Assembly (NCBI RefSeq): GCF_001956985.1
Contig: NZ_CP019082.1
Span: forward strand, 6,386,001 to 6,450,000
Source: Paludisphaera borealis
GTDB taxonomy: Bacteria > Planctomycetota > Planctomycetia > Isosphaerales > Isosphaeraceae
Direction: 5' to 3'
DNA: 64,000 bases
Shown: one piece after another, positions 1 to 64,000 of the stretch
How positions within the stretch are numbered: the stretch's first letter is position 1
How the letters are laid out: every line of letters starts with the position of its first letter
The notes under the pieces: generated by a model
The model's database searches: none
The model's input: only the letters and a program-made list of their open reading frames with translations
Told to the model about the DNA's origin: nothing
Program-made: the position numbers and the translations under genes

Positions 1-1871
1 CACGACGAGGGAGTTCCGTAGACCGAACAGCCGGATGCGATCGCGAAGCGCCTCCCAACGCGCAGGCTCGCGCGGAGTCGTCCTCCAGAGGTCGAACTGG
101 AAGACTCCCTCGGCGGCCCTGGTTTCGGCGAACGAGGGATGCGGGCCGTGGACCTGCGCGAGTTCGCACGAGGTGCTGAGCGCCTGGAAGTAGATCTCCT
201 CCTGGATGCGGACGGACAGCTCCCTCGCTTCCGGGCGGTCGAAGGGCAATCGCAACTGGAAGAAGACGTCCTGGAGCCCCATGAGGCCGAGGCCGACCGG
301 CCGCCATCGCTTGTTGGACGCAGCCGACTCCGGAGTCGGATAGAAATTGATGTCCACGACCGCGTCGAGGAACTTCACGGCGGTCCGCGCGGTCTCCGCG
401 AGGCCCTCGAAGTCGAACCCCGCGTCGCCGACATGCCGGGCCAGGTTGATCGAGCCCAGGTTGCACACCGCCGTCTCGCCCGCCGAGGTCACCTCGACGA
501 TCTCGGTGCACAGGTTCGAGGAGTGGACGATGTTCGATGGGAGCAGCGTCTGGTTCGACTTCCGGTTGCAGGCGTCCTTGAAGTTCATCCAGCCGTTGCC
601 CGTCTCCGCGAGCGTCTTCATCATCCGGGCGTAGAGGTCCCGGGCTGCGACCTGCTTCATGGCGTGCCCCTCGGCCTCGGCCCGCGAGTACGCCGCGTCG
701 AAGTCGTCGCCGTGGAGATCCGAGAGGTGGGGGACGACCTTGGGGTCGAACAGCGACCAGCGTTCGCCGCTCTCGACCCGCCTCATGAAGAGATCCGGGA
801 CCCAGTTCGCCAGGTTGAGGTTGTAGGTCCGCCGGGCTTCGTCGCCCGCGTTGTCCTTCAGTTCGAGGAACTCCTCGATGTCGGCGTGCCAGGTCTCCAG
901 GTAGACAGCACACGCCCCTTTCCTCCGCCCCCCTGATTGACTGCGGCGACGGAGGAATCAAGCGTCTTCAACCAGGGGACGATGCCGTTGCTGTGCCCGT
1001 TCGTCCCGCGAATGAGCGAACCTCGCGAGCGGATTCGGTGATAAGCCAGCCCGATCCCTCCCGCGTATTTCGAGAGTCGGGCGACGTCGGCGTATCGGGC
1101 GTAGATGTCTTCGAGGTCGTCGCCCGGCGAGTCGAGCAGGTAACAGGAGGACATCTGCGATCGGGGCGTCCCCGAGTTGAACAAGGTCGGAGAGCTGGGC
1201 AGGTAGCGGTGAGCCGCCATGAGTTCGAAGAGGCTGAGAGCGTCGTTGACGCTCGTCGAGAGGCCGCAGGCGACCCGCAGGAAGAAGTAGGAGGGCGTCT
1301 CGGTCACGTCGCGGGCGACCGGATGGCGTAGCAAGTAGCGGTCGTAGACCGTGCGGAGCCCGAAGTACTCGAAGAGGTCGCACGATCGGTCTGCGGCCGA
1401 GTTCAGCTTCCGGGCGTTCGAGGCGACGAAACGAGCCGTCTCGGTAGAGACGAGGCCGAGGCGATGACCCACCGCGACCGACTGGGAGAAGGAATGGATG
1501 TCCTGGTTCCTTACCTCCTTGTCGATGTAGCGGTCCAAGAGCCGCGCCGCCAATTGAGAGTATTCGGGCTCCTCGGCGATAAGGGACGCGGCGGTCTGGA
1601 TCGAGAGCCGGTCGAGCTCGCGCGTCGTGGCCCCGTCGAAGAGGCCGCCGATCGTCTTCACCGCAATCCGCATGATGTCCACATGAGGGAGACCGCCTAC
1701 CGAGCGCTGCACCGCCCGGACGATCTTGTTGACGTCGACCGGTTCGAGCCCGCCGTTGCGCTTTCGCACGTGCATGCCCGACTCGGCGACCGCCGCCGAT
1801 TGCGCAGGCGGTTTCACCGTGTGAGGCGATGTGCCGTTCTCGGGAGCGACGACCAGAGGTTCTACGGACAT
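1..1871 (-). CDS. nrdA: Ribonucleoside-diphosphate reductase large (alpha) subunit, class I; frameshifted, 3' end outside window
   Basis: Reduces ribonucleotides to deoxyribonucleotides together with a NrdB radical subunit, which is not in the window and may lie beyond the left edge. The first 32 residues are a variable tail; an ATP-cone begins at about residue 33 (HVRKRNGG). The redox cysteine is seen in SSCYLLDSPGDD near residue 240, and the active-site motif SNLCTEI (Asn, Cys, Glu) is encoded near 508-530. The protein reads cleanly from 1871 to about 934, then needs a shift of one base: the motif that should read NQGGRRKGACAVYLETWH is split because a C6 run on the plus strand (928-933) is one base short of the seven required. 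Downstream of it the reading frame is open to the window edge. It lies 63 bp after the MetE-like gene with no terminator between them. Sure of the family; the frameshift may be a sequencing error. Confidence 0.93.
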
Positions 1872-1934
1872 GATATCTAAAGCCCCGTGCGATTGAGCGT
1901 CAGGAATAGGAACGACTACGACTCGCGCTTCGCT

Positions 1935-2966
1935 TCAGGGCAAGCCGGCAGACGATCGTGCAGCGGCGTACGAACGGATCGAGTCGCCGGCCCGTTGGGC
2001 GAGGGTGAAAGAACTATCGGTATCGGAGGTCGACGAGAGCCCGAGACCGCACGTCGCGGTGACCAGCGACTGCGACACGACGGCCGCCGGATCTCCGAGT
2101 AAGGATGCAAGGGCCAGCCAGCGCGATTCCATCGATTCGACGGTCATGGACGACGGGCCGGTCGGTGCGAGGCCGAAAGCCAAACGGCCCCCGCGAGCCA
2201 GAATGCCGCGGGCGAGGGAGTAGAAGTCGTCCGCGATCGGGAGATGTGCGTCGAAGGACAGTAGATCGAGGTCGATGTCCTCGAACGCGGCTGAGGGCAG
2301 AGTGGCGCAGCAGTGGATGCCGACGGCCGCGCCTTCGCGACGGGCGGCAGCCAGGACGCGTCGCAATGCCGAGGCGACCGCAGGGGCTGCGGGGCTCATA
2401 CCGTCGACGAGGGAGAGCGCCGGCTCGTCGAGCACGAACACCACGAGCAGCCCGAGGTCGCGGAGCCGCCGCACCTGCCAGGCGGCTTGGCGTTCGAGGA
2501 AACCGGCGAGGCGACCTAACCAGCCGGGAATCCGCGAGACCGGCCCTCCGTCCAGGTAGAAGCAGTGAGCGAGCGTCGCAGGGCCCTCCAACTGCGCCTT
2601 CACGGCCCGCGCTGCGGGGAACCGGCCCGATCGGATCGCCCGCTCCAGCGCGAAGAAACCTGCCGCGGTCTCCGGGATGAGCCCCGAGTTGCCGCCGTCG
2701 AGCGCAGCCGCGAACAACGGCCCCGCGCCGGGACGTACCGTCCAGCAATAGGGCCGGGAGATCGGTTCGAGGTACTGCACGAGCCTCCCCATGCCTTGCC
2801 CTATCACGCCCTCCCCCGCCGTACGGCGGGGGAGTTGAGGCCAGAATGGCAGTTCCGGGCAGGACTTGGCGACAAACTCGACCGCCTCGTCGGCGTCGAG
2901 GAAAGGAAGGCTGCCGACCCCGGTCGTGCACCCCGGGGACAAACGAGTCCATGAGGACGATGTCAT
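1935..2966 (-). CDS. Short MetE-like (methionine synthase C-terminal domain) protein
   Basis: 343 residues corresponding only to the catalytic barrel of MetE. It starts N-terminally with GVGSLPFLDADEAVEF, typical of this family. The zinc ligands appear to be present: H218 and C220 (IHCCATLP) and C306 (VTATCGLG). A DEPAL motif, the counterpart of the IDEPAL motif in MetE, is near residue 180. Such core-MetE proteins are known to transfer methyl groups to homocysteine from non-folate donors, for example corrinoid-linked or unknown donors; the donor here cannot be read from the sequence. Its ATG overlaps the metE stop by 4 bp, so the two are translationally coupled and presumably share B12 control. 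It could also be a uroporphyrinogen-decarboxylase-like methyltransferase for another thiol. Confidence 0.85.
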   Translation of the reverse strand: MTSSSWTRLSPGCTTGVGSLPFLDADEAVEFVAKSCPELPFWPQLPRRTAGEGVIGQGMGRLVQYLEPISRPYCWTVRPGAGPLFAAALDGGNSGLIPETAAGFFALERAIRSGRFPAARAVKAQLEGPATLAHCFYLDGGPVSRIPGWLGRLAGFLERQAAWQVRRLRDLGLLVVFVLDEPALSLVDGMSPAAPAVASALRRVLAAARREGAAVGIHCCATLPSAAFEDIDLDLLSFDAHLPIADDFYSLARGILARGGRLAFGLAPTGPSSMTVESMESRWLALASLLGDPAAVVSQSLVTATCGLGLSSTSDTDSSFTLAQRAGDSIRSYAAARSSAGLP

Positions 2967-5287
2967 GTCGGGCCTCGCTCCGTCGCGATGGCTTCAACTA
3001 GGCGAAGACGCACGACCCGTGCGGCCTCCACCAGCGTGGCCAAGGCGGGTTTGACCTCTTCCCACCGGCGGGTCTTCAGCCCGCAGTCGGGGTTCACCCA
3101 GAGCTGCTCCGGCGAGAGCACCGCGAGCGCCTTGCCGAGCAGATGCTCGACGTCCTCCCGCGTCGGGATGCGCGGCGAGTGGATGTCGTACACCCCCGGC
3201 CCGATCTCGTTCGGGTAGCGGAACTCCCCGAACGCCCCGAGCAGCTCCATCTGCGACCGCGACGTCTCGATCGAGATCACGTCGGCGTCGAGAGCGGCGA
3301 TCGAGTCGATGATGTCGTTAAACTCGCAGTAACACATGTGAGTGTGGATCTGCGTCTCGTCGCGGACCCCGGCCGAGGCGAGTCGGAAGGCGTCGACCGC
3401 CCATCGCAGATATTCGGCCCAATCGTCGCGGCGGAGGGGGAGTCCCTCCCGCAATGCGGGCTCGTCGATCTGGATCACACAGATCCCGGCATCCTCAAGA
3501 TCGGCGACCTCGTCCCGGATGGCCAGGGCGATCTGACGGCATGTCTCGCTACGAGGCTGGTCGTCCCGGACGAACGACCACTGGAGGATCGTCACGGGCC
3601 CGGTCAGCATGCCCTTCATCGGGCGCTCGGTCAGGGACTGGGCGTATCGAGTCCACTCGACGGTCATCGGGCCGCGCCGAGCGACGTCGCCGAAGATGAT
3701 CGGCGGCTTGACGCAGCGCGAGCCGTAGCTCTGCACCCAGCCGTTCGCCGTGAAGGCGAAGCCTTCCAGGTTCTCGCCGAAGTACTCCACCATGTCATTC
3801 CGCTCGAACTCGCCGTGCACCAGCACGTCGAGCCCAACCTCCTCCTGCCAGCGGACGGCCTCGGCGGTCTTCTCCTTGAGGAAGGCGTCGTACTCGTCGG
3901 CCCGCAGTTTCCCCGCGCGGAACGAGGCCCGGGCCTTGCGGACGTCCTCCGTCTGCGGGAACGAGCCGATCGTGGTCGTCGGCAGCAGGGGCAAAGGCGT
4001 GCGCCCGCGCTGGGCCACCCGCCGCGTCGGATATGGATGGGCCCGGACGAGCTGGTCGGGCGCGATCGCCGCCATCCGGCGACGGACGATCGTAGAGCGG
4101 ACCCGAGGCGACTCGCTGCGACCCTTCAGCGCGGCCCGATTCTCCGCGAGACTCTCGACGATCGACGGCAAGCCCTCCGACGCGCCGCGGGCCAGCAGGG
4201 CGACCTCGTCGAGCTTCTGGCGGGCGAACGCGAGCCACCTCTTCAACTCCGGCTCTAGATTCGATTCGCAATCCAGGTCGAACGGGACGTGGAGCAGGGA
4301 ACAGGACGGGGCGATCATGATGCGATCAGAGCCTAGCCGTGCGGCCGCCGCCTCGGCCACCCCCCAGGCTCGGGTCAGGTCCGTCTTCCACACGTTTCGA
4401 CCGTCGATCAGTCCGAGTGAGAGCGACTGCTCCGGACGGAGCAGCGGCAGCGCGTGCCAGAGCTGATCCGGGGCGCGGACGAGGTCCAGGTGCACCGCCT
4501 TCACAGGCAGGCGGAGCACTGCGGGAAGGGCCTCGCCGAGGTCGCCGAAATAGGTCGCGAGCAGGATATTCGTCGCCCCCGCCGCGCCCGCCAGCCGCGA
4601 ATAGATCTCCTCCAGGGTGGGGAGAGCCCGCGCGGAGGCGTCGGTCGTCAGGCATGGCTCGTCGATCTGGACCCACGCGGCCCCCGCCGCGGCGAGCGCG
4701 CCCAGGATCGCCTCGTAGACCGGAAGCAGCCGAGGCCAGAGCGTGATCGGATCGAAGTCCTTCCCCTTGGCCTTGGCCAGCAGGAGGAACGAGACAGGGC
4801 CGAGCAGGACCGGCCTGGTCAGAACGCCGAGCGCCTTCGCCTCGACGAACTCGTCGACCGGTTTGGTCGAGCCGAGGGCGAATTCCTGGCGCGGATCGAT
4901 CTCGGGCACGAGGTAATGGTAGTTCGTGTCGAACCACTTGGTCATCTCGAGGGCCGCCGCCCCGGCGCGCCCGCCTTCGTAGGCGATCCCCCGCGCCATC
5001 GCGAAGTAGCGTTCGGGACCCGCCGGCAAGTGGGCGAATCGGTCGGGGACCACCCCGAACATGACCGCCGCGTCGAGGACGTGGTCGTAGAGGGAGAAAT
5101 CGTTGCTGGGGACGTGGGTGATCCCCGCCGTTCGCTGAAGCTTCCAGTGGTCCGCGCGGAGCCGCCGCGCGACCGTTTCCAGCTCGTCGCCGCTCGACCG
5201 GTTCGACCAGAACCGCTCGAGGGGCTTCTTCAACTCGCGTTGCGCGCCCATCCGGGGGAAACCGAGGTTCGTCGCCGTCGTCATCAT
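2963..5287 (-). CDS. metE: Cobalamin-independent methionine synthase
   Basis: 5-methyltetrahydropteroyltriglutamate--homocysteine methyltransferase, the last step of methionine synthesis without B12; cytoplasmic. 774 residues, close to the 753 of the E. coli enzyme. The N-terminal barrel starts NLGFPRMGAQRELKK; the catalytic barrel starts at about 430 (LPTTTIGSFPQTEDVRKAR). The zinc site is complete: H650 and C652 (HTHMCYCEF), E674 (ISIETSRS) and C735 (NPDCGLKTR), each offset by nine residues from the E. coli ligands. An AGGAGC ribosome site precedes the ATG. It lies 50 bp after the DUF6580 gene, whose leader is a cobalamin riboswitch, as is common for metE. Confidence 0.97.
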   Translation of the reverse strand: MMTTATNLGFPRMGAQRELKKPLERFWSNRSSGDELETVARRLRADHWKLQRTAGITHVPSNDFSLYDHVLDAAVMFGVVPDRFAHLPAGPERYFAMARGIAYEGGRAGAAALEMTKWFDTNYHYLVPEIDPRQEFALGSTKPVDEFVEAKALGVLTRPVLLGPVSFLLLAKAKGKDFDPITLWPRLLPVYEAILGALAAAGAAWVQIDEPCLTTDASARALPTLEEIYSRLAGAAGATNILLATYFGDLGEALPAVLRLPVKAVHLDLVRAPDQLWHALPLLRPEQSLSLGLIDGRNVWKTDLTRAWGVAEAAAARLGSDRIMIAPSCSLLHVPFDLDCESNLEPELKRWLAFARQKLDEVALLARGASEGLPSIVESLAENRAALKGRSESPRVRSTIVRRRMAAIAPDQLVRAHPYPTRRVAQRGRTPLPLLPTTTIGSFPQTEDVRKARASFRAGKLRADEYDAFLKEKTAEAVRWQEEVGLDVLVHGEFERNDMVEYFGENLEGFAFTANGWVQSYGSRCVKPPIIFGDVARRGPMTVEWTRYAQSLTERPMKGMLTGPVTILQWSFVRDDQPRSETCRQIALAIRDEVADLEDAGICVIQIDEPALREGLPLRRDDWAEYLRWAVDAFRLASAGVRDETQIHTHMCYCEFNDIIDSIAALDADVISIETSRSQMELLGAFGEFRYPNEIGPGVYDIHSPRIPTREDVEHLLGKALAVLSPEQLWVNPDCGLKTRRWEEVKPALATLVEAARVVRLRLVEAIATERGPT

Positions 5288-5337
5288 TCAAGCTCCTAGA
5301 TTCGAGTGTCGTACGAAGAAAGGCTGCCGGCCGGAGA

Positions 5338-5907
5338 TCATGCGAGGATAGGAATCGCTCGTTCTCTCAATGCAGGGAACCTGCCCTCGGCGACGGCGAG
5401 CGTCCCGAATAGGAGGGTTGCGTCTCCCAGAAGCGTGTAACCGAAGAAAGGTATGGCCGAGGCATAGCAGTCCCTCATGCCGGCCAGCGTCCTGGGATAG
5501 AAGTAGACCCAGCATGCGGCATTCGTGATCAGGAAGAAGAGGAACGCGCCGAGCAGTGTTGCACCGGCGATCGGGAGGGGCCGTCGGCGCAGAAGGAGCC
5601 ACAGACCGAGGGTGACTTCCAGCAGGAAGCAGCCGTAGACGACCTCTGTCAGGGCATGAAACTGGAAGCCGAGGGCGAGGTCGCTCAGGGCCATCGAAGC
5701 GAGGGGCAATAGGAAAGCCGCGCGGCGATCGGCGAAGCAGGCGCCGCCGAAGAGGGCGCTCGCGCAGACGGGCGTGAAGTTCGGCGGATGGGGAAGGAGT
5801 CTGGCGGCCATGACCGCCAAAACGGCGGCGGCCACGAAGACGGGACGGATGGGTGCCGCGTGGCGCGAGCGAATACCCGCGCATTCGCGTTCGAACGAGG
5901 AATCCAA
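5338..5907 (-). CDS. Six-TM membrane protein of DUF6580 type under B12 riboswitch
   Basis: 189 residues from a TTG start at 5905-5907, chosen because AGGAAGG lies nine bases upstream and longer versions would run into the riboswitch. Hydrophobic segments near residues 20-35, 45-57, 60-77, 85-105, 110-130 and 150-170 suggest six helices. Family-like motifs are HPPNFTPVCASALFGGACF, the SDLALGF turn and FFLITNAACWVYFYP. The fold resembles small substrate-binding (S) subunits of ECF vitamin transporters. As first gene after a cobalamin riboswitch it may import a corrinoid or precursor, which is inference only. There is no ECF ATPase in the window. Confidence 0.75.
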   Translation of the reverse strand: MDSSFERECAGIRSRHAAPIRPVFVAAAVLAVMAARLLPHPPNFTPVCASALFGGACFADRRAAFLLPLASMALSDLALGFQFHALTEVVYGCFLLEVTLGLWLLLRRRPLPIAGATLLGAFLFFLITNAACWVYFYPRTLAGMRDCYASAIPFFGYTLLGDATLLFGTLAVAEGRFPALRERAIPILA

Positions 5908-5917
5908 GGGTAAGGTC

Positions 5918-5937
5918 CTTCCTGCCGGTCCGGGCAG
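5918..5937 (-). promoter_or_regulatory. Possible ribosome-site sequestering hairpin of the riboswitch expression platform
   Basis: On the minus strand CTGCC-CGGACC-GGCAG forms a short hairpin (5922-5937) whose 3' arm runs straight into the AGGAAGG ribosome site (5918-5924) of the TTG start at 5907. This is a plausible switch point for translational control. A 14-base perfect palindrome, TCCGCACGTGCGGA, lies upstream at 5970-5983 and could be an alternative structure. Confidence 0.4.
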
Positions 5938-6035
5938 ATGGAGGTGTCGGACCGTGAACGCAGGAGGGTTCCGCACGTGCGGATGAAGCCTGACCTGCCG
6001 CGTACCCGGGTCCGGGGCACCATTGGCGTCGCACG

Positions 6036-6208
6036 ACGGGCAGGTCTTCTGACTTACGGCTACGATCGATCCCCGAGCGGCCTTCCCGCGACGCACGCGT
6101 CGCAGTGGCTATGTGGCCGGGTCTCTCGCCGAATACAGCAGCGGCCCTGCGCCGGATTCTCACCGGCTTCCCTTTTCATCCTCCCGCCGACGCGGGAGGA
6201 ACCCGTCG
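6036..6208 (-). ncRNA. Cobalamin (adenosylcobalamin) riboswitch
   Basis: Read on the minus strand, the conserved landmarks appear in order: GGGTTCCTCCCG near 6208, GGGAAGCCGGTGAGAATCC near 6170, the CCGCTGCTGTATTCGGCGAG block near 6145 (counterpart of CCGCAACTGT), the core box AGCCACTG near 6105, GGGAAGGC near 6080 and the 3' box GTCAGAAGACCTGCC (B12 box) at 6039-6054. High B12 would switch off the downstream genes. The aptamer ends about 130 bases before the first start codon, leaving room for an expression platform. Confidence 0.96.
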
Positions 6209-8330
6209 ATGTCCGGAAGCATACCCCATTTTTTGTGCCCCGGCCAGGCGACTCGCAGAAAAGATCACCCCATTACATCGGGCCATCCAACTCAATCCAG
6301 CGGCGTGAAGCACCGTTTGACGCGGGGTTGCCGAGACGTTGCGGCATCACTCCAGCCGCCGAGTGGCCCTGCGTGCATGATCTTGACAACCCCTAATTCA
6401 TCAAGCCTTGGGAACCCGTGAAACCTCCCGTTTCGACGATTGACGTAGCACCTTGTTTCGCAGAAATGTCAATACCAAGCATGGAACTTCCTCTACGTTG
6501 TTCTCGCCACAACTGCTTCCCCGCACATTTTGCAGGCTCAACGCCTGAGATCGTAGGCCATGGTCTTGAATGAGCCGATGACGAGCCATCGTCGTCGCGG
6601 CAGATCGACCGCCAGACAAGCTGTTTGTCGTGAGGAATCAGCCACCAACGGGCATCCGAGATGCCCACACGTCAGAGTGCGTGAAGACCTCGCGGATGCT
6701 GTACTCGCGCCGGCCGAAGTCCACGGGCGATCGAGCAAGTTATGGGCGGCGAACCCACGTCCAGCATCGCCAACGTCGGTCCCGTGGGGCATGCTATGTG
6801 CTGTTCAGCCCAAGCTGCGACGTCGAAGGAATTGCAGCCCACAGACCCCTCCCGCCCGCGAAAGTCGGTGAGGTAGGACGATGGATCGTACTTGATTTTA
6901 AGCAACCGTCGAAGGTCGTCACCTATAGGGCTGCGCCCGCTCGCGAATCCAGATCCACCCGGCATGCGGCCGCAAGGGCCGTGATCGAATGCGGCCTGAC
7001 CGCCGCTGTCGAACTTGTGATCGCCGTCTGAGTTCACAGGTCCTGTCGTCGCGCCCCGCGGAGGAGGTTGGAGTTCTCAGCCTACTCGGCGTTTGCCGGC
7101 GGCTTGCTCGGGCGATTAACATTAATTAGGGCGGCCCGGACCGCCTCGGGTCGTTCTCGCATCGCCCGCGGATCACCTCGGGAGAACGCAGCGATACATC
7201 GGCCTCGGCTCGACCGGAGTCGGCCTGACGAGAGTCGGCGGCCTCGGGTCAATTTGCTCTCAACCAGCGGATTGAAGGTCCAAGTCCCTTGGGGCCATAT
7301 CCAATTCGAGTCGACTCAGGCCGACGATGTCCTTCGAAACCGGTCTTTTCTCGGCCCGAGCCCTCGACGTCCGTTTGATCGTCCGAATCCGTCTTGACGT
7401 CAAGACTCGAAGGATTCCGACTCAATGAGGCTACGGGGTTGGGCAAAGCCTTCGATTACGAGGTCGGCCTTCAGTCCACCGGTTCGTGGGATCGGACGGA
7501 CTTGGCTCCTCGCGAGGAACCGACAGCCAGTAGCAGACCCGGCGACTCCGTACGGACGAGACGACCTGAGCGTTTTCAGAGGAACGCAGAAACTGCGGCG
7601 GTAGAGCGACGCGGCCCAGGTCGACGGGTAGTGTGATCGTCTAACATCCGGTCGCATCCAACGTGATTCGCCTCGTGTCGAGTTGGACGACGCAAAGGCT
7701 CGATTGCCATTGAGTGCGACGGCGTACGTCAAGTGAGAGCATAGTAGGTCGTGGAAGTCGTACTCCCGACCGATCACCTCGCGATAAAGACAACCGCGCG
7801 TTCCAGCTCGGCGCGGATCATGGTCGCTCTTCGGTCGTAGGCCGGAAGGAAGACGGGCGCAGCAGAGGCTACGTCCTCCTCGTCGAGACGCCGGGCGGCC
7901 ACGAAGTCCTTCGGCCGGGGCAACGTCGCCGCGTCGCCGAACTTTGTGTTGCAAGGCGTGACAGCTATAGTAGGCGTGGAGGCCGTCGAGACGAACGATT
8001 CGGGTCCGGCACCCTGAATCTTTCGCCACGACGACCCCGTACGCCGACCGCTGGGCGAGAGCGACGAACGGGGCGCATAGATCGCATAGGGCGCATCGGG
8101 CGTGGGGCCTTGCCGGGACGTCACCTCTACAGGAGCACATATCGGGAGTGGGCACGAAGGGCCGCCTCTATGGGAGGTTGCACTGCTTGCACGCGCGGAC
8201 GATCGCCAGGATGCCGACCTTCACGGCGTCAGGCAACATCGGCCATCGGTTCATGATGGTTGCAAGCTCGGGGTCAATCTGACCAATGTCGGTGGGCAAA
8301 TAGAGGGCATCGGCCTCGGTCGATCGACAC
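6209..8330. other. Gene-poor stretch, probably decayed coding DNA
   Basis: About 2.1 kb without a frame that I can support. Several frames of 70-250 codons exist but have mixed codon use, many Arg/Ser-rich stretches and no recognisable domain. Short pieces on the minus strand look like ends of old genes, for example a run ending MPVGG near 6650 and one ending VVFIAR near 7774. The lower GC bias and interrupted frames suggest an eroded island. Confidence 0.4.
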
Positions 8331-8415
8331 AACCCATTGGCGGGCTTGGCTGTTGTGGATTTCGAGCATCGGTCTACGGCACCGAAGGTTATAGGTTCAA
8401 ATCCTATCGGGTCTA
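8331..8415 (+). pseudogene. Degenerate tRNA-Arg(ACG)-like gene
   Basis: The 3' two thirds fold as a tRNA: anticodon stem TCGGT/ACCGA with loop CTACGGC (anticodon ACG, U33 present), five-base variable loop AGGTT, T stem ATAGG/CCTAT with loop TTCAAAT, then CGGGTCT-A as 3' acceptor strand. The D arm (GCTG...GGAT...GAGC) has one mismatch. The 5' acceptor strand that should be AGACCCG is missing: GCGGGCT stands there, and only AACCC further upstream would pair. It may be a tRNA remnant left at an integration site or a broken copy. The anticodon call depends on the loop alignment. Confidence 0.5.
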
Positions 8416-8820
8416 TTGTCCAAATCCCACCGACTCCTTATCGAGCGACATCTCAAACTTTTCGCTCTTTGCGACGGGGAATCCCTTCCCCTCTCAACTC
8501 AGGTCCGTGCGACATGAACTCGAACGTCCAAGCTGGGCGGGTCGCTCTTCTTGAGTCCTGTTGACGATCCCCGCGGTCGGGCGATCCGAAGCGCAGCGGG
8601 GCATCCGCATCGGTACGGCGGTCGCAACGAGCCGCGACTCAGCTGGCTGTCGACGAGCATCGGAATCAACCGAATGTTCCTCCTCGGCGACCCAAGTTGC
8701 TTGGATGCAACTTGCGCCGGTCGAATTCACGGCCGCGCCGGAACTCTAGGTCTTAATCGACCGCGCGCTTCGTATCAAAGGACAGGGACAAGCGAACCGA
8801 ATCTTGAGTTGAAAATCATC

Positions 8821-9132
8821 ATGGGTTTCATCGTTCATCCGTCGAAATGGGAAGCCGAGCATGCCGGCGCGATCCTCGCCGGCCAAGCGTATCAGTCGAC
8901 GCACGACGGGCGGTTGCCCGACACGGCCATGTGGAAAATGCTGGAATTTCGCCACTCACTGAACCCGTCCCGGTTCGACCACTGGCATCCGAACGTGGCG
9001 CTGATCTTGGAGAATCGTGAGCCCGTCGGCTTCCAAAGCGTTCGCGTACTCCAACCGCACAGATGGATGGGACACATGAGAGGCCCGGGGGGGCGGACGA
9101 GGCCGCTCCGATCCAGATCGAGCACGCGATGA
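8821..9132 (+). CDS. Hypothetical protein, possibly truncated
   Basis: 104 residues beginning MGFIVHPSKWEAEHAGAIL. The first 75 or so residues look protein-like, with the motifs FRHSLNPSRFDHWHPN and VALILENRE; the last 20 are Arg/Gly-rich and look like read-through. I do not recognise the family. No strong ribosome site precedes the ATG. It lies between the degenerate tRNA and the orphan PEP-CTERM tail, in a region that looks like decayed DNA. Confidence 0.4.
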   Translation: MGFIVHPSKWEAEHAGAILAGQAYQSTHDGRLPDTAMWKMLEFRHSLNPSRFDHWHPNVALILENREPVGFQSVRVLQPHRWMGHMRGPGGRTRPLRSRSSTR

Positions 9133-9319
9133 TTCCGCCGTCCATCTCGGCTTCGACGACGAGCACGGCAGAGCAGCCGACGTTGTCCGCCATCCAGACG
9201 GTCCCCGAGCCGTCCGCGGTCTTTCAAGGGCTGGTGGCCGTCATGCTGGCCGCGGCCTACCTCGCCAACCGTCGCCGGATGCGTCCTGACGCTCAGGCGC
9301 GGTCCACAAGTCCGGCTCG
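9063..9319 (+). pseudogene. Orphan PEP-CTERM sorting tail
   Basis: A frame open from 9063 encodes TVPEPSAVFQGLVAVMLAA followed by a basic end (YLANRRRMRPD), at 9198-9290. This is the PEP-CTERM layout: a VPEP motif, one membrane helix and an Arg cluster. In other bacteria it directs proteins to the exosortase sorting system. The body of the exported protein is absent: before the tail there is only a short Ser/Thr-rich piece (SISASTTSTAEQPTLS). The frame does not stop after the Arg cluster but runs into the antisense of the next gene, so this looks like a gene fragment. Confidence 0.45.
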
Positions 9320-10729
9320 TTACGACGGCATCGAGGCGCTTTCGCCGGCCAGCCAGCCGGTGCTCCAGGCGGCCTGGAAGTTGTAGCCGCCGATGAGGCC
9401 GTCGAGGTTCAGGACCTCGCCGCACAGGTGGAAGCCGAGGACGAGCCGGCTTTCGAGGGTTCGCGGGTCCACCTCGGCGAGGTGGACGCCGCCGCTGGTG
9501 ACCTCGGCCTTTTCAAAGCCGAGGGTGTCGGTGATCGGCAGTGCGAGCCCCTTGAGCGCCTGGACGATGCGAAGGCGCTCCGACCGCGACAGGTCCGGGC
9601 CGATCCGGGTGCGAGGCACGCCGCAGACGTCGAGGAGGCAGTCGGCGAGCCGATGGGCGAGGTCGGCCGAGAGGATCGAGCTGACCGAGCTTCGACCCTG
9701 ACGCGTCGCGGTCTGAAGCCGCTCGTCGAGTTCCTCTCGCGAGACGCCGGGGCGAAGGTCGAGCCGAAGTTCGAGTCGGTCGGAGCCGTCGTACCGAGCC
9801 ACGGCGCGGCTGACGTCGAGGATCGCCGGTCCGCTCAGCCCGAAGTGCGTGAAGAGGACCGCCTCGCGGCGCTGCTGCAGCGGAGGCCCCGACGGCCCAT
9901 GAACCGAGGCGACCACGTCCGAGAGGGTCAAACCCTTGAGCGTCAGCGGCCATTCCGGCACGATCCGCAAAGGGACCAGGGCAGGGCGGGGGTCGATCAG
10001 CGTATGGCCGAACGCCTGGGCGACCGCGTATCCGTCGCCGGTCGTTCCGCAGCCGGGGTACGACTTCCCCCCCACGGCCAGGATCACGCGCCGGGCGTCG
10101 ATCGAGCCCTCGGCCAGGACGATCCGGAAGCCAGCCGACTCTCCGTCCTCCGCGTTCCGCCTCTCTACCGACCGTACGGGGCTCAGGCATCGCAGCTCTG
10201 CGCCTGACCGTTCCAGGCGTCGCGTCAGGGCTTCGAGAACATCGACGGCCCGGTCGGATACGGGGAAGAGCTTGCCGTTGCCTTCGATCTTCACGGCCAG
10301 GCCTTCGGACTCGAACATCCGCACGGTCTGGTCGACGTCCAACCGCCGCAGCGCGTGGCCGAGGAACGGGCCGCCCGCGCCGAACGCGTCCTGGATCGCG
10401 CGGGTCCCCCGGCGCTGGGCCGGGTCGAACGCCGGGTCGATCGGTCCGGAAACGGCTTCGAGCCGGCGCAGCCCCCGGGCGTTGGTGATGTTGCACCGGG
10501 TCCCGCCCGACATCAGGATCTTCACCCCCGCTCGACGGTTCTTCTCGACCAGCACCACCCGGGCGCCGCACTCGGCGGCGCGGATCGCCGCGACCAGGCC
10601 GGCGGCCCCGGCTCCCAGCACGGCCACGTCGTATTGCTGGTCGGATCGGTCGAGAGGCTCTGCCGTGGTCACGAGAAGGATGCCGCCTACAAAGGGGGAG
10701 GATTGAGGTCGCGGCTGACGACCCGACAC
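9320..10729 (-). CDS. NAD(P)/FAD-dependent oxidoreductase, HI0933/YhiN/BaiN family
   Basis: 469 residues from the longest start, or about 450 from a GTG at 10672 (VTTAEPLDRSDQQ), which fits the family length better. A Rossmann FAD-binding site is at about residues 33-60 (VAVLGAGAAGLVAAI ... VVLVEKN). Family signatures are KILMSGGTRCNITN, the VILAVGGKSYPGCGTTGDGY loop and the end motif HLCGEVLNLDGLIGGYNFQ. Members are flavoproteins of poorly known function; BaiN is linked to bile-acid dehydroxylation, others to unknown reductions. It is monocistronic here, with a repeat cluster upstream. Confidence 0.88.
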   Translation of the reverse strand: MSGRQPRPQSSPFVGGILLVTTAEPLDRSDQQYDVAVLGAGAAGLVAAIRAAECGARVVLVEKNRRAGVKILMSGGTRCNITNARGLRRLEAVSGPIDPAFDPAQRRGTRAIQDAFGAGGPFLGHALRRLDVDQTVRMFESEGLAVKIEGNGKLFPVSDRAVDVLEALTRRLERSGAELRCLSPVRSVERRNAEDGESAGFRIVLAEGSIDARRVILAVGGKSYPGCGTTGDGYAVAQAFGHTLIDPRPALVPLRIVPEWPLTLKGLTLSDVVASVHGPSGPPLQQRREAVLFTHFGLSGPAILDVSRAVARYDGSDRLELRLDLRPGVSREELDERLQTATRQGRSSVSSILSADLAHRLADCLLDVCGVPRTRIGPDLSRSERLRIVQALKGLALPITDTLGFEKAEVTSGGVHLAEVDPRTLESRLVLGFHLCGEVLNLDGLIGGYNFQAAWSTGWLAGESASMPS

Positions 10730-10775
10730 GGATCATGGGAGTCAACAAACCGCGATGCCTGGATCCGAAATAGAA

Positions 10776-10912
10776 GCCCGAAGCGCCAGCGAGTGCATTC
10801 CCCGCCAGCATGCTGAATCAGCAAACGCAAAACCATGCACTCGCTGGCGCTTCGGGCTTGTAATTCACTCGTTCGGAAGAAGCGAAACCATGCACTCGCT
10901 TGCGCTTCGGGC
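10776..10912. repeat. Three copies of a 22-bp short repeat
   Basis: The unit TGCACTCGCTGGCGCTTCGG plus GC occurs at 10836-10857 and, with one change (GCTTGCGC), at 10891-10912, and in inverted orientation at 10776-10797. The inverted copy and the 10836 copy can form a long hairpin with a loop of about 38 bases. The two direct copies are preceded by AACCA and followed by TTGTA. This is a REP-like cluster in an intergenic region. Confidence 0.8.
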
Positions 10913-10969
10913 TTGTATTTCGATGGTTCGTAATCCGTGTTCGGTCGTTAGGGGATCGCGGCGGACGTC

Positions 10970-12301
10970 TCACATGACCGTGAAATAGCCGGCCACCGCG
11001 AAGTCAACATACTCGCGATTCAGCTCAAGCGGCAAGTCGTTGTAGATGCAATAATTGCGGACCTGGAGCAAAAGATCGCGGGGCTGGCAGCAGCGGAACG
11101 GCCGGCCGACGGCTTTGTAATGGTGGTTGATCATATAATCCACGGCGGCGTCGTCGATCCGAGGAAAGCCCAGTTTGGGGGCGAACCGGTGGAGCATGCC
11201 GCGGAACATCTCCTCGGTCGGGTCTTCCGCCAGGATCTTGTAGGGGATGCGCCTGAGGAACGCCTCGTCGACCAGCTCGCGCGGCTCCAGGTTGGTCGAG
11301 AAGATGATGAGCTGGTCGAACGGGACGCGGAACTTCTTGCCGGTCGGCAGGCTGAGGAAATCGAAACGGTTCTCGAGCGGCATGATCCAGCGGTTGAGCA
11401 GCTCGACCGGCTGCATCCGCTGGCGGCCGAAGTCGTCGATCAGGAACGTCCCCAGGTTGCTCTTGAGCTGAAGCGGCGCCTCGCAGACGCGGGTCATCGG
11501 GTCGAAGCGGATCTCCAGGTCTTCCATCCTCAACTCGCCCCCCGCGACGATCGTGGGGCGTCGGATTCGAACCCAGCGCTGGTCGTGGTCGCAGCCTCCG
11601 AGCAGTCCGCTCCCCTCGGTCGATTCGACGACCTCGTGGTTGGCGAGGTCGAACAGCTTGAGCAACTGGCCTTCGATCAGGATCACGCGAGGAATCCAGA
11701 CGCTGGTGCCGAAACACCGGGTGATCCGCTCGGCGATGCTCGTCTTGCCGTTGCCCGGCGGCCCGTACAGAAACAGCCCCCGGCCCGAGTTGATCGCCGG
11801 CCCCAGGCTGCGGACGGTCGCCTCCGAAAGCACCAGATCGGCGAGCGCCTCGCGAAGGTCCTTTTCGTGGGGGTGCTCGGAAACGATCGTCTGGGCGCTC
11901 ACGGCCTTCAGGTAGTCGTCGAAGGGGACCGGGGCCGGACCGACGTAGGAGCACTCCTCGGCGTACCCTCGCGCCCGCGCCCGGCCGACGTCGGTCAGCG
12001 AATAGTGGAAATCGTTGGCCGCCGCGGAATTGGCGTAGGTCACGATCTGCTGGTTCTTGAGCAGTCTGAGGAACTCCGGAAACGGGCCGAACGGCAGGCC
12101 CAGCTCGGCGGCGATCTTCCGGCCCGTGGCTTGCCCCTCGACGAACAAGAGCTTGAGAATCAGGCTTTCGACCAGCGTGTGGTTGAGGCCGGCTTCCTCG
12201 AACGTGGCGACCGGCGTGGGTGAAAACGGCTCGCGGCCGCGCATGCCGGCGACATCAAGCAACGAATGCGAATCTGACCCAACTATAGCCAAACCGCTCA
12301 C
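10970..12301 (-). CDS. AAA+ family ATPase with N-terminal winged-helix-like region
   Basis: 443 residues from a GTG at 12299-12301, chosen because GGGGAGG lies seven bases upstream; the longest frame (to 12379) starts with an unlikely TTG. The N-terminal 120 residues (LVESLILKLLFVEGQATGRK, then LPFGPFPEFLRLLKNQQIV) look like a DNA-binding or partner-binding winged helix. The ATPase core shows Walker A GPPGNGKTS, Walker B FLIDDFG, sensor I FSTNLEP and an Arg finger region EAFLRRIPYKI. The C-terminal lid contains GRPFRCCQPRDLL. The family resembles orphan planctomycete ATPases of unknown role; the substrate cannot be deduced. Confidence 0.8.
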   Translation of the reverse strand: MSGLAIVGSDSHSLLDVAGMRGREPFSPTPVATFEEAGLNHTLVESLILKLLFVEGQATGRKIAAELGLPFGPFPEFLRLLKNQQIVTYANSAAANDFHYSLTDVGRARARGYAEECSYVGPAPVPFDDYLKAVSAQTIVSEHPHEKDLREALADLVLSEATVRSLGPAINSGRGLFLYGPPGNGKTSIAERITRCFGTSVWIPRVILIEGQLLKLFDLANHEVVESTEGSGLLGGCDHDQRWVRIRRPTIVAGGELRMEDLEIRFDPMTRVCEAPLQLKSNLGTFLIDDFGRQRMQPVELLNRWIMPLENRFDFLSLPTGKKFRVPFDQLIIFSTNLEPRELVDEAFLRRIPYKILAEDPTEEMFRGMLHRFAPKLGFPRIDDAAVDYMINHHYKAVGRPFRCCQPRDLLLQVRNYCIYNDLPLELNREYVDFAVAGYFTVM

Positions 12302-12381
12302 CAGAGCACCTCCCCAGGTCGAGACCGAGCCGGCTCGCCCGTCCCGTTTCCGTGAGCGAGTCGAGGAGCCTGCGCGCAAAC

Positions 12382-12918
12382 CTAGGTTGCGGCGTCGGGG
12401 GCGTCAAACCGATCGGGGTCGTCGCTGTCGAGCGTGAGGGCGGCCATGAGGCGGTCGGAAAGCCGTGGCGAGGCTTCGGGGAGGTCGATCCGGACGCGAC
12501 GAGAGGAGGCGTCGAGGGGCTCGATCGCGACCCACCAGGCGTCGGCCGGCAACAGGTTACGGACGCGGTCGGCCCACTCGACCAGACACACGCCCCCCGC
12601 CTTCCAGTAGTCGGCCGGACCCAGGTCTTCGAATTCGGCCGGCGAGGTCAGCCGGTAGACGTCGATATGGTAGACCGGCATCCGGCCTTCATATTCATGG
12701 ATGAGCACAAAGGTCGGGCTGGCGATCGCCCCGGGATCGACGCCGAGCGATTCGGCGATCGCCCGCGACAGCCGGGTCTTCCCGGCGCCCAGCGGCCCGA
12801 CCAGGGCGACGACGACGTTCGGGGCGAGAACGTCGGCGAGCGCCTGGCCCAGCCGTTCGGTCTCGCCCTCGTCGTCGAGGTCGATTTGCAGGCCGGATTC
12901 GGATCGAAGAATATTCAT
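12382..12918 (-). CDS. tsaE: tRNA threonylcarbamoyladenosine biosynthesis ATPase
   Basis: 178 residues. TsaE works with TsaB and TsaD to attach the threonylcarbamoyl group to A37 of ANN-decoding tRNAs. The P-loop is GPLGAGKTRLSRAI; family signatures are SPTFVLIHEYEG, VYHIDVYRL and the VEWADRV motif. Start ATG at 12918 overlaps the thiL stop (ATGA), so the two are coupled. The slightly long, Asp-rich C-terminus is not conserved in the family. Confidence 0.95.
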   Translation of the reverse strand: MNILRSESGLQIDLDDEGETERLGQALADVLAPNVVVALVGPLGAGKTRLSRAIAESLGVDPGAIASPTFVLIHEYEGRMPVYHIDVYRLTSPAEFEDLGPADYWKAGGVCLVEWADRVRNLLPADAWWVAIEPLDASSRRVRIDLPEASPRLSDRLMAALTLDSDDPDRFDAPDAAT

Positions 12919-13877
12919 CGATTCCGCCCCGCGAGATGGTCGAAACCTCGGGGCTGGACCGGGGACGTACGGCCGTCGCGGGTGCGAAGGCGGAGGCCGG
13001 GCTCCGCCGTGATCACCCCCACGCGATAGAGCTGTACGCCGTCCGGCGGCGAGGCCAGGAGTTGCTCGGCCCGTTCCGGCGCGACGGTCAGGCAGAGTTC
13101 GAAGTCCTCGCCGTCGTTGAGAGCGTGGTCGAGCGCGGAGACGCCGTCGGCCTGGCTCTGGTCGACGGCGTCGGGATGGATCGGGATCGCGTCGGCGTGC
13201 AGCTCGGCGCCGAGCCCGCCGCTCTCTTCGAGGATGTGGCCGAGGTCCGAGGAAAGGCCGTCGGAGAGGTCGATCATCGCGTTCGGCGAGGCGGCTTCCG
13301 CCAGCGCGAGGGCCTCGTCGACCCTCGGCTCGGGTCGGAGGTGGCGGCCCCGGAACAGGCTGCCGCCCAGGGGACCCGTCACGAAAACGACGTCGCCCAC
13401 TTGCGCGCCGGAACGAGGCGCCGCGCCCAGCGGCGTCGTGTCGCCGAGCAGGGTGACGGAGATCACGAGCGGGCCGTCCCAGGCGTTGGTGTCGCCGCCG
13501 ACGAGGACGACGTCGAACCGATCGGCCATCCGCTTGAGACCTTCGTGAAGTCCCTGAGCAACGGCGACGGCGTCGGCCCGGGGCAGGGCCACGGCGACCA
13601 CGGCGAACCGGGGCACGCCCGCCATCGCGGCGATGTCCGAGATGTTCGCCCCCATCGCCTTGTAACCTACCGCCTCGGGGCCGTCGTCCTTCAGTCGGAA
13701 GTGGCGGCCGTCCATCAACATATCGGTCGTCACAAGCGCAAATGACTCGCGGGAGAAATCGACGATCGCGCAATCGTCGCCGATGCCCAGGATCACGTCG
13801 TCCCGGGGTTCGTCCGACTGGCTGCGGCGAATCCAGTCGATCAGCCCGAATTCACCGGTCGGCTTCGACTCGCTCAT
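12915..13877 (-). CDS. thiL: Thiamine-monophosphate kinase
   Basis: Phosphorylates thiamine monophosphate to the active diphosphate. 320 residues, typical length. Motifs are GEFGLIDWI at the N-terminus, GIGDDCAIV, TTDMLMDGRHF, ANISDIAAMAG, GGDTN and the late DLSDGLSSDLGHIL and LNDGEDFEL, all part of the AIR-synthase-like ATP and metal site. It overlaps tsaE by four bases and glycerate kinase by four bases, so it lies in the middle of a coupled operon. Confidence 0.96.
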   Translation of the reverse strand: MSESKPTGEFGLIDWIRRSQSDEPRDDVILGIGDDCAIVDFSRESFALVTTDMLMDGRHFRLKDDGPEAVGYKAMGANISDIAAMAGVPRFAVVAVALPRADAVAVAQGLHEGLKRMADRFDVVLVGGDTNAWDGPLVISVTLLGDTTPLGAAPRSGAQVGDVVFVTGPLGGSLFRGRHLRPEPRVDEALALAEAASPNAMIDLSDGLSSDLGHILEESGGLGAELHADAIPIHPDAVDQSQADGVSALDHALNDGEDFELCLTVAPERAEQLLASPPDGVQLYRVGVITAEPGLRLRTRDGRTSPVQPRGFDHLAGRNR

Positions 13878-15037
13878 ACGCGACGGTCTCCCCGCTTGCG
13901 GTGTCGGCTGCCCGCCAGAAAGCCTCGAAACGCCTGCTCAGCGGCCTTTTCAAGTAGGTTCGACGCCTCGGCGACGGCGGTTTCCAGGCGGATGGGACCG
14001 GGGCAGATGGAGAAATAGGCGTCGATCCCCTCGTCGAGCGCCTTCTCGGCGCCGTCGCCGATCGAGCCCACGAGAGCAATCGTCGGGCAGCCGAACGAAC
14101 GAGCCAGCCGGGCGACGCCGACGGCCGTCTTGCCGAATGCGCTCTGGGCGTCGAGCGAGCCCTCGCCGGTCAGGCAGAGGTCGGCCCTTTTGAGGTGGTC
14201 CTTGAGCCCCACGGCGTCGATGACGAGGTCAATGCCGCGTTCGAGGCGTCCCCCCGCAAAAGCCACCAGCCCGCCGCCCAGCCCCCCCGCCGCGCCCGCG
14301 CCAGGGATCGTGGCGATCGAGACGCCGAGGTCGCGCTCGACGACTTGAGCAAGCCTGGTCAGATTGCGATCCAGTTCGGCGACCATCTCGGGCGTGGCCC
14401 CTTTTTGCGGGCCGTAGACGGCCGACGCTCCATCGGGACCGCAGAGCGGGTTCGTCACGTCGCACGCGACGGCGATCTCGACGCCGGAGAGTCCCGGCGT
14501 ACGCCCCCCGGGCTCGATCCGGGCAAGGCGTCCGAGTGGGCCGCCGCCCGGCCCGATCTCCTGGCCGTCGGAATCCAGCAGACGGAACCCGAGGGCCTGG
14601 GCCAGACCGGCTCCGCCGTCGTTGCTCGCGCTGCCGCCGATGCCGACGATCAAGCGTCGAGCGCCCGCGGCGACCGCCGCCAGCAGCAATTCACCGGTCC
14701 CTCGCGTGGTGGTCGAAAGCGGGTCGCGCTTGTCGGCGGGAACCAGGACGAGTCCCGAGGCTGTCGCCATCTCGACGACCGCGGTGCGGCCGTCGCCGAG
14801 CATCCCGAACCGCGCCTGGACGGGCTTTCCGAGGGGGCCGGTCGCCTCCGCCGTGTGAAAGGTTCCGCCCGTCGCGGCCACAAGGGCTTCGACGATCCCC
14901 TCGCCTCCGTCGGCCATCGGCACTTGCTCGATCTCGGCCGAGGGCAGTACCGATCGAACCCCGCGCGCCATGGCCTGGGCGGCTTGCGAGGCGGTCAGGC
15001 TGCCCTTGAATTTGTCTGGAGCGATGACGACTCGCAT
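13874..15037 (-). CDS. Glycerate 2-kinase (GlxK/GarK family)
   Basis: Phosphorylates D-glycerate, normally to 2-phosphoglycerate, linking glyoxylate or serine breakdown to glycolysis. 387 residues, usual for the family. Seen: VVIAPDKFKGSLTA at the N-terminus, MADGGEGIVEAL, the GIGGSASNDGGAGLAQALG loop, VACDVTNPLCGP, the glycine-rich PGAGAAGGLGGGL and CLTGEGSLDAQSAFGK. The start ATG at 15035-15037 gives APDKFKGS at residue 5, as in homologues. It ends overlapping thiL and begins 47 bp after csrA, so all four probably share one transcript. Confidence 0.95.
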   Translation of the reverse strand: MRVVIAPDKFKGSLTASQAAQAMARGVRSVLPSAEIEQVPMADGGEGIVEALVAATGGTFHTAEATGPLGKPVQARFGMLGDGRTAVVEMATASGLVLVPADKRDPLSTTTRGTGELLLAAVAAGARRLIVGIGGSASNDGGAGLAQALGFRLLDSDGQEIGPGGGPLGRLARIEPGGRTPGLSGVEIAVACDVTNPLCGPDGASAVYGPQKGATPEMVAELDRNLTRLAQVVERDLGVSIATIPGAGAAGGLGGGLVAFAGGRLERGIDLVIDAVGLKDHLKRADLCLTGEGSLDAQSAFGKTAVGVARLARSFGCPTIALVGSIGDGAEKALDEGIDAYFSICPGPIRLETAVAEASNLLEKAAEQAFRGFLAGSRHRKRGDRRV

Positions 15038-15084
15038 CAAGTCCACTTTGAAGGTGCCTGCATGGGTTGGTTCGACGTCGTCGA

Positions 15085-15285
15085 TCAGGACATGGTTGCT
15101 TCCAGAAGCCGCTCTTCGTCCCGCATTCTGGGCATCTCGAAGACGATCTCCTGACGCTTGATCGAGACGTGCTCGGGGGCCTCGATGCCGATCCGAACCG
15201 ACTTGGAGTCGATCTTGGCGATGGTGATCCGAATGTCCGGGCCGATCTGGATGGCTTCGCCCAACTTCCTGCTCAGAACCAGCAT
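15085..15285 (-). CDS. csrA: Carbon storage regulator, RNA-binding protein
   Basis: 66 residues. Dimeric regulator that binds GGA motifs near ribosome sites and blocks or stabilises messages. The N-terminal MLVLSRKLGEAIQIG and RIGIEAPEHVSIKRQEI are classic, including the RNA-binding Leu4 and Arg44-equivalent positions. The start at 15283-15285 is set by a strong AAGGAGG eight bases before the ATG; upstream frame extensions are not part of the protein. It is the first gene of the operon with glycerate kinase, thiL and tsaE. Confidence 0.97.
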   Translation of the reverse strand: MLVLSRKLGEAIQIGPDIRITIAKIDSKSVRIGIEAPEHVSIKRQEIVFEMPRMRDEERLLEATMS

Positions 15286-15300
15286 GATACATCCTCCTTG
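15286..15300 (-). promoter_or_regulatory. Strong ribosome site of csrA with GGA motif
   Basis: The minus strand reads CAAGGAGGATGTATC directly before the ATG. The AAGGAGG element (15293-15299) is an unusually good match for this window and contains GGA triplets of the kind CsrA binds, so self-regulation is possible. That is an inference from known csrA genes. Confidence 0.6.
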
Positions 15301-15544
15301 AGTGACCTTCGGATTTTTTCTCAAGCCTGGCGTATGAGGTGGCGTCGTCGTTCCTGCTTGAGCACCTCGCATGCCAATACGACGCGAAGGTCGGCAAGGT
15401 TCGTCGGTCTTCTTCAAGTTTACTACCAAACCGCCAAATCCTTGGGACTTCGGCGGACTGGGCGATCCTGACGGTGGGTCGGATTTGCTGTAAGATCACT
15501 CCGAGAATTGAAAAAGTTACCTTGAGTCGAGAGGTTCGTGGTTC

Positions 15545-18127
15545 GTGGACCAGCCGAAGACGGCGAAATGCGCGGTGGAGACGCTTCGATTCACGCATGG
15601 GACCTCTCGGTGGGCGGGGGCGGCGGCGATCCTCGGGATGTGGGCCGGCCTGCTCACTTGGCTCTGGCCGATCGGGCTCGGCGGCGCCATGCCGGTCGGC
15701 GGCGACGTCACCCAGTTCTTCATGGGGCTCATGAGCGTCCTCTCGGAGTCGCTGGCCGAGCGTCGCTTGCCCGTCTGGAACGACCTCTGGGGATACGGCT
15801 TCCCGGGAATCGGCGAGAGTCAGATGGGGGCCCTCTATCCTCCCCACATGGTGTTGTACGGGGCCCTGTCGATCGAACGAGCCTACGTCGCCAGCCTTGT
15901 GCTCCACACGCTCTGGGGAGGGCTCGGAGCCTACTGGGCCGGTCGGGTCTTCGGTCTGAGCCGGGCCGGGTCGGCGTTCTCGGCGTTCATCTTCTCGACC
16001 TCCGGCTTCTTCGTGATCCATATGCCGCACCCCTGGGGTTACACGACCGGCTCGTGGCTCCCCTGGGCGTGGTGCGCGGCCTGGCGGCTCCTGAGCGACG
16101 ACCCGAACGGAGAGCCGATGCCGAGCACGGCCGCACGGCTTTTCGTGCTGACCCTTGTGCTGGTCCTCCAGGTGCTGCCCGGCCACTTCCAGATCGCCTT
16201 CATGACCCAGGCGGGAATCGCCCTGATGGCCGCCTGGACCTGTCTCGATCGCGTCCGCGGACGCTCGCTGCGTGAGACGGCCCGGCGGTGGGAACTGGCG
16301 ATGCTGGGTCTCGCGGTCGTCTTTCCACTGGCGGCCGGTCAGCTCTGGCCGACCGCCCGGCTGGCCCGACTCGCGGCCAGCCAGCGCGATTACGAGTACC
16401 TCTCGGGCTTCGCCTCGACCCCGTTCCACCTGGTCAGCCTCGTCGCGCCGAACCTGTTTCACCGGTCGCCCTTGTGGCGGCCGATCGTCTGGGACCCGTT
16501 CCACACCTCGCCGGAAGAGTGCCTGATCTACGTCGGAATCGTACCGTTGCTCCTGGCTATCCTCGCGGTCGCCCGCGAAGCCCGCCGCGACCCGGGCGTC
16601 CGCTGCCTGGCGGTCCTGGCCGTCGTCGGGCTGATTCTCAGCCTCGGGCCTTATGTGCCTGGGTTCCACCTCCTGATCCAGTTTCCCGGGTTCTCGTTCT
16701 TCCGGGCCCCGGCGCGGTGGACGCTGCCCGCCTCGCTCGCCCTGGCGATCCTCGCCGGCAAGGGGCTCGACGCCTGGCCAAGCTGGGAGCGGCCCGGCCG
16801 ATGGCTCGGGGTGCTGGCCGTCGGGGCGGTGCTCTGGGGGGGCGGCGTGCTGGGTCTCATCGAGCTGGCCCTCGGATCGTCGACGCCCTCGGCAAGCCCG
16901 GCGCTGGCTCGCGGCTTCACCCGGGCCTTCGAGATCCGCCCCTGGGCCGACGATCAGACCTTCAAGAGCGTCACGGACCAGGCCCGGAAGCCCGTACTCG
17001 AAGGCGGCCCGAGGCACCGCGAAGCCCGGTCGTTCGAGCAGCGGCGGTTCGAGGTCTACCGGACGGAGCTGACGGAGACGGCGTTCCTGCTGGCGGCGGT
17101 TCTGGTGGTGTCGGGGCTGGCGGGCGTCGCGCAGGCTCGACGGTTTATTCCGATCATGCTGGTCGTGCTGACGGGGGCCGACCTCTGGCTGCTGGGGCGT
17201 CATCGGCTGGTGGACGTTGGGCCGCTCCGGCCGCTGGTCGAGCAGAGTTCGGTGCTGGCCCGGCTGGCGAAGGAGCCGCGTGGGACCCGGACCGCCGACC
17301 CGATGCGCAACCTGCCGATGGCCGCCGGCCTGGCGCCCGTCCAGGCGTACCGGACGCTCGACCTCCCCGCGCTGCCGGCCTTGACCTCCCTGGCCCGAGG
17401 CCCGCTCGCCCCCAGCTCGCAGGGCGAGATCGCCTTTCGGGCGATGCGAGCCACGGGCGTCGGCCTCCGGGTCCTCGACCCGACCGAGGCTTCCGGCCTG
17501 CGGCGTCGGGGAGCGACCGACTTCCAGCCCCGGGCGACCCTGGAAACCCTCTCCGACCCGGTCCTCGCTCGCTGGCTCCTTGGAGCGAACTGGAACCCCG
17601 AGTATCGAGCCGAGGCCGACGAATTCATGATCCTGAAGCCCTCCGAGCCCGCCGCGCAGGCCTGGTTCGTCCCCTCGACGGCCGTGCCGAAATCCGACCT
17701 CTTCGACGACTGGAACGGCGATCCGCGCCCGGTCCTCGACCTGATCGACCGCGCCCGGCCGTTGAAGGCGGTCGTCCGGTCGCCCATCGATTGGGACGTC
17801 ATGGTCGACGTCGACGAACCGGGCTGGGTGTTGATCTCGCAACTGGACGATCCTCAGTGGCAAGCTCGGATCGGATCGGTCGACGGCCGGAGCGACGAGC
17901 CCGCGAACATCGCCCCGGCCTTTCGGGTCAAGAGCCAGGGGGGCGCCTGGCAACGGGTGTTCATCGACAAGCCGAGGGCGGGGGCGGTCCTCCGGCTGTC
18001 GTACGACGCCCGGGATCTTCGGCTGGGGCTGGGGATCTCCGCGGTTTCCTGGCTGGTCTGGCTCATGGCGACAGCCTCTTTTCATCTGGCGTCTCATCTG
18101 GCGTCGCGGCGCCGGTCGAATGTTTGA
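15545..18127 (+). CDS. YfhO-like large polytopic membrane protein
   Basis: 860 residues from a GTG at 15545. There are about 12 hydrophobic helices, then a C-terminal soluble part and a final helix near 830-850. Motifs PVWNDLWGYGFPGIGESQ near residues 75-95 and FSFFRAPARWTLPASLALA near 385-405 are typical of the bacterial YfhO family and related GT-C enzymes that use polyprenyl-phosphate sugars for glycosylation of cell-surface polymers. The exact substrate is unknown. It is divergent from csrA and ends 43 bp before argC. The long antisense frame across it is a codon-bias shadow. Confidence 0.85.
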   Translation: MDQPKTAKCAVETLRFTHGTSRWAGAAAILGMWAGLLTWLWPIGLGGAMPVGGDVTQFFMGLMSVLSESLAERRLPVWNDLWGYGFPGIGESQMGALYPPHMVLYGALSIERAYVASLVLHTLWGGLGAYWAGRVFGLSRAGSAFSAFIFSTSGFFVIHMPHPWGYTTGSWLPWAWCAAWRLLSDDPNGEPMPSTAARLFVLTLVLVLQVLPGHFQIAFMTQAGIALMAAWTCLDRVRGRSLRETARRWELAMLGLAVVFPLAAGQLWPTARLARLAASQRDYEYLSGFASTPFHLVSLVAPNLFHRSPLWRPIVWDPFHTSPEECLIYVGIVPLLLAILAVAREARRDPGVRCLAVLAVVGLILSLGPYVPGFHLLIQFPGFSFFRAPARWTLPASLALAILAGKGLDAWPSWERPGRWLGVLAVGAVLWGGGVLGLIELALGSSTPSASPALARGFTRAFEIRPWADDQTFKSVTDQARKPVLEGGPRHREARSFEQRRFEVYRTELTETAFLLAAVLVVSGLAGVAQARRFIPIMLVVLTGADLWLLGRHRLVDVGPLRPLVEQSSVLARLAKEPRGTRTADPMRNLPMAAGLAPVQAYRTLDLPALPALTSLARGPLAPSSQGEIAFRAMRATGVGLRVLDPTEASGLRRRGATDFQPRATLETLSDPVLARWLLGANWNPEYRAEADEFMILKPSEPAAQAWFVPSTAVPKSDLFDDWNGDPRPVLDLIDRARPLKAVVRSPIDWDVMVDVDEPGWVLISQLDDPQWQARIGSVDGRSDEPANIAPAFRVKSQGGAWQRVFIDKPRAGAVLRLSYDARDLRLGLGISAVSWLVWLMATASFHLASHLASRRRSNV

Positions 18128-18170
18128 ATACTGGTAGCGTGCGGTTTCCCGTTCCTCTGGAGGTTGTCTC

Positions 18171-19199
18171 GTGGCGAGTCCAATCGGCGTAGCGATCGTG
18201 GGGGCCTCCGGGTATGCGGCCCGGGAGCTGATTCAGATCCTGCTCAAGCATCCGGGGGTCAAGATCACCACGGCGACCTCACGGCAGGACGAAGCGCCGA
18301 GGCTCGACGCCCTGCACCCGAGCCTGGCCAAGCGGATCGACCTGACCTGCGAGACCTTCGACGCCGACCGGATCGCCGAGAAGGCGGCTTTCGCGTTCTT
18401 GGCCTTGCCCCACACGGCGAGCATGGCCGTCGTCCCGGCCCTGCGCGAACGCAACGTCAAGGTGATCGACCTGAGCGCCGATTACCGGCTCACCGATCCC
18501 CAGGTTTACGAGGACTGGTACGGGCACGCCCATACGGACGTGGCGGGCCTTGGATCGGCGGTCTACGGCCTGCCGGAGCTGTTCCGCGACCGGATTCCCA
18601 CAGCGGGGTTGATCGCCAACCCGGGGTGTTACACCTCGACGAGCATCCTGGCGCTGGCGCCCCTCGTGGCGGAGAACCTGATCGAGCGGACGGGCGTCGT
18701 CATCGACGCCAAGAGCGGCGTCTCGGGGGCGGGGCGTTCTCCCAAGCTGACGACCCATTTCCCTGAGTGCAACGAGAGCTTCTCGGCCTACAGCGTCGGC
18801 CGGCACCGCCACACGCCGGAGATCGACCAGATCCTGACGACCGTGGCCGCCGGCCAGGGCGAGGCCGTCGAGGTCATCTTCACGCCCCACCTGGTGCCGA
18901 TGGACCGGGGCATCTTCGCCACCATCTACGCCGTCCCGCGCCAGGCGGCCGTCGAGCACGACCTGCTCGACCTCTACCGCTCGTTCTACGCCGACAGCCC
19001 GTTCGTCCGAGTGGTCAACCACCTCCCCGCTACCAAGGATTCTGCTTATACCAATTATTGCGATCTGACCGTCCGTGTGGTCCGCGGCCGGATCGTCGTC
19101 CTCGCCTGCCTCGACAACCTCATCAAAGGCGCGTCCGGCGTCGCCGTCCAGAACCTCAACCTGATGCTCGGCTGCCCGGAGGAAACGGCCCTGATCTGA
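18171..19199 (+). CDS. argC: N-acetyl-gamma-glutamyl-phosphate reductase
   Basis: Third step of arginine synthesis: NADPH reduction of N-acetylglutamyl phosphate to the semialdehyde. 342 residues. The N-terminal nucleotide-binding motif is [18 protein letters not shown], and the catalytic cysteine is in [17 protein letters not shown]. The [19 protein letters not shown]-like stretch and HRHTPEIDQ follow the family. Start GTG at 18171 has GGAGG eight bases upstream. No other arg gene lies nearby. Confidence 0.96.
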
Positions 19200-19200
19200 C

Positions 19201-19360
19201 CGGGCGGATTGGGTTCCTTCGTCGCTTTTTCGAGGTCCAGAAGGAGGGCGATCCGCCGTGTCGCCGGCGATCGCCTGGGTCTCTCCCCCGGCTGAGCCCA
19301 CCGGCTGGAATTGGGTTCGTTTGCGCCTTCACAATCGCCACAAAACGCATCACAACCACT
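19201..19360 (-). pseudogene. Fragment related to the planctomycete paralogous family at 53308-54675
   Basis: On the minus strand a frame encodes EKATKEPNPP, close to KKATKEANPP of the gene at 53308. At the DNA level GGATTGGGTTCCTTCGTCGC matches GGATTGGCTTCCTTCGTCGC near 53670 with one change, and the T run after it also matches. A second similar motif GANEPNSSRWAQPGE follows upstream in the same frame. No complete gene is present, so this looks like a decayed copy or recurrent sequence of that family. Confidence 0.35.
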
Positions 19361-20068
19361 TACATAACAATGCCTTGCGACCGCCTGAACACTTGGCTTC
19401 GATCGGCGAGGAAATGGGGTCTGAATGACCTGGTCCACGACGGCCGACGTGGCTGAGCCAGGTTCCCCACCGTCACGAGACCCGTTGATCGCCCGGGCGG
19501 ACGCGCCCCTCGCTATTGGGTCCGTTCGCGCGGTTTTTCAATGTGTTCGATGGGGCGTTGCAGTCGAAACCGGATTGAGAAAGAGCCCGAGGCGCGCGGC
19601 GGCCCATTTGTAACTTACTTCAAGTCGACGGAAATCAGAGAAGTCGGGGCGACTTCCTCAGGCGAACCAAGACCCAGGTTGGTCGACCAAGGTGAAGGCG
19701 TCGCCGTGCCGTTCGGCGGTTCCGCCGAGACGACATCCAGACACCGGCCACCGAAATCATCTCTGGCCCAGCGGCGTCGCGGCGAGGCGTCGTGCCAGGG
19801 AAGCGATGCAAGCCCGAGAGAAGCAGCCGGCGCGAACCGGTCTGTGACGTTCAATTTTAAGCTGCAACGGCCCCCGGCCCTTGGTATCATCTCCGCCGAG
19901 TCTGCTGAGCTTGGTCGTTGAGCTGGGCGATATACGGCCAAGTGGCGCGTCCCGAGGTTGTTCCCACCGGTCCTGAAGTGGAAGGAACCGGGACAAAGGG
20001 GCATGCATAAGCGCATCTCTGTGTAACCTAATATCGCCTCAAACCGAGTTTGATTGCGGGGGGATCCG
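19361..20068. other. Gap without a supported gene
   Basis: About 700 bp between argC and the peptidoglycan-binding protein. Frames on both strands are short, Arg/Ser/Pro-rich and without recognisable domains. No repeat, tRNA or terminator was seen. Confidence 0.4.
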
Positions 20069-21025
20069 ATGCCACTGCTCGTTCTGAAACACCCTCCTCT
20101 TAAGCAGTCCGCGGCGAGCCGATTGGAAGCGGCGTCACGCAACAGCCCGGCCCTGAAATACGGGGAGTGCAACAGTGACGGCGTCAGGGCGCTGCAGAAT
20201 GCGTTGCTTCTGCTGGCGGACCCGCGAATTTCTATCTCGGACGGCGCCACGGGTAATTATCTCAATCAGACCGTAGCGGCCGTGAAGGCGTTCCAAACGC
20301 AGAACGGCCTGATTTCCGATGGCATCGCCGGTCAGCGAACCATCACACTCCTTGACGCTCTCCTGGCCAAGCGGGCGCAACGGAGTTTGCAGACTCTGGA
20401 TCGTGCCCTTGGCAGGCTCCGCCATCAGTACGGAAACGACGCCGCTCGGGCGAAGATCCTGCAGCAAATGGAGCAGGCGGTGCAAGGGCTACGGAGCGGC
20501 AACGATCTCGGGTTGGCGCTCGCTCTGCCGGTGATCGCGATCATCGTGGTTTTCTTCTTCATGTTGATGTGGCTGTCGCTTCCGCAGTCACAGGCGGCGT
20601 TGCGCGAACTGATGAGGAGGACGATCGAGGCGGTCAATGAGCGAGGAGAGGTCGCACAGGAAAAACTGCAAGAATTGAAGAAAGAGATCGATAGGTTCCT
20701 GGCTCAGGCTACAGAGATCAAGACCGACTGCATGGAGGAGACTCTCCTACGCGATCCGAAGAAGCACGCCGATTGCCTGCGTCGATTCAAACTGAAGCTC
20801 GCCGCTGCCCACCAAGCGCTTATTCGAACGCTGAATGACACGATCACTGTCATTTTCGACAGTCTCGGTCGTGGACGGTTGCGTTTCCCAAATGCCGTGC
20901 TGTTAAGAAACCTGGCGACCGCTTTCAAAGGATACATGGACGCGGTCAACGACCTACTCTCTTGCATGGAGTGCCCAGAGATTCCGTTCCCTCAGTTCCC
21001 TTCGAACCCTGATTTTCCATTCTGA
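20069..21025 (+). CDS. Peptidoglycan-binding domain membrane protein
   Basis: 318 residues from the ATG at 20069, preceded by GGGGGGA; a TTG at 20054 is an alternative. Residues about 25-100 look like a PG_binding_1 domain: SDGVRALQNALLLL, AVKAFQTQNGLISDGIAG and TITLLDALL. A single strong membrane helix (LALALPVIAIIVVFFFMLMW) is near residues 150-175. The rest is helical and charged (EKLQELKKEIDRFLAQAT) with four cysteines (TDCMEET, ADCLRR, LLSCMEC) and a Pro/Phe tail. It would be anchored in the inner membrane, with one part on either side. Function unknown. Codon use has more A/T in third position than its neighbours, hinting at transfer. Confidence 0.75.
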   Translation: MPLLVLKHPPLKQSAASRLEAASRNSPALKYGECNSDGVRALQNALLLLADPRISISDGATGNYLNQTVAAVKAFQTQNGLISDGIAGQRTITLLDALLAKRAQRSLQTLDRALGRLRHQYGNDAARAKILQQMEQAVQGLRSGNDLGLALALPVIAIIVVFFFMLMWLSLPQSQAALRELMRRTIEAVNERGEVAQEKLQELKKEIDRFLAQATEIKTDCMEETLLRDPKKHADCLRRFKLKLAAAHQALIRTLNDTITVIFDSLGRGRLRFPNAVLLRNLATAFKGYMDAVNDLLSCMECPEIPFPQFPSNPDFPF

Positions 21026-21323
21026 CCACCGTCCCGCAATCCGGAGAGTCGCTTGCCGCTAGGGAGGCGATCAATGGTGTCAGGGGATAAAGTGGGACAG
21101 GCAAAGGGGTCAGGAGCGGATGGCATGAATTTACTGAGTCCAGGTTAGCCAACCGGACGACTGCAATAGGGAAACAGGGATTTCGGTGGACCGATCACTC
21201 GGCCCGGAGTTCAAGTTATGCTCCGGCGTCGTCCGCTCCCCTCAAGAGGGGCGGCGGCCCCGTCGGTGGCGATCGCGGGGCGGAGCCAGTTCTGGTTGAT
21301 CACGCGGCCGAAGCGGTTGGAAC

Positions 21324-21440
21324 ATGACGGTTCCCGACGTCCTGGTCGCGTCGTGCGAGACGTGCGGCGCGGTCGTGAACGTGCCGCACCAGTCGATGCC
21401 GAAGATCAACGCGCATCGTCCAGCGCCAGCATCGGCTTGA
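21324..21440 (+). CDS. Very small Cys-containing ORF, possible gene fragment
   Basis: 38 codons: starts MTVPDVLVASCETCGAVVNV, then PHQSMPKINAHR and a short tail. The CETCG plus downstream sequence resembles the zinc-ribbon end of small antitoxin-like or zinc-finger proteins, but only one CxxC pair is present. An in-frame stop lies just upstream of the ATG. Its 3' end overlaps the convergent MDR gene by 35 bp. Probably a remnant. Confidence 0.25.
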   Translation: MTVPDVLVASCETCGAVVNVPHQSMPKINAHRPAPASA

Positions 21441-22362
21441 ATCGTCGGCCCGGCTCGTCGAAGGCGGTGATCGCCTGCCGCCAGTCGGAGAGCGGATAGG
21501 ACCGAGCTTCGGGCAGCGACGCCCGCCGGAGCATCGGCCAGAGCTTGCGGAACCAACCTTGCCACTCCAGCGGCTTGACCGTACCGAGTCGGTCGCGAAG
21601 GTGGAAGCGTTGCAGCTTCGGGCCGGTGGGGATCGGTTGAAACGATTCTCCGGAGAGCAAGCCGTAGGATACGAAGTCCGACGTGCGGGGCATGACGGCC
21701 AGGAGGGCCTCGGCGAGCGGGCCGCCGACGGCGTCGAAAGCGACGTCGGCCCGCGACGCGGCGGCGGCGATCGCGTGGGGCTCGGCCATGCTCAGGGGGA
21801 TGAGACCGAGTTCCGCGAGCGACGCCGCGTGGCTGACGGATCGGCAGACGACGACGACTTCGCGCGCGCCGGCTTCGAGCGCCCATCGGCCGAGCAGTCG
21901 GGCGCACGACGAACCGCCGGCGGTCAGGACCACGCGCCGGCCCTCGACCGGCCACGTCTCCAGCATCCGCAGTGCGGCGAGCGGGTTGATGTAGGCTCGC
22001 GCGGCGACGGACGTTTCAAGGTCGTCGGGAACCTCGACGAGCCAGGAGGGATCGCAATCGACGTACCGCCGCCAGGTTCCGGGGCCTCGCAGCGGCAGGG
22101 CGCGACGCCCCACAAGATGGGCCGATACGTGGTCGGCTTCGACCACCTGGCCGACTCCTTCGTAGCCGGCGACCTGGGGAGGTCGCACGCGATGGCCGTA
22201 GGCGCCCGTGATCGGGATCAGGTCGGACGGATTGATCGGGGCGGTGATCATCCGGACGCGGACGGTTCCCGGTGGGCGAGCCCCCAGTTCGGCGGCTTCG
22301 AGCGTCAACGCGTCGATCGGCGGGCCGAATCGGCGGTACCAGAGCGCTTCGTCGGTCAACAC
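21406..22362 (-). CDS. Medium-chain dehydrogenase/reductase, enoyl reductase (MECR/ETR)-like
   Basis: 318 residues from a GTG at 22362. It follows the layout of 2-enoyl thioester reductases: ITAPINPSDLIPITGAYG, the short PQVAGYEGVGQVVEA motif, and a cofactor fold with VVLTAGGSSCARLLGRWALEAG. The zinc ligands of alcohol dehydrogenases are absent, as expected for quinone or enoyl reductases. VVVCRS rather than an acidic residue after beta-2 suggests NADPH. The likely reaction is reduction of a conjugated double bond, possibly in fatty acid metabolism; substrate not known. No partner genes are adjacent. Confidence 0.8.
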   Translation of the reverse strand: MLTDEALWYRRFGPPIDALTLEAAELGARPPGTVRVRMITAPINPSDLIPITGAYGHRVRPPQVAGYEGVGQVVEADHVSAHLVGRRALPLRGPGTWRRYVDCDPSWLVEVPDDLETSVAARAYINPLAALRMLETWPVEGRRVVLTAGGSSCARLLGRWALEAGAREVVVVCRSVSHAASLAELGLIPLSMAEPHAIAAAASRADVAFDAVGGPLAEALLAVMPRTSDFVSYGLLSGESFQPIPTGPKLQRFHLRDRLGTVKPLEWQGWFRKLWPMLRRASLPEARSYPLSDWRQAITAFDEPGRRFKPMLALDDAR

Positions 22363-22384
22363 ACGCCTGCCCGCGACTGAATGG

Positions 22385-22592
22385 TTGTAGCCGGGGTCTG
22401 CGACCCCGGGACGCGGGCCGAGGGACCGGATCGGCCTCCGATTTGGAGTGAAGGAGCTTGCTCCCGCATGGGCGACGGGTCAGGCGCGGCGGCAAGCAGC
22501 CGCACTCCACTTCACATCCGGCCTCACAGAGGCCGGCTACAAAAGCGTTGTCGCGGAGGGCGAGGCCGCGTATGCCTCGCCCTCCACAACGC
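22385..22592. repeat. Composite palindromic repeat element
   Basis: Three palindromes in 208 bp. CCGGGGTCTGCGACCCCGG at 22391-22409 and CCGGCCTCACAGAGGCCGG at 22518-22536 are each flanked outward by TTGTAGCCGG (22385-22394) and its inverse CCGGCTACAA (22533-22542), so the two halves form one outer inverted repeat. A third palindrome has GCGTTGT (22545) with ACAACGC (22586-22592) outside and GGAGGGCGAGGC with GCCTCGCCCTCC inside. It looks like a stack of REP/MITE-type sequences placed after the hibernation factor gene. Confidence 0.65.
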
Positions 22593-22612
22593 AAGAATCC
22601 TAATCCGGACCG

Positions 22613-22966
22613 TCAAATGACCTGATCGCCGCCGATCGAGGTCTGCTGCCCCTTGGGGTCGTGGAGCCGGCCGAGGGTGCTTTCCAGCGAACGGGCCAAC
22701 TTCTCGGAAGCGCCGTCGACGGCGTCGTCGATCGTGGACGCCTGATGGCTGGCGACGATCGGCTGATGGCCCGCCAGGCGGGCTTCCATCAGGCAACGCT
22801 TATCATTCGCCGCGCCTTTGGGACCGTTCACGTCGGCGAGATGAACCTCGACGCGCGTGATCTGGCCTTCGTGGTGCTTCAGGGCCTCTTTAAGTCCACC
22901 GGCGATCTCCTCGAAGAGCTTTTCGCTGCCGTGGATGTGATTATCGGTACGGACTTCAACGTGCAT
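22613..22966 (-). CDS. Ribosome hibernation promotion factor-like protein (HPF/RaiA/YfiA family)
   Basis: 117 residues. Starts MHVEVRTDNHIHGSEKLFEE; the ITRVEVHLADVNG strand and the DKRCLMEARLAGHQPI strand match the beta-alpha-beta-beta-beta-alpha fold of the family. Such proteins bind the 30S decoding site in resting cells and block translation; the short form without C-terminal dimerising domain resembles YfiA/HPF. The family contact residues are only partly conserved, so the role is probable, not certain. Alone in its transcript; the palindromic element lies just downstream. Confidence 0.75.
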   Translation of the reverse strand: MHVEVRTDNHIHGSEKLFEEIAGGLKEALKHHEGQITRVEVHLADVNGPKGAANDKRCLMEARLAGHQPIVASHQASTIDDAVDGASEKLARSLESTLGRLHDPKGQQTSIGGDQVI

Positions 22967-23107
22967 GATGGACCTCGTTCCGACTTCGATTTCTAAAAGC
23001 CTTCGCGTGATTCAGTTACGGTTAGTGTAGGTCGCGCGGGAGTTTAATCAAGGAGCCCGGCCACGGCCGAAGCTCCTTGAAGGGGCCCCCTCGCAAACCT
23101 CTCGCGA

Positions 23108-24508
23108 CTACAACGGCTTCTTGTCGCGATCGCCCAGTCCCCCCTTGAGCGGGATCTTCCGCTCGGGCTTGGGCGCCGGGGGGGTCTCGTCTTCTTCGTC
23201 TTCCTCCACGGCTTCCTGCCCCTTGACGGGGAGGAGCGAGAGCGAGATCCGCTTGACGTCGGGCTCGACCTTGAGGATGCGGACCTCGACCTCCTGGTCG
23301 GGCTTGACGATGTCGGTGATCCGCCGGACGCGGGTCGGCGACAGCTCGGTGATGTGGATCAGGCCCTCGACGCCGGGCTCGAGCTCGACGAACGCGCCGA
23401 ACTCCATGAGCTTGGTGACCTTGCCCTTGACCATCGCGCCGCGAGGGTACGTCTCCTCGACGTTTTCCCAGGGGCTTTGCAGAAGCTGCTTGAGGCCGAA
23501 GGTCAGCTTTCGCGTCACCTGATCGATCCGGAGGATCTTGACGGTGACCTTGTCGCCGGGCCGGATCACGTCCTCGACCTTGGAGACGCGCACCCAGCTC
23601 ATCTCGCCGATCGGCAAGAGGCCGTCGACCCCACCGACGTCGACGAAGGCGCCGAAGTCCTTGACCGAGCGGACCACGCCCTCGCGGATCTGACCTTCTT
23701 CGAGCGTCGCCCAGGTCTTCTCGCGCATCTCGGCGCGTTCTTGTTCGAGCAGCTCGCGGCGCGAGACCACCAGGTTCTTCTCGCGAGCGTTGGCCTCGGT
23801 GACGATCGCGCGGAACTTCTGGTTGACGAACGAGGCGGCGTCCTCGACCCGGTTGAGGTCGATCTGGCTGATGGGCATGAACCCGCGAATGCCGTCGACG
23901 TCGACCTCGACGCCTCCCTTGATGGTCTTGGTGACCTTGGCCTCGACGATCGCGCCTTGCTTCAGGTTCTCCCAGTTCGCCTCGATCGCCGAGCCCTTGA
24001 GCCGCAGGTGGACGATCCCCTCGCTGCGGTCGAAGTGGTCGACGACGACTTCGATGTCGGTTCCGGGCGCGGGGATTTCACCCTCGAACAGGTCGAGCGG
24101 GACGACGCCCTCGCTCTTGCCGCCGAGGTCGATGAACAGGCTCCGGCCGCGCACACTGATGACCCGGCCCATCCGCGGGGCTTGCCCCTGGCTGCGTTCC
24201 TGACCCCGGTCGCCCTTGGCGACGGGCGGGCGCTCCGGGCGCTTGGCCCGAGGCGAGGCGACGTCGAAGGTCTTGGGGTCGAAGCCGCTCATGGCCGCTT
24301 CAAGCTCGGCGTCCAGGTCGGAGTCCCACTGCCGCTTGAGCGGCAGTTCGGAGGACGCGTACCGCTGGGAGGGATTCGCCAGGGCGGTTTCCATAGCCTC
24401 GTCGATCGCCGCGTCGCGCGGCGACGAGGGGGGCGCCGAGCTTCTCGCGGCCTGAGGAGTCGGACTGGACGCCGCCGGGTTGGTCGATTGGTCGTTCGCT
24501 TCGGGCAT
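23108..24508 (-). CDS. S1 RNA-binding domain protein (ribosomal protein S1-like, four S1 repeats)
   Basis: 466 residues from the ATG at 24506-24508 (MPEANDQS). The first 100 or so residues are a Ser/Pro/Ala-rich, disordered tail. Four S1 folds follow at about residues 115-180, 190-265, 275-350 and 360-435, with signatures GRVISVRGRSLFIDLGG, VDVDGIRGFMPISQ, VRSVKDFGAFVDVGGVDGLL and VTKLMEFGAFVELEPGVEGL. The end is acidic (EAVEEDEEDE) then basic. It likely binds mRNA at the ribosome or acts as an S1-related factor. E. coli S1 has six repeats, so this is a shorter relative. Longer upstream frame extensions are not supported. Confidence 0.88.
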   Translation of the reverse strand: MPEANDQSTNPAASSPTPQAARSSAPPSSPRDAAIDEAMETALANPSQRYASSELPLKRQWDSDLDAELEAAMSGFDPKTFDVASPRAKRPERPPVAKGDRGQERSQGQAPRMGRVISVRGRSLFIDLGGKSEGVVPLDLFEGEIPAPGTDIEVVVDHFDRSEGIVHLRLKGSAIEANWENLKQGAIVEAKVTKTIKGGVEVDVDGIRGFMPISQIDLNRVEDAASFVNQKFRAIVTEANAREKNLVVSRRELLEQERAEMREKTWATLEEGQIREGVVRSVKDFGAFVDVGGVDGLLPIGEMSWVRVSKVEDVIRPGDKVTVKILRIDQVTRKLTFGLKQLLQSPWENVEETYPRGAMVKGKVTKLMEFGAFVELEPGVEGLIHITELSPTRVRRITDIVKPDQEVEVRILKVEPDVKRISLSLLPVKGQEAVEEDEEDETPPAPKPERKIPLKGGLGDRDKKPL

Positions 24509-24871
24509 GAATCGAGTCCGTCTGTCAGACAGGTTCAAGGGAATCGGCTTGGTCGAAGGTCCGGCGCAATCCCCGCCGCGGAGCCCCGCTCCTTCCAGTC
24601 GAAGGATACCGGCCTTCATCCGAACGCTTCGCGGCCCCTGCATTCTTGCTCGCGTTGAGGGGGATGCACTCTCTCCAGCCTATCCACTTGCAGGAATCGA
24701 GCCAAGCCGGAGCCGGTTCCCGCGCCGGAGTGTGCGATCACCGCCGGGCCGACACTGGCCCTTCGTCGCGGGTTCGGGTAGTCTGACGGCCCAGATCGCG
24801 GGTGAACGCTCGAATCGGCTGGGATTCGGGCGAATCTTGAATGTTCATCGTATTCGCGGAGTCCAGACGAC
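24509..24871. other. Intergenic gap between divergent genes
   Basis: 363 bp between the S1-domain gene (minus) and the RraA-like gene (plus). It should contain both promoters, but I could not identify clear -35/-10 pairs. No repeat or terminator seen. Confidence 0.4.
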
Positions 24872-25582
24872 ATGGCGGGACCCACTCTCAACGCCGAGGT
24901 GTTCGAGTCGCTGCGGCGGTACAACACCCCGACGATTTCCAACGCGATCGAGCTTTTCAACGTCCGCCCGCGCAACGTCGGCTTCCTGCCGCACACGATC
25001 CGCAGTCTGCTCCCCGAAATCGGCCCCATCGTCGGCTTCGCGGTGACCTCGCAGACCCGGGCGCTGCCGCCGGGCCCGGACGAGCCCAGGGGCGAACGGC
25101 TCGGAGAATATTTCCGGTACGTGGCCGCCGCGCCCGGGCCGAAGATCGCCGTCGGCGAGGATCTCGACGATCCGGCGGGCCTCGGCGCCCAGTTCGGCGA
25201 GGTGACGGCCACGATCCACCAGAAACTCGGTTGCGTCGGCCACATCACCAGCGGCTGCCCGCGCGATCTCGACGAGGTCGGGGCCCTCGGCTTCGCCCTC
25301 TTCGGTCTCAATCCCTGCGTCAGCCACGCCTACGTCCGGCTGGTCGATTTCGGCAAGCCGGTCCAGATCGCCGGCGTGACGATCGCGCCGGGGGATCTGC
25401 TCCACGCCGACAAGCACGGCGTCTGCATCGTGCCGATCGAGGTCGCTCCCAAGCTGGCCGAAGCCTGCGCCGAGGTCGAACGCCTGGAACGGCCGCTGCT
25501 GGAGATCTGTCGGGGAACCGAGTTCGACCTCGAAGAGTACATCCGCCGGCGCATCGGCGACCAGGGGCGGCTCGGCGAGTGA
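24872..25582 (+). CDS. RraA-like protein / 4-hydroxy-4-methyl-2-oxoglutarate aldolase family
   Basis: 236 residues. The RraA fold is seen in residues 10-215: TPTISNAIELFNVRPRNVG at the start, VGHITSGCPRDLDEVGALGF in the middle and VTIAPGDLLHADKHGVCIVP near 170-190, where family members hold the Asp that binds metal. Family members are either RNase E regulators or class II aldolases for pyruvate-derived substrates; the context gives no help. Position and length fit the aldolase branch. Confidence 0.82.
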   Translation: MAGPTLNAEVFESLRRYNTPTISNAIELFNVRPRNVGFLPHTIRSLLPEIGPIVGFAVTSQTRALPPGPDEPRGERLGEYFRYVAAAPGPKIAVGEDLDDPAGLGAQFGEVTATIHQKLGCVGHITSGCPRDLDEVGALGFALFGLNPCVSHAYVRLVDFGKPVQIAGVTIAPGDLLHADKHGVCIVPIEVAPKLAEACAEVERLERPLLEICRGTEFDLEEYIRRRIGDQGRLGE

Positions 25583-25592
25583 CTTCGAGCCA

Positions 25593-26063
25593 TCAGCCGA
25601 CGCGACGAGGGTTGGGATAGACCACGGCGACCGGCTCGAACCGACGATTCCGGCCGACGGCCTCGTCGGGACGGGTCTGATCGAGGCGTTTCCCCTCGGC
25701 GTACCAGCGTCCCTTGCGGAACTCGAAGACCGCCGTGGCGTGACGTCGGGTGTGCAGAAGGTCGAAGAGGTCGGGATCGAAATGAACGCAGACGAGCGCC
25801 AGGAGATACCGAGATTTCCGGTCCCTGGCCCACAAGACCTCGTCGTGCCAGTGGGCGTCCTCCCAGCGCTGGCCTTCGTCGTAGTCGAAGCTGGCCAGCG
25901 ACGTGATGAACCGCGCTTCGAGGCGTTCGCGTTGCGAACGAAACAGCTCGCGGGCCTGATCGACGTGGAAGTCTTCGAAAAACAACCGCAAGGGCCGATG
26001 CAGGACGCACCACGCCACGAAGACGCAGATGGGCAGGACGCCGACTCCGATCAGCCATCCCAT
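25593..26063 (-). CDS. Hypothetical protein with one membrane helix
   Basis: 156 residues from the ATG at 26061-26063, chosen because the membrane helix (MGWLIGVGVLPICVFVAWCVL) would then start at residue 1; longer frames add non-conserved, Arg-rich sequence. The remainder is soluble and acidic/basic (FHVDQARELFRSQRERLEAR, SRYLLALVCVHFDPDLF) and ends YPNPRRVG. I do not recognise the domain. It is divergent from nfo and ends 10 bp from the convergent RraA-like gene. Confidence 0.6.
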   Translation of the reverse strand: MGWLIGVGVLPICVFVAWCVLHRPLRLFFEDFHVDQARELFRSQRERLEARFITSLASFDYDEGQRWEDAHWHDEVLWARDRKSRYLLALVCVHFDPDLFDLLHTRRHATAVFEFRKGRWYAEGKRLDQTRPDEAVGRNRRFEPVAVVYPNPRRVG

Positions 26064-26202
26064 GAATCGAGCCCTCGGCCACAAGCCAGAAAAGGTCCGC
26101 TGAGCACGCATTGTAGAATTTCGGCGGCCTGATCCGCAAGTGACGCGCGCTCGCGGAAAATTCTTGGAATCTGAAAAACTCCCGCAAGTACGGAACCGCC
26201 TG

Positions 26203-27102
26203 ATGCCTCGTCCCCGAAAATCAACGTCTCCAACGTCCAAGCCCGCCTTGAAGTTGGGCGCGCACATGTCCATCGCCGGAGGATACGACCGGGCGGTCCG
26301 AGCGGCCCACGCGTTCGGCTTCGAAACCGTCCAGTTGTTTACAAAAAACAACAATCAATGGAACGCGCCCCCCTTGACCGACGCGCAGACCGACGCGTTT
26401 CGCCAGGCGCTCGAAGAGACGGGGGTCGTTGATCCGGTGGCGCACACGTCGTACCTGATCAACATGGCGAGCCCCGACGACACGCTATGGAAGCGGTCGA
26501 TCGACGCGATGGTGGTGGAAGTCGGGCGCTGCGCCCGGCTCGGGATCGCCGACCTGGTGGTGCATCCCGGGGCCCATGTGGGATCGGGCGAGGCCGCCGG
26601 GTTGAAGCGCGTGGCGGAGGCTCTCGACCGGGTGGCCGAGGCGACGGCCGAGTCCGCCGTGACGATCGACCTGGAGACGACGGCCGGGCAGGGGAGCTGC
26701 CTGGGACATCGGTTCGAGCATCTCCAGGCGATCCTGGAGATGGTCGCCGATCGGAGCCGGCTGGGCGTCTGCGTGGACACCTGCCACATTTTCGCGGCGG
26801 GCTATTCTCTCGACACCCGGGAACGGTACGATGAGACGGTGAACGATCTCGACCGGACCGTCGGGCTGGGATTGGTTCGAGTCTGGCATCTCAACGACAG
26901 CCTTCGCGAGCATGCCAGCCGGGTCGACCGCCACGCGGGCATCGGCGCGGGCCGCATCGGCCTCGAACCATTTCGATTCCTGGTGAACGACGCCCGATTC
27001 CGGTCCCTGCCAATGATACTGGAAACCCCCAAGGGGATCGAAGAGGGCGAGGAACTCGACGCCCGCAACCAGAGAGCCCTGCGGCAACTCGTCGAGCCCT
27101 GA
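26203..27102 (+). CDS. nfo: Endonuclease IV (AP endonuclease)
   Basis: Cleaves DNA at abasic sites in base excision repair. 299 residues from ATG 26203. The barrel opens with LKLGAHMSIAGGYDRAVRAA. Zinc ligands of the family are visible: HPGAHVG (His), the Glu in IDLETTAG, DTCHIFAAGY (Asp, His), the VWHLNDS motif (His, Asp), HAGIGAG (His) and ILETP (Glu). Length and motif order match E. coli Nfo. The following ppk is 130 bp downstream, with no clear sign of a shared operon. Confidence 0.97.
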   Translation: MPRPRKSTSPTSKPALKLGAHMSIAGGYDRAVRAAHAFGFETVQLFTKNNNQWNAPPLTDAQTDAFRQALEETGVVDPVAHTSYLINMASPDDTLWKRSIDAMVVEVGRCARLGIADLVVHPGAHVGSGEAAGLKRVAEALDRVAEATAESAVTIDLETTAGQGSCLGHRFEHLQAILEMVADRSRLGVCVDTCHIFAAGYSLDTRERYDETVNDLDRTVGLGLVRVWHLNDSLREHASRVDRHAGIGAGRIGLEPFRFLVNDARFRSLPMILETPKGIEEGEELDARNQRALRQLVEP

Positions 27103-27231
27103 CCCGGACCGGTCCGCTCGCCGCCGATCGCGGCGCTCGCACGTCAGCTTCATCCCCCATTGTTCGCTCGTCATCGCCTGAAGCCGGGGTCCGCGGCCGG
27201 GGCGATCGACGGCACAGGACGGCGGCCAAGC

Positions 27232-29436
27232 GTGGGCAAGTCGAAGAATTCATCCAACGGCCCCTCGAACACCGCGCCCACTCCGACGACGACGACGGCG
27301 GTGGACGAGTCGAGTTTGTTCATCAACCGCGAGCTGAGCTGGCTCGATTTCAACGAGCGCGTCCTGGAGGAAGCCCGCGACCCCTCCAACCCGCTGCTCG
27401 ATCGGCTCAAGTTCCTGGCCATCTGCTCGTCGAACCAGGATGAATTCTTCGAGGTTCGCGTCGCCGGGCTCCAGGCGCAGCTTTACGAGAGCCTGGAGCC
27501 TCAGGACCCGCCTCCCGACGGCATGGGGCCGCTGGCCCAATTGCTCGAAATCTCGCGCCGGGCGCACGACTTCGTGTCGCGGTTGAACGACGTCTGGCTC
27601 TACGAGGTCCGGCCCGAACTGGAAGAGCACGGCATCCGCATCTGCTCCCCCGACGACTTGAACCCGAGCCAGAACGCGTTCCTCGACGACTACTTCGAGA
27701 ACCAGGTCTACCCGGTGCTGACGCCGCTGGCCATCGACCCGGCGCACCCGTTTCCGCACGTTCACAACAAGAGCCTGAACCTGCTCCTGCGGATCGAGGC
27801 GATCCACCACCACGGCCGACAGCTCTACGCGGTGCTCCAGGTGCCCTCGGTCATCAGCCGGCTGGTCCAGCTCCCCGATGAGAGCAACGGCCGCAAGCAG
27901 TTCGTGCTCCTCGAAGACGTGATCGGCCCCCGCCTCGACGCCCTTTTCGGCGGCTACCGGACCGTCGAGCGCGTGGCCTTCCGCGCGACCCGGAACAGCG
28001 ACCTCTCGATCCAGGAGAACGAGGTCAAGAGCAGCCTGCTGTCGACGATCGAGGAGACGCTCCGCCAGCGCAAGTGGGGCGCCCCGGTCCGGCTCGAAAT
28101 CTCGGAGCGGGCCGACAGCGATTTCCTCGTGCAGTTGCTGTCCGCCTCGGCTCTCGAACTCGAAGAACGCGACGTCTACAAGGTGACGGGGCCCGTCGAC
28201 CTGACGGTGCTGGCGGGGCTCTACAAGCTGGAGGGCTTCCGCGACCTCCGCGAGCCGTCGTACGAGCCCAAGACGCCCCCCGCGTTCACGGGCCGCAAGA
28301 GCGTCTTCCGGGCGATCCGCGAGCAGGATTTCCTGGTCCATCACCCCTACGAATCGTTCGGCACCGTGGTCCAGCTCATCGAGGAAGCCAGCGAAGACCC
28401 GCAAGTGCTGGCCATCAAGATGACCCTCTACCGCACGGCCGACTCGAATCCGATCATCACCGCGCTGGCCCGCGCCGCCGAGAACGGCAAGCAGGTGACG
28501 GCCCTGGTCGAGCTTCAGGCCCGGCTCGATGAAGAGAACAACATCGACAAGGCGCGGATGCTCCAGAAGGCGGGCGTCCACGTCGTGTACGGGATCGTCG
28601 GCCTCAAGACCCACTGCAAGGCCGCGCTCGTGGTGCGTCGCGAACACGACGGCATCCGCCGCTACGTCCACCTCGGCACCGGCAATTACAACCACACCAC
28701 GGCGCGGTTCTACACCGACCTGAGCTACTTCACCTGCCGGCCGGAGATCGGCGAGGACGCCAGCGCCCTCTTCAACCTTTTGACCGGCTATTCCCAGGGC
28801 AACACCTGGAACAAGCTCGTCGTGGCCCCGATGAACCTCGCCGATCGACTCTCCGTTCTGATCCAGCGCGAGGCCGAACACGCGCAGGCCGGCCTTCCGG
28901 CCCGGATCATCGCCAAGATGAACTCGCTGGTCGACCCGAGGATCATCACCCTGCTTTACGAAGCTTCCCAGGCGGGCGTCAAAATCGACCTGATCGTGCG
29001 AGGCATCTGCTGCCTGAGGCCGGGCGTCCCCGGCGTCTCCGACAACATCACGGTTCGCAGCATCGTCGACAAGTACCTCGAACACTCGCGCATCGCCTAC
29101 TTCGCCAACGGCGACGACCCCCAGGTCTTCCTCTCGTCGGCCGACTGGATGCCGCGCAACTTCCGCCGCCGCGTCGAGCTGATGTTCCCCATCGAGGACC
29201 CGCCGCTCCGCACCCGGATCATCGACGAGATCCTGGCGATCGCCCTCGCCGACAATATCAAGGCCCGCATTCTTCAGCCCGACGGCACCTACAAGCGAAT
29301 CCAGCCCCAGCCCGGCGAACCCATCGTCCGGTCGCAGGTGGAGTTCCAGAACCTGGCCCGCGAGCACGACAAGGCGCTCCCGATGGCCCACGCCGTCGCC
29401 ACGGCCGACCGACCGCTCCGCGCCAGCGAGCCCTGA
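27232..29436 (+). CDS. ppk: Polyphosphate kinase 1
   Basis: Makes inorganic polyphosphate from ATP and can run in reverse. About 734 residues from GTG 27232 (VGKSKNSSNG); a TTG at 27160 would add 24 residues. Features: N domain FINRELSWLDFNERVLEEA, the AICSSNQDEFFEVRVAGL segment, catalytic His regions KTHCKAALVVRR (near 475-490) and NYNHTTARFYTDLS, and a C-terminal domain RRVELMFPIEDP. The first 45 residues are a Ser/Thr-rich, low-complexity extension (NTAPTPTTTT) not seen in E. coli Ppk. It is on the plus strand after nfo. Confidence 0.96.
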   Translation: MGKSKNSSNGPSNTAPTPTTTTAVDESSLFINRELSWLDFNERVLEEARDPSNPLLDRLKFLAICSSNQDEFFEVRVAGLQAQLYESLEPQDPPPDGMGPLAQLLEISRRAHDFVSRLNDVWLYEVRPELEEHGIRICSPDDLNPSQNAFLDDYFENQVYPVLTPLAIDPAHPFPHVHNKSLNLLLRIEAIHHHGRQLYAVLQVPSVISRLVQLPDESNGRKQFVLLEDVIGPRLDALFGGYRTVERVAFRATRNSDLSIQENEVKSSLLSTIEETLRQRKWGAPVRLEISERADSDFLVQLLSASALELEERDVYKVTGPVDLTVLAGLYKLEGFRDLREPSYEPKTPPAFTGRKSVFRAIREQDFLVHHPYESFGTVVQLIEEASEDPQVLAIKMTLYRTADSNPIITALARAAENGKQVTALVELQARLDEENNIDKARMLQKAGVHVVYGIVGLKTHCKAALVVRREHDGIRRYVHLGTGNYNHTTARFYTDLSYFTCRPEIGEDASALFNLLTGYSQGNTWNKLVVAPMNLADRLSVLIQREAEHAQAGLPARIIAKMNSLVDPRIITLLYEASQAGVKIDLIVRGICCLRPGVPGVSDNITVRSIVDKYLEHSRIAYFANGDDPQVFLSSADWMPRNFRRRVELMFPIEDPPLRTRIIDEILAIALADNIKARILQPDGTYKRIQPQPGEPIVRSQVEFQNLAREHDKALPMAHAVATADRPLRASEP

Positions 29437-29478
29437 GCCAGATCAGGTCAGGTCTGGTCGAGCGGATGAGCGCGACCG

Positions 29479-30963
29479 TCAGCCCACGGCCTCGGGTTCG
29501 GCGGTCGCCGCCGCTTCGTGGACGACCGGCTCGGGCTCCGGCGGAGCGGCCCGAACGATCGAGATCGCGAGCAGGCAGCCCAGCACGAAACTCGGCAGGG
29601 CCGCCCAATCCATTATCCAGTACAAATCGTCCAAGCTCATCAGGACGTCGAAGTAACCCAGCCAGGCGAAGTACGCGCAGAACACGGTGATCAGCGGGGC
29701 TTGACGGCGAAGCGTCGCGTGATCGCGGACGATCCAGTATGCGCCGAGCACGAACAGCACCATCGGATACTGCGCGAATCCGACCTTGTACAGCGCCAAA
29801 GTCACCGAGACCGCGAGCACGCACGAGGCGAACATCTCGAATCGCCGTCGGCGCGTCCAGGACCACAGCCAGGCGAGCGCGATCAGCAGGATCGGCGTGG
29901 CAAGTTCGTCCATGGTGAAGAAGAAAAAGTCACGGTCGAATGGCGCGTGAGGTCCTTCCAGGAATCGAAAAATCGACAACTGCGTCGGTTCGCGAGCCAC
30001 GGCGAACGTCAGCGGCCGCAGCGCGCTCGGTCCCCAGATCAGGCAGGCCGTCCCCATCCCCAGAGCGCCGAGAATCAGGGTCGTCACGAGGAATCGCACG
30101 CGAATGCGTTGGCCGTCGAGCATCAGGAACGGGACGAGCACCCCGGGGAAATACTTGAGGAGCGTCCCCGCCGAAATCCACGCCGCGCTCGCGTAGTCGT
30201 CGCCCCGCGTCCGAGCCTCGACGGCCCCGATGCAGAGCAGCCCCACGAGAACGTCGAAGTGGCCGAAGAGGGCGATCTCGACCCAGACGTATGGACTCGC
30301 CAGCCAGAGCAACAACGCCGTTCCGGCCCAAGCAGGCAGATGACGACCAACCGCGAAGTCCTTGACCAGCCAGGCCGCGAACAGCCAGAAAGTCAGCGCG
30401 CACGCCAGCTTCGGGGCGAGCGGACTGATCAGCGTCAGCGGCGCGAGCACCGTGAAAAGCGGTCCGTACGCGTTCAGAGGATAGATGCGCCGCTGCCCCT
30501 GGACCATGAACCAGGGATCGCGCCCCAGCATGATCTGCTCCCAGATCTGCTCGAAGAAATAGTAATCGTGAATCCCCCCCGCCAACGCCGTGACCAGGAA
30601 GAACACCAGGCTGAGAACGATCAGTAGAACCGAATTCGCGCGATCGAACCGGGCTTGGCCGACGGTTCGAGTCGGCGCGTGGCGGCGATGCCAGACGCCT
30701 ACCGCCACGACCAGCGCGAGATGGCAGATTCCGCCCATGACGACGGCCGAGGCCGCGATCTTCCAGTTCTTGAGCACGGCGTCGAGCGGTCGATAGCCCG
30801 CGTACCAGGCGACGCAACGAACGACCACGGCCGAACCGCGTCCCGCGAGCGCCGAGGTGATGATCGATGGCGCGAGCGACGTGGCGAACCACCACCAGGC
30901 GGAGAGCGCAAGGGCGTAGATCCCGACGAGAACCCCGGTTCGACGTGATGCGAGGCCCGCCAT
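29479..30963 (-). CDS. GT-C type membrane glycosyltransferase (GT87-like)
   Basis: 494 residues with around 12 hydrophobic helices from residue 10 to 460. Motifs: LGRDPWFMVQGQRRIYPLNA and YGPLFTVLAP near 150, ASAAWISAGTLLKYFPGVLV near 260, and PYVWVEIALFGHFDVLVGL. These match the dolichyl/polyprenyl-phosphate mannosyltransferase-like group (GT87/DUF2029). It probably adds sugars to lipids or surface polymers; donor and acceptor are unknown. The C-terminal tail is cytoplasmic and Ala/Glu/Pro-rich. No sugar-nucleotide genes flank it. Confidence 0.82.
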   Translation of the reverse strand: MAGLASRRTGVLVGIYALALSAWWWFATSLAPSIITSALAGRGSAVVVRCVAWYAGYRPLDAVLKNWKIAASAVVMGGICHLALVVAVGVWHRRHAPTRTVGQARFDRANSVLLIVLSLVFFLVTALAGGIHDYYFFEQIWEQIMLGRDPWFMVQGQRRIYPLNAYGPLFTVLAPLTLISPLAPKLACALTFWLFAAWLVKDFAVGRHLPAWAGTALLLWLASPYVWVEIALFGHFDVLVGLLCIGAVEARTRGDDYASAAWISAGTLLKYFPGVLVPFLMLDGQRIRVRFLVTTLILGALGMGTACLIWGPSALRPLTFAVAREPTQLSIFRFLEGPHAPFDRDFFFFTMDELATPILLIALAWLWSWTRRRRFEMFASCVLAVSVTLALYKVGFAQYPMVLFVLGAYWIVRDHATLRRQAPLITVFCAYFAWLGYFDVLMSLDDLYWIMDWAALPSFVLGCLLAISIVRAAPPEPEPVVHEAAATAEPEAVG

Positions 30964-32413
30964 GAGACGCCACCCTTTTGAAAATCGCCCCGGGAACCGA
31001 ATACGACGCCCACCGCCGCCGTCCTCCCCATCAAGCGTCCCGCCACGTGTCGTCGACCTTTTTTTGTTCGTCCCAGACCCTGAATGGGAACGACGTTGAG
31101 AAATTTCGACGGTTTTTCGATTTCGCGCGAACGTGAGAAGGCGATACGATGTCTATGAGCTTGACTCGGCATCGGCGTTGATGCGAGGTGGAACCGGTTG
31201 AGATTCTATCCGGTCTCGCCGGCCGAAAGCCGGGTCTAACTTCCCTAAAACGTCCGGGCGCGTGTCCGGACGCATCGAGATCTCGGGCGCTGTAGCAAGC
31301 CCCATGACTCGGTAGCGACTCCAGGACGTCCAGGAAACGTCCTGTTTCCCGTGAGGATATTCGCTTCGTTTCCGCTGTTTCGTCGGGCGGCCCCGGCCTC
31401 ATCCGCCAGGCTCGCGACGAAAACCGACGCGGAGGACGAACGCCTCACACGTGAGCCCGCCTCAATGCAGGCGGATGCGAGGGTACTGCCATGTTGAACC
31501 GCAACAACCTGACGCTGTCGGCTCTTTCCAACCGGCTGAATCTCGGGACGCGGTCGCTCGTCCTTACGACGGGCGTCAACAACAACGGTACGGCCCTGCG
31601 CATCCCTCACACCCATCATGACGTGATGCGCGACCACATGGAGCGGTACTCCGTAGCCTCTTTCCCAGTAGAGGTATACGCAATTCCGCCCATTACCGGT
31701 CCGGCAACCGCGGCGGCAGCGCGCTTTAAAAAGGCGTGCGTCGATTCGCGGAAACCGGACGCCACCGATGCGTGGCTCGTCCCGACCCAAGCCGCAACGT
31801 GGCAAAGCTGGCCGATCAGCCAGTCCGCCGACGCGCTAGGGTCAGGATCAGGCCAGCGCCTATCCTCCCGATCGCGATTCTCCGCCGCCAAGGCGCGGAT
31901 AGTCGAAGCCAGGCGACGGCCCAGCAGCCGGAGTTTGGAAGCGATCGAGACGACGAGCGCGGCCTGGACGAACCGGGCGGCGGTGGCGAGACAGGCTGCT
32001 AGAGCGGCCGTCGCCGAGTAAACGAGTCGAGCGTGTTGGAACAGGCTCGCCCTCGGGAACTCCCGGCGGCGGATCGATCAGGCTGAAGGGCGACGACCTT
32101 CCCCCTGGGCGCTCCGTCCCGACTTCCCGATGAACGGCCGATCCGGCATACGACTCAGCGCGGGTGTTCCCAGATCGAGTTCTCCCGACTCGTAACGGAA
32201 AAACCGCGCTCGCGCATCTTTCGCGTCGCCGCGTTCCCGAGAACGGAAGCGTCGTGGCCCCCGCTTTGTTGCGGACTGGGCCGCGAGACCTTCGGTTCCG
32301 TCGAGCGCCGGGCGTTTCACGTTCGTGATGCCGTCTGGGTCCTTGCCGAGTGGAATCCGTCGTGGCAGCGACGGTTCGAGCGAGGGCCCGGCAGATCCCC
32401 GGAGTCGGGGAAG
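30964..32413. other. Gene-poor gap of 1.45 kb
   Basis: No supported gene except the doubtful ORF at 31491. A perfect 7-bp hairpin (CGTCCGG, 31251-31257, with CCGGACG, 31266-31272) has no T run. On the minus strand near 31616-32020 an Ala/Arg-rich frame with GC-rich third positions (LRLLGRRLASTIRALAAENR) has no ATG or GTG start. These look like eroded coding pieces. Confidence 0.4.
31491..32021 (+). CDS. Doubtful ORF, possibly a truncated gene
   Basis: 176 codons starting MLNRNNLTLSALSNRLNLGT. The first 50 codons have GC-rich third positions and plausible composition; the remainder (SRSRFSAAKARIVEARRRPS) is low-complexity and could be read-through of another strand. No strong ribosome site, no known domain. 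A minus-strand frame competes at the 3' half. Confidence 0.25.
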   Translation: MLNRNNLTLSALSNRLNLGTRSLVLTTGVNNNGTALRIPHTHHDVMRDHMERYSVASFPVEVYAIPPITGPATAAAARFKKACVDSRKPDATDAWLVPTQAATWQSWPISQSADALGSGSGQRLSSRSRFSAAKARIVEARRRPSSRSLEAIETTSAAWTNRAAVARQAARAAVAE

Positions 32414-33097
32414 GTGGATCCTGTGCTGGCCACGATGAAGACTACGGGGGAAGACGAACGGAACTGGGCTGAGGTCGCGGTTCTCGTCCAGCGCTCGCAG
32501 GACGGGGACCGCGAAGCGTTCGGTCTGCTCGTCGAGCAGTTCGAGCCCACGGTGCGAGCGATCGCGCTGCGGCGATTGGGAAACCCGAGCGAGGCGCTGG
32601 AACTGACCCAGGAGGTGTTCCTGCACGTGATGCGGCGGATCGACCAGCTTCGCGAGCCCGAGCGGTTCGCCGGCTGGCTGCGGCAGGTCACGGTCCGCAT
32701 GGCCATCAACCGGGCCACGCGGCGAGTGGCCCCGGCCACGGTCGAGACCATCGTGCTCGAAGGCGCCTACGAGGAGAACGACGAGCCCATCGACTCCTTG
32801 ATCCTCCGCGAACGGGCCGAGCGGCTCTGGGGGGCGCTCGGCCGGCTCAAGACGCTCGACCGCGACACCCTCGTCGCCTTTTACATCCGCGACCTGTCGC
32901 TGATCGAGATGGCCGACGAACTCGACGTCCCCCTGGGAACCATCAAGCGACGGCTCCACACCGCCCGCAAGCGGCTGCGGGTCGAGTTGGAATCGTCGGT
33001 CGCCGACGCGTCCGAGTGGTCCGAGCGACTGAGCTTCGACCACGACGACGCCGAGGAGCTGGACTACGCTGGAGCCGGAGCCGGCCGCGGCTGGTGA
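32414..33097 (+). CDS. ECF-type RNA polymerase sigma factor
   Basis: 227 residues from GTG 32414; a second in-frame GTG at 32423 has GGAAGG eight bases upstream and is a good alternative. Region 2 is at about residues 30-95: FGLLVEQFEPTVRAIALRRL, then EALELTQEVFLHVMRRID and the FAGWLRQVTVRMAINRATRR motif. Region 4 is at about 140-195: LWGALGRLKTLDRDTLVAFY and LSLIEMADELDVPLGTIKRR (helix-turn-helix), followed by RLHTARKRLRVEL. An acidic C-terminal tail of about 30 residues follows. No anti-sigma factor gene is adjacent; the small membrane protein downstream is convergent. Confidence 0.92.
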   Translation: MDPVLATMKTTGEDERNWAEVAVLVQRSQDGDREAFGLLVEQFEPTVRAIALRRLGNPSEALELTQEVFLHVMRRIDQLREPERFAGWLRQVTVRMAINRATRRVAPATVETIVLEGAYEENDEPIDSLILRERAERLWGALGRLKTLDRDTLVAFYIRDLSLIEMADELDVPLGTIKRRLHTARKRLRVELESSVADASEWSERLSFDHDDAEELDYAGAGAGRGW

Positions 33098-33176
33098 TCC
33101 GGGCGAATCTTACTGAGTGACGACGAACCCGCCCCGGATCGGCTTCAGGTCGACTCCGGGGTTGTGTTCGTCGCCC

Positions 33177-33551
33177 CTATCCAATCAACCGGCGGCGCTC
33201 CGACTGGTAGGCGTCGTATTCGCGCTCGAACGCATGCGCCCGACGCGCGAGGAGCAAGTAACCGGCCCACGAGAAAACGATGATCGGCAGCAGGAAGACC
33301 GCGACGAAGATCAGGCCGACGTCGGGCCGGCCGAAGGCCGAGAAGAGGGCGATGAACAACAATCCAATGGCCCCCGAGACGGCCGACATCACGGATGTCA
33401 CGCGACGGTGACGATCGAGCTGAGCGTCGAGCGGCTCGACTCCCAACCGCAGTCGGCCGAGCTTCCGCCCCCACTTGATCCGGCGCTCGCGCCAGCGCTC
33501 ATCCAGATCGACGACCGGATCAGCCGGCGCGTTTCCCATCGCGGTTCTCAT
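33177..33551 (-). CDS. Small membrane protein with two TM helices
   Basis: 124 residues (ATG at 33551; a second ATG at 33539). Two helices at about residues 55-75 (VMSAVSGAIGLLFIALFSAF) and 80-100 (LIFVAVFLLPIIVFSWAGYL), with basic ends and a Tyr/Glu/Arg-rich tail. It is convergent with the ECF sigma gene. The family is unknown; a regulatory link to the sigma factor is possible but not shown by the sequence. Confidence 0.6.
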   Translation of the reverse strand: MRTAMGNAPADPVVDLDERWRERRIKWGRKLGRLRLGVEPLDAQLDRHRRVTSVMSAVSGAIGLLFIALFSAFGRPDVGLIFVAVFLLPIIVFSWAGYLLLARRAHAFEREYDAYQSERRRLIG

Positions 33552-33704
33552 CCTGAAGCGTTCTCAAGGTAGGCCCGGCGACGCCCGAGCCGCGCGCACG
33601 ACGCGGCGGGATCGCTCACGCGCCATTGTAGAGCCTCGCCGGGTCGTCGTATACGAAGCAGTCGGTGCTCGATCTGTCGATGTAGGAGGGAGAGATGCGC
33701 CTCC

Positions 33705-35219
33705 TCACAGCTTCTTCAGCAACTCAGCGACCGTGTCCTCGTAGATCTTCTGCCATTCCGGCGCGAGGATGCAGTCGCTGTCTTCCTGGGCCCCGCCGAC
33801 GTTCTTGAGCTGCTCGGCGGTCGGCGCGTAGTAGATGTATCCGTTGGTGTACCCCGCGACGAAGGTCAGGTCGTGGGGAGACGCCTGCTTGACGTCGAGC
33901 CCGGTCTGCACGGTCAATTCGCCAGGGAACGTGACCAGCACGAAGTCGCCGACCCGCACGCCCAACACCTCGACGTCGACCGTCTTCGACCCGGCGGCCG
34001 CGTTGTCGGCCTGGTGCTTCCGCAACAGGGCCAGGTTCGTCTGCGTCCTGGTCAGTTGCTCCATGATGTGGATGTTGTCGACGTACTGCTTCATGTTCAC
34101 GCGGTTCTCGGCGTCGAGCCTGGTCAGGTCGTCACGCCCCGCGGCCTTCTCGGACATGTAGCGGTGCGAATAGTACGACGGGTAATCACCCGACACCCCG
34201 TACTTCACGGCCAGCGGCAGAAACGTCTTGAGATTGAGGCTCGTGCCTTGCAACGACTGGAGCAAGGCCTGCTGCTCGGACTCCATGGCGATGATCCGCT
34301 TGGCGACGTCGGCCCTCGGCAGGGCGATCGTCTCGTGAATGACTTTCAGCCGGCCGTCGTCCTTGCTCCGGATCGTCTTAAGCGCCCGCAAGGTGCTGAG
34401 GCCCAGCAAGTTCCCCAGGGGCTCCGCGTTCCGAGGGTTGTCGACGTCCTTGTACAGCGCCGGATTGACGTCGCCGCCGCACCCCTGAAGGAACAGGGCG
34501 ATCGTCCCATCGCTCAGGTTGTCCTCGATCGCTTTCGAGGCGAAGCCGGTGAGGTCCGCGGTGTTGCCGCCGCTCGGGACTCCCATGATGGGGTGACATG
34601 CGAAGTTGTAGACGACGGCCAGGGTCCGCCCATCCTCGCGGTCGAGCCGGAGGACGCCGATCTCCGGATCGACCGGACCGGTCCCGACGACCTCTTCGTC
34701 CGGCGGCAGCGCGTAGGCGTGGCGGACGTCGGCCTCCTTGCCGCTCTTCAGCCTGAGCCGGCGGTTCTCCATGATCCGGTTTTCGTGGCCCACGCCCGCG
34801 CCGACGTTGACCGGAACCAGATGGCTCGCCGCTTGCTTCACCGCCTGAAAGGTCCGCTCATCAACGTCCGCGCACACGACGCCGTGGCAATGGCTGGCGT
34901 TGACGAGAACGCTCTGGGGCTTGATGCCGAGTTCCTTCTCCAGCCGCGACCGAACCTTGGACAGATAGTCGTTGCGGATGTGCCCGATCTCGCCGATGGC
35001 GACCGCGTCGACGGTGACGACCACGACCGTCGTGGCGTCGTCCTTGATCACGAGCGCCTTGACGAACAAGGGGTCGTTGATCGGTCCGGCCCCGGTGTTC
35101 GTGATGTCCACCTTGGCGACGCCCGCCCGGAGCCGAGCCGCGAGGGCGTCGCTCGGAGGCGATCCGACCACCGCACAGGCCGTGATGAGGAGCGTTCGGA
35201 ACCGAGTCGCGTTCATCAT
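33705..35219 (-). CDS. Neutral/alkaline non-lysosomal ceramidase-like secreted protein
   Basis: 504 residues. A signal peptide-like start (MMNATRFRTLLITACAVVGS, ending about residue 27) predicts export. The ceramidase N-domain signatures are LRAGVAKVDITN, VNASHCHG (a zinc His pair), YNFACHPIMG and FLQGCGGDVNPALY. Late VTFPGELTVQTGLD and FVAGYTNGYIYYAP are also family-like. Known members cut the amide bond of ceramides; here the second (immunoglobulin-like) domain is missing, so it is shorter than the Pseudomonas enzyme. Many planctomycete relatives have unknown substrates. It lies 35 bp upstream of the mutS stop, in the same direction. Confidence 0.85.
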   Translation of the reverse strand: MMNATRFRTLLITACAVVGSPPSDALAARLRAGVAKVDITNTGAGPINDPLFVKALVIKDDATTVVVVTVDAVAIGEIGHIRNDYLSKVRSRLEKELGIKPQSVLVNASHCHGVVCADVDERTFQAVKQAASHLVPVNVGAGVGHENRIMENRRLRLKSGKEADVRHAYALPPDEEVVGTGPVDPEIGVLRLDREDGRTLAVVYNFACHPIMGVPSGGNTADLTGFASKAIEDNLSDGTIALFLQGCGGDVNPALYKDVDNPRNAEPLGNLLGLSTLRALKTIRSKDDGRLKVIHETIALPRADVAKRIIAMESEQQALLQSLQGTSLNLKTFLPLAVKYGVSGDYPSYYSHRYMSEKAAGRDDLTRLDAENRVNMKQYVDNIHIMEQLTRTQTNLALLRKHQADNAAAGSKTVDVEVLGVRVGDFVLVTFPGELTVQTGLDVKQASPHDLTFVAGYTNGYIYYAPTAEQLKNVGGAQEDSDCILAPEWQKIYEDTVAELLKKL

Positions 35220-35254
35220 GGCGTCAGCCCTGTTTCAGGAGGTGTGGCGACCGT

Positions 35255-37870
35255 TCAGCCGGCCAGCTCGCGCAGCCGCTTGAGCAGATCGAGGGCCTGG
35301 TCCGGGCCCAACGTGGCGAGATCGGTCTGGCGCAGCTCGGCGACGAGGGGCTCGGGGAGCGCGGCGAAGAGGCTTCCTTGCAGGGAGCGGGCGGTCTTCA
35401 CCTTGCGGCGGATCGGCCCTTCGGGGAGGCCCGGATCGGGGCCGTGCTGCTTTTCGAGGAACGCGAGGATCTCGCGCGCTCGATCGAGCACGGGGGACGG
35501 CACCCCGGCCAGTCGCGCGACGTGAATGCCGTAGCTCTGGTCGGCCCCACCCGGCGCGATCCGGTGGAGGAAGACGATCTCCCCCTGGCTCTCGCTGACC
35601 ACGACGTTGGCGTTGCGGATGCGGGCCTTGGTCTTCTCCAGCTCCACCAGTTCGTGGTAATGAGTGGCGAAGAGGGTCCGGCAGCCGACGACGTCGTGAA
35701 GGTGCTCGGTGATCGCCCAGGCGAGCGAGACGCCGTCGAACGTGCTCGTCCCCCGGCCGATCTCGTCGAGGATCACCAGGCTTTGCGGCGTCGCGTTGTT
35801 GAGGATGTTGGCCGTCTCGGTCATCTCGACCATGAACGTGCTCTGCCCGCGCGAAAGCTCGTCGGTCGCCCCGACCCGGGCGAACAGCCGATCGACGACG
35901 CCGATCCGGGCTCGCCGAGCGGGTACGAACCCTCCCATCTGGGCCATGATCGCGATCAGCGCGACCTGGCGGATGTAGGTGCTTTTACCCGCCATGTTGG
36001 GGCCGGTGATGAGCAGCAGGCTGCCGTCGTCGGGGCCGAGTCGCGTGTCGTTGGGGACGAAGTCGCCGTGCGGCAACACGACGTCGAGTACCGGATGGCG
36101 ACCCGCCTCGACCTCGAAGACCGGGTCGGCGACGATCTCCGGACGGCAGTAGCCCTGTCGCGCGGCGAGTTCCGCGAGCGCCGAGAGGACGTCGATCTGG
36201 GCCAGCACGGAGCCCGCCTGGATCAGCCGGGGCGCATCGGCCGAGACGCGATCGCGAAGGCTCGTGAACAGCTCATATTCGAGTGCGTTGGCGCGTTCGT
36301 CGGCGTTGCGGACCTCGTTCTCGAACTCCTTCAGCTCGGGCGTGTAGTAGCGTTCGGCGTTCTTGACCGTCTGCTTGCGGATGTACTCGGCGGGGACCTC
36401 GCCGCGCTGGGCCTGGGAGTGCGAGATCTCGATGTAATAGCCGAATACGTTGTTGAAGCCGACCTTGAGACCGGAGATGCCCGTGCGTCGAATCTGGTCG
36501 GTCTGATACTTGGCGATCCACGACTTGCCTTCCTTCGAGGCCGACCGCAGACGGTCGAGCTCGGGGTGGTAGCCGGGGCGGATCAGGCCCCCTTCCTTGA
36601 TCGTGAGCGGCGGGTCGTCGACGAGCGCGGCCTCGATCGACGAGCGGACCTCGGGGCAAAGCTCGATCGCGCCCTCAAGTCGCGAGAGCCGCTGCGATCG
36701 CCTCGCCGTGAGCCGAGCCTTGATCCGGGGCAGCAGCGCCAGCGTCCGGGCCAGCGACGAGAGGTCGCGCGGGTTGGCCCGGCCGGTGGCCACGCGGGCG
36801 GCGAGCCGCTCCAGGTCGTAGGCTTCGCCGAGCGCCTCGCGCAACTCGCCGCGAAGGGTCGCGTCGTTCACCAGCTCGTCGACGGCCCCCAGACGCTCCT
36901 CGATGAGGGCGGGGGAGGTGAGTGGCGAGGTCACGTATTCGGCGAGCAACCGGGCCCCCATGGGCGTCGTGGTGCGGTCGATCACCTGAAGCAGCGAGCC
37001 CTCGCGCTTGCCCTCGCGGAGCGTCCGGACGAGTTCCAGGCTGCGCCGGGTCGTCTCGTCGAGGGTCAGGACGTCGGCCCGGCGGTAGGGCGTCAGTCGC
37101 GTGATATGCCCGAGCGACGACTTCTGCGTCTCGCGAAGATAAGCGACCAGCGCCCCGGCCGCCTGGATCTCCAGATTGCGGTCGTCAACGCCGAAGCCTT
37201 CGAGCGTCGTGACGCCGAACTGATCGAACAGCGTCTTCCGGGCCTGCTCGGCCTGGAAGTCCCACGACGGCCGGATCGTCACGGCGAAGCCTGGCTGGGC
37301 GCGCAGGGAACGCAGCCAGGGGGCGTCGACGCTCAGCTCCGAGACCAGGGTCTCGGCGGGCGACAGCCGCGCGATCTCGTCGGCCAGCTCAGTCCGGAGC
37401 AGGCTCGTGAGCGAAAACCGACCCATCGACAGCTCGACCCAGGCCAACCCCACCTTCGTCCCGACCTCGACGACGGCCGCCAGATAGTTGGCCGTGCGAG
37501 GATCGAGCAGAGCTTCCTCGGTGAGCGTGCCCGGTGTGACTACACGGACGACGTCGCGCTTGACCAGCCCCTTGACCAACTTGGGATCTTCGATCTGCTC
37601 GCAGACCGCGGCGCGCAGGCCGGCCTGGACGATCTTGGCCAGGTACGTCTCCAGCGCGGGGTGAGGGAACCCGGCCATCGGAACGGCCTGATCCCCCTTG
37701 TCGCGGTCGCGGGTGGTCACCGCGATGCCGAGCACGGCCGAGGCGCGGACGGCGTCCTCGCCGAACATCTCGTAGAAATCGCCCATCCGAAAGAGCAGGA
37801 TCGCGTCGGGGTCGCGGGCCTTCAACTCGCGATACTGCTGCATCATCGGGGTCAGTGAAGCGTCGGCCAT
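35255..37870 (-). CDS. mutS: DNA mismatch repair protein
   Basis: Recognises mismatches and small loops and recruits MutL. 871 residues from the ATG at 37868-37870 (MADASLTPMMQQYRELKAR). The mismatch-binding Phe and Glu are in LLFRMGDFYEMFGEDA. Walker A is LLITGPNMAGKSTYIRQVAL, followed by MGGFVPA, the SRGQSTFMVEMTETANILNN stretch and LVILDEIGRGTSTFDG. An upstream frame extension to 37939 runs through the terminator hairpin, so it is not used. mutL is not in the window. Confidence 0.98.
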   Translation of the reverse strand: MADASLTPMMQQYRELKARDPDAILLFRMGDFYEMFGEDAVRASAVLGIAVTTRDRDKGDQAVPMAGFPHPALETYLAKIVQAGLRAAVCEQIEDPKLVKGLVKRDVVRVVTPGTLTEEALLDPRTANYLAAVVEVGTKVGLAWVELSMGRFSLTSLLRTELADEIARLSPAETLVSELSVDAPWLRSLRAQPGFAVTIRPSWDFQAEQARKTLFDQFGVTTLEGFGVDDRNLEIQAAGALVAYLRETQKSSLGHITRLTPYRRADVLTLDETTRRSLELVRTLREGKREGSLLQVIDRTTTPMGARLLAEYVTSPLTSPALIEERLGAVDELVNDATLRGELREALGEAYDLERLAARVATGRANPRDLSSLARTLALLPRIKARLTARRSQRLSRLEGAIELCPEVRSSIEAALVDDPPLTIKEGGLIRPGYHPELDRLRSASKEGKSWIAKYQTDQIRRTGISGLKVGFNNVFGYYIEISHSQAQRGEVPAEYIRKQTVKNAERYYTPELKEFENEVRNADERANALEYELFTSLRDRVSADAPRLIQAGSVLAQIDVLSALAELAARQGYCRPEIVADPVFEVEAGRHPVLDVVLPHGDFVPNDTRLGPDDGSLLLITGPNMAGKSTYIRQVALIAIMAQMGGFVPARRARIGVVDRLFARVGATDELSRGQSTFMVEMTETANILNNATPQSLVILDEIGRGTSTFDGVSLAWAITEHLHDVVGCRTLFATHYHELVELEKTKARIRNANVVVSESQGEIVFLHRIAPGGADQSYGIHVARLAGVPSPVLDRAREILAFLEKQHGPDPGLPEGPIRRKVKTARSLQGSLFAALPEPLVAELRQTDLATLGPDQALDLLKRLRELAG

Positions 37871-37882
37871 CGGCGGTCCGCC

Positions 37883-37930
37883 AAAAAAAAGACGGCCCGC
37901 GTCCTTCAAGGGGCGCAAGACCGCCGTGCC
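37883..37930 (-). terminator. Intrinsic terminator between STAS gene and mutS
   Basis: On the minus strand: ACGGC ... GCGCCCCTTGAAGGACGC ... GCCGT followed by a T8 run (A8 at 37883-37890 on the plus strand). The stem-loop plus U tract fits a Rho-independent terminator for the STAS gene that ends at 38016. It ends only 12 bp before the mutS start codon. Confidence 0.65.
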
Positions 37931-38015
37931 GAAAATCAATCTGAGCGGTCTCGGGCCGGCGTCCGGCGGCCGGTGCGGAGAGTCGTCGCGCCGACCGGAA
38001 CCGGAAAACGGCGGC

Positions 38016-38375
38016 TCAGAACTTGTCGAGAGCCGTCTGTTCCTCGGGGTAGATCTCGAAGACCTGGTCGAGGCGGGTGATGCGGAAGACTTCGAGGAGG
38101 TCGGGGTGGATGCAGCAGAGCTTGAGCTTCCCCTTGACGGCGGCGACCTTCTTCTTGAGGTTGATCAGCTTGCCCAGCGCGGCGCTGGAGAGGTACTGGA
38201 CGTTCCCGAAGTTCAGCAGAAGGCTCTTGTGGCCTTCATCTTCGACCAGACTGTAAAGCTGCTCGCCCACTTCTTGGATCTGCTCTTCGGTGACGATCTT
38301 CGTATCGACGAAGCTGACGACGGTAACTCCGTCGACGGTTTCCAGGCGGAGGAGACGGCGGGGGCCTTGCGACAT
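38016..38375 (-). CDS. STAS domain anti-sigma factor antagonist (SpoIIAA-like)
   Basis: 119 residues, a single STAS domain. Seen: the VDGVTVVSFVDTKIVTEEQI opening, KSLLLNFGNVQYLSSAALGK with the Ser that is normally phosphorylated by a partner kinase, and LKLCCIHPDLLEVFRITRLD before the end. Family members switch sigma factors by binding anti-sigma kinases. No kinase or sigma gene is adjacent, so its partner is unknown. Terminator is about 90 bp downstream. Confidence 0.9.
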   Translation of the reverse strand: MSQGPRRLLRLETVDGVTVVSFVDTKIVTEEQIQEVGEQLYSLVEDEGHKSLLLNFGNVQYLSSAALGKLINLKKKVAAVKGKLKLCCIHPDLLEVFRITRLDQVFEIYPEEQTALDKF

Positions 38376-38942
38376 CGGGAAACTCCTGTCGGGGACGGGA
38401 ACCGCACCAAATCAAGGTTACTGAAGCGAACAGGCCGGTCCCGCACGCGAGCCTCTCCGGGCCAGCACGTCATGCGTTGAAGAACCCATCGAGGCCAGAA
38501 ACCTGCGTTACCAACACATTTAGCAAAAAGCGTCAAGGAATCAAGGGCTCACCGAGAAAAGACCGCGCGGCTCCGTCGGACCACGGTCGAGCTTCTCCGA
38601 TATCCGCCTCGCAACGACGGTCTGGCTTCATGAATCCTCAATCATACCATGGTCGAGCCGCGATCCGCCGCGCGAAATTCGTAATCCCCCGCGCGCGGTC
38701 GTCACCCAATGCGGAAGTCCACCCGCCGCGACGACCGAAACCGACGATCCGCCGACCGGCTAGTTCGATCCGGCGACAACACCGGCGATCGAAACGACTA
38801 CCGCGCGAGGTCTTCCGAAGCCTAGAATACTCATTGGGAGCCTCGTATTAAAATTCACACAGAACCGGAACGCGCCGGGGCAGGTCTTCCAGCGCGATCC
38901 GAGGTCCGACTCATCGGACGATCCCAGGGCCGAGGAAACGAC
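38376..38942. other. Intergenic gap before queF
   Basis: 567 bp. Contains no supported gene; the frames across it are Arg/Ser-rich shadows. I looked for a preQ1 riboswitch before queF and saw none. The queF ribosome site GAGGAA is at 38931-38936. Confidence 0.4.
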
Positions 38943-39293
38943 ATGGCAGCCGCGGTGGAGACGTTCCCCAACCAGTTCCCGAATCGCGAGTACGAGATCG
39001 AGATCACCTGTCCGGAGTTCACGGCGGTCTGCCCCAAGACCGGCCAGCCCGACTTCGGGACGATCGTGATCACCTACGTCCCGGCCGCGACGTGCCTGGA
39101 GCTGAAGAGCCTGAAGCTCTACCTGTTCGCGTTTCGCGACCGAGGCATCTTCTACGAGCACACCATCAACACGATCCTCGACGACCTCACGGGCTCGTGC
39201 CAGCCCCTGCGAATGAAGATCGTCGGGCTTTTCAACCCCCGCGGCGGGATGACCTCGCGAATCACCGCGACTTATGAGGCAAGTGGATCGTGA
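38943..39293 (+). CDS. queF: NADPH-dependent 7-cyano-7-deazaguanine reductase
   Basis: Reduces preQ0 to preQ1 in queuosine synthesis. 116 residues, the single-domain form. The catalytic Cys and Asp are in TAVCPKTGQPDFG, and FYEHTIN holds the conserved Glu-His. RMKIVGLFNPRGGM is also family-like. A GAGGAA ribosome site precedes the ATG. queC, queD and queE are not in the window. Confidence 0.95.
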   Translation: MAAAVETFPNQFPNREYEIEITCPEFTAVCPKTGQPDFGTIVITYVPAATCLELKSLKLYLFAFRDRGIFYEHTINTILDDLTGSCQPLRMKIVGLFNPRGGMTSRITATYEASGS

Positions 39294-39334
39294 GCGCGTC
39301 CTCAGGAAGCTGGGAGTCCGGATCGGAGGTCGGG

Positions 39335-40126
39335 ATGAAGCCGGGGATCATCACCTTGACGACGGACTTCGGGCAGATCGGCCCTTACGTCGCGGCGATG
39401 AAGGGGATTCTCCTGGGCCTGGCGCCCGGCGCCGCCCTGGTCGACGTCTGCCACTCGATCGCGCCGCAGAACGTGCTCGAAGGGTCGTTCGTGCTCGCGG
39501 GGATCGTCGACGCCTTTCCGGCCGGCACGGTCCATCTCGTGGTCGTCGATCCGGGCGTGGGAACCGACCGTAAACTGATCGCGGTCAAGGCGGCCGATCA
39601 GTGGTTCGTCCTGCCCGACAACGGCGTGATCACGGGCGTCTCGCGCGGGCACCCGTCTCAGGGCGTCTGGGAGATCACCAACCCCAACCTCGCCCGCCGC
39701 GAGATCTCGCCGACCTTCCACGGCCGCGACATCCTGGCCCCCGCCGCCGCTCATCTGATCAAGGGCGGAGATCCCGCCGAGCTGGGCGCGGCGGTCTCCA
39801 GGTTCATCACGCTCCGCAACTTCGAGCCGACTCCCACCGAGAACGGCTGCATCGGCGAGGTGATCTTCAAGGACACGTTCGGCAACCTGATCACCAACAT
39901 CAAGGAAGAGCACCTGACCGGACGGGCCGCCAAGGATTGGGTTGCGGAGATCGCCGGCCAGCGCGTCGAGGGAATCGTGCGCACCTACGGCGACCGCCCC
40001 ACGGGATCACTCGTCGCCCTCCTGGGCAGTGGCGGCTGGGTCGAGGTCGCCGTCGTCAACGGCGACGCCGGCCGGGTGCTTTCCGCGGGGCCGGGCACGA
40101 CCGTCTGGTTGCGTACCGCAAATTGA
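39335..40126 (+). CDS. S-adenosyl-L-methionine hydroxide adenosyltransferase family (DUF62)
   Basis: 263 residues from ATG 39335, with GGAGG seven bases before it; a frame extension to 39290 is unlikely. Members cleave SAM to adenosine and methionine, or use halide in related enzymes. Seen: IITLTTDFGQIGPYVAAMKG (the TTDFG motif), VVVDPGVGTDRKLIAVK, FVLPDNGVITGV and the late FKDTFGNLITNI. The halide-specific insertion of fluorinases was not seen. Follows queF by 41 bp in the same direction. Confidence 0.9.
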   Translation: MKPGIITLTTDFGQIGPYVAAMKGILLGLAPGAALVDVCHSIAPQNVLEGSFVLAGIVDAFPAGTVHLVVVDPGVGTDRKLIAVKAADQWFVLPDNGVITGVSRGHPSQGVWEITNPNLARREISPTFHGRDILAPAAAHLIKGGDPAELGAAVSRFITLRNFEPTPTENGCIGEVIFKDTFGNLITNIKEEHLTGRAAKDWVAEIAGQRVEGIVRTYGDRPTGSLVALLGSGGWVEVAVVNGDAGRVLSAGPGTTVWLRTAN

Positions 40127-40295
40127 GTCGGATCGGGCGTCTTATGGGACATGACGCGGAAAATAGCGCTTTGTAAAAAACACAGGCTCGCCACGGCGAC
40201 ACACGGTCCGATAGACTGAGTATCGCTATAGCCATCGTTCTCGCATCCATCGAGTTTTGCGAGGAGCAGCGCTTGGGCTTCACGGGAATTCTGGA

Positions 40296-41429
40296 ATGAT
40301 CACCGGCAACCCGCTCACCGAGCCGCCTCATACGCCGTTCCCTGACGCGTTGGCGTCTTCCGACTCCGAATCGTCGCCCGGGCCTTTCCCCCCCTCGTCG
40401 CCTCCGAACGCCGGCCAGCCGCTCGTCGTTCCCGAAACCACCACCGCCGACGACATCAGCCTGATTCTCACGACGTCGATCGAGAAGCCTGAGCCCGACC
40501 CGATGTTGGGCTCGGCCTACCCTTCCGCGACGTCGCCGCCCGAGTCGATTCCAGGCGGCGCTCATGAGCCGCTCGCAACGTTCAGCATGCCGGCGTCGGC
40601 GAGCACTTCGGACCCCCTGGGCCTCGACATCGGCATCCAACTCGCGCCGTCGTCCGACTCCGTGGCCAAGAAACGCGCGACGGCCGAGGTTTCGGGCGAT
40701 GAGATCGAAGGACACGCTGGCTACGACTCGAAGCCGCCGTACTCGCTGCCCACACTGCTGCTCGTCAGCTACGCGAGCGCGGTTACGCTGGCCCTTGCCT
40801 GGGTTCTCTGGACGGGTCGAGGCCTTTCCCGGCCCACTGCGGATCATGGCGGCTCCGTATCGTCGTCCCTGCCGGCGATTGATTGGGCGAAGGTCTCGGC
40901 TCCAAAGCGAGCGCCGGTCTCGTCGCTGCCCGCCGACCGGGTGACGGGCCTGGGCAAGCCGCTCGTCATCGGTGATCTCGAAGTCACCCCGATCGTGGTT
41001 CTGTTCCAGAACGTTCGGGTTTACAGGATCGTCGACCCGGACGCCGAGCGCCGAGAGAACCCGGCTTGCCTGGTTCTGACGCTTCGACTCAGGAACAAGT
41101 CGAGCGACCGCCGTCTCACGCCTCTCGAACTGGCCAGCGTCCGCGACGCCGTCGATCCTACGGAAGCGTCGTTCATCGAGACGGCGTCCGGAGAGCGGAT
41201 CGCGATGTTCAAGCTGGCGATGGAGAGCGAATGGTCGATCGAGAACCAGTCGTTCCCCGCCGTTGAGCCGGGCGGCGCCGAAGACGTCATCCTGGTCAGC
41301 GAGCCGGTCGAGGAGCCTCGCCTGGCGAGCCCGCTGGTCTGGCGGATCAAGCTCAAGACCGGGGTGGGTCGGTCCGAGGAGATCGGCGTCCGTTTCGCTC
41401 GCCAGGAGATCGGCGATTCTGATCATTGA
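40296..41429 (+). CDS. Hypothetical single-TM protein with Pro/Ser-rich N-terminus
   Basis: 377 residues from ATG 40296. The first 150 residues are low-complexity (Pro, Ser, Asp), then a membrane helix near residues 155-172 (TLLLVSYASAVTLALAWVLW). The C-terminal part is a beta-rich domain (LVIGDLEVTPIVVLFQNVRV, LTLRLRNKSSDRRLTPLELA) that might be a periplasmic binding or carbohydrate-like fold. No family recognised. Its 3' end overlaps the convergent gene by 77 bp. Confidence 0.65.
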   Translation: MITGNPLTEPPHTPFPDALASSDSESSPGPFPPSSPPNAGQPLVVPETTTADDISLILTTSIEKPEPDPMLGSAYPSATSPPESIPGGAHEPLATFSMPASASTSDPLGLDIGIQLAPSSDSVAKKRATAEVSGDEIEGHAGYDSKPPYSLPTLLLVSYASAVTLALAWVLWTGRGLSRPTADHGGSVSSSLPAIDWAKVSAPKRAPVSSLPADRVTGLGKPLVIGDLEVTPIVVLFQNVRVYRIVDPDAERRENPACLVLTLRLRNKSSDRRLTPLELASVRDAVDPTEASFIETASGERIAMFKLAMESEWSIENQSFPAVEPGGAEDVILVSEPVEEPRLASPLVWRIKLKTGVGRSEEIGVRFARQEIGDSDH

Positions 41430-41919
41430 CCGGCCGCGGCGGGTGCGGGAGCGTGTCGAGCGCCGACGCCCAGGCGACAAGCTCGCCGAGCTGATCGACG
41501 ACCGCGCCCGCAGTGCCTTGCCGGGCGAACTTGAGTCGATCACCGGTGCGAAGGAGTTCCGTCAGGCGGTCGAAGCGCTCGACGCCGAGCAGGTCGAGGA
41601 TCTGCAGATCAACGGCGATCTCCTCGGTCGTCCGCGCGCGCAGGCCGGGGCCGAATCGCGAGGACAACGTACCTCGAACCTGTTCGCAAAGGGCGAGCAA
41701 GCGGGCCTCGGGCGATTCGTCGAGCGGCAGCGACGGCGTCGGCGGTCGGCTCGGTTGCTTCACCCGGCGACGACGACGCCAGAGCCAGACCGCCGACAGG
41801 CCGGCGGCGGCGACCGCCACGATGAGCAATGGGTTCGCCAGGCCGCCGTCGCCGCTCCAGGGCTCGGGGCCGGGGTTCGGACGGGGAGGGACGAGGGCTT
41901 GTTCGGGTGCCTGGCTCAC
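41353..41919 (-). CDS. Membrane protein coupled to DUF58 gene (DUF4381-like position)
   Basis: 188 residues from a GTG at 41917-41919 that overlaps the DUF58 stop as GTGA. One helix (NPLLIVAVAAAGLSAVWLWR) followed by a basic stretch and a helical cytoplasmic domain (ARLLALCEQVRGTLSSRFG, VERFDRLTELLRTGDRLKFA). The position and layout resemble the small membrane partner of DUF58 proteins in aerotolerance-type operons. The last 25 residues lie over the end of the convergent gene. Function not known. Confidence 0.65.
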   Translation of the reverse strand: MSQAPEQALVPPRPNPGPEPWSGDGGLANPLLIVAVAAAGLSAVWLWRRRRRVKQPSRPPTPSLPLDESPEARLLALCEQVRGTLSSRFGPGLRARTTEEIAVDLQILDLLGVERFDRLTELLRTGDRLKFARQGTAGAVVDQLGELVAWASALDTLPHPPRPVNDQNRRSPGERNGRRSPRTDPPRS

Positions 41920-42851
41920 GGCTTGCTCCGACGCGCGGCGCGGCGCGCGAACAGTTCCATGAGCGTCTGAAGCGGCTCGGTCTCGGTCGACATCCGAAAG
42001 CCGTCGATCGCGGCGCCGATGCACCAGCGGACGAACGCCTGCTCCCGCTCGTCGGCCTGGCGCGCATACGATCGCCGACGCCGCAACGAGTGGGAATCGA
42101 CCACCATCCGGCCGCTCTGTTCGGCGGCTTCAAGCATCAAGAGCCCGACGTCGGGGAGCCGTTCTTCGAGCGGGTGGACGATGCGGACCGCGATGACGTC
42201 GTGTCGGCGGCTGGCGCGCCGCCAGAGGCCGATCGGCTCCTCGGATTCGAAGTCGCTGAGGACGACGACCATCGCGCGACGCGACGACCGCCGGATACGC
42301 GTGAGCGCCGCGTGCAACTGGGTCTTTCGCGACGTGGTCGGCGTCGCCACGAGCGCGCGGACGACCTGCGAGAGATGGCGGACGCCGCCGGCCGGGGGGA
42401 GATCGAGTTCGATCCGGTCGCTGACGATCAGCAGGCCCACGCGATCGCCGTTGTGGATCGCGGCCGTCGCCAGCAGCGCGGCGGCCTGCGCGGCGCGGTC
42501 GGCCTTGGTCTGGCTCTCGCGGCCGAACCTCATGCTGGCAGAGGCGTCGACGATCAGCCAGAGCACGAACGAGCGCTCCTCGACGAACCGCCGCACGAAC
42601 GGCTTGCCCAGCCTGGCGGTCACGTTCCAGTCGATGTGGCGGACGTCGTCGCCCGGCTCGTAGGCGCGAAGCTCGGCGAAGGTCAGGCCGACGCCCGGTC
42701 GGGCGCCATGATAGGCGCCGGCGAGCTGGAGGACCGTCTCGGGCCTGATCCGGAATCGCAGCCGCCGCGCGCGACGAACGATCGACGCCGCGTCGACCGA
42801 CGGTCGCGGCGGCGGCTCAGGCGTTCCTCGGCGGCGAAACGGCCAGAACAT
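41916..42851 (-). CDS. DUF58 domain protein with von Willebrand-like fold
   Basis: 311 residues from the ATG at 42849-42851. The DUF58 motif LRAYEPGDDVRHIDWNVTAR is near residue 60-80, and WLIVDASASMRFG is the metal-binding-like D-x-S-x-S near 100. Family members are often next to MoxR ATPases, which is not the case here; the AAA gene at 10970 is far away. It lies 26 bp after the GH57 gene, but the coupling to its membrane partner is the clearer link. Confidence 0.88.
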   Translation of the reverse strand: MFWPFRRRGTPEPPPRPSVDAASIVRRARRLRFRIRPETVLQLAGAYHGARPGVGLTFAELRAYEPGDDVRHIDWNVTARLGKPFVRRFVEERSFVLWLIVDASASMRFGRESQTKADRAAQAAALLATAAIHNGDRVGLLIVSDRIELDLPPAGGVRHLSQVVRALVATPTTSRKTQLHAALTRIRRSSRRAMVVVLSDFESEEPIGLWRRASRRHDVIAVRIVHPLEERLPDVGLLMLEAAEQSGRMVVDSHSLRRRRSYARQADEREQAFVRWCIGAAIDGFRMSTETEPLQTLMELFARRAARRSKP

Positions 42852-42877
42852 GAAGCGGGCTCCGGACTCGTCGACGC

Positions 42878-45070
42878 TTAAACCTCGGCCAGGCTGGCGC
42901 GGAACCGGGCGGCGGCGGCTTCGACCGGTTTCCACGAATCGACCGACAGACGGATCGCGACTTCCCAGCGGCCCGATTCGTCGCCCGTGACGTGCCAGTG
43001 GGGCACGACGGCCGACGACTGGTAAACGCCCTCGAACCCCCCCTCGCTCTGGCTCACGGTCTCGATCGGGAAGCACCAGACGCCGCCGGGCTTGGTCCAG
43101 CTCAGGCCGACGGCCAGGTCGAGCCATTCGTCGGCGAGGCTCAGCCCGGCGAGGTGCTGTTGATCGATCCGGGAGTCGAGCATCCCCAACTTGTCGCCCG
43201 CGAGATTCGAATAATAACGGTCGTCGGCGTGCCCGGCCATCCCCGCGAGGTTGATCTCGACGGCGAAATGAAGACACGCGCCGGCCGGCAGCCCTTCCAA
43301 CACGTAGCGGACCTCCAGCGCGGGAGAACTCGCCGCCAGCTCGATCGTCTTGCGGATGCGGATCGAATGGCCGTCGGCCCAGCCCGGACGCTCCATCACG
43401 AGGGCGACGCGGTCGGTCTCGCGGTGGGCTTTCGCCAGGTAGGCGCCGGCCACGAAATCGCCGCGCTCGACGTCGCGCGCGGCGATCAGGTCGTTGAGCG
43501 TCACGTCGAGCGGATAAAAATGATCGACGAACGCCTTGCGCGGATGGCGGTCGTAGACGATCAGGTCGTCGAGGTTGTCTTGCTTGAGAACGACGCGGTC
43601 GTGGATGCTCGCCGCGACGCCCGTGGGATCGGCCGCCCCGCGCGTCCGGATCGTGTCCAGGATCGTCTGATGATACGCCTCGGGACGCCGGTCGAGAGTG
43701 CTGAGGACGTTCACCGCGACCTCGCGCACGTCCAGCTCGTAGACCTGTCCCCCCTGCGCCGGGCGCGCGAAGGCGATCAGCCGATCGTTTTCGAGCCGTA
43801 CTTCCTGGCGGGCGTCGAGGTTGAAATCGCCGACCTCAAGCGCGACGCGCGGGCCGGACTTCCCCTCGGCTTCGTCGAGCGCGTTGTGGCACGAGATCAG
43901 AGCGCGGTAAATCGCGTTCCGGAGGTGGGGAAGGTACAAACCACCGAACGACCCGTGCCAGTACGGACAGTTGCACTGGCCCCGGTACAGCTCGCGGCGG
44001 GCGACGTCGAGGTAGTCGGGATCGGCGTCGGGCCGGGCGGCGAGGGCCGTCAACCGCTTCGAGAGGCCGAGCATGCGCGCGTACATCTCGTCGCTCTCGG
44101 GATAGCGCGCCTTGAAGTTCCGCCAGAAACCGCCCGCCCGGAAGAACGGCTTGATCTGATGCGACTGGTCGTGAGACCGCACCAGCTTGCCGGCCTTCTC
44201 GTACTCGTGATGATCGCCGGGCGGGAGGACCCACTCAGTCATCTCGCGATACGAACCGTCGGGGATGTAGACCTTGCCCAGCGGCAGCGTCGCGTCGACC
44301 GTCCGGCCCAGGGTGGTCGTTTCGAGCCAGTCGCGGTTGCCGACGATCATGTCGCAGAACCGCGTGAGCCAGCCTCGCTTATAAACGTGGTCATACGTCT
44401 CGGGCCACGAGCCGAACTTCTCGCCGTCGTCGGCGCAGACGACCGTCGCCCCCGGCCGGCGCGCGGCCAGGCCGCGGAGGAACTCGTAAGTGGCGTGCGG
44501 CTCCTGGAACGGGATCGTGTAGCGAAGGGTTTCCGATCCCGGAAACACCTTCAGCAAGCGGCCCTCGTCCTCGGTCAAGTAATAGCCGAAGAGGTCGTCG
44601 CCCGAGACGCCCGCGCGCTCGAAATGGAAGTCGTCGAGGATCGTGTACTCGATTCCCGCCTCGGCGATCGCCGAGACCAGGTGCTGCTCCCACACCCGCT
44701 CGGGCATCCACATGCCGCGAACCTTGGCGGTGAACAGCTCCTCCAAATAGGCGGAGAATTCGCGGATCTGCCCCACGCGATCGACGTGGGGGATCATCGT
44801 CATGATCGGCTCGAAGAAGCCGCCGCCCAGGATCTCGACCCGCCCGCACTCGACCAACGCGCGAACCCGCTCGATGTAGTCGGGATGCTGGTCGACCAGC
44901 CATTCGAGCAACGGCCCCGACGTGTGCAGCGCGAACGGGATCTCGGGATACCGCTCGAGAACCTCGATGAACGGCAGGTAGCTGTCGCGGTACGCGGCCT
45001 CGAAGACGCCGTCGAAATTCCCCACGGGCTGATGATTGTGAAGCGCGAGGATCAGGCGCAGATTCGACAT
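42878..45070 (-). CDS. GH57 4-alpha-glucanotransferase / alpha-amylase type (DUF1925/DUF1926)
   Basis: 730 residues. The catalytic pair of the Thermococcus-type glucanotransferase is in place: E124 in GMWMPERVWE (nucleophile) and D214 in VCADDGEKFG (acid/base). HNHQPVGN near residue 12 is the GH57 region I. The C-terminal half has the beta-sandwich DUF1925/DUF1926 domains. Such enzymes transfer or cut alpha-1,4-glucans. It is in the same direction as galT, the second GH57 and glgA, and probably acts on glycogen. Confidence 0.93.
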   Translation of the reverse strand: MSNLRLILALHNHQPVGNFDGVFEAAYRDSYLPFIEVLERYPEIPFALHTSGPLLEWLVDQHPDYIERVRALVECGRVEILGGGFFEPIMTMIPHVDRVGQIREFSAYLEELFTAKVRGMWMPERVWEQHLVSAIAEAGIEYTILDDFHFERAGVSGDDLFGYYLTEDEGRLLKVFPGSETLRYTIPFQEPHATYEFLRGLAARRPGATVVCADDGEKFGSWPETYDHVYKRGWLTRFCDMIVGNRDWLETTTLGRTVDATLPLGKVYIPDGSYREMTEWVLPPGDHHEYEKAGKLVRSHDQSHQIKPFFRAGGFWRNFKARYPESDEMYARMLGLSKRLTALAARPDADPDYLDVARRELYRGQCNCPYWHGSFGGLYLPHLRNAIYRALISCHNALDEAEGKSGPRVALEVGDFNLDARQEVRLENDRLIAFARPAQGGQVYELDVREVAVNVLSTLDRRPEAYHQTILDTIRTRGAADPTGVAASIHDRVVLKQDNLDDLIVYDRHPRKAFVDHFYPLDVTLNDLIAARDVERGDFVAGAYLAKAHRETDRVALVMERPGWADGHSIRIRKTIELAASSPALEVRYVLEGLPAGACLHFAVEINLAGMAGHADDRYYSNLAGDKLGMLDSRIDQQHLAGLSLADEWLDLAVGLSWTKPGGVWCFPIETVSQSEGGFEGVYQSSAVVPHWHVTGDESGRWEVAIRLSVDSWKPVEAAAARFRASLAEV

Positions 45071-45288
45071 GGACGAGCCTCGTGGATGACGACGGAATCC
45101 GGGCGAGCCGACACGCGCCGCGCCTGCGGGGATCGGCGAATTGCAACGATTGAGAAGACGGTTTCGACTGGGCCGCCGGGCGACGGTCGGCCCCTCGGAT
45201 CGACGCGAGAAAGCCAGGCGAGAAGACCGGCTGGAAGGGGCATCACGCGTTCTGCAAGGGCCACGGATCGGCGTCGATCCACTGGCGA

Positions 45289-46368
45289 TCAGGGGACCTT
45301 CGACGCATGCGGCTGGAGACGACTTCCCGGCGCTCGCTCTCGCAACGCGGTGTGCGCATACGAAGGAACCACCTCAACCTCGCGGAGGAAGGCCGCCGCG
45401 TCCTCGGGAGGGACCGGATTGATGTAAAATCCCGACCCCCACTCGAACCCCGCAACCTTCGTCAGCCGGGGAATCACTTCGATATGCCAATGATAGTGCG
45501 GAAGTTCCGAATGGTCAAAGGGAGCCGTGTGGATGATGTAGTTGTACGACGGAGAATCGAGCGCCAGCTCCAGTTTGCCGAGCACCTGGTGCAAGACCTG
45601 GCCCAGATCATCCACCCCGGGCTTGGGGATGTTCTCGAAGTGACTCGCATGCGTCTTGGGGACGATCCAGGTCTCGAACGGGAACCGACTGGCGTACGGA
45701 CAAAAGGCCGTGAAATGGGGGGAGTCCAGGACGATTCGCTTCTCGGCGGAAAGCTCTTGCTGAACCATGTCGCAGTAGATGCAACGGCCGCGGTAGTTGA
45801 AAAACTCCAGGGCGCCGGTCATTTCTTCCCAGACCGAGATCGGCACGATCGGCGTGACGATCAACTGGCTGTGGGTGTGCTCAAGGCTCGCCCCGCCCCC
45901 CTCGCCGACGTTCTTGAACAGCATGCCGTGGACCAGCCGCTTGTCTTTCTTGAGATCGACGAGGCGGTCGCGGTACACCCAGAGGACTTCGCGAAGATTC
46001 TCCTCGGCGAGGGACGAGACGCTGACGTGGTGGCGAGGGCTCTCGATGATGACCTCGTGGGCCCCGACGCCCGCCATCATGTCGTAGATGCCGTCCCCCC
46101 GCTTGTTCAGGTCGCCCTCGATCTTGAGCGCGGGGAAGCGGTTGGGGACGACCCGGATGCGCCATCCCGGCCCGTTCGGCCGCGCCCCGTAGTCGCGGTA
46201 AGCGAGGATTTCGGGAGGGGTCATGTGCTCGTTCCCCTCGCAGAACGGGCAAACCTGGCTCTCCTGGCGCGGAGGGGCTTCGGACTTGAAGTCGTGCGGG
46301 CGCTTGGCCCGCTCATGCGCGATGATGACCCAGCGGCCGACGACCGGATCTTTCCGTAACTCGGGCAT
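45289..46368 (-). CDS. galT: Galactose-1-phosphate uridylyltransferase-like (GalT family)
   Basis: 359 residues. Family features: zinc Cys pair in [12 protein letters not shown], the catalytic region [13 protein letters not shown], and the C-terminal [10 protein letters not shown]. The catalytic motif reads H-T-H where E. coli GalT has H-P-H. In GalT the reaction swaps UMP between UDP-glucose and galactose-1-phosphate. Neither galK nor galE is present, and the flanking genes are glycogen-related, so another sugar nucleotide (UDP- or ADP-glucose) is possible. AAGGCGG ribosome site precedes the ATG. Confidence 0.85.
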
Positions 46369-46425
46369 GAGCGTCCGCCTTCCTGGTAAGCGTCGGTCGG
46401 GTTCAGAGGTCTGACCGTTCCATCG

Positions 46426-48615
46426 TCAGACCTGCCACATGATCCGTTCGAAGTCGGGGCAGGGGACCGTCAGTTCGAAAACCCCCTCGCGAGGCGCGCG
46501 GTCGACGCTGGCCTCCCCCTTGAGAAGCTCGACGTAAAACCGGATCGCGTCGTCGGGCTGACGACCGAGCCGGTCGAACGGCACGGCAAGCTCGAGAATC
46601 GTATCGGTGGCGACGGAAACCGTCGTGCCGTTGGCGATCTGGCGTCCCGAGTGATTGAGGTACGCGACCGGACGGGGCAGCGAAGGCTGCATCACCACGA
46701 TCTCGCGCTCGGCGGGGTCGACGAAGCCGATCCGCAGCCGGTCGGCCTCGACCAGCCGCTCGGCGGCCGGTCCCCCTTCGGTGTCGATGCGGACCAGGAA
46801 GCGGTCGGCGTCGAAGCCGAACCAGACGCAGTTGAGCAAGCCGCGCGTCACGAGCGTCATCGTGCCGCGATCGTTGCCGCAAACGTACTTCGCGCCGTCG
46901 ATCCACTCGAAGTACGTGGCGCGGCCGTCGACCTTGACGTTCAGGAAGCTCGTCGGCTGATCGTTGACCGGGCGATGGCTGCCGGACTGCGAGATCGGCG
47001 TGAACAACGAGCCCGGAGGGTCGCACGACAGGAGCGCGTAGACGTTGCGGAGATGCTTGCGGAATAGGTGGTCGAACAGGGCGTCCTGGGCGCTCGAATG
47101 GTCGTCGCCGTACCACCAGAACCAGTCGGACCCCTCGGCGATGTAAATCTCTTCCCACGCCCGGGCGAGCAGCGCGGGATCGTGGCGCTCCGACTGCTGC
47201 TCGGCCACGAGAAACCGCCGGGTGTCGTGGAGCGCGTCCCAGCCTCGGTTGTCTTCCGGGTGGCCGATCCAGATGGCGAAGTTGTGGCTGATCCAGCTTC
47301 CGGCGAACAGCCGCTGGAGCGTGTCGGCGGGCGGATGTTCCTTGAGAAAGTCGCTCACCTTGACGGGTTGCACCCGAGAGTCGCGCGCCGCGCCCTGGTA
47401 GAGCGAGCGAAGGAACGACACGCCGCCGTCGGGGAAATACTCCCAGCAGTTCTCGCCGTCGAGGACCACCGGGACGATCGTGGCCGGGTTGTGCCGGCAG
47501 GCGTCGCCGATGGCGTGGAGCTTGCCGAGGAAGTCGGCGGCGGCGACCGGACCGGGACTGCGCTGGTAGTGGAAGCCCACCTGATCGGACATCGAGTGGT
47601 CGCGGAAGACTGCGCCTAGCTCATGCTCGCCCTCGCGGACGTTCCAGGCGCGGTAGAGCAGCTCGGGATGTCGGACGTACCCCCGGCTGTCGCGGCCGAC
47701 CATCCCCCCGGTCGAACATCCGAGGATCTCTTCATCCGTGGCGATCCACTTGATGCCGTGCCGGGCCAGCAGCGGGATCAGGCTCTGGCAGACCGACCCC
47801 TCGCTCGGCCACATGCCGGCCGGCGGCGATCCGAAGCGCCTCGTATGGCTCTCGACCGCGCGCCGGACGTGGACTTCGGCGTCTTCGGGATAGCCTTCGC
47901 GATAGGCGGGCAGGGCGACGTCGGGCATCGCCTCGCGGGCGAGCTTCTTGTCGAGCAGCAAGGGCAGGATCGGGTGATAGTAAGGCGTCGTGGTCAGCTC
48001 GATCTGACCTCGTTCGGCGAGCTTGCGGTGCAGGGGAATCACCTGGGCCAGCAGGTCGCGCTGCTTGTCCAGAAACCACTGCTTGTCATCCTCGGAGTAA
48101 TGCCGCCCCTTGGCCTTGAACTCGCTCAGCTCGGAGTCTTTCTCGAACAAGAGCGGGTGGATCCACGCCAGGTTCGACCAGACCTGGAGGTCGCGAAGAT
48201 CGCGCGGGCGAAACCGCGTGATCGCCGCCTCGGCGGAACTGGACCACGCCGCGCGGAGCATGTACAACTCGTGATACCGCGGGTGCGGGCGGATCATCGA
48301 GTCGGCGAACGCCATGAAGAAATTGTCGAGCAGGTAGACGACGTCTTCGCGTTCCAGGCCGTCGACCGGTTTGCGGGACGCGATCAGATGCGTGTCGGTC
48401 GCCCCGTCGACGTAGCCTTCAAGCTGGCTCAGGAGGCTGGGGACGAGGTTGATCGTGCACTGAAACTCGGGGACTTCTTCGAGATGCAAAGCCATCCCGA
48501 GGTAGTCCTTGGTGGCGTGGAGTCGCACCCAGGGCATCGGGTTTTCGCCGGCGACATCGTCCGGGTAATACGGTTGATGCTGATGCCACATCAAGGCTAA
48601 CGAGACGCGAGCCAT
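46426..48615 (-). CDS. GH57 alpha-amylase/alpha-glucan enzyme (COG1449 type)
   Basis: 729 residues from the ATG at 48613-48615 (MARVSLALMWHQHQPYY). The HQHQPYY region I, E272 in GMWPSEGSVCQ and D386 in VVLDGENCWEYF are the expected catalytic residues. The C-terminal part (DDAIRFYVELLKGEA, VELTV-like) is a beta-rich domain. This branch has amylase, amylopullulanase or mannosidase members; the glycogen locus favours an alpha-glucan. 107 bp separate it from glgA upstream, 57 bp from galT downstream. Confidence 0.92.
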   Translation of the reverse strand: MARVSLALMWHQHQPYYPDDVAGENPMPWVRLHATKDYLGMALHLEEVPEFQCTINLVPSLLSQLEGYVDGATDTHLIASRKPVDGLEREDVVYLLDNFFMAFADSMIRPHPRYHELYMLRAAWSSSAEAAITRFRPRDLRDLQVWSNLAWIHPLLFEKDSELSEFKAKGRHYSEDDKQWFLDKQRDLLAQVIPLHRKLAERGQIELTTTPYYHPILPLLLDKKLAREAMPDVALPAYREGYPEDAEVHVRRAVESHTRRFGSPPAGMWPSEGSVCQSLIPLLARHGIKWIATDEEILGCSTGGMVGRDSRGYVRHPELLYRAWNVREGEHELGAVFRDHSMSDQVGFHYQRSPGPVAAADFLGKLHAIGDACRHNPATIVPVVLDGENCWEYFPDGGVSFLRSLYQGAARDSRVQPVKVSDFLKEHPPADTLQRLFAGSWISHNFAIWIGHPEDNRGWDALHDTRRFLVAEQQSERHDPALLARAWEEIYIAEGSDWFWWYGDDHSSAQDALFDHLFRKHLRNVYALLSCDPPGSLFTPISQSGSHRPVNDQPTSFLNVKVDGRATYFEWIDGAKYVCGNDRGTMTLVTRGLLNCVWFGFDADRFLVRIDTEGGPAAERLVEADRLRIGFVDPAEREIVVMQPSLPRPVAYLNHSGRQIANGTTVSVATDTILELAVPFDRLGRQPDDAIRFYVELLKGEASVDRAPREGVFELTVPCPDFERIMWQV

Positions 48616-48722
48616 TCCATAGCCCTTCCCGAAAGAACCTCGCGACGCCCATCCCGGTCGCAATCCGCCACTCGAATCAAGTTCGGAAGATCAGGCGGCC
48701 AACTTAAGACGAACTCGGCCCG

Positions 48723-50234
48723 TCAGGCGACGGCGGCGGCTTTGACGGAGCTCTGCGAAGCGTCGGGATGCAGCCGTTGCTGGATCTCGTCGTAGATCTC
48801 GACGTACTCCCGCGCGCTGTGCGACCACGACCAGTCCGACTCCATGCCCCGCCGGACGAGTTGCCGCCAAGTCGGCGGATCGGTCCAGGTGCTCAGGACA
48901 CGGTTGAGGGTCGCCCAGAGCGACGAGGCGGTGGGCTCATTGAAGACGAATCCCGTGGCTCGTCCATCCGCGAAGGTCTCCGGATTCAGATCGACGACCG
49001 TGTCGACCAGCCCGCCCGTGGCGTGCACCACGGGGACCGTCCCATGCGCAAGGCTGTAAAGCTGGTTCAGCCCGCAGGGCTCGAAGAGGCTCGGCATCAG
49101 GAAGACGTCGGCCCCGGCCTCGATCTGGTGCGCCAGCTCGTCGGAAAAACCGAGATAGGCCCACACCTTGTCCGGATACCGGTTGGCCAGGCCTTCAAGG
49201 AGTTGATGGTACTTCGGATGTCCCGTTCCCAGGACGATCAACTGCACGTCATGTTCTAGAAAGCGATCGGCGGTCTCGGCCAGCAGATCCCACCCCTTCT
49301 GGGGGTCGAGCCGGCCGATCTGGGCGAAGAGGGGGACGTCGGGACGGACCGGCAACCCCGCGCGGTTCTGCAACCAAGCCTTATTAACAGCCTTGCCGTG
49401 CTCCACCGTTTCAAGGTCGTACGGCGCGGCGAGCATCGGTTCGTGACGCGGGGTCCACGCCTGGACGTCGATGCCGTTGACGATCCCTCGAAGATCGCCG
49501 CGGCGCTCGCGGAGCAGGCCGTCGAGCCCGGCACCCTGCCTCGGCGTCTGGATCTCGCGGGCGTAGGTCGGGCTGACCGTCGAGAGCTTGTCGGCGAAGA
49601 CCAGGCCGGCCTTCATGAAGCTGAGATGGCCATGGAATTCCAGCGCCCGATGATGGAAAAGGCTCCAGTCGAGACCCGTGATCGGCATGTCCCAATGCCA
49701 GAACAGCCCCTGGTAGGCGAGGTTGTGGATCGTCAGCAGCGTGCCGGCCGACGCCAGCTCCGGATAGCGCCGGTAGAGCGTCTTGAGGTAGACGGGGATC
49801 AGGCCGGTCTGCCAGTCGTTGCAGTGGAAGACGTCGGGCCGAAGTCCCAACGCGAGCACGGCTTCAAGCACCGCGCGCTGGAAGAAGACGAACCGCTCGC
49901 AGTTGTCGCCGAAGTCCTTGCCGAGATGCTGGTACAGCCCCTCGCGATCGAAGTAGCTAGGCTGATCGATCAGGTAGACTGGAACGTTCGACCCCGGCAG
50001 CCGGCTCTCGTAGACATGCCCCTCGACCACCTGCGACCCGACCGGGATCTGAAGGGTCAGGCCGGTCCCGACAAGGTCCGGCTTGGCGTCCCAGACTCGC
50101 CGATAGCACGGGAGGAAGAGGGACGTCTGGTGCCCGAGCGCGGCGACCGCTCGGGGCAGGGCGCCCGCCACGTCGGCCAGCCCTCCGGTCTTGGCGAAGG
50201 GCACTCCCTCTGAAGCGAGGAACACGATATTCAC
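48723..50234 (-). CDS. glgA: Glycogen (starch) synthase, GT5
   Basis: 503 residues from a GTG at 50232-50234. Adds glucose from ADP-glucose (or UDP-glucose) to an alpha-1,4-glucan. N-terminal motif FAKTGGLADVAGALPRAVAA holds the Lys-x-Gly-Gly site; HCNDWQTGLIPVYLK and the C-terminal FLMPSLFEPCGLNQLYSLAH with the Glu of the E-x7-E motif are clear. It is the first gene of the glucan locus in this window; glgB and glgC are not seen. Confidence 0.97.
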   Translation of the reverse strand: MNIVFLASEGVPFAKTGGLADVAGALPRAVAALGHQTSLFLPCYRRVWDAKPDLVGTGLTLQIPVGSQVVEGHVYESRLPGSNVPVYLIDQPSYFDREGLYQHLGKDFGDNCERFVFFQRAVLEAVLALGLRPDVFHCNDWQTGLIPVYLKTLYRRYPELASAGTLLTIHNLAYQGLFWHWDMPITGLDWSLFHHRALEFHGHLSFMKAGLVFADKLSTVSPTYAREIQTPRQGAGLDGLLRERRGDLRGIVNGIDVQAWTPRHEPMLAAPYDLETVEHGKAVNKAWLQNRAGLPVRPDVPLFAQIGRLDPQKGWDLLAETADRFLEHDVQLIVLGTGHPKYHQLLEGLANRYPDKVWAYLGFSDELAHQIEAGADVFLMPSLFEPCGLNQLYSLAHGTVPVVHATGGLVDTVVDLNPETFADGRATGFVFNEPTASSLWATLNRVLSTWTDPPTWRQLVRRGMESDWSWSHSAREYVEIYDEIQQRLHPDASQSSVKAAAVA

Positions 50235-50502
50235 GACGAGCCGCCCCCAAGAATTCTCGGACGTTCACGTCGACCTGCGCCGGCCGCTCCCGATCATGGT
50301 CCGGGAGGCTTCCCGAAACGATCAATGAGCCCGACCACCGCGGCGAGCGTGCGACGAAAGATCCAGCCGGAACTTACGGAAACCGCCCTGGGTATGGGAC
50401 AACGCCGACGCGCAATCTTCCATACACTCTAGAGCGGCCTCCCAATCCCTACAAGAACACATCGACCGGACGCCGCGATCGGATTGAGGGACTTCGTCGA
50501 GA

Positions 50503-51195
50503 CTACCGGTGCTGGGCGAACGCCGAAGCTTGGGGAACAAAGTCCAGCGAGCCCAGCCGGCGGACCGCTTCGGAATGGCCGCGATCGACCTGCTCACCGG
50601 TCCATTGCACCATGCGGGCGGGGAAATCCTGGCTCTTGCCCCAGTCACTGAGCGACTTCAGCAGCTCGCAGCCGAGCTTCTCGTCTCGTTCCTTCACCCA
50701 GGCGAACAGGGCCTTGCCGGTCTTCGGCGGCGTGCCGTTGACCACCTCCATCGCCGGCCTGGAGGGCGTGAGCGCCGGTTGCGGCTGCACGGCGTCGCTT
50801 GGCCGACGGGCGAGGGCTTCGCGGATCGAGGGAGGGACGCCGTCGCCGTAGAGATACCGGCCGACGCCGAACTTCACCGCCGCGCGCTTGAAGGCGTCGG
50901 AGAAGCCGCTTTTTTCAAAGTCGCTGGTGTCAAGCGTGGTGGTGAAGCCGCCGGCGTCGCACTTGGTCAGCGTGGTTCCGTCGGGCAGCCGCACGGTCAG
51001 CCGGCAGACGATCGCGTTCTCGATCGGCGTGTAGTCGTCCCACCAATTCACCGGCCCGAGCACCTCGTCGAGCCGATTCATCACCATGCGGGCCGTGATG
51101 TACTGAAAGTCGCGGCCGTTCTGGGACCGCGTACGGACCTCGTCGGTCGAGAACGGAGCGGCGAGGGCGGCGAAGATCTCGATGTGCTGAGACAT
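50503..51195 (-). CDS. Rad52/22 family DNA annealing protein (DdrA-like)
   Basis: 230 residues. The Rad52/Rad22 core is seen in residues 10-130: MVMNRLDEVLGPVNWWDDYT, CRLTVRLPDGTTLTKCDAGG and FSDAFKRAAVKFGVGRYLYG. Such proteins anneal complementary single strands or protect DNA ends; Deinococcus DdrA is in this group, and many phages carry relatives. The C-terminal third (KTGKALFAWVKERDEKLGCE) is not in the core family. No recombination genes are adjacent. Bacterial chromosomal or phage origin is open. Confidence 0.85.
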   Translation of the reverse strand: MSQHIEIFAALAAPFSTDEVRTRSQNGRDFQYITARMVMNRLDEVLGPVNWWDDYTPIENAIVCRLTVRLPDGTTLTKCDAGGFTTTLDTSDFEKSGFSDAFKRAAVKFGVGRYLYGDGVPPSIREALARRPSDAVQPQPALTPSRPAMEVVNGTPPKTGKALFAWVKERDEKLGCELLKSLSDWGKSQDFPARMVQWTGEQVDRGHSEAVRRLGSLDFVPQASAFAQHR

Positions 51196-51348
51196 GGCGG
51201 CCGTCTCTTTCCTGCAAGGCGGGAAGCACGCGCCTGACGAGTACCCGAGTCCTACCGGGCAAGTAGCGAATTGATCCTTTTCAGCTCCAGCGTCATCTTC
51301 CCTACAATCATTATATACGGATCACCTGTACAGGCCATGGGTGACTCG

Positions 51349-51400
51349 AAAAAAAGACGCCCGCCGGCGCGAGGTCGAGAACCAGCGCGCGGGCGGACGT
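51349..51400 (-). terminator. Intrinsic terminator of the membrane protein pair
   Basis: On the minus strand GTCCGCCCGCGCGC pairs with GCGCCGGCGGGCGTC around a loop, then T7 (plus-strand A7 at 51349-51355). It starts about 30 bp after the stop of the gene at 51429 and fits a Rho-independent terminator for the gene pair 51429-52554. Confidence 0.75.
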
Positions 51401-51428
51401 TCTTGAGGATGGAGTCGGGTCGGGGATT

Positions 51429-51728
51429 TCAGGCGGTCGACGGCGAGAGCGGCGTCGGCGTGACATCCACGAGATGCGAGGCCAGGCTGACGGCGGTCGG
51501 CCGTTGGTCGGCGGCGGCGACCTTGACTTTGAACTCGTATCGCCCCAGCAGCAGGATCAACAGCAGGCAGCCGATCAGGATGGCGGCCAGCGAGATTCCC
51601 AGGAGCGCGACGTAAATGTCGCTCTTGGGAGCCTGGACGAGCACGCCTCGCTGTCGAGCCGGGGTCGACGAGCGGCTGGCGGACGAGGTGCTCGCCTTAG
51701 AGGCGCGGCTTGATCGTAGACGAGACAA
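51429..51728 (-). CDS. Small single-TM protein, coupled to the coiled-coil gene
   Basis: 99 residues from a TTG at 51726-51728 with AGGAGG six bases upstream. The start lies within the last 32 bp of the preceding gene, indicating translational coupling. The N-terminus is Ser/Arg-rich, then one helix near residues 38-62 (DIYVALLGISLAAILIGCLL) followed by VAAADQRPTAVSLASHL. No known family. Probably a partner of the coiled-coil protein. Confidence 0.7.
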   Translation of the reverse strand: MSRLRSSRASKASTSSASRSSTPARQRGVLVQAPKSDIYVALLGISLAAILIGCLLLILLLGRYEFKVKVAAADQRPTAVSLASHLVDVTPTPLSPSTA

Positions 51729-52554
51729 TGTCGCCCTCCTGTATCTTCTTGCCTTGGTAAGTGGTGCCCTTGACCTGAAGGACCGACTGGTTGGGATCGA
51801 CCGACAAGACCTCGGCCTTGCCGATGTACTCCGGACGGGGCGAGGTCCGGAACAGGTATAACTCGTGGCCGGGGACCAGGCCGTCGTTCGAGCCGATCGT
51901 CGCCTCGAACTTCCGGTTGGTCGCTTCCACGCGCTTGACTTCGCCGACGACCGGGGGAGGGCTCTCGATCCCCTTGATCTGGCTGATGTCGTCGGACAGC
52001 CCCTGGGAGCGGAGGTACGTCGAGAACTTGGCGACCCGCTCGCGGAGGTCGGTGTTGTTCTTGGTGGCCGTTTCCATCGCGCGTTCCAGCTCGCGGATCT
52101 TGTCGTTCAACTCGGCCGTGTGCAGCTTGAACTCGTTGCCCTGTTTCTCGACGAGGGATTTCTGATCGCGGAGCTGGAGCGTCTCTTTCCGTCGCGCCTC
52201 GGCCTCTTCCAGGGCGGCCTTCGCGGTTTGCTGCGCGTCGGCAACCTGGGATTTGGCGGTCGTCGCCTGATTTACGGCCAGGGCGTTGGCGTCCTCAATC
52301 GCCTTGATCCGGTCGAGATGCTGCTTGGTCTTGGCCTCATAGCTCGCATTGGCCGCCTCCAGATCTTTCTGGGCGGCTTCGGTCTTTGCCGTCTGCTCCT
52401 TGAGCTTGACGGTGACGTCGTTGACCTTTTTGCGCTCGGCTTCGGTCGCGGTCTTCCAGTTCTTCGAGGTCGTGAAGACCACGGTCGAAATGGCGCTCAA
52501 AATGAGCGAAAAGGCCATGATGAAGAGGACGAGAATCTTTCCGACGGTAGTCAT
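51697..52554 (-). CDS. Membrane-anchored coiled-coil protein
   Basis: 285 residues. A membrane helix at residues 6-26 (KILVLFIMAFSLILSAISTV) is followed by a long coiled coil to about 170, with heptad-like Ala/Glu/Lys runs (KLKEQTAKTEAAQKDLEAAN). The C-terminal 90 residues are a beta-rich domain (EVKRVEATNRKFEATIGSND, LFRTSPRPEYIGKAEVLSV). Planctomycete-type envelope protein of unknown role. The gene overlaps the next one and ends before the shared terminator at 51349. Confidence 0.75.
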   Translation of the reverse strand: MTTVGKILVLFIMAFSLILSAISTVVFTTSKNWKTATEAERKKVNDVTVKLKEQTAKTEAAQKDLEAANASYEAKTKQHLDRIKAIEDANALAVNQATTAKSQVADAQQTAKAALEEAEARRKETLQLRDQKSLVEKQGNEFKLHTAELNDKIRELERAMETATKNNTDLRERVAKFSTYLRSQGLSDDISQIKGIESPPPVVGEVKRVEATNRKFEATIGSNDGLVPGHELYLFRTSPRPEYIGKAEVLSVDPNQSVLQVKGTTYQGKKIQEGDIVSSTIKPRL

Positions 52555-53069
52555 GGTCCCATCCTACCATTCAAAGTAAGACGGCCGGCCAACCACCCGC
52601 GCGACGATCGCCGCCGTGCGTCAATAACGGGCTTGGGCTGGACCGTGTAAATCCCGGAGATATGGCGGGACTCTCAGCAACGCCGGGCCGCTGAGTGTAC
52701 ATTGCCTCATTCAAATTTAACGCCGCGTCGCCCGGATCGACAAGCCCCCCACATCGCAATGTGGGAAACCCACCCGAGAAAGCAAGCTTCTCGTTCGCCG
52801 GCGCAGACTTGAACAAAATCTACCCCACGACTCACCGAAAGGCAAGCGGCGCAGACTGGAGATGCGAGGTAAGGTGCCTCCACGAACAACATCCCACTCC
52901 AAGTAGGGAGTCGAAGCGTTCGATTGAAGAGATTCACCACGGCGAACGCGGAGGAAATGGGACGGGAAGTGGAGTCGGCTTGCCTCTCACCTTCAAGGAC
53001 GCCCCGTCCGACACGCATAATCGATGGAATCGCTATCACCCGTGTCCCCAACGTCCTCCGTGTTGAATC
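52555..53069. other. Gap upstream of the MITE-like element
   Basis: About 510 bp with no supported gene. A frame on the minus strand holds AGEREACFLGWVSHIAMWG, which looks like junk from tandem copies of repeats. The section 53070-53247 is described separately. Confidence 0.35.
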
Positions 53070-53247
53070 CTCTAGAGCGGTTTGCGTCTGGGTTGCGCAC
53101 GTAGGGGCGTCCCTTGTGGGTGCCCGATCGGCGTCGGCGACTGCGGTGCCCCCCCGCAATTCGGGCGCCCACAAGGGACGCCCCTACAGTAATGCGGTCT
53201 TCCGGATAACCCGGCTGTGCGCAACGCAAAGGTGAACCGCTCTAGAG
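53070..53247. repeat. Nested palindromic element (MITE-like)
   Basis: Outer inverted repeat: CTCTAGAGCGGTTTGCGTCT (53070) and its partner ending CCGCTCTAGAG (53247), imperfect over about 31 bp, including GTTGCGCA/TGCGCAAC. Inside it is a second palindrome with arms GTAGGGGCGTCCCTTGTGGG (53101) and CCCACAAGGGACGCCCCTAC (ending 53187). The inner unit matches the element at 54892-54977. The nesting suggests insertion of one mobile palindrome into another. Confidence 0.75.
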
Positions 53248-53307
53248 TGAGAGTCTGTCTCGTCCTCCAGTAGTGCGCGCGCTCGAACAACCTTGATGAA
53301 GCGATGC

Positions 53308-54675
53308 TCATCTCGGGTTGATGGCGACGTGTTGTTCCCGCCCTGGCGGGAGAGCGACGCCCTCGCCGCGTTGAATCCGACCTGAGACGTTTGACGTCGG
53401 CGCGCCAGCCGGCTCGGGCTCGGCGACGGATTGGCTTCGCTCGCTTTCGGCGGAATCGACGATCGGGCGCTGAACCTGTTGCAGCACACAGGTTTCCGCC
53501 TCGCGGACGGTGGCTTCGTTCGCGCGTTTTTGGGGGGTTCTCGACGGCCTTTCCCCCGCTTCGAGCAGCTTCGCCAGAAAGTCGGTCATCCCCTCGGCGA
53601 CAAGGTTCTCGATCGGGTCGGACCGGTACGACGACGGGCGGGCGGCCGGCTTGCGGGGGGCCGGAGGATTGGCTTCCTTCGTCGCTTTTTTCGACGCGGC
53701 GCGGAGCTTCGCCAGCAGGTCGATGGTCCGGAGCAGCTCGCGGGTCCGGGCGGTCTGAAACCGACGGAGCCGCTCGAAGGCGTCGCTGGCCGAGAACGAG
53801 GCTTGCTCGGCCAGCTCGACCGCGTCGTCGCCCTCGATCTCCTCGATGTCCATGAGAAGGTCTTGAAGCCGCTCGACTTCACGCTCGGCGATGCTCAAGA
53901 GGAAAGCGACGGCCGCCTCGGGGGTTTCAGGACGGGGGACGATCTCGCGCCAGACTCGCCAGGCGCTGAACGCCGGGTCTTCATACGGCGTCATCTCCTG
54001 CATCTGGAGCCAGAACCGGGTGCCCCATTGCTCCTCGATCGTCTCCCAGGCCAGGAAGATCTCGTTCAGCTCGGGATCGTCGATCGCGGCCAAGGGCTGC
54101 TTGCCGAGCAGTCGGACGAATTTGAACTGGTCGAGGAAGGTCCAGTTCTCGTTGGAGATGATCAGGCAACGCATCTCGACCCAGCGGTCGAGCAGCCACT
54201 GAACCCCCTCGGGCGATTCTTCGAGCCGGGCGACGAAGGCCGACGGATCGTCCGACCAGGCCGGCCCGGAGATCGGCAACAACCGTTTCCCCGCCATGTA
54301 GAACAGCTTGCGGCCGTAATCACAGACCTTCTCGGTTCGCTTCGCCTTCGACCGCAGCATGGCCCTGCGCACATTTCGAGCCAGGAGCGCGGACTCGTGC
54401 CGCTCGGCTCGGTCGAGGGTCCAGGAGATCCGCGCGGCCCGGACGACCAGCTCGCGCTCGACGGCGTTAGTCGGCTGGTAATCGTCGATCCACTCCCGGA
54501 TCTTGGCTTCCAGCTCGGCCGGGTCCTCGTGCGGCAGGACGGGATTGACGGTCGCGGCGCGCATTCCGTGCTTGAGGGCGTTGAGCCGCGATCGGGCCTT
54601 GCCCTCGTCGGTTTTCGGTCCGCAGCTTTTTTTGGCGTTCGCTCGGTTGGCCTGAAGCTGGGCGGTAGTCGACAT
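53308..54675 (-). CDS. Planctomycete paralogous family protein (NRANAKKS-type)
   Basis: 455 residues. The N-terminal motif QANRANAKKSCGPKTDEGKA, then RLNALKHGMRAATVNPVLP, marks a family found in many copies in planctomycete genomes. The middle part is helical with an EQWGTRFWLQMQEMTPYEDP segment; after residue 330 the sequence is low-complexity and Arg/Ala/Pro-rich (KKATKEANPPAPRKPAARPS) and probably disordered. Function unknown; related to site-specific or mobile DNA proteins has been suggested only by its copy number, which I cannot check here. Confidence 0.7.
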   Translation of the reverse strand: MSTTAQLQANRANAKKSCGPKTDEGKARSRLNALKHGMRAATVNPVLPHEDPAELEAKIREWIDDYQPTNAVERELVVRAARISWTLDRAERHESALLARNVRRAMLRSKAKRTEKVCDYGRKLFYMAGKRLLPISGPAWSDDPSAFVARLEESPEGVQWLLDRWVEMRCLIISNENWTFLDQFKFVRLLGKQPLAAIDDPELNEIFLAWETIEEQWGTRFWLQMQEMTPYEDPAFSAWRVWREIVPRPETPEAAVAFLLSIAEREVERLQDLLMDIEEIEGDDAVELAEQASFSASDAFERLRRFQTARTRELLRTIDLLAKLRAASKKATKEANPPAPRKPAARPSSYRSDPIENLVAEGMTDFLAKLLEAGERPSRTPQKRANEATVREAETCVLQQVQRPIVDSAESERSQSVAEPEPAGAPTSNVSGRIQRGEGVALPPGREQHVAINPR

Positions 54676-54891
54676 GGGCGGGAATCTCCTCGGAGGGGGC
54701 GTCGTCGAACGGGCCTCTGAGGATAAGGATGTCGCCAGATGTCGCCTTTCAGAAAAGATTCCGGCTTATTCCGAAGATTCCGGTCGCGCGGGCGTGGCGA
54801 GCACCCTCCGAATGGAAGCCATCATGACGCCGAGGCGACACCCGACGTCATGAGATGGGAGGTTTTTCGCATGGCGTCACGACCGGGTCCG

Positions 54892-54977
54892 GTAGGGGCG
54901 CCCCTTGTGGGTGCCCGGTTCGTTTCACGCCGACCGCTCACGCTCGGCGATCGGGCACCCACAAGGGGCGCCCCTAC
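54892..54977. repeat. Palindromic repeat element, second copy
   Basis: Arms GTAGGGGCGCCCCTTGTGGG (54892) and CCCACAAGGGGCGCCCCTAC (ending 54977) form a perfect 26-bp inverted repeat around a loop of 34 bases. The arm is the same as in the nested copy at 53101, with GTCCC in place of GCCCC. Intergenic, 88 bp from the end of lnt. Confidence 0.85.
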
Positions 54978-55064
54978 GGCAAACCACAGACCGGAATTTT
55001 CATGGCCGACCGCGGAACGACCGCGATCCCCCATTTTCATGGGGATTCGCGGCGGTTCAACGAG

Positions 55065-56825
55065 TCAGGCTGCGGGAGCCGCGTTGGGCTTGGTCCTTCG
55101 TTTGTAGATCGCCCCGACCGGTGCCAGGCCGATGCAGACGGCCAGGCACGAGAGGCCCAGCCAGTCGCCCAACGACGAGTACATACCGACTCGGCCGTCG
55201 AGCGGGACGGTGACCTGGAGCACTCCCTCGGTGAGCCTCGGCAGCGTCTGCAAGATCCGACCGTTGCCGTCGATCAGCGCCGAGATCCCCGTGTTCACGG
55301 CCCTCGCCAGGGGGACGCGATTCTCGATCGTCCGGAAAACGCTGACCGCCAGGTGCATGTCGAGTTCGGCCGACCCGTGGAACCAGCCGTCGTTGGAAAG
55401 ATCCACCAGCAGATCAGGCTGGCGGTCGCCGGGCGCGTCGGAGAAGAAGCGGCGGGTGAGGTGGGGGACGGTGTCTTCGAAGCAGATCCCGACGGCGATC
55501 CGGTACGCGCCCAGGTTGAGCAGGTTATACGCATCGCCGAAATTCAGGGTCGGGACGTAGCCGTTGCGATACGGCGTGAAAAACATCAGCCAGGGCATGC
55601 GTTCGAGGAACGGGATGTACTCGCCGAACGGGACGAGATGGATCTTGTTGTACATCTGCACGGTCCGCGACTGGGGCTCGACGAGGATCGCCGAATTGTA
55701 CTTGTTGAATGAGTCCGGCTTGTGGTTGTAGACGATGCTGCCCACGAGCATCGGGGCAGCCACCGCGTCGGTCATCCCGTACACGTCCTCTGCGATGTCC
55801 TTTTGTTTCTCTCGCCAGAACTCGGGGGTGATGTTCTCGGAGATCATCCGGACCTGCTGTTTGAGTGTGTCAACGGAGGTCGCGGGGTCGATGGCGATGA
55901 AGCCGTAGGGGTACGAGGTCTCGGGCCAGACGATCAGGTCGGGCTTGGGCTCTCGGGCCGTCGCGCGCGTCGCCAAGGCCCGGAGCTTCTCCCGGATCTG
56001 GAACGGGTAGGCGTCGTTCTTTTCCGAGTCGTTCTTGTACTTCTGCTCGATGTTCGACTGGATCAGGGCGAGCCGCGGGCCGTCACGGAAATCGGCGGTC
56101 GAAAGCCGGTACGCGCCGTAGAGAATCGTCCCGCCGAGGCACGCGCCAAGGACCCAGAGGCGCGCCACCTGCTTGGGCCGCAGCCTGGCCCCCGCGGCGG
56201 ACTTGTACAACAAGGGAAGCGACAGCAAATCGACGATCCAGGCGTTGACCAGCGCGATCAGAAAGCTGACGCCCAGCGCGCCGGCGACGTCGGCGATCTG
56301 GATCAGATGGAGCGAACGATACTGGGAGTGCCCGAGGTAATACCACGGGAACCCGCTCAAGAGATGAGCGCGGACGTGCTCCAGCCCGACCCAGAGGATT
56401 GGCGCGGCCAGCATCAGCGGCAGCCTGAGCCTGAGCACCGCCAGCCTGGCCAGCGCCAGAAAGCCCGGCCACCAGAACGAGAATGCGAAGGCCATCGCGA
56501 GCCAGGCGACCCAGGCGGTCGCGTCGGTCAGGCGGACCCATTGGAGGCTCAGGGTCCAGAAGACCAATCCGCCGACCCAGGCGCCGAGGTACAGCCTCAG
56601 CCGGGGCCCGCGCTCGACCACCAACTGGAACAACGGCGCGAGGGCGATCCACGCCAGCCAGCTCCACTCGATCGGCGGAAAAGCCGACCAGAGGAACAGG
56701 CCCGACGTGATCCCGGCGATCACCGGGTGTCGCGAGACCCGGTCGGTCAGGCTGATCCGAGGTCCCGGCCCGGTCGTCTCGACGTCGGCCTTCGGCGCAT
56801 TCATCATGAAATCTTTCTCGCCCAT
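55065..56825 (-). CDS. lnt: Apolipoprotein N-acyltransferase
   Basis: Adds the third fatty acid to the N-terminal Cys of lipoproteins in the inner membrane. 586 residues (the ATG at 56823-56825; a second ATG seven codons later is possible). About seven helices occupy residues 35-255. The nitrilase-like domain holds the catalytic triad: Glu in IVWPETSYPYGF, Lys in YNKIHLVPFGEYIP and Cys in VGICFEDTVPHL. Longer than the E. coli protein (512 residues), mainly through an extension in the nitrilase domain. It is followed downstream by the palindromic element. Confidence 0.95.
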   Translation of the reverse strand: MGEKDFMMNAPKADVETTGPGPRISLTDRVSRHPVIAGITSGLFLWSAFPPIEWSWLAWIALAPLFQLVVERGPRLRLYLGAWVGGLVFWTLSLQWVRLTDATAWVAWLAMAFAFSFWWPGFLALARLAVLRLRLPLMLAAPILWVGLEHVRAHLLSGFPWYYLGHSQYRSLHLIQIADVAGALGVSFLIALVNAWIVDLLSLPLLYKSAAGARLRPKQVARLWVLGACLGGTILYGAYRLSTADFRDGPRLALIQSNIEQKYKNDSEKNDAYPFQIREKLRALATRATAREPKPDLIVWPETSYPYGFIAIDPATSVDTLKQQVRMISENITPEFWREKQKDIAEDVYGMTDAVAAPMLVGSIVYNHKPDSFNKYNSAILVEPQSRTVQMYNKIHLVPFGEYIPFLERMPWLMFFTPYRNGYVPTLNFGDAYNLLNLGAYRIAVGICFEDTVPHLTRRFFSDAPGDRQPDLLVDLSNDGWFHGSAELDMHLAVSVFRTIENRVPLARAVNTGISALIDGNGRILQTLPRLTEGVLQVTVPLDGRVGMYSSLGDWLGLSCLAVCIGLAPVGAIYKRRTKPNAAPAA

Positions 56826-56882
56826 CCTCGGCTCGCCGAACCGAGGCGTTCGGCCGTGCTCTGGAAAAGTCCTCGGCGTAGG

Positions 56883-58106
56883 TTAACGCAAGGGCAGGAA
56901 ACCGACAATTTCACCTGCCTCGTACGTCTCCTTCACCTCGGGAAGGATCAGGAACCCGTCGGCGACAGCCGCCGAGAGCAGGTCGGCCGACCCGCTCCAG
57001 TCCAACGCCTCGACCCGGAGGGGCTCGCCCGGCACCAGGCTCTCTCGAAGAATCCGCGCCGGCAGATAGGTCGTCAGCGTATTGCGATGGCTCACGCGGG
57101 TCGCCAGACGAACCTCGATCCGATCGTCGTCCGCCGCCGCGCCGGCGAGGACGTGCAGCACGGGCCTCACGAACACGAGGAAGTTGACCAAGACGCTCAG
57201 CGGGTTGCCGGGCAGCCCGAAGACCAGCGGCCCCGGCCGATCTGCTCGCGGAGATCCCACGCCGAACCAGAGCGGCTTGCCGGGCTTGATGCGGATCTTG
57301 TGGAAGATCGGCCGGACGTTCAACGCTTCGAGCGTGTGCGGCACGAGATCCTTCTGCCCGGCGGAGACCCCGCCCATGACCAGCACGACGTCGAAGTCGA
57401 GCGCCGGGCGAAGCCCCTCTTTGAGCGCTTCGGGCTCGTCGCCCAGGATCGGCGAGGTCCAGGTCTCCGAGGTCAGGCCGTCGACGAACCCTCGGAGCAT
57501 GACCGCGTTGGAGTTGCGAATCCGTCCCGGTCCAGGCGGCTGGCGGAAATCGACCAGCTCGTCGCCGGTCGGGATGATCGCGACCCTCGGCCGAGGGATG
57601 ACGCGGACGCTTGCCGCCCCCACGGCCGCGAGAACGCCGAGCGTCGCGGGTGTGAGCCGGGTGCCGGAAGGGATCAGTCGATCGTCGGCCCGGTAAACCT
57701 TGCCCTGGGGCAGGCGGTTGAGGCCCGGCTTGATCTCGTGCTCCTCGATCTCGATCGTGTGGCCGATCCGTCGCGTCCGCTCGTGCATGATCACGGCGTC
57801 AGCGCCGGGGGGGAGGGGAGCGCCGGTGGTGATCGTCGCGGCTTCCCGGTCGCCCAGCGGACGTTGCGGAATCTGGCCGGCGAGGATCGTCTCGCCCAGT
57901 TCGAGCCGAAATGGCGGCCGAACCAGGTCGACGCTCCGCACGGCGTAGCCGTCGACGAGCGCCTTGTCGAACGGCGGCTGGTCGGCGTCGGCCACCACGT
58001 CCTGAGCGAGCGTCAGGCCGAGGGCCGATTCGAGATCGCAGTCGACCGCTCGCAAGGCTCGCGCTTGTTCGAGAACCCGAACGAGCGCTTCATTCATCGA
58101 CAGCAT
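56883..58106 (-). CDS. moeA: Molybdopterin molybdotransferase
   Basis: Inserts molybdenum into molybdopterin (or the related gephyrin-like step). 407 residues, usual length. Motifs: DQPPFDKALVDGYAV, TITTGAPLPPGADAVIMHE, IPTGDELVDF, VMGGVSAGQKDLVP and FGLPGNPLSVLVNFLVF. It sits between trpG/pabA (upstream) and lnt (downstream) with short gaps of about 50 bp. Confidence 0.96.
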   Translation of the reverse strand: MLSMNEALVRVLEQARALRAVDCDLESALGLTLAQDVVADADQPPFDKALVDGYAVRSVDLVRPPFRLELGETILAGQIPQRPLGDREAATITTGAPLPPGADAVIMHERTRRIGHTIEIEEHEIKPGLNRLPQGKVYRADDRLIPSGTRLTPATLGVLAAVGAASVRVIPRPRVAIIPTGDELVDFRQPPGPGRIRNSNAVMLRGFVDGLTSETWTSPILGDEPEALKEGLRPALDFDVVLVMGGVSAGQKDLVPHTLEALNVRPIFHKIRIKPGKPLWFGVGSPRADRPGPLVFGLPGNPLSVLVNFLVFVRPVLHVLAGAAADDDRIEVRLATRVSHRNTLTTYLPARILRESLVPGEPLRVEALDWSGSADLLSAAVADGFLILPEVKETYEAGEIVGFLPLR

Positions 58107-58158
58107 GGCGAGGCTCCGACCTGGATTGACCGTGACGGGCGCTGGGGGCCGGCGGCCG

Positions 58159-58737
58159 TCAGGAGGCCGCGCTTTCGAGGAAGTTGCGCAGCAGCTTGAT
58201 CCCCTCGATCGTCAAGAAGCTCTCGGGATGGTACTGGACCCCTTCGAGCGGGTACGTCTTGTGGCGGACGCCCATGATCTCGCCTTCCTCAGTCCGCGCT
58301 ACGACCTCAAGCTCCTCGGGGAGCGTTCCCGGCTGGATGACAAGGCTGTGATAGCGGGTCGCCTGAAACGGATTGGCGAGCCCCCGGTAAATCCCCTTGC
58401 CGTCGTGGTGGATCAGCGAGGTCTTGCCGTGCATGATCCGATCGGCGCGGACGATCTGGGCACCGAAGACGTGCCCCACGCATTGATGTCCCAGGCAGAC
58501 GCCGAGCATGGGGATGTGCGGTGCGAACCGCTCGACCACCTGGTTGGAGATTCCCGCTTCCCTGGGGGTGCAGGGGCCCGGCGAGATGATCAGGTGGGAG
58601 GGGTTTCGCGCGGCGATCTCGTCGAGAGTGATCCGATCGTTGCGGACGACTTCCAAGTCGACGCCGGGATCGATCTCGCCGAGCCGCTGGACCAGGTTGT
58701 ACGTGAACGAATCGTAATTATCGATCAGCAGGATCAT
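58159..58737 (-). CDS. trpG: Anthranilate/aminodeoxychorismate synthase glutaminase subunit
   Basis: 192 residues from the ATG at 58735-58737. Provides ammonia from glutamine for anthranilate (TrpE) or aminodeoxychorismate (PabB) synthesis. Catalytic triad: Cys in MLGVCLGHQCVG, and His and Glu in VQYHPESFLT. The N-terminus MILLIDNYDSFTYNLVQRLG is typical. In many bacteria one protein serves both pathways, so trpG or pabA applies equally. trpE/pabB are not adjacent. Confidence 0.93.
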   Translation of the reverse strand: MILLIDNYDSFTYNLVQRLGEIDPGVDLEVVRNDRITLDEIAARNPSHLIISPGPCTPREAGISNQVVERFAPHIPMLGVCLGHQCVGHVFGAQIVRADRIMHGKTSLIHHDGKGIYRGLANPFQATRYHSLVIQPGTLPEELEVVARTEEGEIMGVRHKTYPLEGVQYHPESFLTIEGIKLLRNFLESAAS

Positions 58738-58984
58738 GACAGAACCTTCTGCCGCGCGGGTTGTTCCGGCGACGACCGCGTCGCGGACCACAGGATGAAT
58801 GGATCGTAACGTTCGCGCCATGCGACTGGAAGAGAAACCGCTCGGATTCGCGGCCGTCGGTCCTGGCCCATGCTAGATTGGCGAGGAATCTCGGCTGAAT
58901 CCAGCCGATCCGCGCGCTCGTCGAGGAGGACGCTCGTCCGTCATTCGAGGGGCCTGCTCGGGGGTTTCGACAAGGAGGATCGAG

Positions 58985-59496
58985 ATGACCGCCGCGATCA
59001 TGACGTTGGGATTGGTACTGGCCGCGGGCAGCGCCGGCGAATGCCCGAACCCCGCACGGTGCCCTCATCAAGGACACCATCACCATCATAATGGCTCGGG
59101 CGGATTCATCCTGCCGCCGGGCCCCGGCGACGGCTGGGGCTTTCCCAACGGCGACCCCAACGGCGCCGGATGGTACGACCCGGCCCCGTATCTGCCGCTG
59201 GGCGCCGACCGGACCTCGGATTATTTCTTCCCTCGCTACTACGCCGTTCCGCCTCAGCAGATGTTCCTGTCGACGTACTACAACGCCTATGAAAACAAGG
59301 GGCAGCGTTATCTGCCGTACACCGGGGCGGGAGGCGATCATCCGATGGGGGCCCCCCTCTGGACACCGCGATCACGCCCATGCAGCCTTACAGCACGCTC
59401 AACAATTCGCAGCCGGTGACCGCCGCGCCACTCCTCCGAGGCCGGGTCGAAGCGACGCCGCTGCCGGCTTCGGGCGGATCGGGCTTGACTCCTTGA
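58985..59496 (+). CDS. Small His-rich secreted protein, frameshifted
   Basis: A signal-peptide-like start (MTAAIMTLGLVLAAGSAGEC) is followed by a His cluster (CPHQGHHHHHNGSGG) and a Pro/Gly/Tyr-rich body (PGPGDGWGFPNGDPNGAGWY). The frame from 58985 ends in an unrelated Arg/Ser tail at 59419; shifting one base at a G5C6 run (59347-59357) gives a more likely end, LDTAITPMQPYSTLNNSQPV to 59496. Whether this shift is real or a sequencing error is not known. No family recognised; the His cluster could bind metal. Confidence 0.6.
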
Positions 59497-60020
59497 CGAC
59501 GACGTTCCCCGGGGGCCCTCGCTGGAGCCCTCTTGACGTCCGGGTACTCTCAAGTCGGCCCCAACCCGCTTATCTGGAGCGTCTTGGGGCCGACGTGCTA
59601 TTCCGGTCCTTGCCAAAGCCGACGCAGTATTTTACGATCGTTCATCCTGGAAAGCGCGGATCTGGACCTTGTGAAAGGTCGCCGTCGGGAAAAGGTTGCG
59701 AACCTTTTCGCCGAAAGAGCCGTAGCACCCCCAACGTACCGGCTCGTCAAATTCTTGAGATCGCCGTCCGGAGCTACCGCGAACCCGTCGCGGCGCGGCT
59801 CGGAGCGTCGTATCCAAGATCGATCCGCAAGCGTCCTCCGCAATTCCAGTCGAGCAACCAGTCCGAGTCGACAGCCGCAGTCCTTTTCCGCCTCATTCGC
59901 TATATCTGAAGTATTCGGCTGATCGCTCCCGACCTTGGCCTCGGCTGGCGCTGTTTCTTGAGCACTGATCCGCTCGCACCCGTTTTCGAGTTCCAACCTG
60001 AGTTGAGGCGCCACCCTACC
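59497..60020. other. Gap before the ABC transporter
   Basis: About 520 bp without a supported gene. The long minus-strand frames are shadows of the ABC gene. No repeat found. Confidence 0.4.
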
Positions 60021-60947
60021 ATGAGTTCCGAAGTCATCATCGAGACGCGAAATCTGACCAAGGTCTATCGCGATTTTTGGGGACGCCCGAAGGTTCAGGC
60101 GCTCAAGGCTCTTGACCTTCAGGTGCATCGCGGCGAGATCTTCGGCCTGCTGGGGCCCAACGGCTCGGGCAAGACCACGACGATCAAGCTGCTGCTCGGG
60201 CTCGTCTTCCCGACTCAGGGAGACGCCCTGATCTTCAACGAGCCCACCTCGAACGTCGCCAAGAACGAGCGGATCGGCTACCTTCCCGAGGAATCGTATC
60301 TGTACAAGTTCCTCAACGCCGAGGAAACCCTGCACTTCTACGGCCGGCTGTTCAAGATGTCGTCGGCCGAGCGGCGCAAGCGGGTCGACCACCTGATCGA
60401 CATGGTCGGCCTCACGTCGGCCAAGCACCGCCAGTTGCGCGAGTACTCCAAGGGCATGCAGCGCCGCATCGGCCTGGCCCAGGCGCTGATCAACAACCCC
60501 GAGTTGATCCTGCTCGACGAACCGACCTCCGGCCTCGACCCGATCGGCACCGCCGAGATCAAGGAGCTGATCCGCGACCTCCGCGAACAGGGCAAGACGA
60601 TCGTCCTCTCGGGCCACCTCCTGGCCGACATGCAGGACATCTGCGACCGGATCGCCATCCTCCATCGCGGCGAGCTCAAGGAGCTGGGCAAGGTCACCGA
60701 TCTGCTCACGGTCCAGGACGTCACCCAGATCAAGGCCAAGAACCTGCCGCCGAGCGCCCTGGAAGAGATCCGCGAGGTCATCGCCCGCCACGGCGTCGAG
60801 AACGTCACCATCGATCATCCGACGACGACCCTCGAAGAACTCTTCCTGCGGATCGTCCGCGAGAGCGAACTGCACCCGGGCCGCCGCAAAGTCGCCGCCG
60901 ACGTGCGTCCCTTCGAAGAGCTGACGGGCTCGGCGCAAAAGTCCTGA
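60021..60947 (+). CDS. ABC transporter ATP-binding protein
   Basis: 308 residues from ATG 60021. Walker [20 protein letters not shown], signature [17 protein letters not shown], Walker [17 protein letters not shown], and the switch His in [12 protein letters not shown]. An extra C-terminal domain of about 80 residues follows the ATPase core. The sequence is of the ABC-2 exporter type (NatA/CcmA-like); the partner permease is 334 bp downstream in the same direction. Confidence 0.95.
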
Positions 60948-61281
60948 CGTCTCCCGGGCCGTTGCAACGCTCAACGCCTCGACGATGCATCGGATCCTCA
61001 CTCCGGTGCCGTGGGGCGTCGCCGCGGCCCAGCTCCGTGGAAGTGGAATCGGTCGATCTCGCGACCGGCCGTCCGAAGCCGTCGCGAAAGGTCGATGAGG
61101 GCCTCGGCCCAATCCCTTCCACGATCGCCCTCGATGTGACAAGGCAATCATCTATTTCGTTTTCGTCATTCAACGGTTCGGCGCCGTGCGACGATCTCCG
61201 GCGACCGCCCCGCCCATCCCCGGAGACGCGGCCTGAAACTCCGGGCCGGCGACCGCCCCGCACCGAGGAGCTACTTCACCG
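60948..61281. other. Gap between ABC ATPase and permease
   Basis: 334 bp with no supported gene. The frame 60962-61447 on the plus strand is low-complexity. Nothing of note. Confidence 0.4.
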
Positions 61282-63708
61282 ATGTCCGCGTTTCTCTCAT
61301 GGCCCATCATCTGGGCGCAGGCGGCCGCGGCCGCCCCGCCGCCCGAAATCTCCAAAGAGCTGCGCAACACGCTCTTCTGGTTCTTCCTCGCCGGCGAGCC
61401 GATGTTCTCGATCCCCGGCCTGCTGGGCGCGATGCTCACCTGGCTGAAGGCGATCAGCCTCCTCTCGCTGCTCGGCTGGCTCGGCTACTGGCTGTCGACC
61501 GCCGTCCGTGAGCGCGTCGTCGGCGTCGGCAAGTGGTTCGACTACTTCGGCGTCGCCGCGCTGGTCTTGATCCCCGCCACGGTGCTGGTCAAGGTCCTGG
61601 AGACCGAGAAGCGGATCACGGCGCACACCGTCGGCCCGATCCCCTTGACCTCGCTGCTTGGCTTCCTGGCCGTGGCCTGCGTCTTCGTTTGGGCGCTGAT
61701 CGGAATCTGGGGGACCATCCGACGTCTCGGTCGGCCGAGCGACTATCTCGTCACCGCCGGCGTTCTGGCGGCCTTCGCCCTGGGCATCGGCGTCGGAATC
61801 GTCATGGAGCAGAACAGCTTCCTGCCGCAGATGATGGCGGGCGCGAAGTCCACCTGGCAAGACGGCGTCGTCTTCGGCGCCAGGTTGAGCATGACGTACA
61901 TGGGTTACGTCGTGTTGCTTCGCGTCGGGCTGCTGTTCCTCGGCGAATTGCTGGCGGTCCGCGCCCGACGGCTCTACTCGATCGCTCGCGTCTGCCTCTA
62001 CGAGGCCAACCGGAAGATGTGGGCCCCGTGGGTCGTCATCATCGTCTTCGGCCTGGTCCTGGCCTTCACGCACTGGTTCTTGCAGGCGCCCCGCCCGGCC
62101 GAAATGAGTCGGCTGTACGTGGGAACGCTGACGCTGCTCTGCTCGCTCTTGCTCACCTCGATGGTGACGATCCTCACGCCGATCAGCCTGCCGACCGACA
62201 TCCAGCAGCAGACGATCTACACCGTCGTGACCAAACCGGTCCGCCGGCTTGAGATCATCTGGGGACGGATGATCGGCTACATGGCGCTGGTCACCGTGCT
62301 CGTCGTCGTCTTCGGCGGCGTCAGCTTGATTTACCTCTGGCGGACCGTGGGTTTGACCATCGACGCGACCGAGGCGGCGGCCGTCAAGGCCGAGAAAGAG
62401 AACCGCACCCGCGACCAGGCCCAGCTCAACGAACAAGCCCTTCAGCTCCGCTCGCGACTCCAGGCGCGGGTGCCGGTGATGGGCTCGCTGTCGTTCCTCG
62501 ACTCGAAGGGGACGCCGCACGCGATGGGCATCGACGTCGGCCAGGAACAGTCGATGAAGGAGCCCCGCAGCCACATCGAAGGCGCGACCCCGGCGACGGC
62601 CATCTGGCGGTACGGCATCGTCCCCGACCCGTTCTCGCCGGTCAACCGGCCGGTGATGCTCGACCGTCGCATCCCCGTCGACGACTTCCTCCCCCGCGGC
62701 ACGGTCGAGGGAGAGCTGAACCGGACTTTCGAAATCAACCAGCAGATCGCCGCGGCCGAGCAGGCGAAGAGCCAGCCCAACATCCCCCCCGCGGAGGTCA
62801 GCCGGCTCGACGGCGTCATCGCCCGCAACCGCGAGGAGCTCGAACGGGCCCAGCGCGAATACGAGGGGCTGAAGAAAAAGGCCGACGACCTTGATGCGGC
62901 GGGCAAGGCCGACGAGGCCACCGCGTTGCACGCGCCGCCGGTCACCCTCGAGATGAGCTTCAACGTCTACCGGACGACGAAGGGCCGGGTCGGCGAGCCG
63001 GTCTACGCCGAAATCCAGGTGTCGAACCCCAACACGGGGGCTGAGTACAGCGACATCTTCCCGATCAAGGAATATTACACCAACCGTGTGATCATCCCGG
63101 AGTCGTCGATCCTGGCCGGCTCGTTCGGCACGTTGAAGATCGAAGTCCACTGCATGAGCCCGACCCAGTACCTGGGGATGGCCGAGAGCGACCTCTACTT
63201 GCTGTCGAGCTCGGGGAGCTTCGGGTTGAATTACATGAAGGGGCTGCTCGGGATCTGGCTTCAGGCCATGATTCTGACGGCCATCGGCGTGTTCGCCGGC
63301 ACCTTCCTGAGCTGGCCCGTGGCCTTGCTGACGACGATCGCCTTCTTCATCGCCGGCCAGCTCGCGTTCGGCTTCCTCGTCGATTTCACCAGGCAGGCGA
63401 TCCTCGGCGGCGGCCCGTTCGAGTCGCTGATTCGGCTCGTCACGCACGACAACCAGATGTCGGAACTCGCGCCCACGGCCGGCGTGGTGGTCGCCAAGAC
63501 GCTCGACTCGCTGGTCATGCCGGTGATGTCGATGCTGGTCTACGTCGTCCCCAACTTCCAGGCCCTCGACGTCAGTAACAGCGTGGCCGACGGCTTCGCG
63601 GTGAGCTGGAGCCTGATCATCGCGAACACCCTGCTCGCGCTGGCGTACGCCTTGCCGTTCTCGATCGCCGGATACTTCATCCTCAAGAATCGCGAGGTGG
63701 CCGCATGA
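61282..63708 (+). CDS. Very large ABC-2 type transporter permease
   Basis: 808 residues. Hydrophobic helices occupy residues 55-360 (about nine, for example YLSIARVCLYEANRKMWAPW region) and 645-800 (about six), with a soluble segment of about 280 residues between (360-640) that includes a coiled-coil-like stretch (IARNREELERAQREYEGLKK) and a beta-rich part. The IYTVVTKPVRRLEIIWGRMI motif is typical of ABC-2 permeases that pair with NatA-type ATPases. The large middle segment is probably outside the cytoplasmic membrane. Ends in a 4-bp overlap (ATGA) with the next gene. Confidence 0.88.
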   Translation: MSAFLSWPIIWAQAAAAAPPPEISKELRNTLFWFFLAGEPMFSIPGLLGAMLTWLKAISLLSLLGWLGYWLSTAVRERVVGVGKWFDYFGVAALVLIPATVLVKVLETEKRITAHTVGPIPLTSLLGFLAVACVFVWALIGIWGTIRRLGRPSDYLVTAGVLAAFALGIGVGIVMEQNSFLPQMMAGAKSTWQDGVVFGARLSMTYMGYVVLLRVGLLFLGELLAVRARRLYSIARVCLYEANRKMWAPWVVIIVFGLVLAFTHWFLQAPRPAEMSRLYVGTLTLLCSLLLTSMVTILTPISLPTDIQQQTIYTVVTKPVRRLEIIWGRMIGYMALVTVLVVVFGGVSLIYLWRTVGLTIDATEAAAVKAEKENRTRDQAQLNEQALQLRSRLQARVPVMGSLSFLDSKGTPHAMGIDVGQEQSMKEPRSHIEGATPATAIWRYGIVPDPFSPVNRPVMLDRRIPVDDFLPRGTVEGELNRTFEINQQIAAAEQAKSQPNIPPAEVSRLDGVIARNREELERAQREYEGLKKKADDLDAAGKADEATALHAPPVTLEMSFNVYRTTKGRVGEPVYAEIQVSNPNTGAEYSDIFPIKEYYTNRVIIPESSILAGSFGTLKIEVHCMSPTQYLGMAESDLYLLSSSGSFGLNYMKGLLGIWLQAMILTAIGVFAGTFLSWPVALLTTIAFFIAGQLAFGFLVDFTRQAILGGGPFESLIRLVTHDNQMSELAPTAGVVVAKTLDSLVMPVMSMLVYVVPNFQALDVSNSVADGFAVSWSLIIANTLLALAYALPFSIAGYFILKNREVAA

Positions 63709-64000
63709 GACCCTCCAACCAGACCAAGAAGATCATCTACGGACTGGTCATCGTCCTCATCTTCGGGTCGATGTATCCTTATACGAAGTGGCTCGACCAG
63801 GAGAAGAAGGACCGCGACCTCGGCGAGGCGGCGATCGGCCAGATCGACACCGGCAGCTTCATGATGAAGTTGTTCCTGCTCGGCGGCTTCCGCGGCATCG
63901 TCGCCAACTATCTCTGGATCCAGGCCGAAGACCACAAGAAGAACCACGACTGGGACCGCCTCAAGGCCACGGTCGACCTGATCACCAAGCTCCAGCCCCA
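63705..64000 (+). CDS. Partial membrane-anchored protein, third gene of the ABC unit
   Basis: Starts at ATG 63705, overlapping the permease stop, and runs off the window after 98 codons. One N-terminal helix (KKIIYGLVIVLIFGSMYPYT), then a charged stretch and LLGGFRGIVANYLWIQAEDH. The layout suggests an envelope protein that works with the exporter. The family cannot be named from this part. Confidence 0.75.
   Translation, partial: MRPSNQTKKIIYGLVIVLIFGSMYPYTKWLDQEKKDRDLGEAAIGQIDTGSFMMKLFLLGGFRGIVANYLWIQAEDHKKNHDWDRLKATVDLITKLQP

Follow-up and report, generated by a model that had tools for sequence, protein, structure and literature searches.

A displaced 3′ part of tRNA-Arg(ACG) as the most likely right boundary of a 25.6-kb genomic island in a planctomycete genome

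Cobalamin-riboswitch operons of B12-independent isoenzymes, namely MetE and class I ribonucleotide reductase, are known from Streptomyces. Another described system close to the present locus is the genomic island integrated in a tRNA gene. Islander (PMC4383910) recognizes such tDNA islands through a set of filters: an intact tRNA and a tRNA fragment on the same replicon; a 3′ fragment that lies downstream, in the same orientation, and reaches the tRNA end; a length of 2–200 kb; a fragment that falls short of a full tRNA gene and is free of overlap with Pfam domains; an integrase gene inside the island; and an uninterrupted site in a relative without the island. The locus described here was read in a window of 64,000 nucleotides (C1:6386001-6450000) of a 7.65-Mb genome in three contigs, designated G000. 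Like the Islander islands, it comprises a tRNA gene, a same-orientation 3′ fragment 25.6 kb downstream, an integrase-like gene on the side of the tRNA, and a repeat extending over the anticodon arm. With respect to the individual filters set out there, both copies occur on the same replicon, the 3′ fragment is downstream and in the same orientation, the enclosed length is 25,579 bases, and the fragment is not a full tRNA. Two features depart from those islands: the integrase is too divergent, and its frame too broken, for PF00589 recognition in G000, and the cargo is an operon of B12-independent enzymes. We judge it to be a tDNA island of the classical type, whose integrase belongs to an uncurated family and whose cargo is unusual.

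The first-pass annotation had placed a degenerate tRNA-Arg(ACG) at 8331-8415 of the window. The tRNA-Arg-like sequence is real, with a tRNA-Arg(ACG)-like Rfam RF00005 match at 8342-8415(+) (32.9 bits, gathering 29, E 0.0051), but the recognizable copy begins at 8364 rather than 8331. With 8320-8420 as query, a genome search hit, besides the query itself, a single further place at C1:6368733-6368784 (52 bases at 94%, E 2.3e-16). This place forms the 3′ portion of a complete tRNA-Arg(ACG) gene, C1:6368711-6368784(+); the gene scores 70.6 bits with RF00005 and is also called by ARAGORN. Window positions 8364-8415(+) correspond to tRNA positions 23-74 of 74, with 49 of 52 bases identical and three substitutions. 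The fragment reaches the exact 3′ end of the tRNA, and the anticodon arm, variable loop, T arm, and 3′ acceptor strand, correctly described beforehand as intact, all match the intact gene. The second copy of the 3′ half, for which a genome-wide check had been suggested, is thus present: both copies are on the + strand of contig C1, with the fragment downstream of the intact gene. When the sequence that follows this gene was scanned without gaps, the fragment scored 43, against 10 for the next-best place and 11-12 for three shuffled tRNAs, and the same genome search found no further fragments of tRNA-Arg(ACG) in G000. Among the ORFs nearest the fragment, the three that were scanned (8551-9132, 7714-8256, and 7400-8155) carry no Pfam domain; a further ORF, 8102-8554(+), spans the fragment and reads through the tRNA sequence. 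The broken tRNA is most likely a displaced 3′ part that marks the right end of a 25.6-kb island. As side observations on tRNA calling, ARAGORN with introns allowed gives two long-intron candidates in this region, and a dense tRNA array outside the window, at C1:1528259-1530276(-), holds 17 tRNA-family matches in about 2 kb, several of them low (30 to 64 bits).

The interval between the two copies, C1:6368785-6394363, would place the left end of the island 17.2 kb left of the window and its right end at window 8363, with window 1-8363 as its right part. GC content does not set this interval apart (0.67, vs 0.62 on the left and 0.66 on the right); its gene content is as follows. Two overlapping ORFs on the opposite strand (L012:3052-3708 and 3569-4516) lie at the tRNA 3′ end and form the integrase-like gene, followed by a helix-turn-helix (HTH) protein with a match to PF12728 and weak ones to excisionase families of PHROGs (E 0.0013 and 0.023). 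The interval also has a DUF3846 protein and a D12-class DNA methyltransferase with a strong match to a PHROG (phage) family (6.6e-43), as well as several ORFs without a match. An IS5-type transposase, an IS4-type transposase, and a carbon–nitrogen hydrolase come before a minus-strand operon that comprises, from left to right, NrdB and a two-frame NrdA, an ORF of 343 aa, MetE, the gene of a DUF6580 protein, and finally a cobalamin riboswitch; the 3′ fragment is 2.1 kb right of this riboswitch. Two of the island genes, the integrase-like gene and NrdA, have frame changes, both near C/G runs that make sequencing error and decay indistinguishable here, so that either may be the source. For both genes, relatives with a longer open frame exist.

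The integrase-like gene adjoins the tRNA 3′ end and reads as one recombinase in two frames, with the frame broken. Its fragments gave no convincing match in Pfam, NCBIfam, PHROGs, or PDB sequences, and a six-frame PF00589 search of the genome up to E 0.1 found 8 places, none inside the interval. No relatives turned up in the phage collection or in viral contigs, and profile–profile comparison of the family with 12 and 5 recombinases found nothing; among plasmids, two records match weakly (33% over 48 aa, E 0.5), in genes annotated as integrase/recombinase. A structure model was of low confidence (mean pLDDT 45.6), and we draw no support from it. A four-row profile of the family matched 32 places in 24 of the 397 genomes of the class (G000 included), with eleven of the matches in open frames of 476-589 aa, although those ranked last are weak, reaching E 8.9e-4, and could represent other families. 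Flanks of up to 1.5 kb were scanned for tRNA genes at 29 of the 32 loci, that is, at all except that of G000 itself and two matches without a locus. A tRNA occurs in the flanks at 18 of these 29; twelve are tRNA-Arg, nine of them ACG, with Lys, Asp, Ser (2), Leu, and Gln making up the rest. At the remaining 11, some with flanks cut by contig ends, there is none. As a control, 12 strong PF00589 loci had a flanking tRNA in three cases, all Met.

This family resembles the tyrosine recombinases of PF00589 in its position beside tRNA genes and in the order R, K, H-x-x-R, Y along its alignment. Across 14 aligned rows, that of G000 among them, K, H-x-x-R, and Y do not vary, and the box-I arginine is present in all 11 rows that reach that position; in G000 this arginine sits at the frame change and is read in the C-terminal frame only. 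We take these residues to be those of the tyrosine recombinase catalytic site. Among ten long-frame family proteins, three match Phage_integrase weakly (3.1e-4, 0.002, and 0.011). These three fall below the Pfam cut-off (best score in the family 21.0 bits, vs 27.1), and the other seven that were scanned have no Phage_integrase match, as is the case for the G000 fragments. On the strength of the weak matches and the conserved residues, the family is probably a divergent tyrosine recombinase. The earlier expectation of a nearby integrase is thus borne out insofar as the intact tRNA has next to it an integrase-like gene from a tRNA-associated family, but none of the curated models searched recognizes the G000 copy convincingly.

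Evidence that the tRNA-Arg(ACG) gene is used repeatedly comes from other genomes. The relatives search matched the gene in each of its 59 genomes, counting G000, and at least six others have a 3′ fragment farther downstream, at a distance of 1 to 88 kb and with strand and contig unchanged (G004:C117, G005:C57, G014:C5, G019:C420, G025:C1, and G053:C1); G018 has a 36-nt 3′ fragment of tRNA-Arg. A Phage_integrase search of five such intervals, with those of G014 and G018 set aside, found a gene inside the interval in G004, G019, G025, and G053, and none in G005. Given the recurrent 3′ fragments and the Phage_integrase genes between the copies, the tRNA-Arg(ACG) gene serves repeatedly as an integration site. 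In G149, G393, and G169, relatives in which a whole integrase frame adjoins tRNA-Arg(ACG), 60 kb were read in each and hold no full 3′-half repeat; in G141, 2.7 kb past the tRNA were read. G169 has 15-16-nt anticodon-arm repeats at +42.6, +52.9, and +55.3 kb, compared with shuffled scores of 10-11, and these partially support a crossover in the anticodon arm; G149 scored 12 vs 10-11 for shuffles, and G393 gave nothing above its own shuffles. By eye, the bases 3′ of the tRNA in G000 resemble those of the integrase carriers G175 and G012, and less so G029, but also those of G002, in which no integrase relative was found, and we therefore give this resemblance no weight.

The operon at the right of the interval resembles the cobalamin-riboswitch isoenzyme operons in having a riboswitch (6022-6221(-); Rfam RF00174, 110.3 bits, E 9.4e-27) upstream of MetE and NrdAB, on the same minus strand, together with MetH (C1:6335717-6336532) and NrdJ (C1:4923718-4925586) elsewhere in the genome. 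The DUF6580 ORF (5338-6096(-); PF20221 E 1.8e-44) overlaps the riboswitch at its 5′ end, so its true start is probably further inside. MetE, the cobalamin-independent methionine synthase, occupies 2963-5287(-) (PF01717 E 4.1e-160, PF08267 E 2.4e-119, TIGR01371 above cut-off), followed by the 343-aa ORF (1935-2966(-)), which has no Pfam match at E 0.1 and no NCBIfam match at E 0.01. The N-terminal part of NrdA (858-1871(-); PF03477, PF00317, and PF02867) changes frame near 915-939, by a C/G run, and the rest continues in another frame from window 939 leftwards to C1:6385596 and on (NrdA region C1:6385596-6387343); NrdB lies at C1:6384415-6385413(-) (PF00268 E 1.2e-76). By analogy with known riboswitches, the operon would be under cobalamin regulation. 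It differs from the isoenzyme operons described in lying between a tRNA and a displaced tRNA fragment, and in belonging to a genus whose five other searched members have no full-length MetE, showing weak C-terminal-domain matches only.

In the genomes searched, the distribution of this cargo is sporadic. Within the taxonomic family, the genomes with full-length MetE are G000, G014 and G031 (79-80%), and G035 (54%), while seven genomes of other families have MetE at 55-62%. Full-length NrdB relatives (84-91%) occur in G014, G031, G002, and G047, and G032 has a partial, broken copy; NrdB from another genus matches as closely (91%) as NrdB from the same genus (89%). The layout of riboswitch, MetE, and NrdAB recurs in G014 and G031, and G002 and G047 show it with nrdAB only; a cobalamin riboswitch lies upstream on the same strand at each of the four, and no tRNA was found near them in the stretches examined. 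Three stretches around related nrd operons (L096, L097, and L098) hold two cobalamin riboswitches each, paired on opposite strands within about 1 kb in L096 and L097. Considering the sporadic distribution of MetE and NrdB, and the presence of NrdJ and MetH elsewhere, the operon looks like a horizontally acquired B12-independent backup.

On the far side of the fragment, the first chromosomal gene encodes an HI0933-like flavoprotein (9320-10729(-); PF03486 E 2.4e-66), found in all seven relatives compared; the adjoining gene, 12918-13937, is found in five of the seven. The stretch of about 0.9 kb from the fragment to this conserved chromosome (8416-9290) has no blastn match to the HI0933 regions of the seven relatives beyond short chance-level ones, its longest ORF has no Pfam match, and it is a new chromosomal junction. 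In five congeners, another conserved block lies left of the HI0933-like gene. ORF-based comparison further shows that a different block, shared by G002 and G003, follows their tRNA-Arg; we read it, without a family search, as formylmethanofuran-dehydrogenase genes. G000 has a relative of this block near C1:193,000-196,000. The left neighbor that congeners have beside HI0933 is absent from the 20 kb read at that place, and thus no simple inversion was found. Since the congeners carry other gene blocks on both sides of the junction, the chromosome has been rearranged here; as a consequence no empty site is readable, no clean one having been found in the relatives compared, and the island may be composite.

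Other readings of this layout have to be weighed, beginning with the 22 bases that the covariance model adds to the fragment. One such reading takes 8342-8415 as a functional but unusual tRNA-Arg. The check for an intact covariance fold had a mixed outcome: the Rfam score exceeds the gathering cut-off, but marginally so when set against that of the intact gene, and ranks third weakest among 67 matches in the genome. The claim that the 5′ acceptor strand does not pair was not quite correct, as the covariance alignment allows seven of seven pairs (three Watson–Crick and four G-U). This pairing is nevertheless probably due to chance, because 200 of the 63,993 window places on the + strand offer a 7-mer pairing 7/7 with the fragment's 3′ acceptor strand, and because the 5′ part is at random-sequence level: 582 of 3,000 random window 32-mers score as high against the intact tRNA. 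In addition, two model positions after the acceptor strand are deleted (tRNA 8-9, in our reading), ARAGORN calls no tRNA in the 64-kb window, 8325-8420 folds with an unremarkable energy (z –0.36, equalled by 69 of 200 shuffles), and an intact gene with the same anticodon is present. We therefore reject a functional tRNA, which on these data is hardly credible. The segment 8342-8363(+) is not recognizably tRNA-derived, and would be island DNA.

Two further alternatives retain the fragment as a tRNA remnant while dispensing with a single element. A decayed duplicate of the tRNA-Arg, produced by segmental duplication or chromosomal rearrangement and with no integrated element, would suit both the rearranged chromosome right of the fragment and the failure to find an empty site. 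Such a duplicate does not readily account for a copy that runs from tRNA position 23 to the exact 3′ end, the pattern of a displaced end, with a 5′ part at chance level; nor for the integrase-like gene, excisionase-like protein, and phage-type genes between the copies, or for the same layout with other contents in at least six relatives, and we consider it quite improbable. Somewhat less improbable, though still unlikely, is a composite origin, in which integrase element and B12 operon were acquired in separate events, or the fragment derives from another, partly deleted element, such that fragment and tRNA are not the ends of one mobile unit. The IS5- and IS4-type transposases between the phage-like part and the operon point in this direction, as do the related operons in G002, G014, G031, and G047 without a tRNA in the stretches examined, and the rearranged right junction. 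Against it, fragment and tRNA agree in identity and orientation, and the genome search turned up no other fragment of this tRNA.

An island integrated in tRNA-Arg(ACG), with 8364-8415 as its attR end, is accordingly the reading we consider quite probable, and the earlier proposal of a 3′ half displaced by an integrated element gains support from the repeat, its orientation, and the integrase-like gene beside the intact copy. In the mechanism we envisage, a recombinase, probably of the tyrosine family, would have recombined the chromosomal tRNA gene with the element's attP, itself endowed with a copy of the 3′ part of the tRNA. The 3′ end of today's intact upstream gene would then have been supplied by the element, while the original 3′ end was presumably pushed to the far side, where it may have collected its three substitutions. 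The island would have carried the integrase gene, the excisionase-like HTH protein, phage-type genes, insertion sequences, and the riboswitch-controlled MetE/NrdAB operon as its cargo. This operon would be expected to be switched on when cobalamin is scarce, backing up the B12-dependent MetH and NrdJ.

Overall, an odd tRNA fragment becomes a mapped island boundary, and tRNA-Arg(ACG) is shown to be a recurrent integration site in this group. Because the integrase family is hardly seen by the standard model, islands in these bacteria may be under-counted. A broader proposal, for which we would claim something short of an even chance, is that an uncurated planctomycete tyrosine integrase family, specialized in tRNA genes and mostly in tRNA-Arg(ACG), installed a mobile B12-bypass cassette here (riboswitch, MetE, and class I ribonucleotide reductase), such that B12 independence could be gained in one integration step. 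If this reading of the cargo is true, B12-independent methionine and deoxynucleotide synthesis would travel as riboswitch-controlled cargo.
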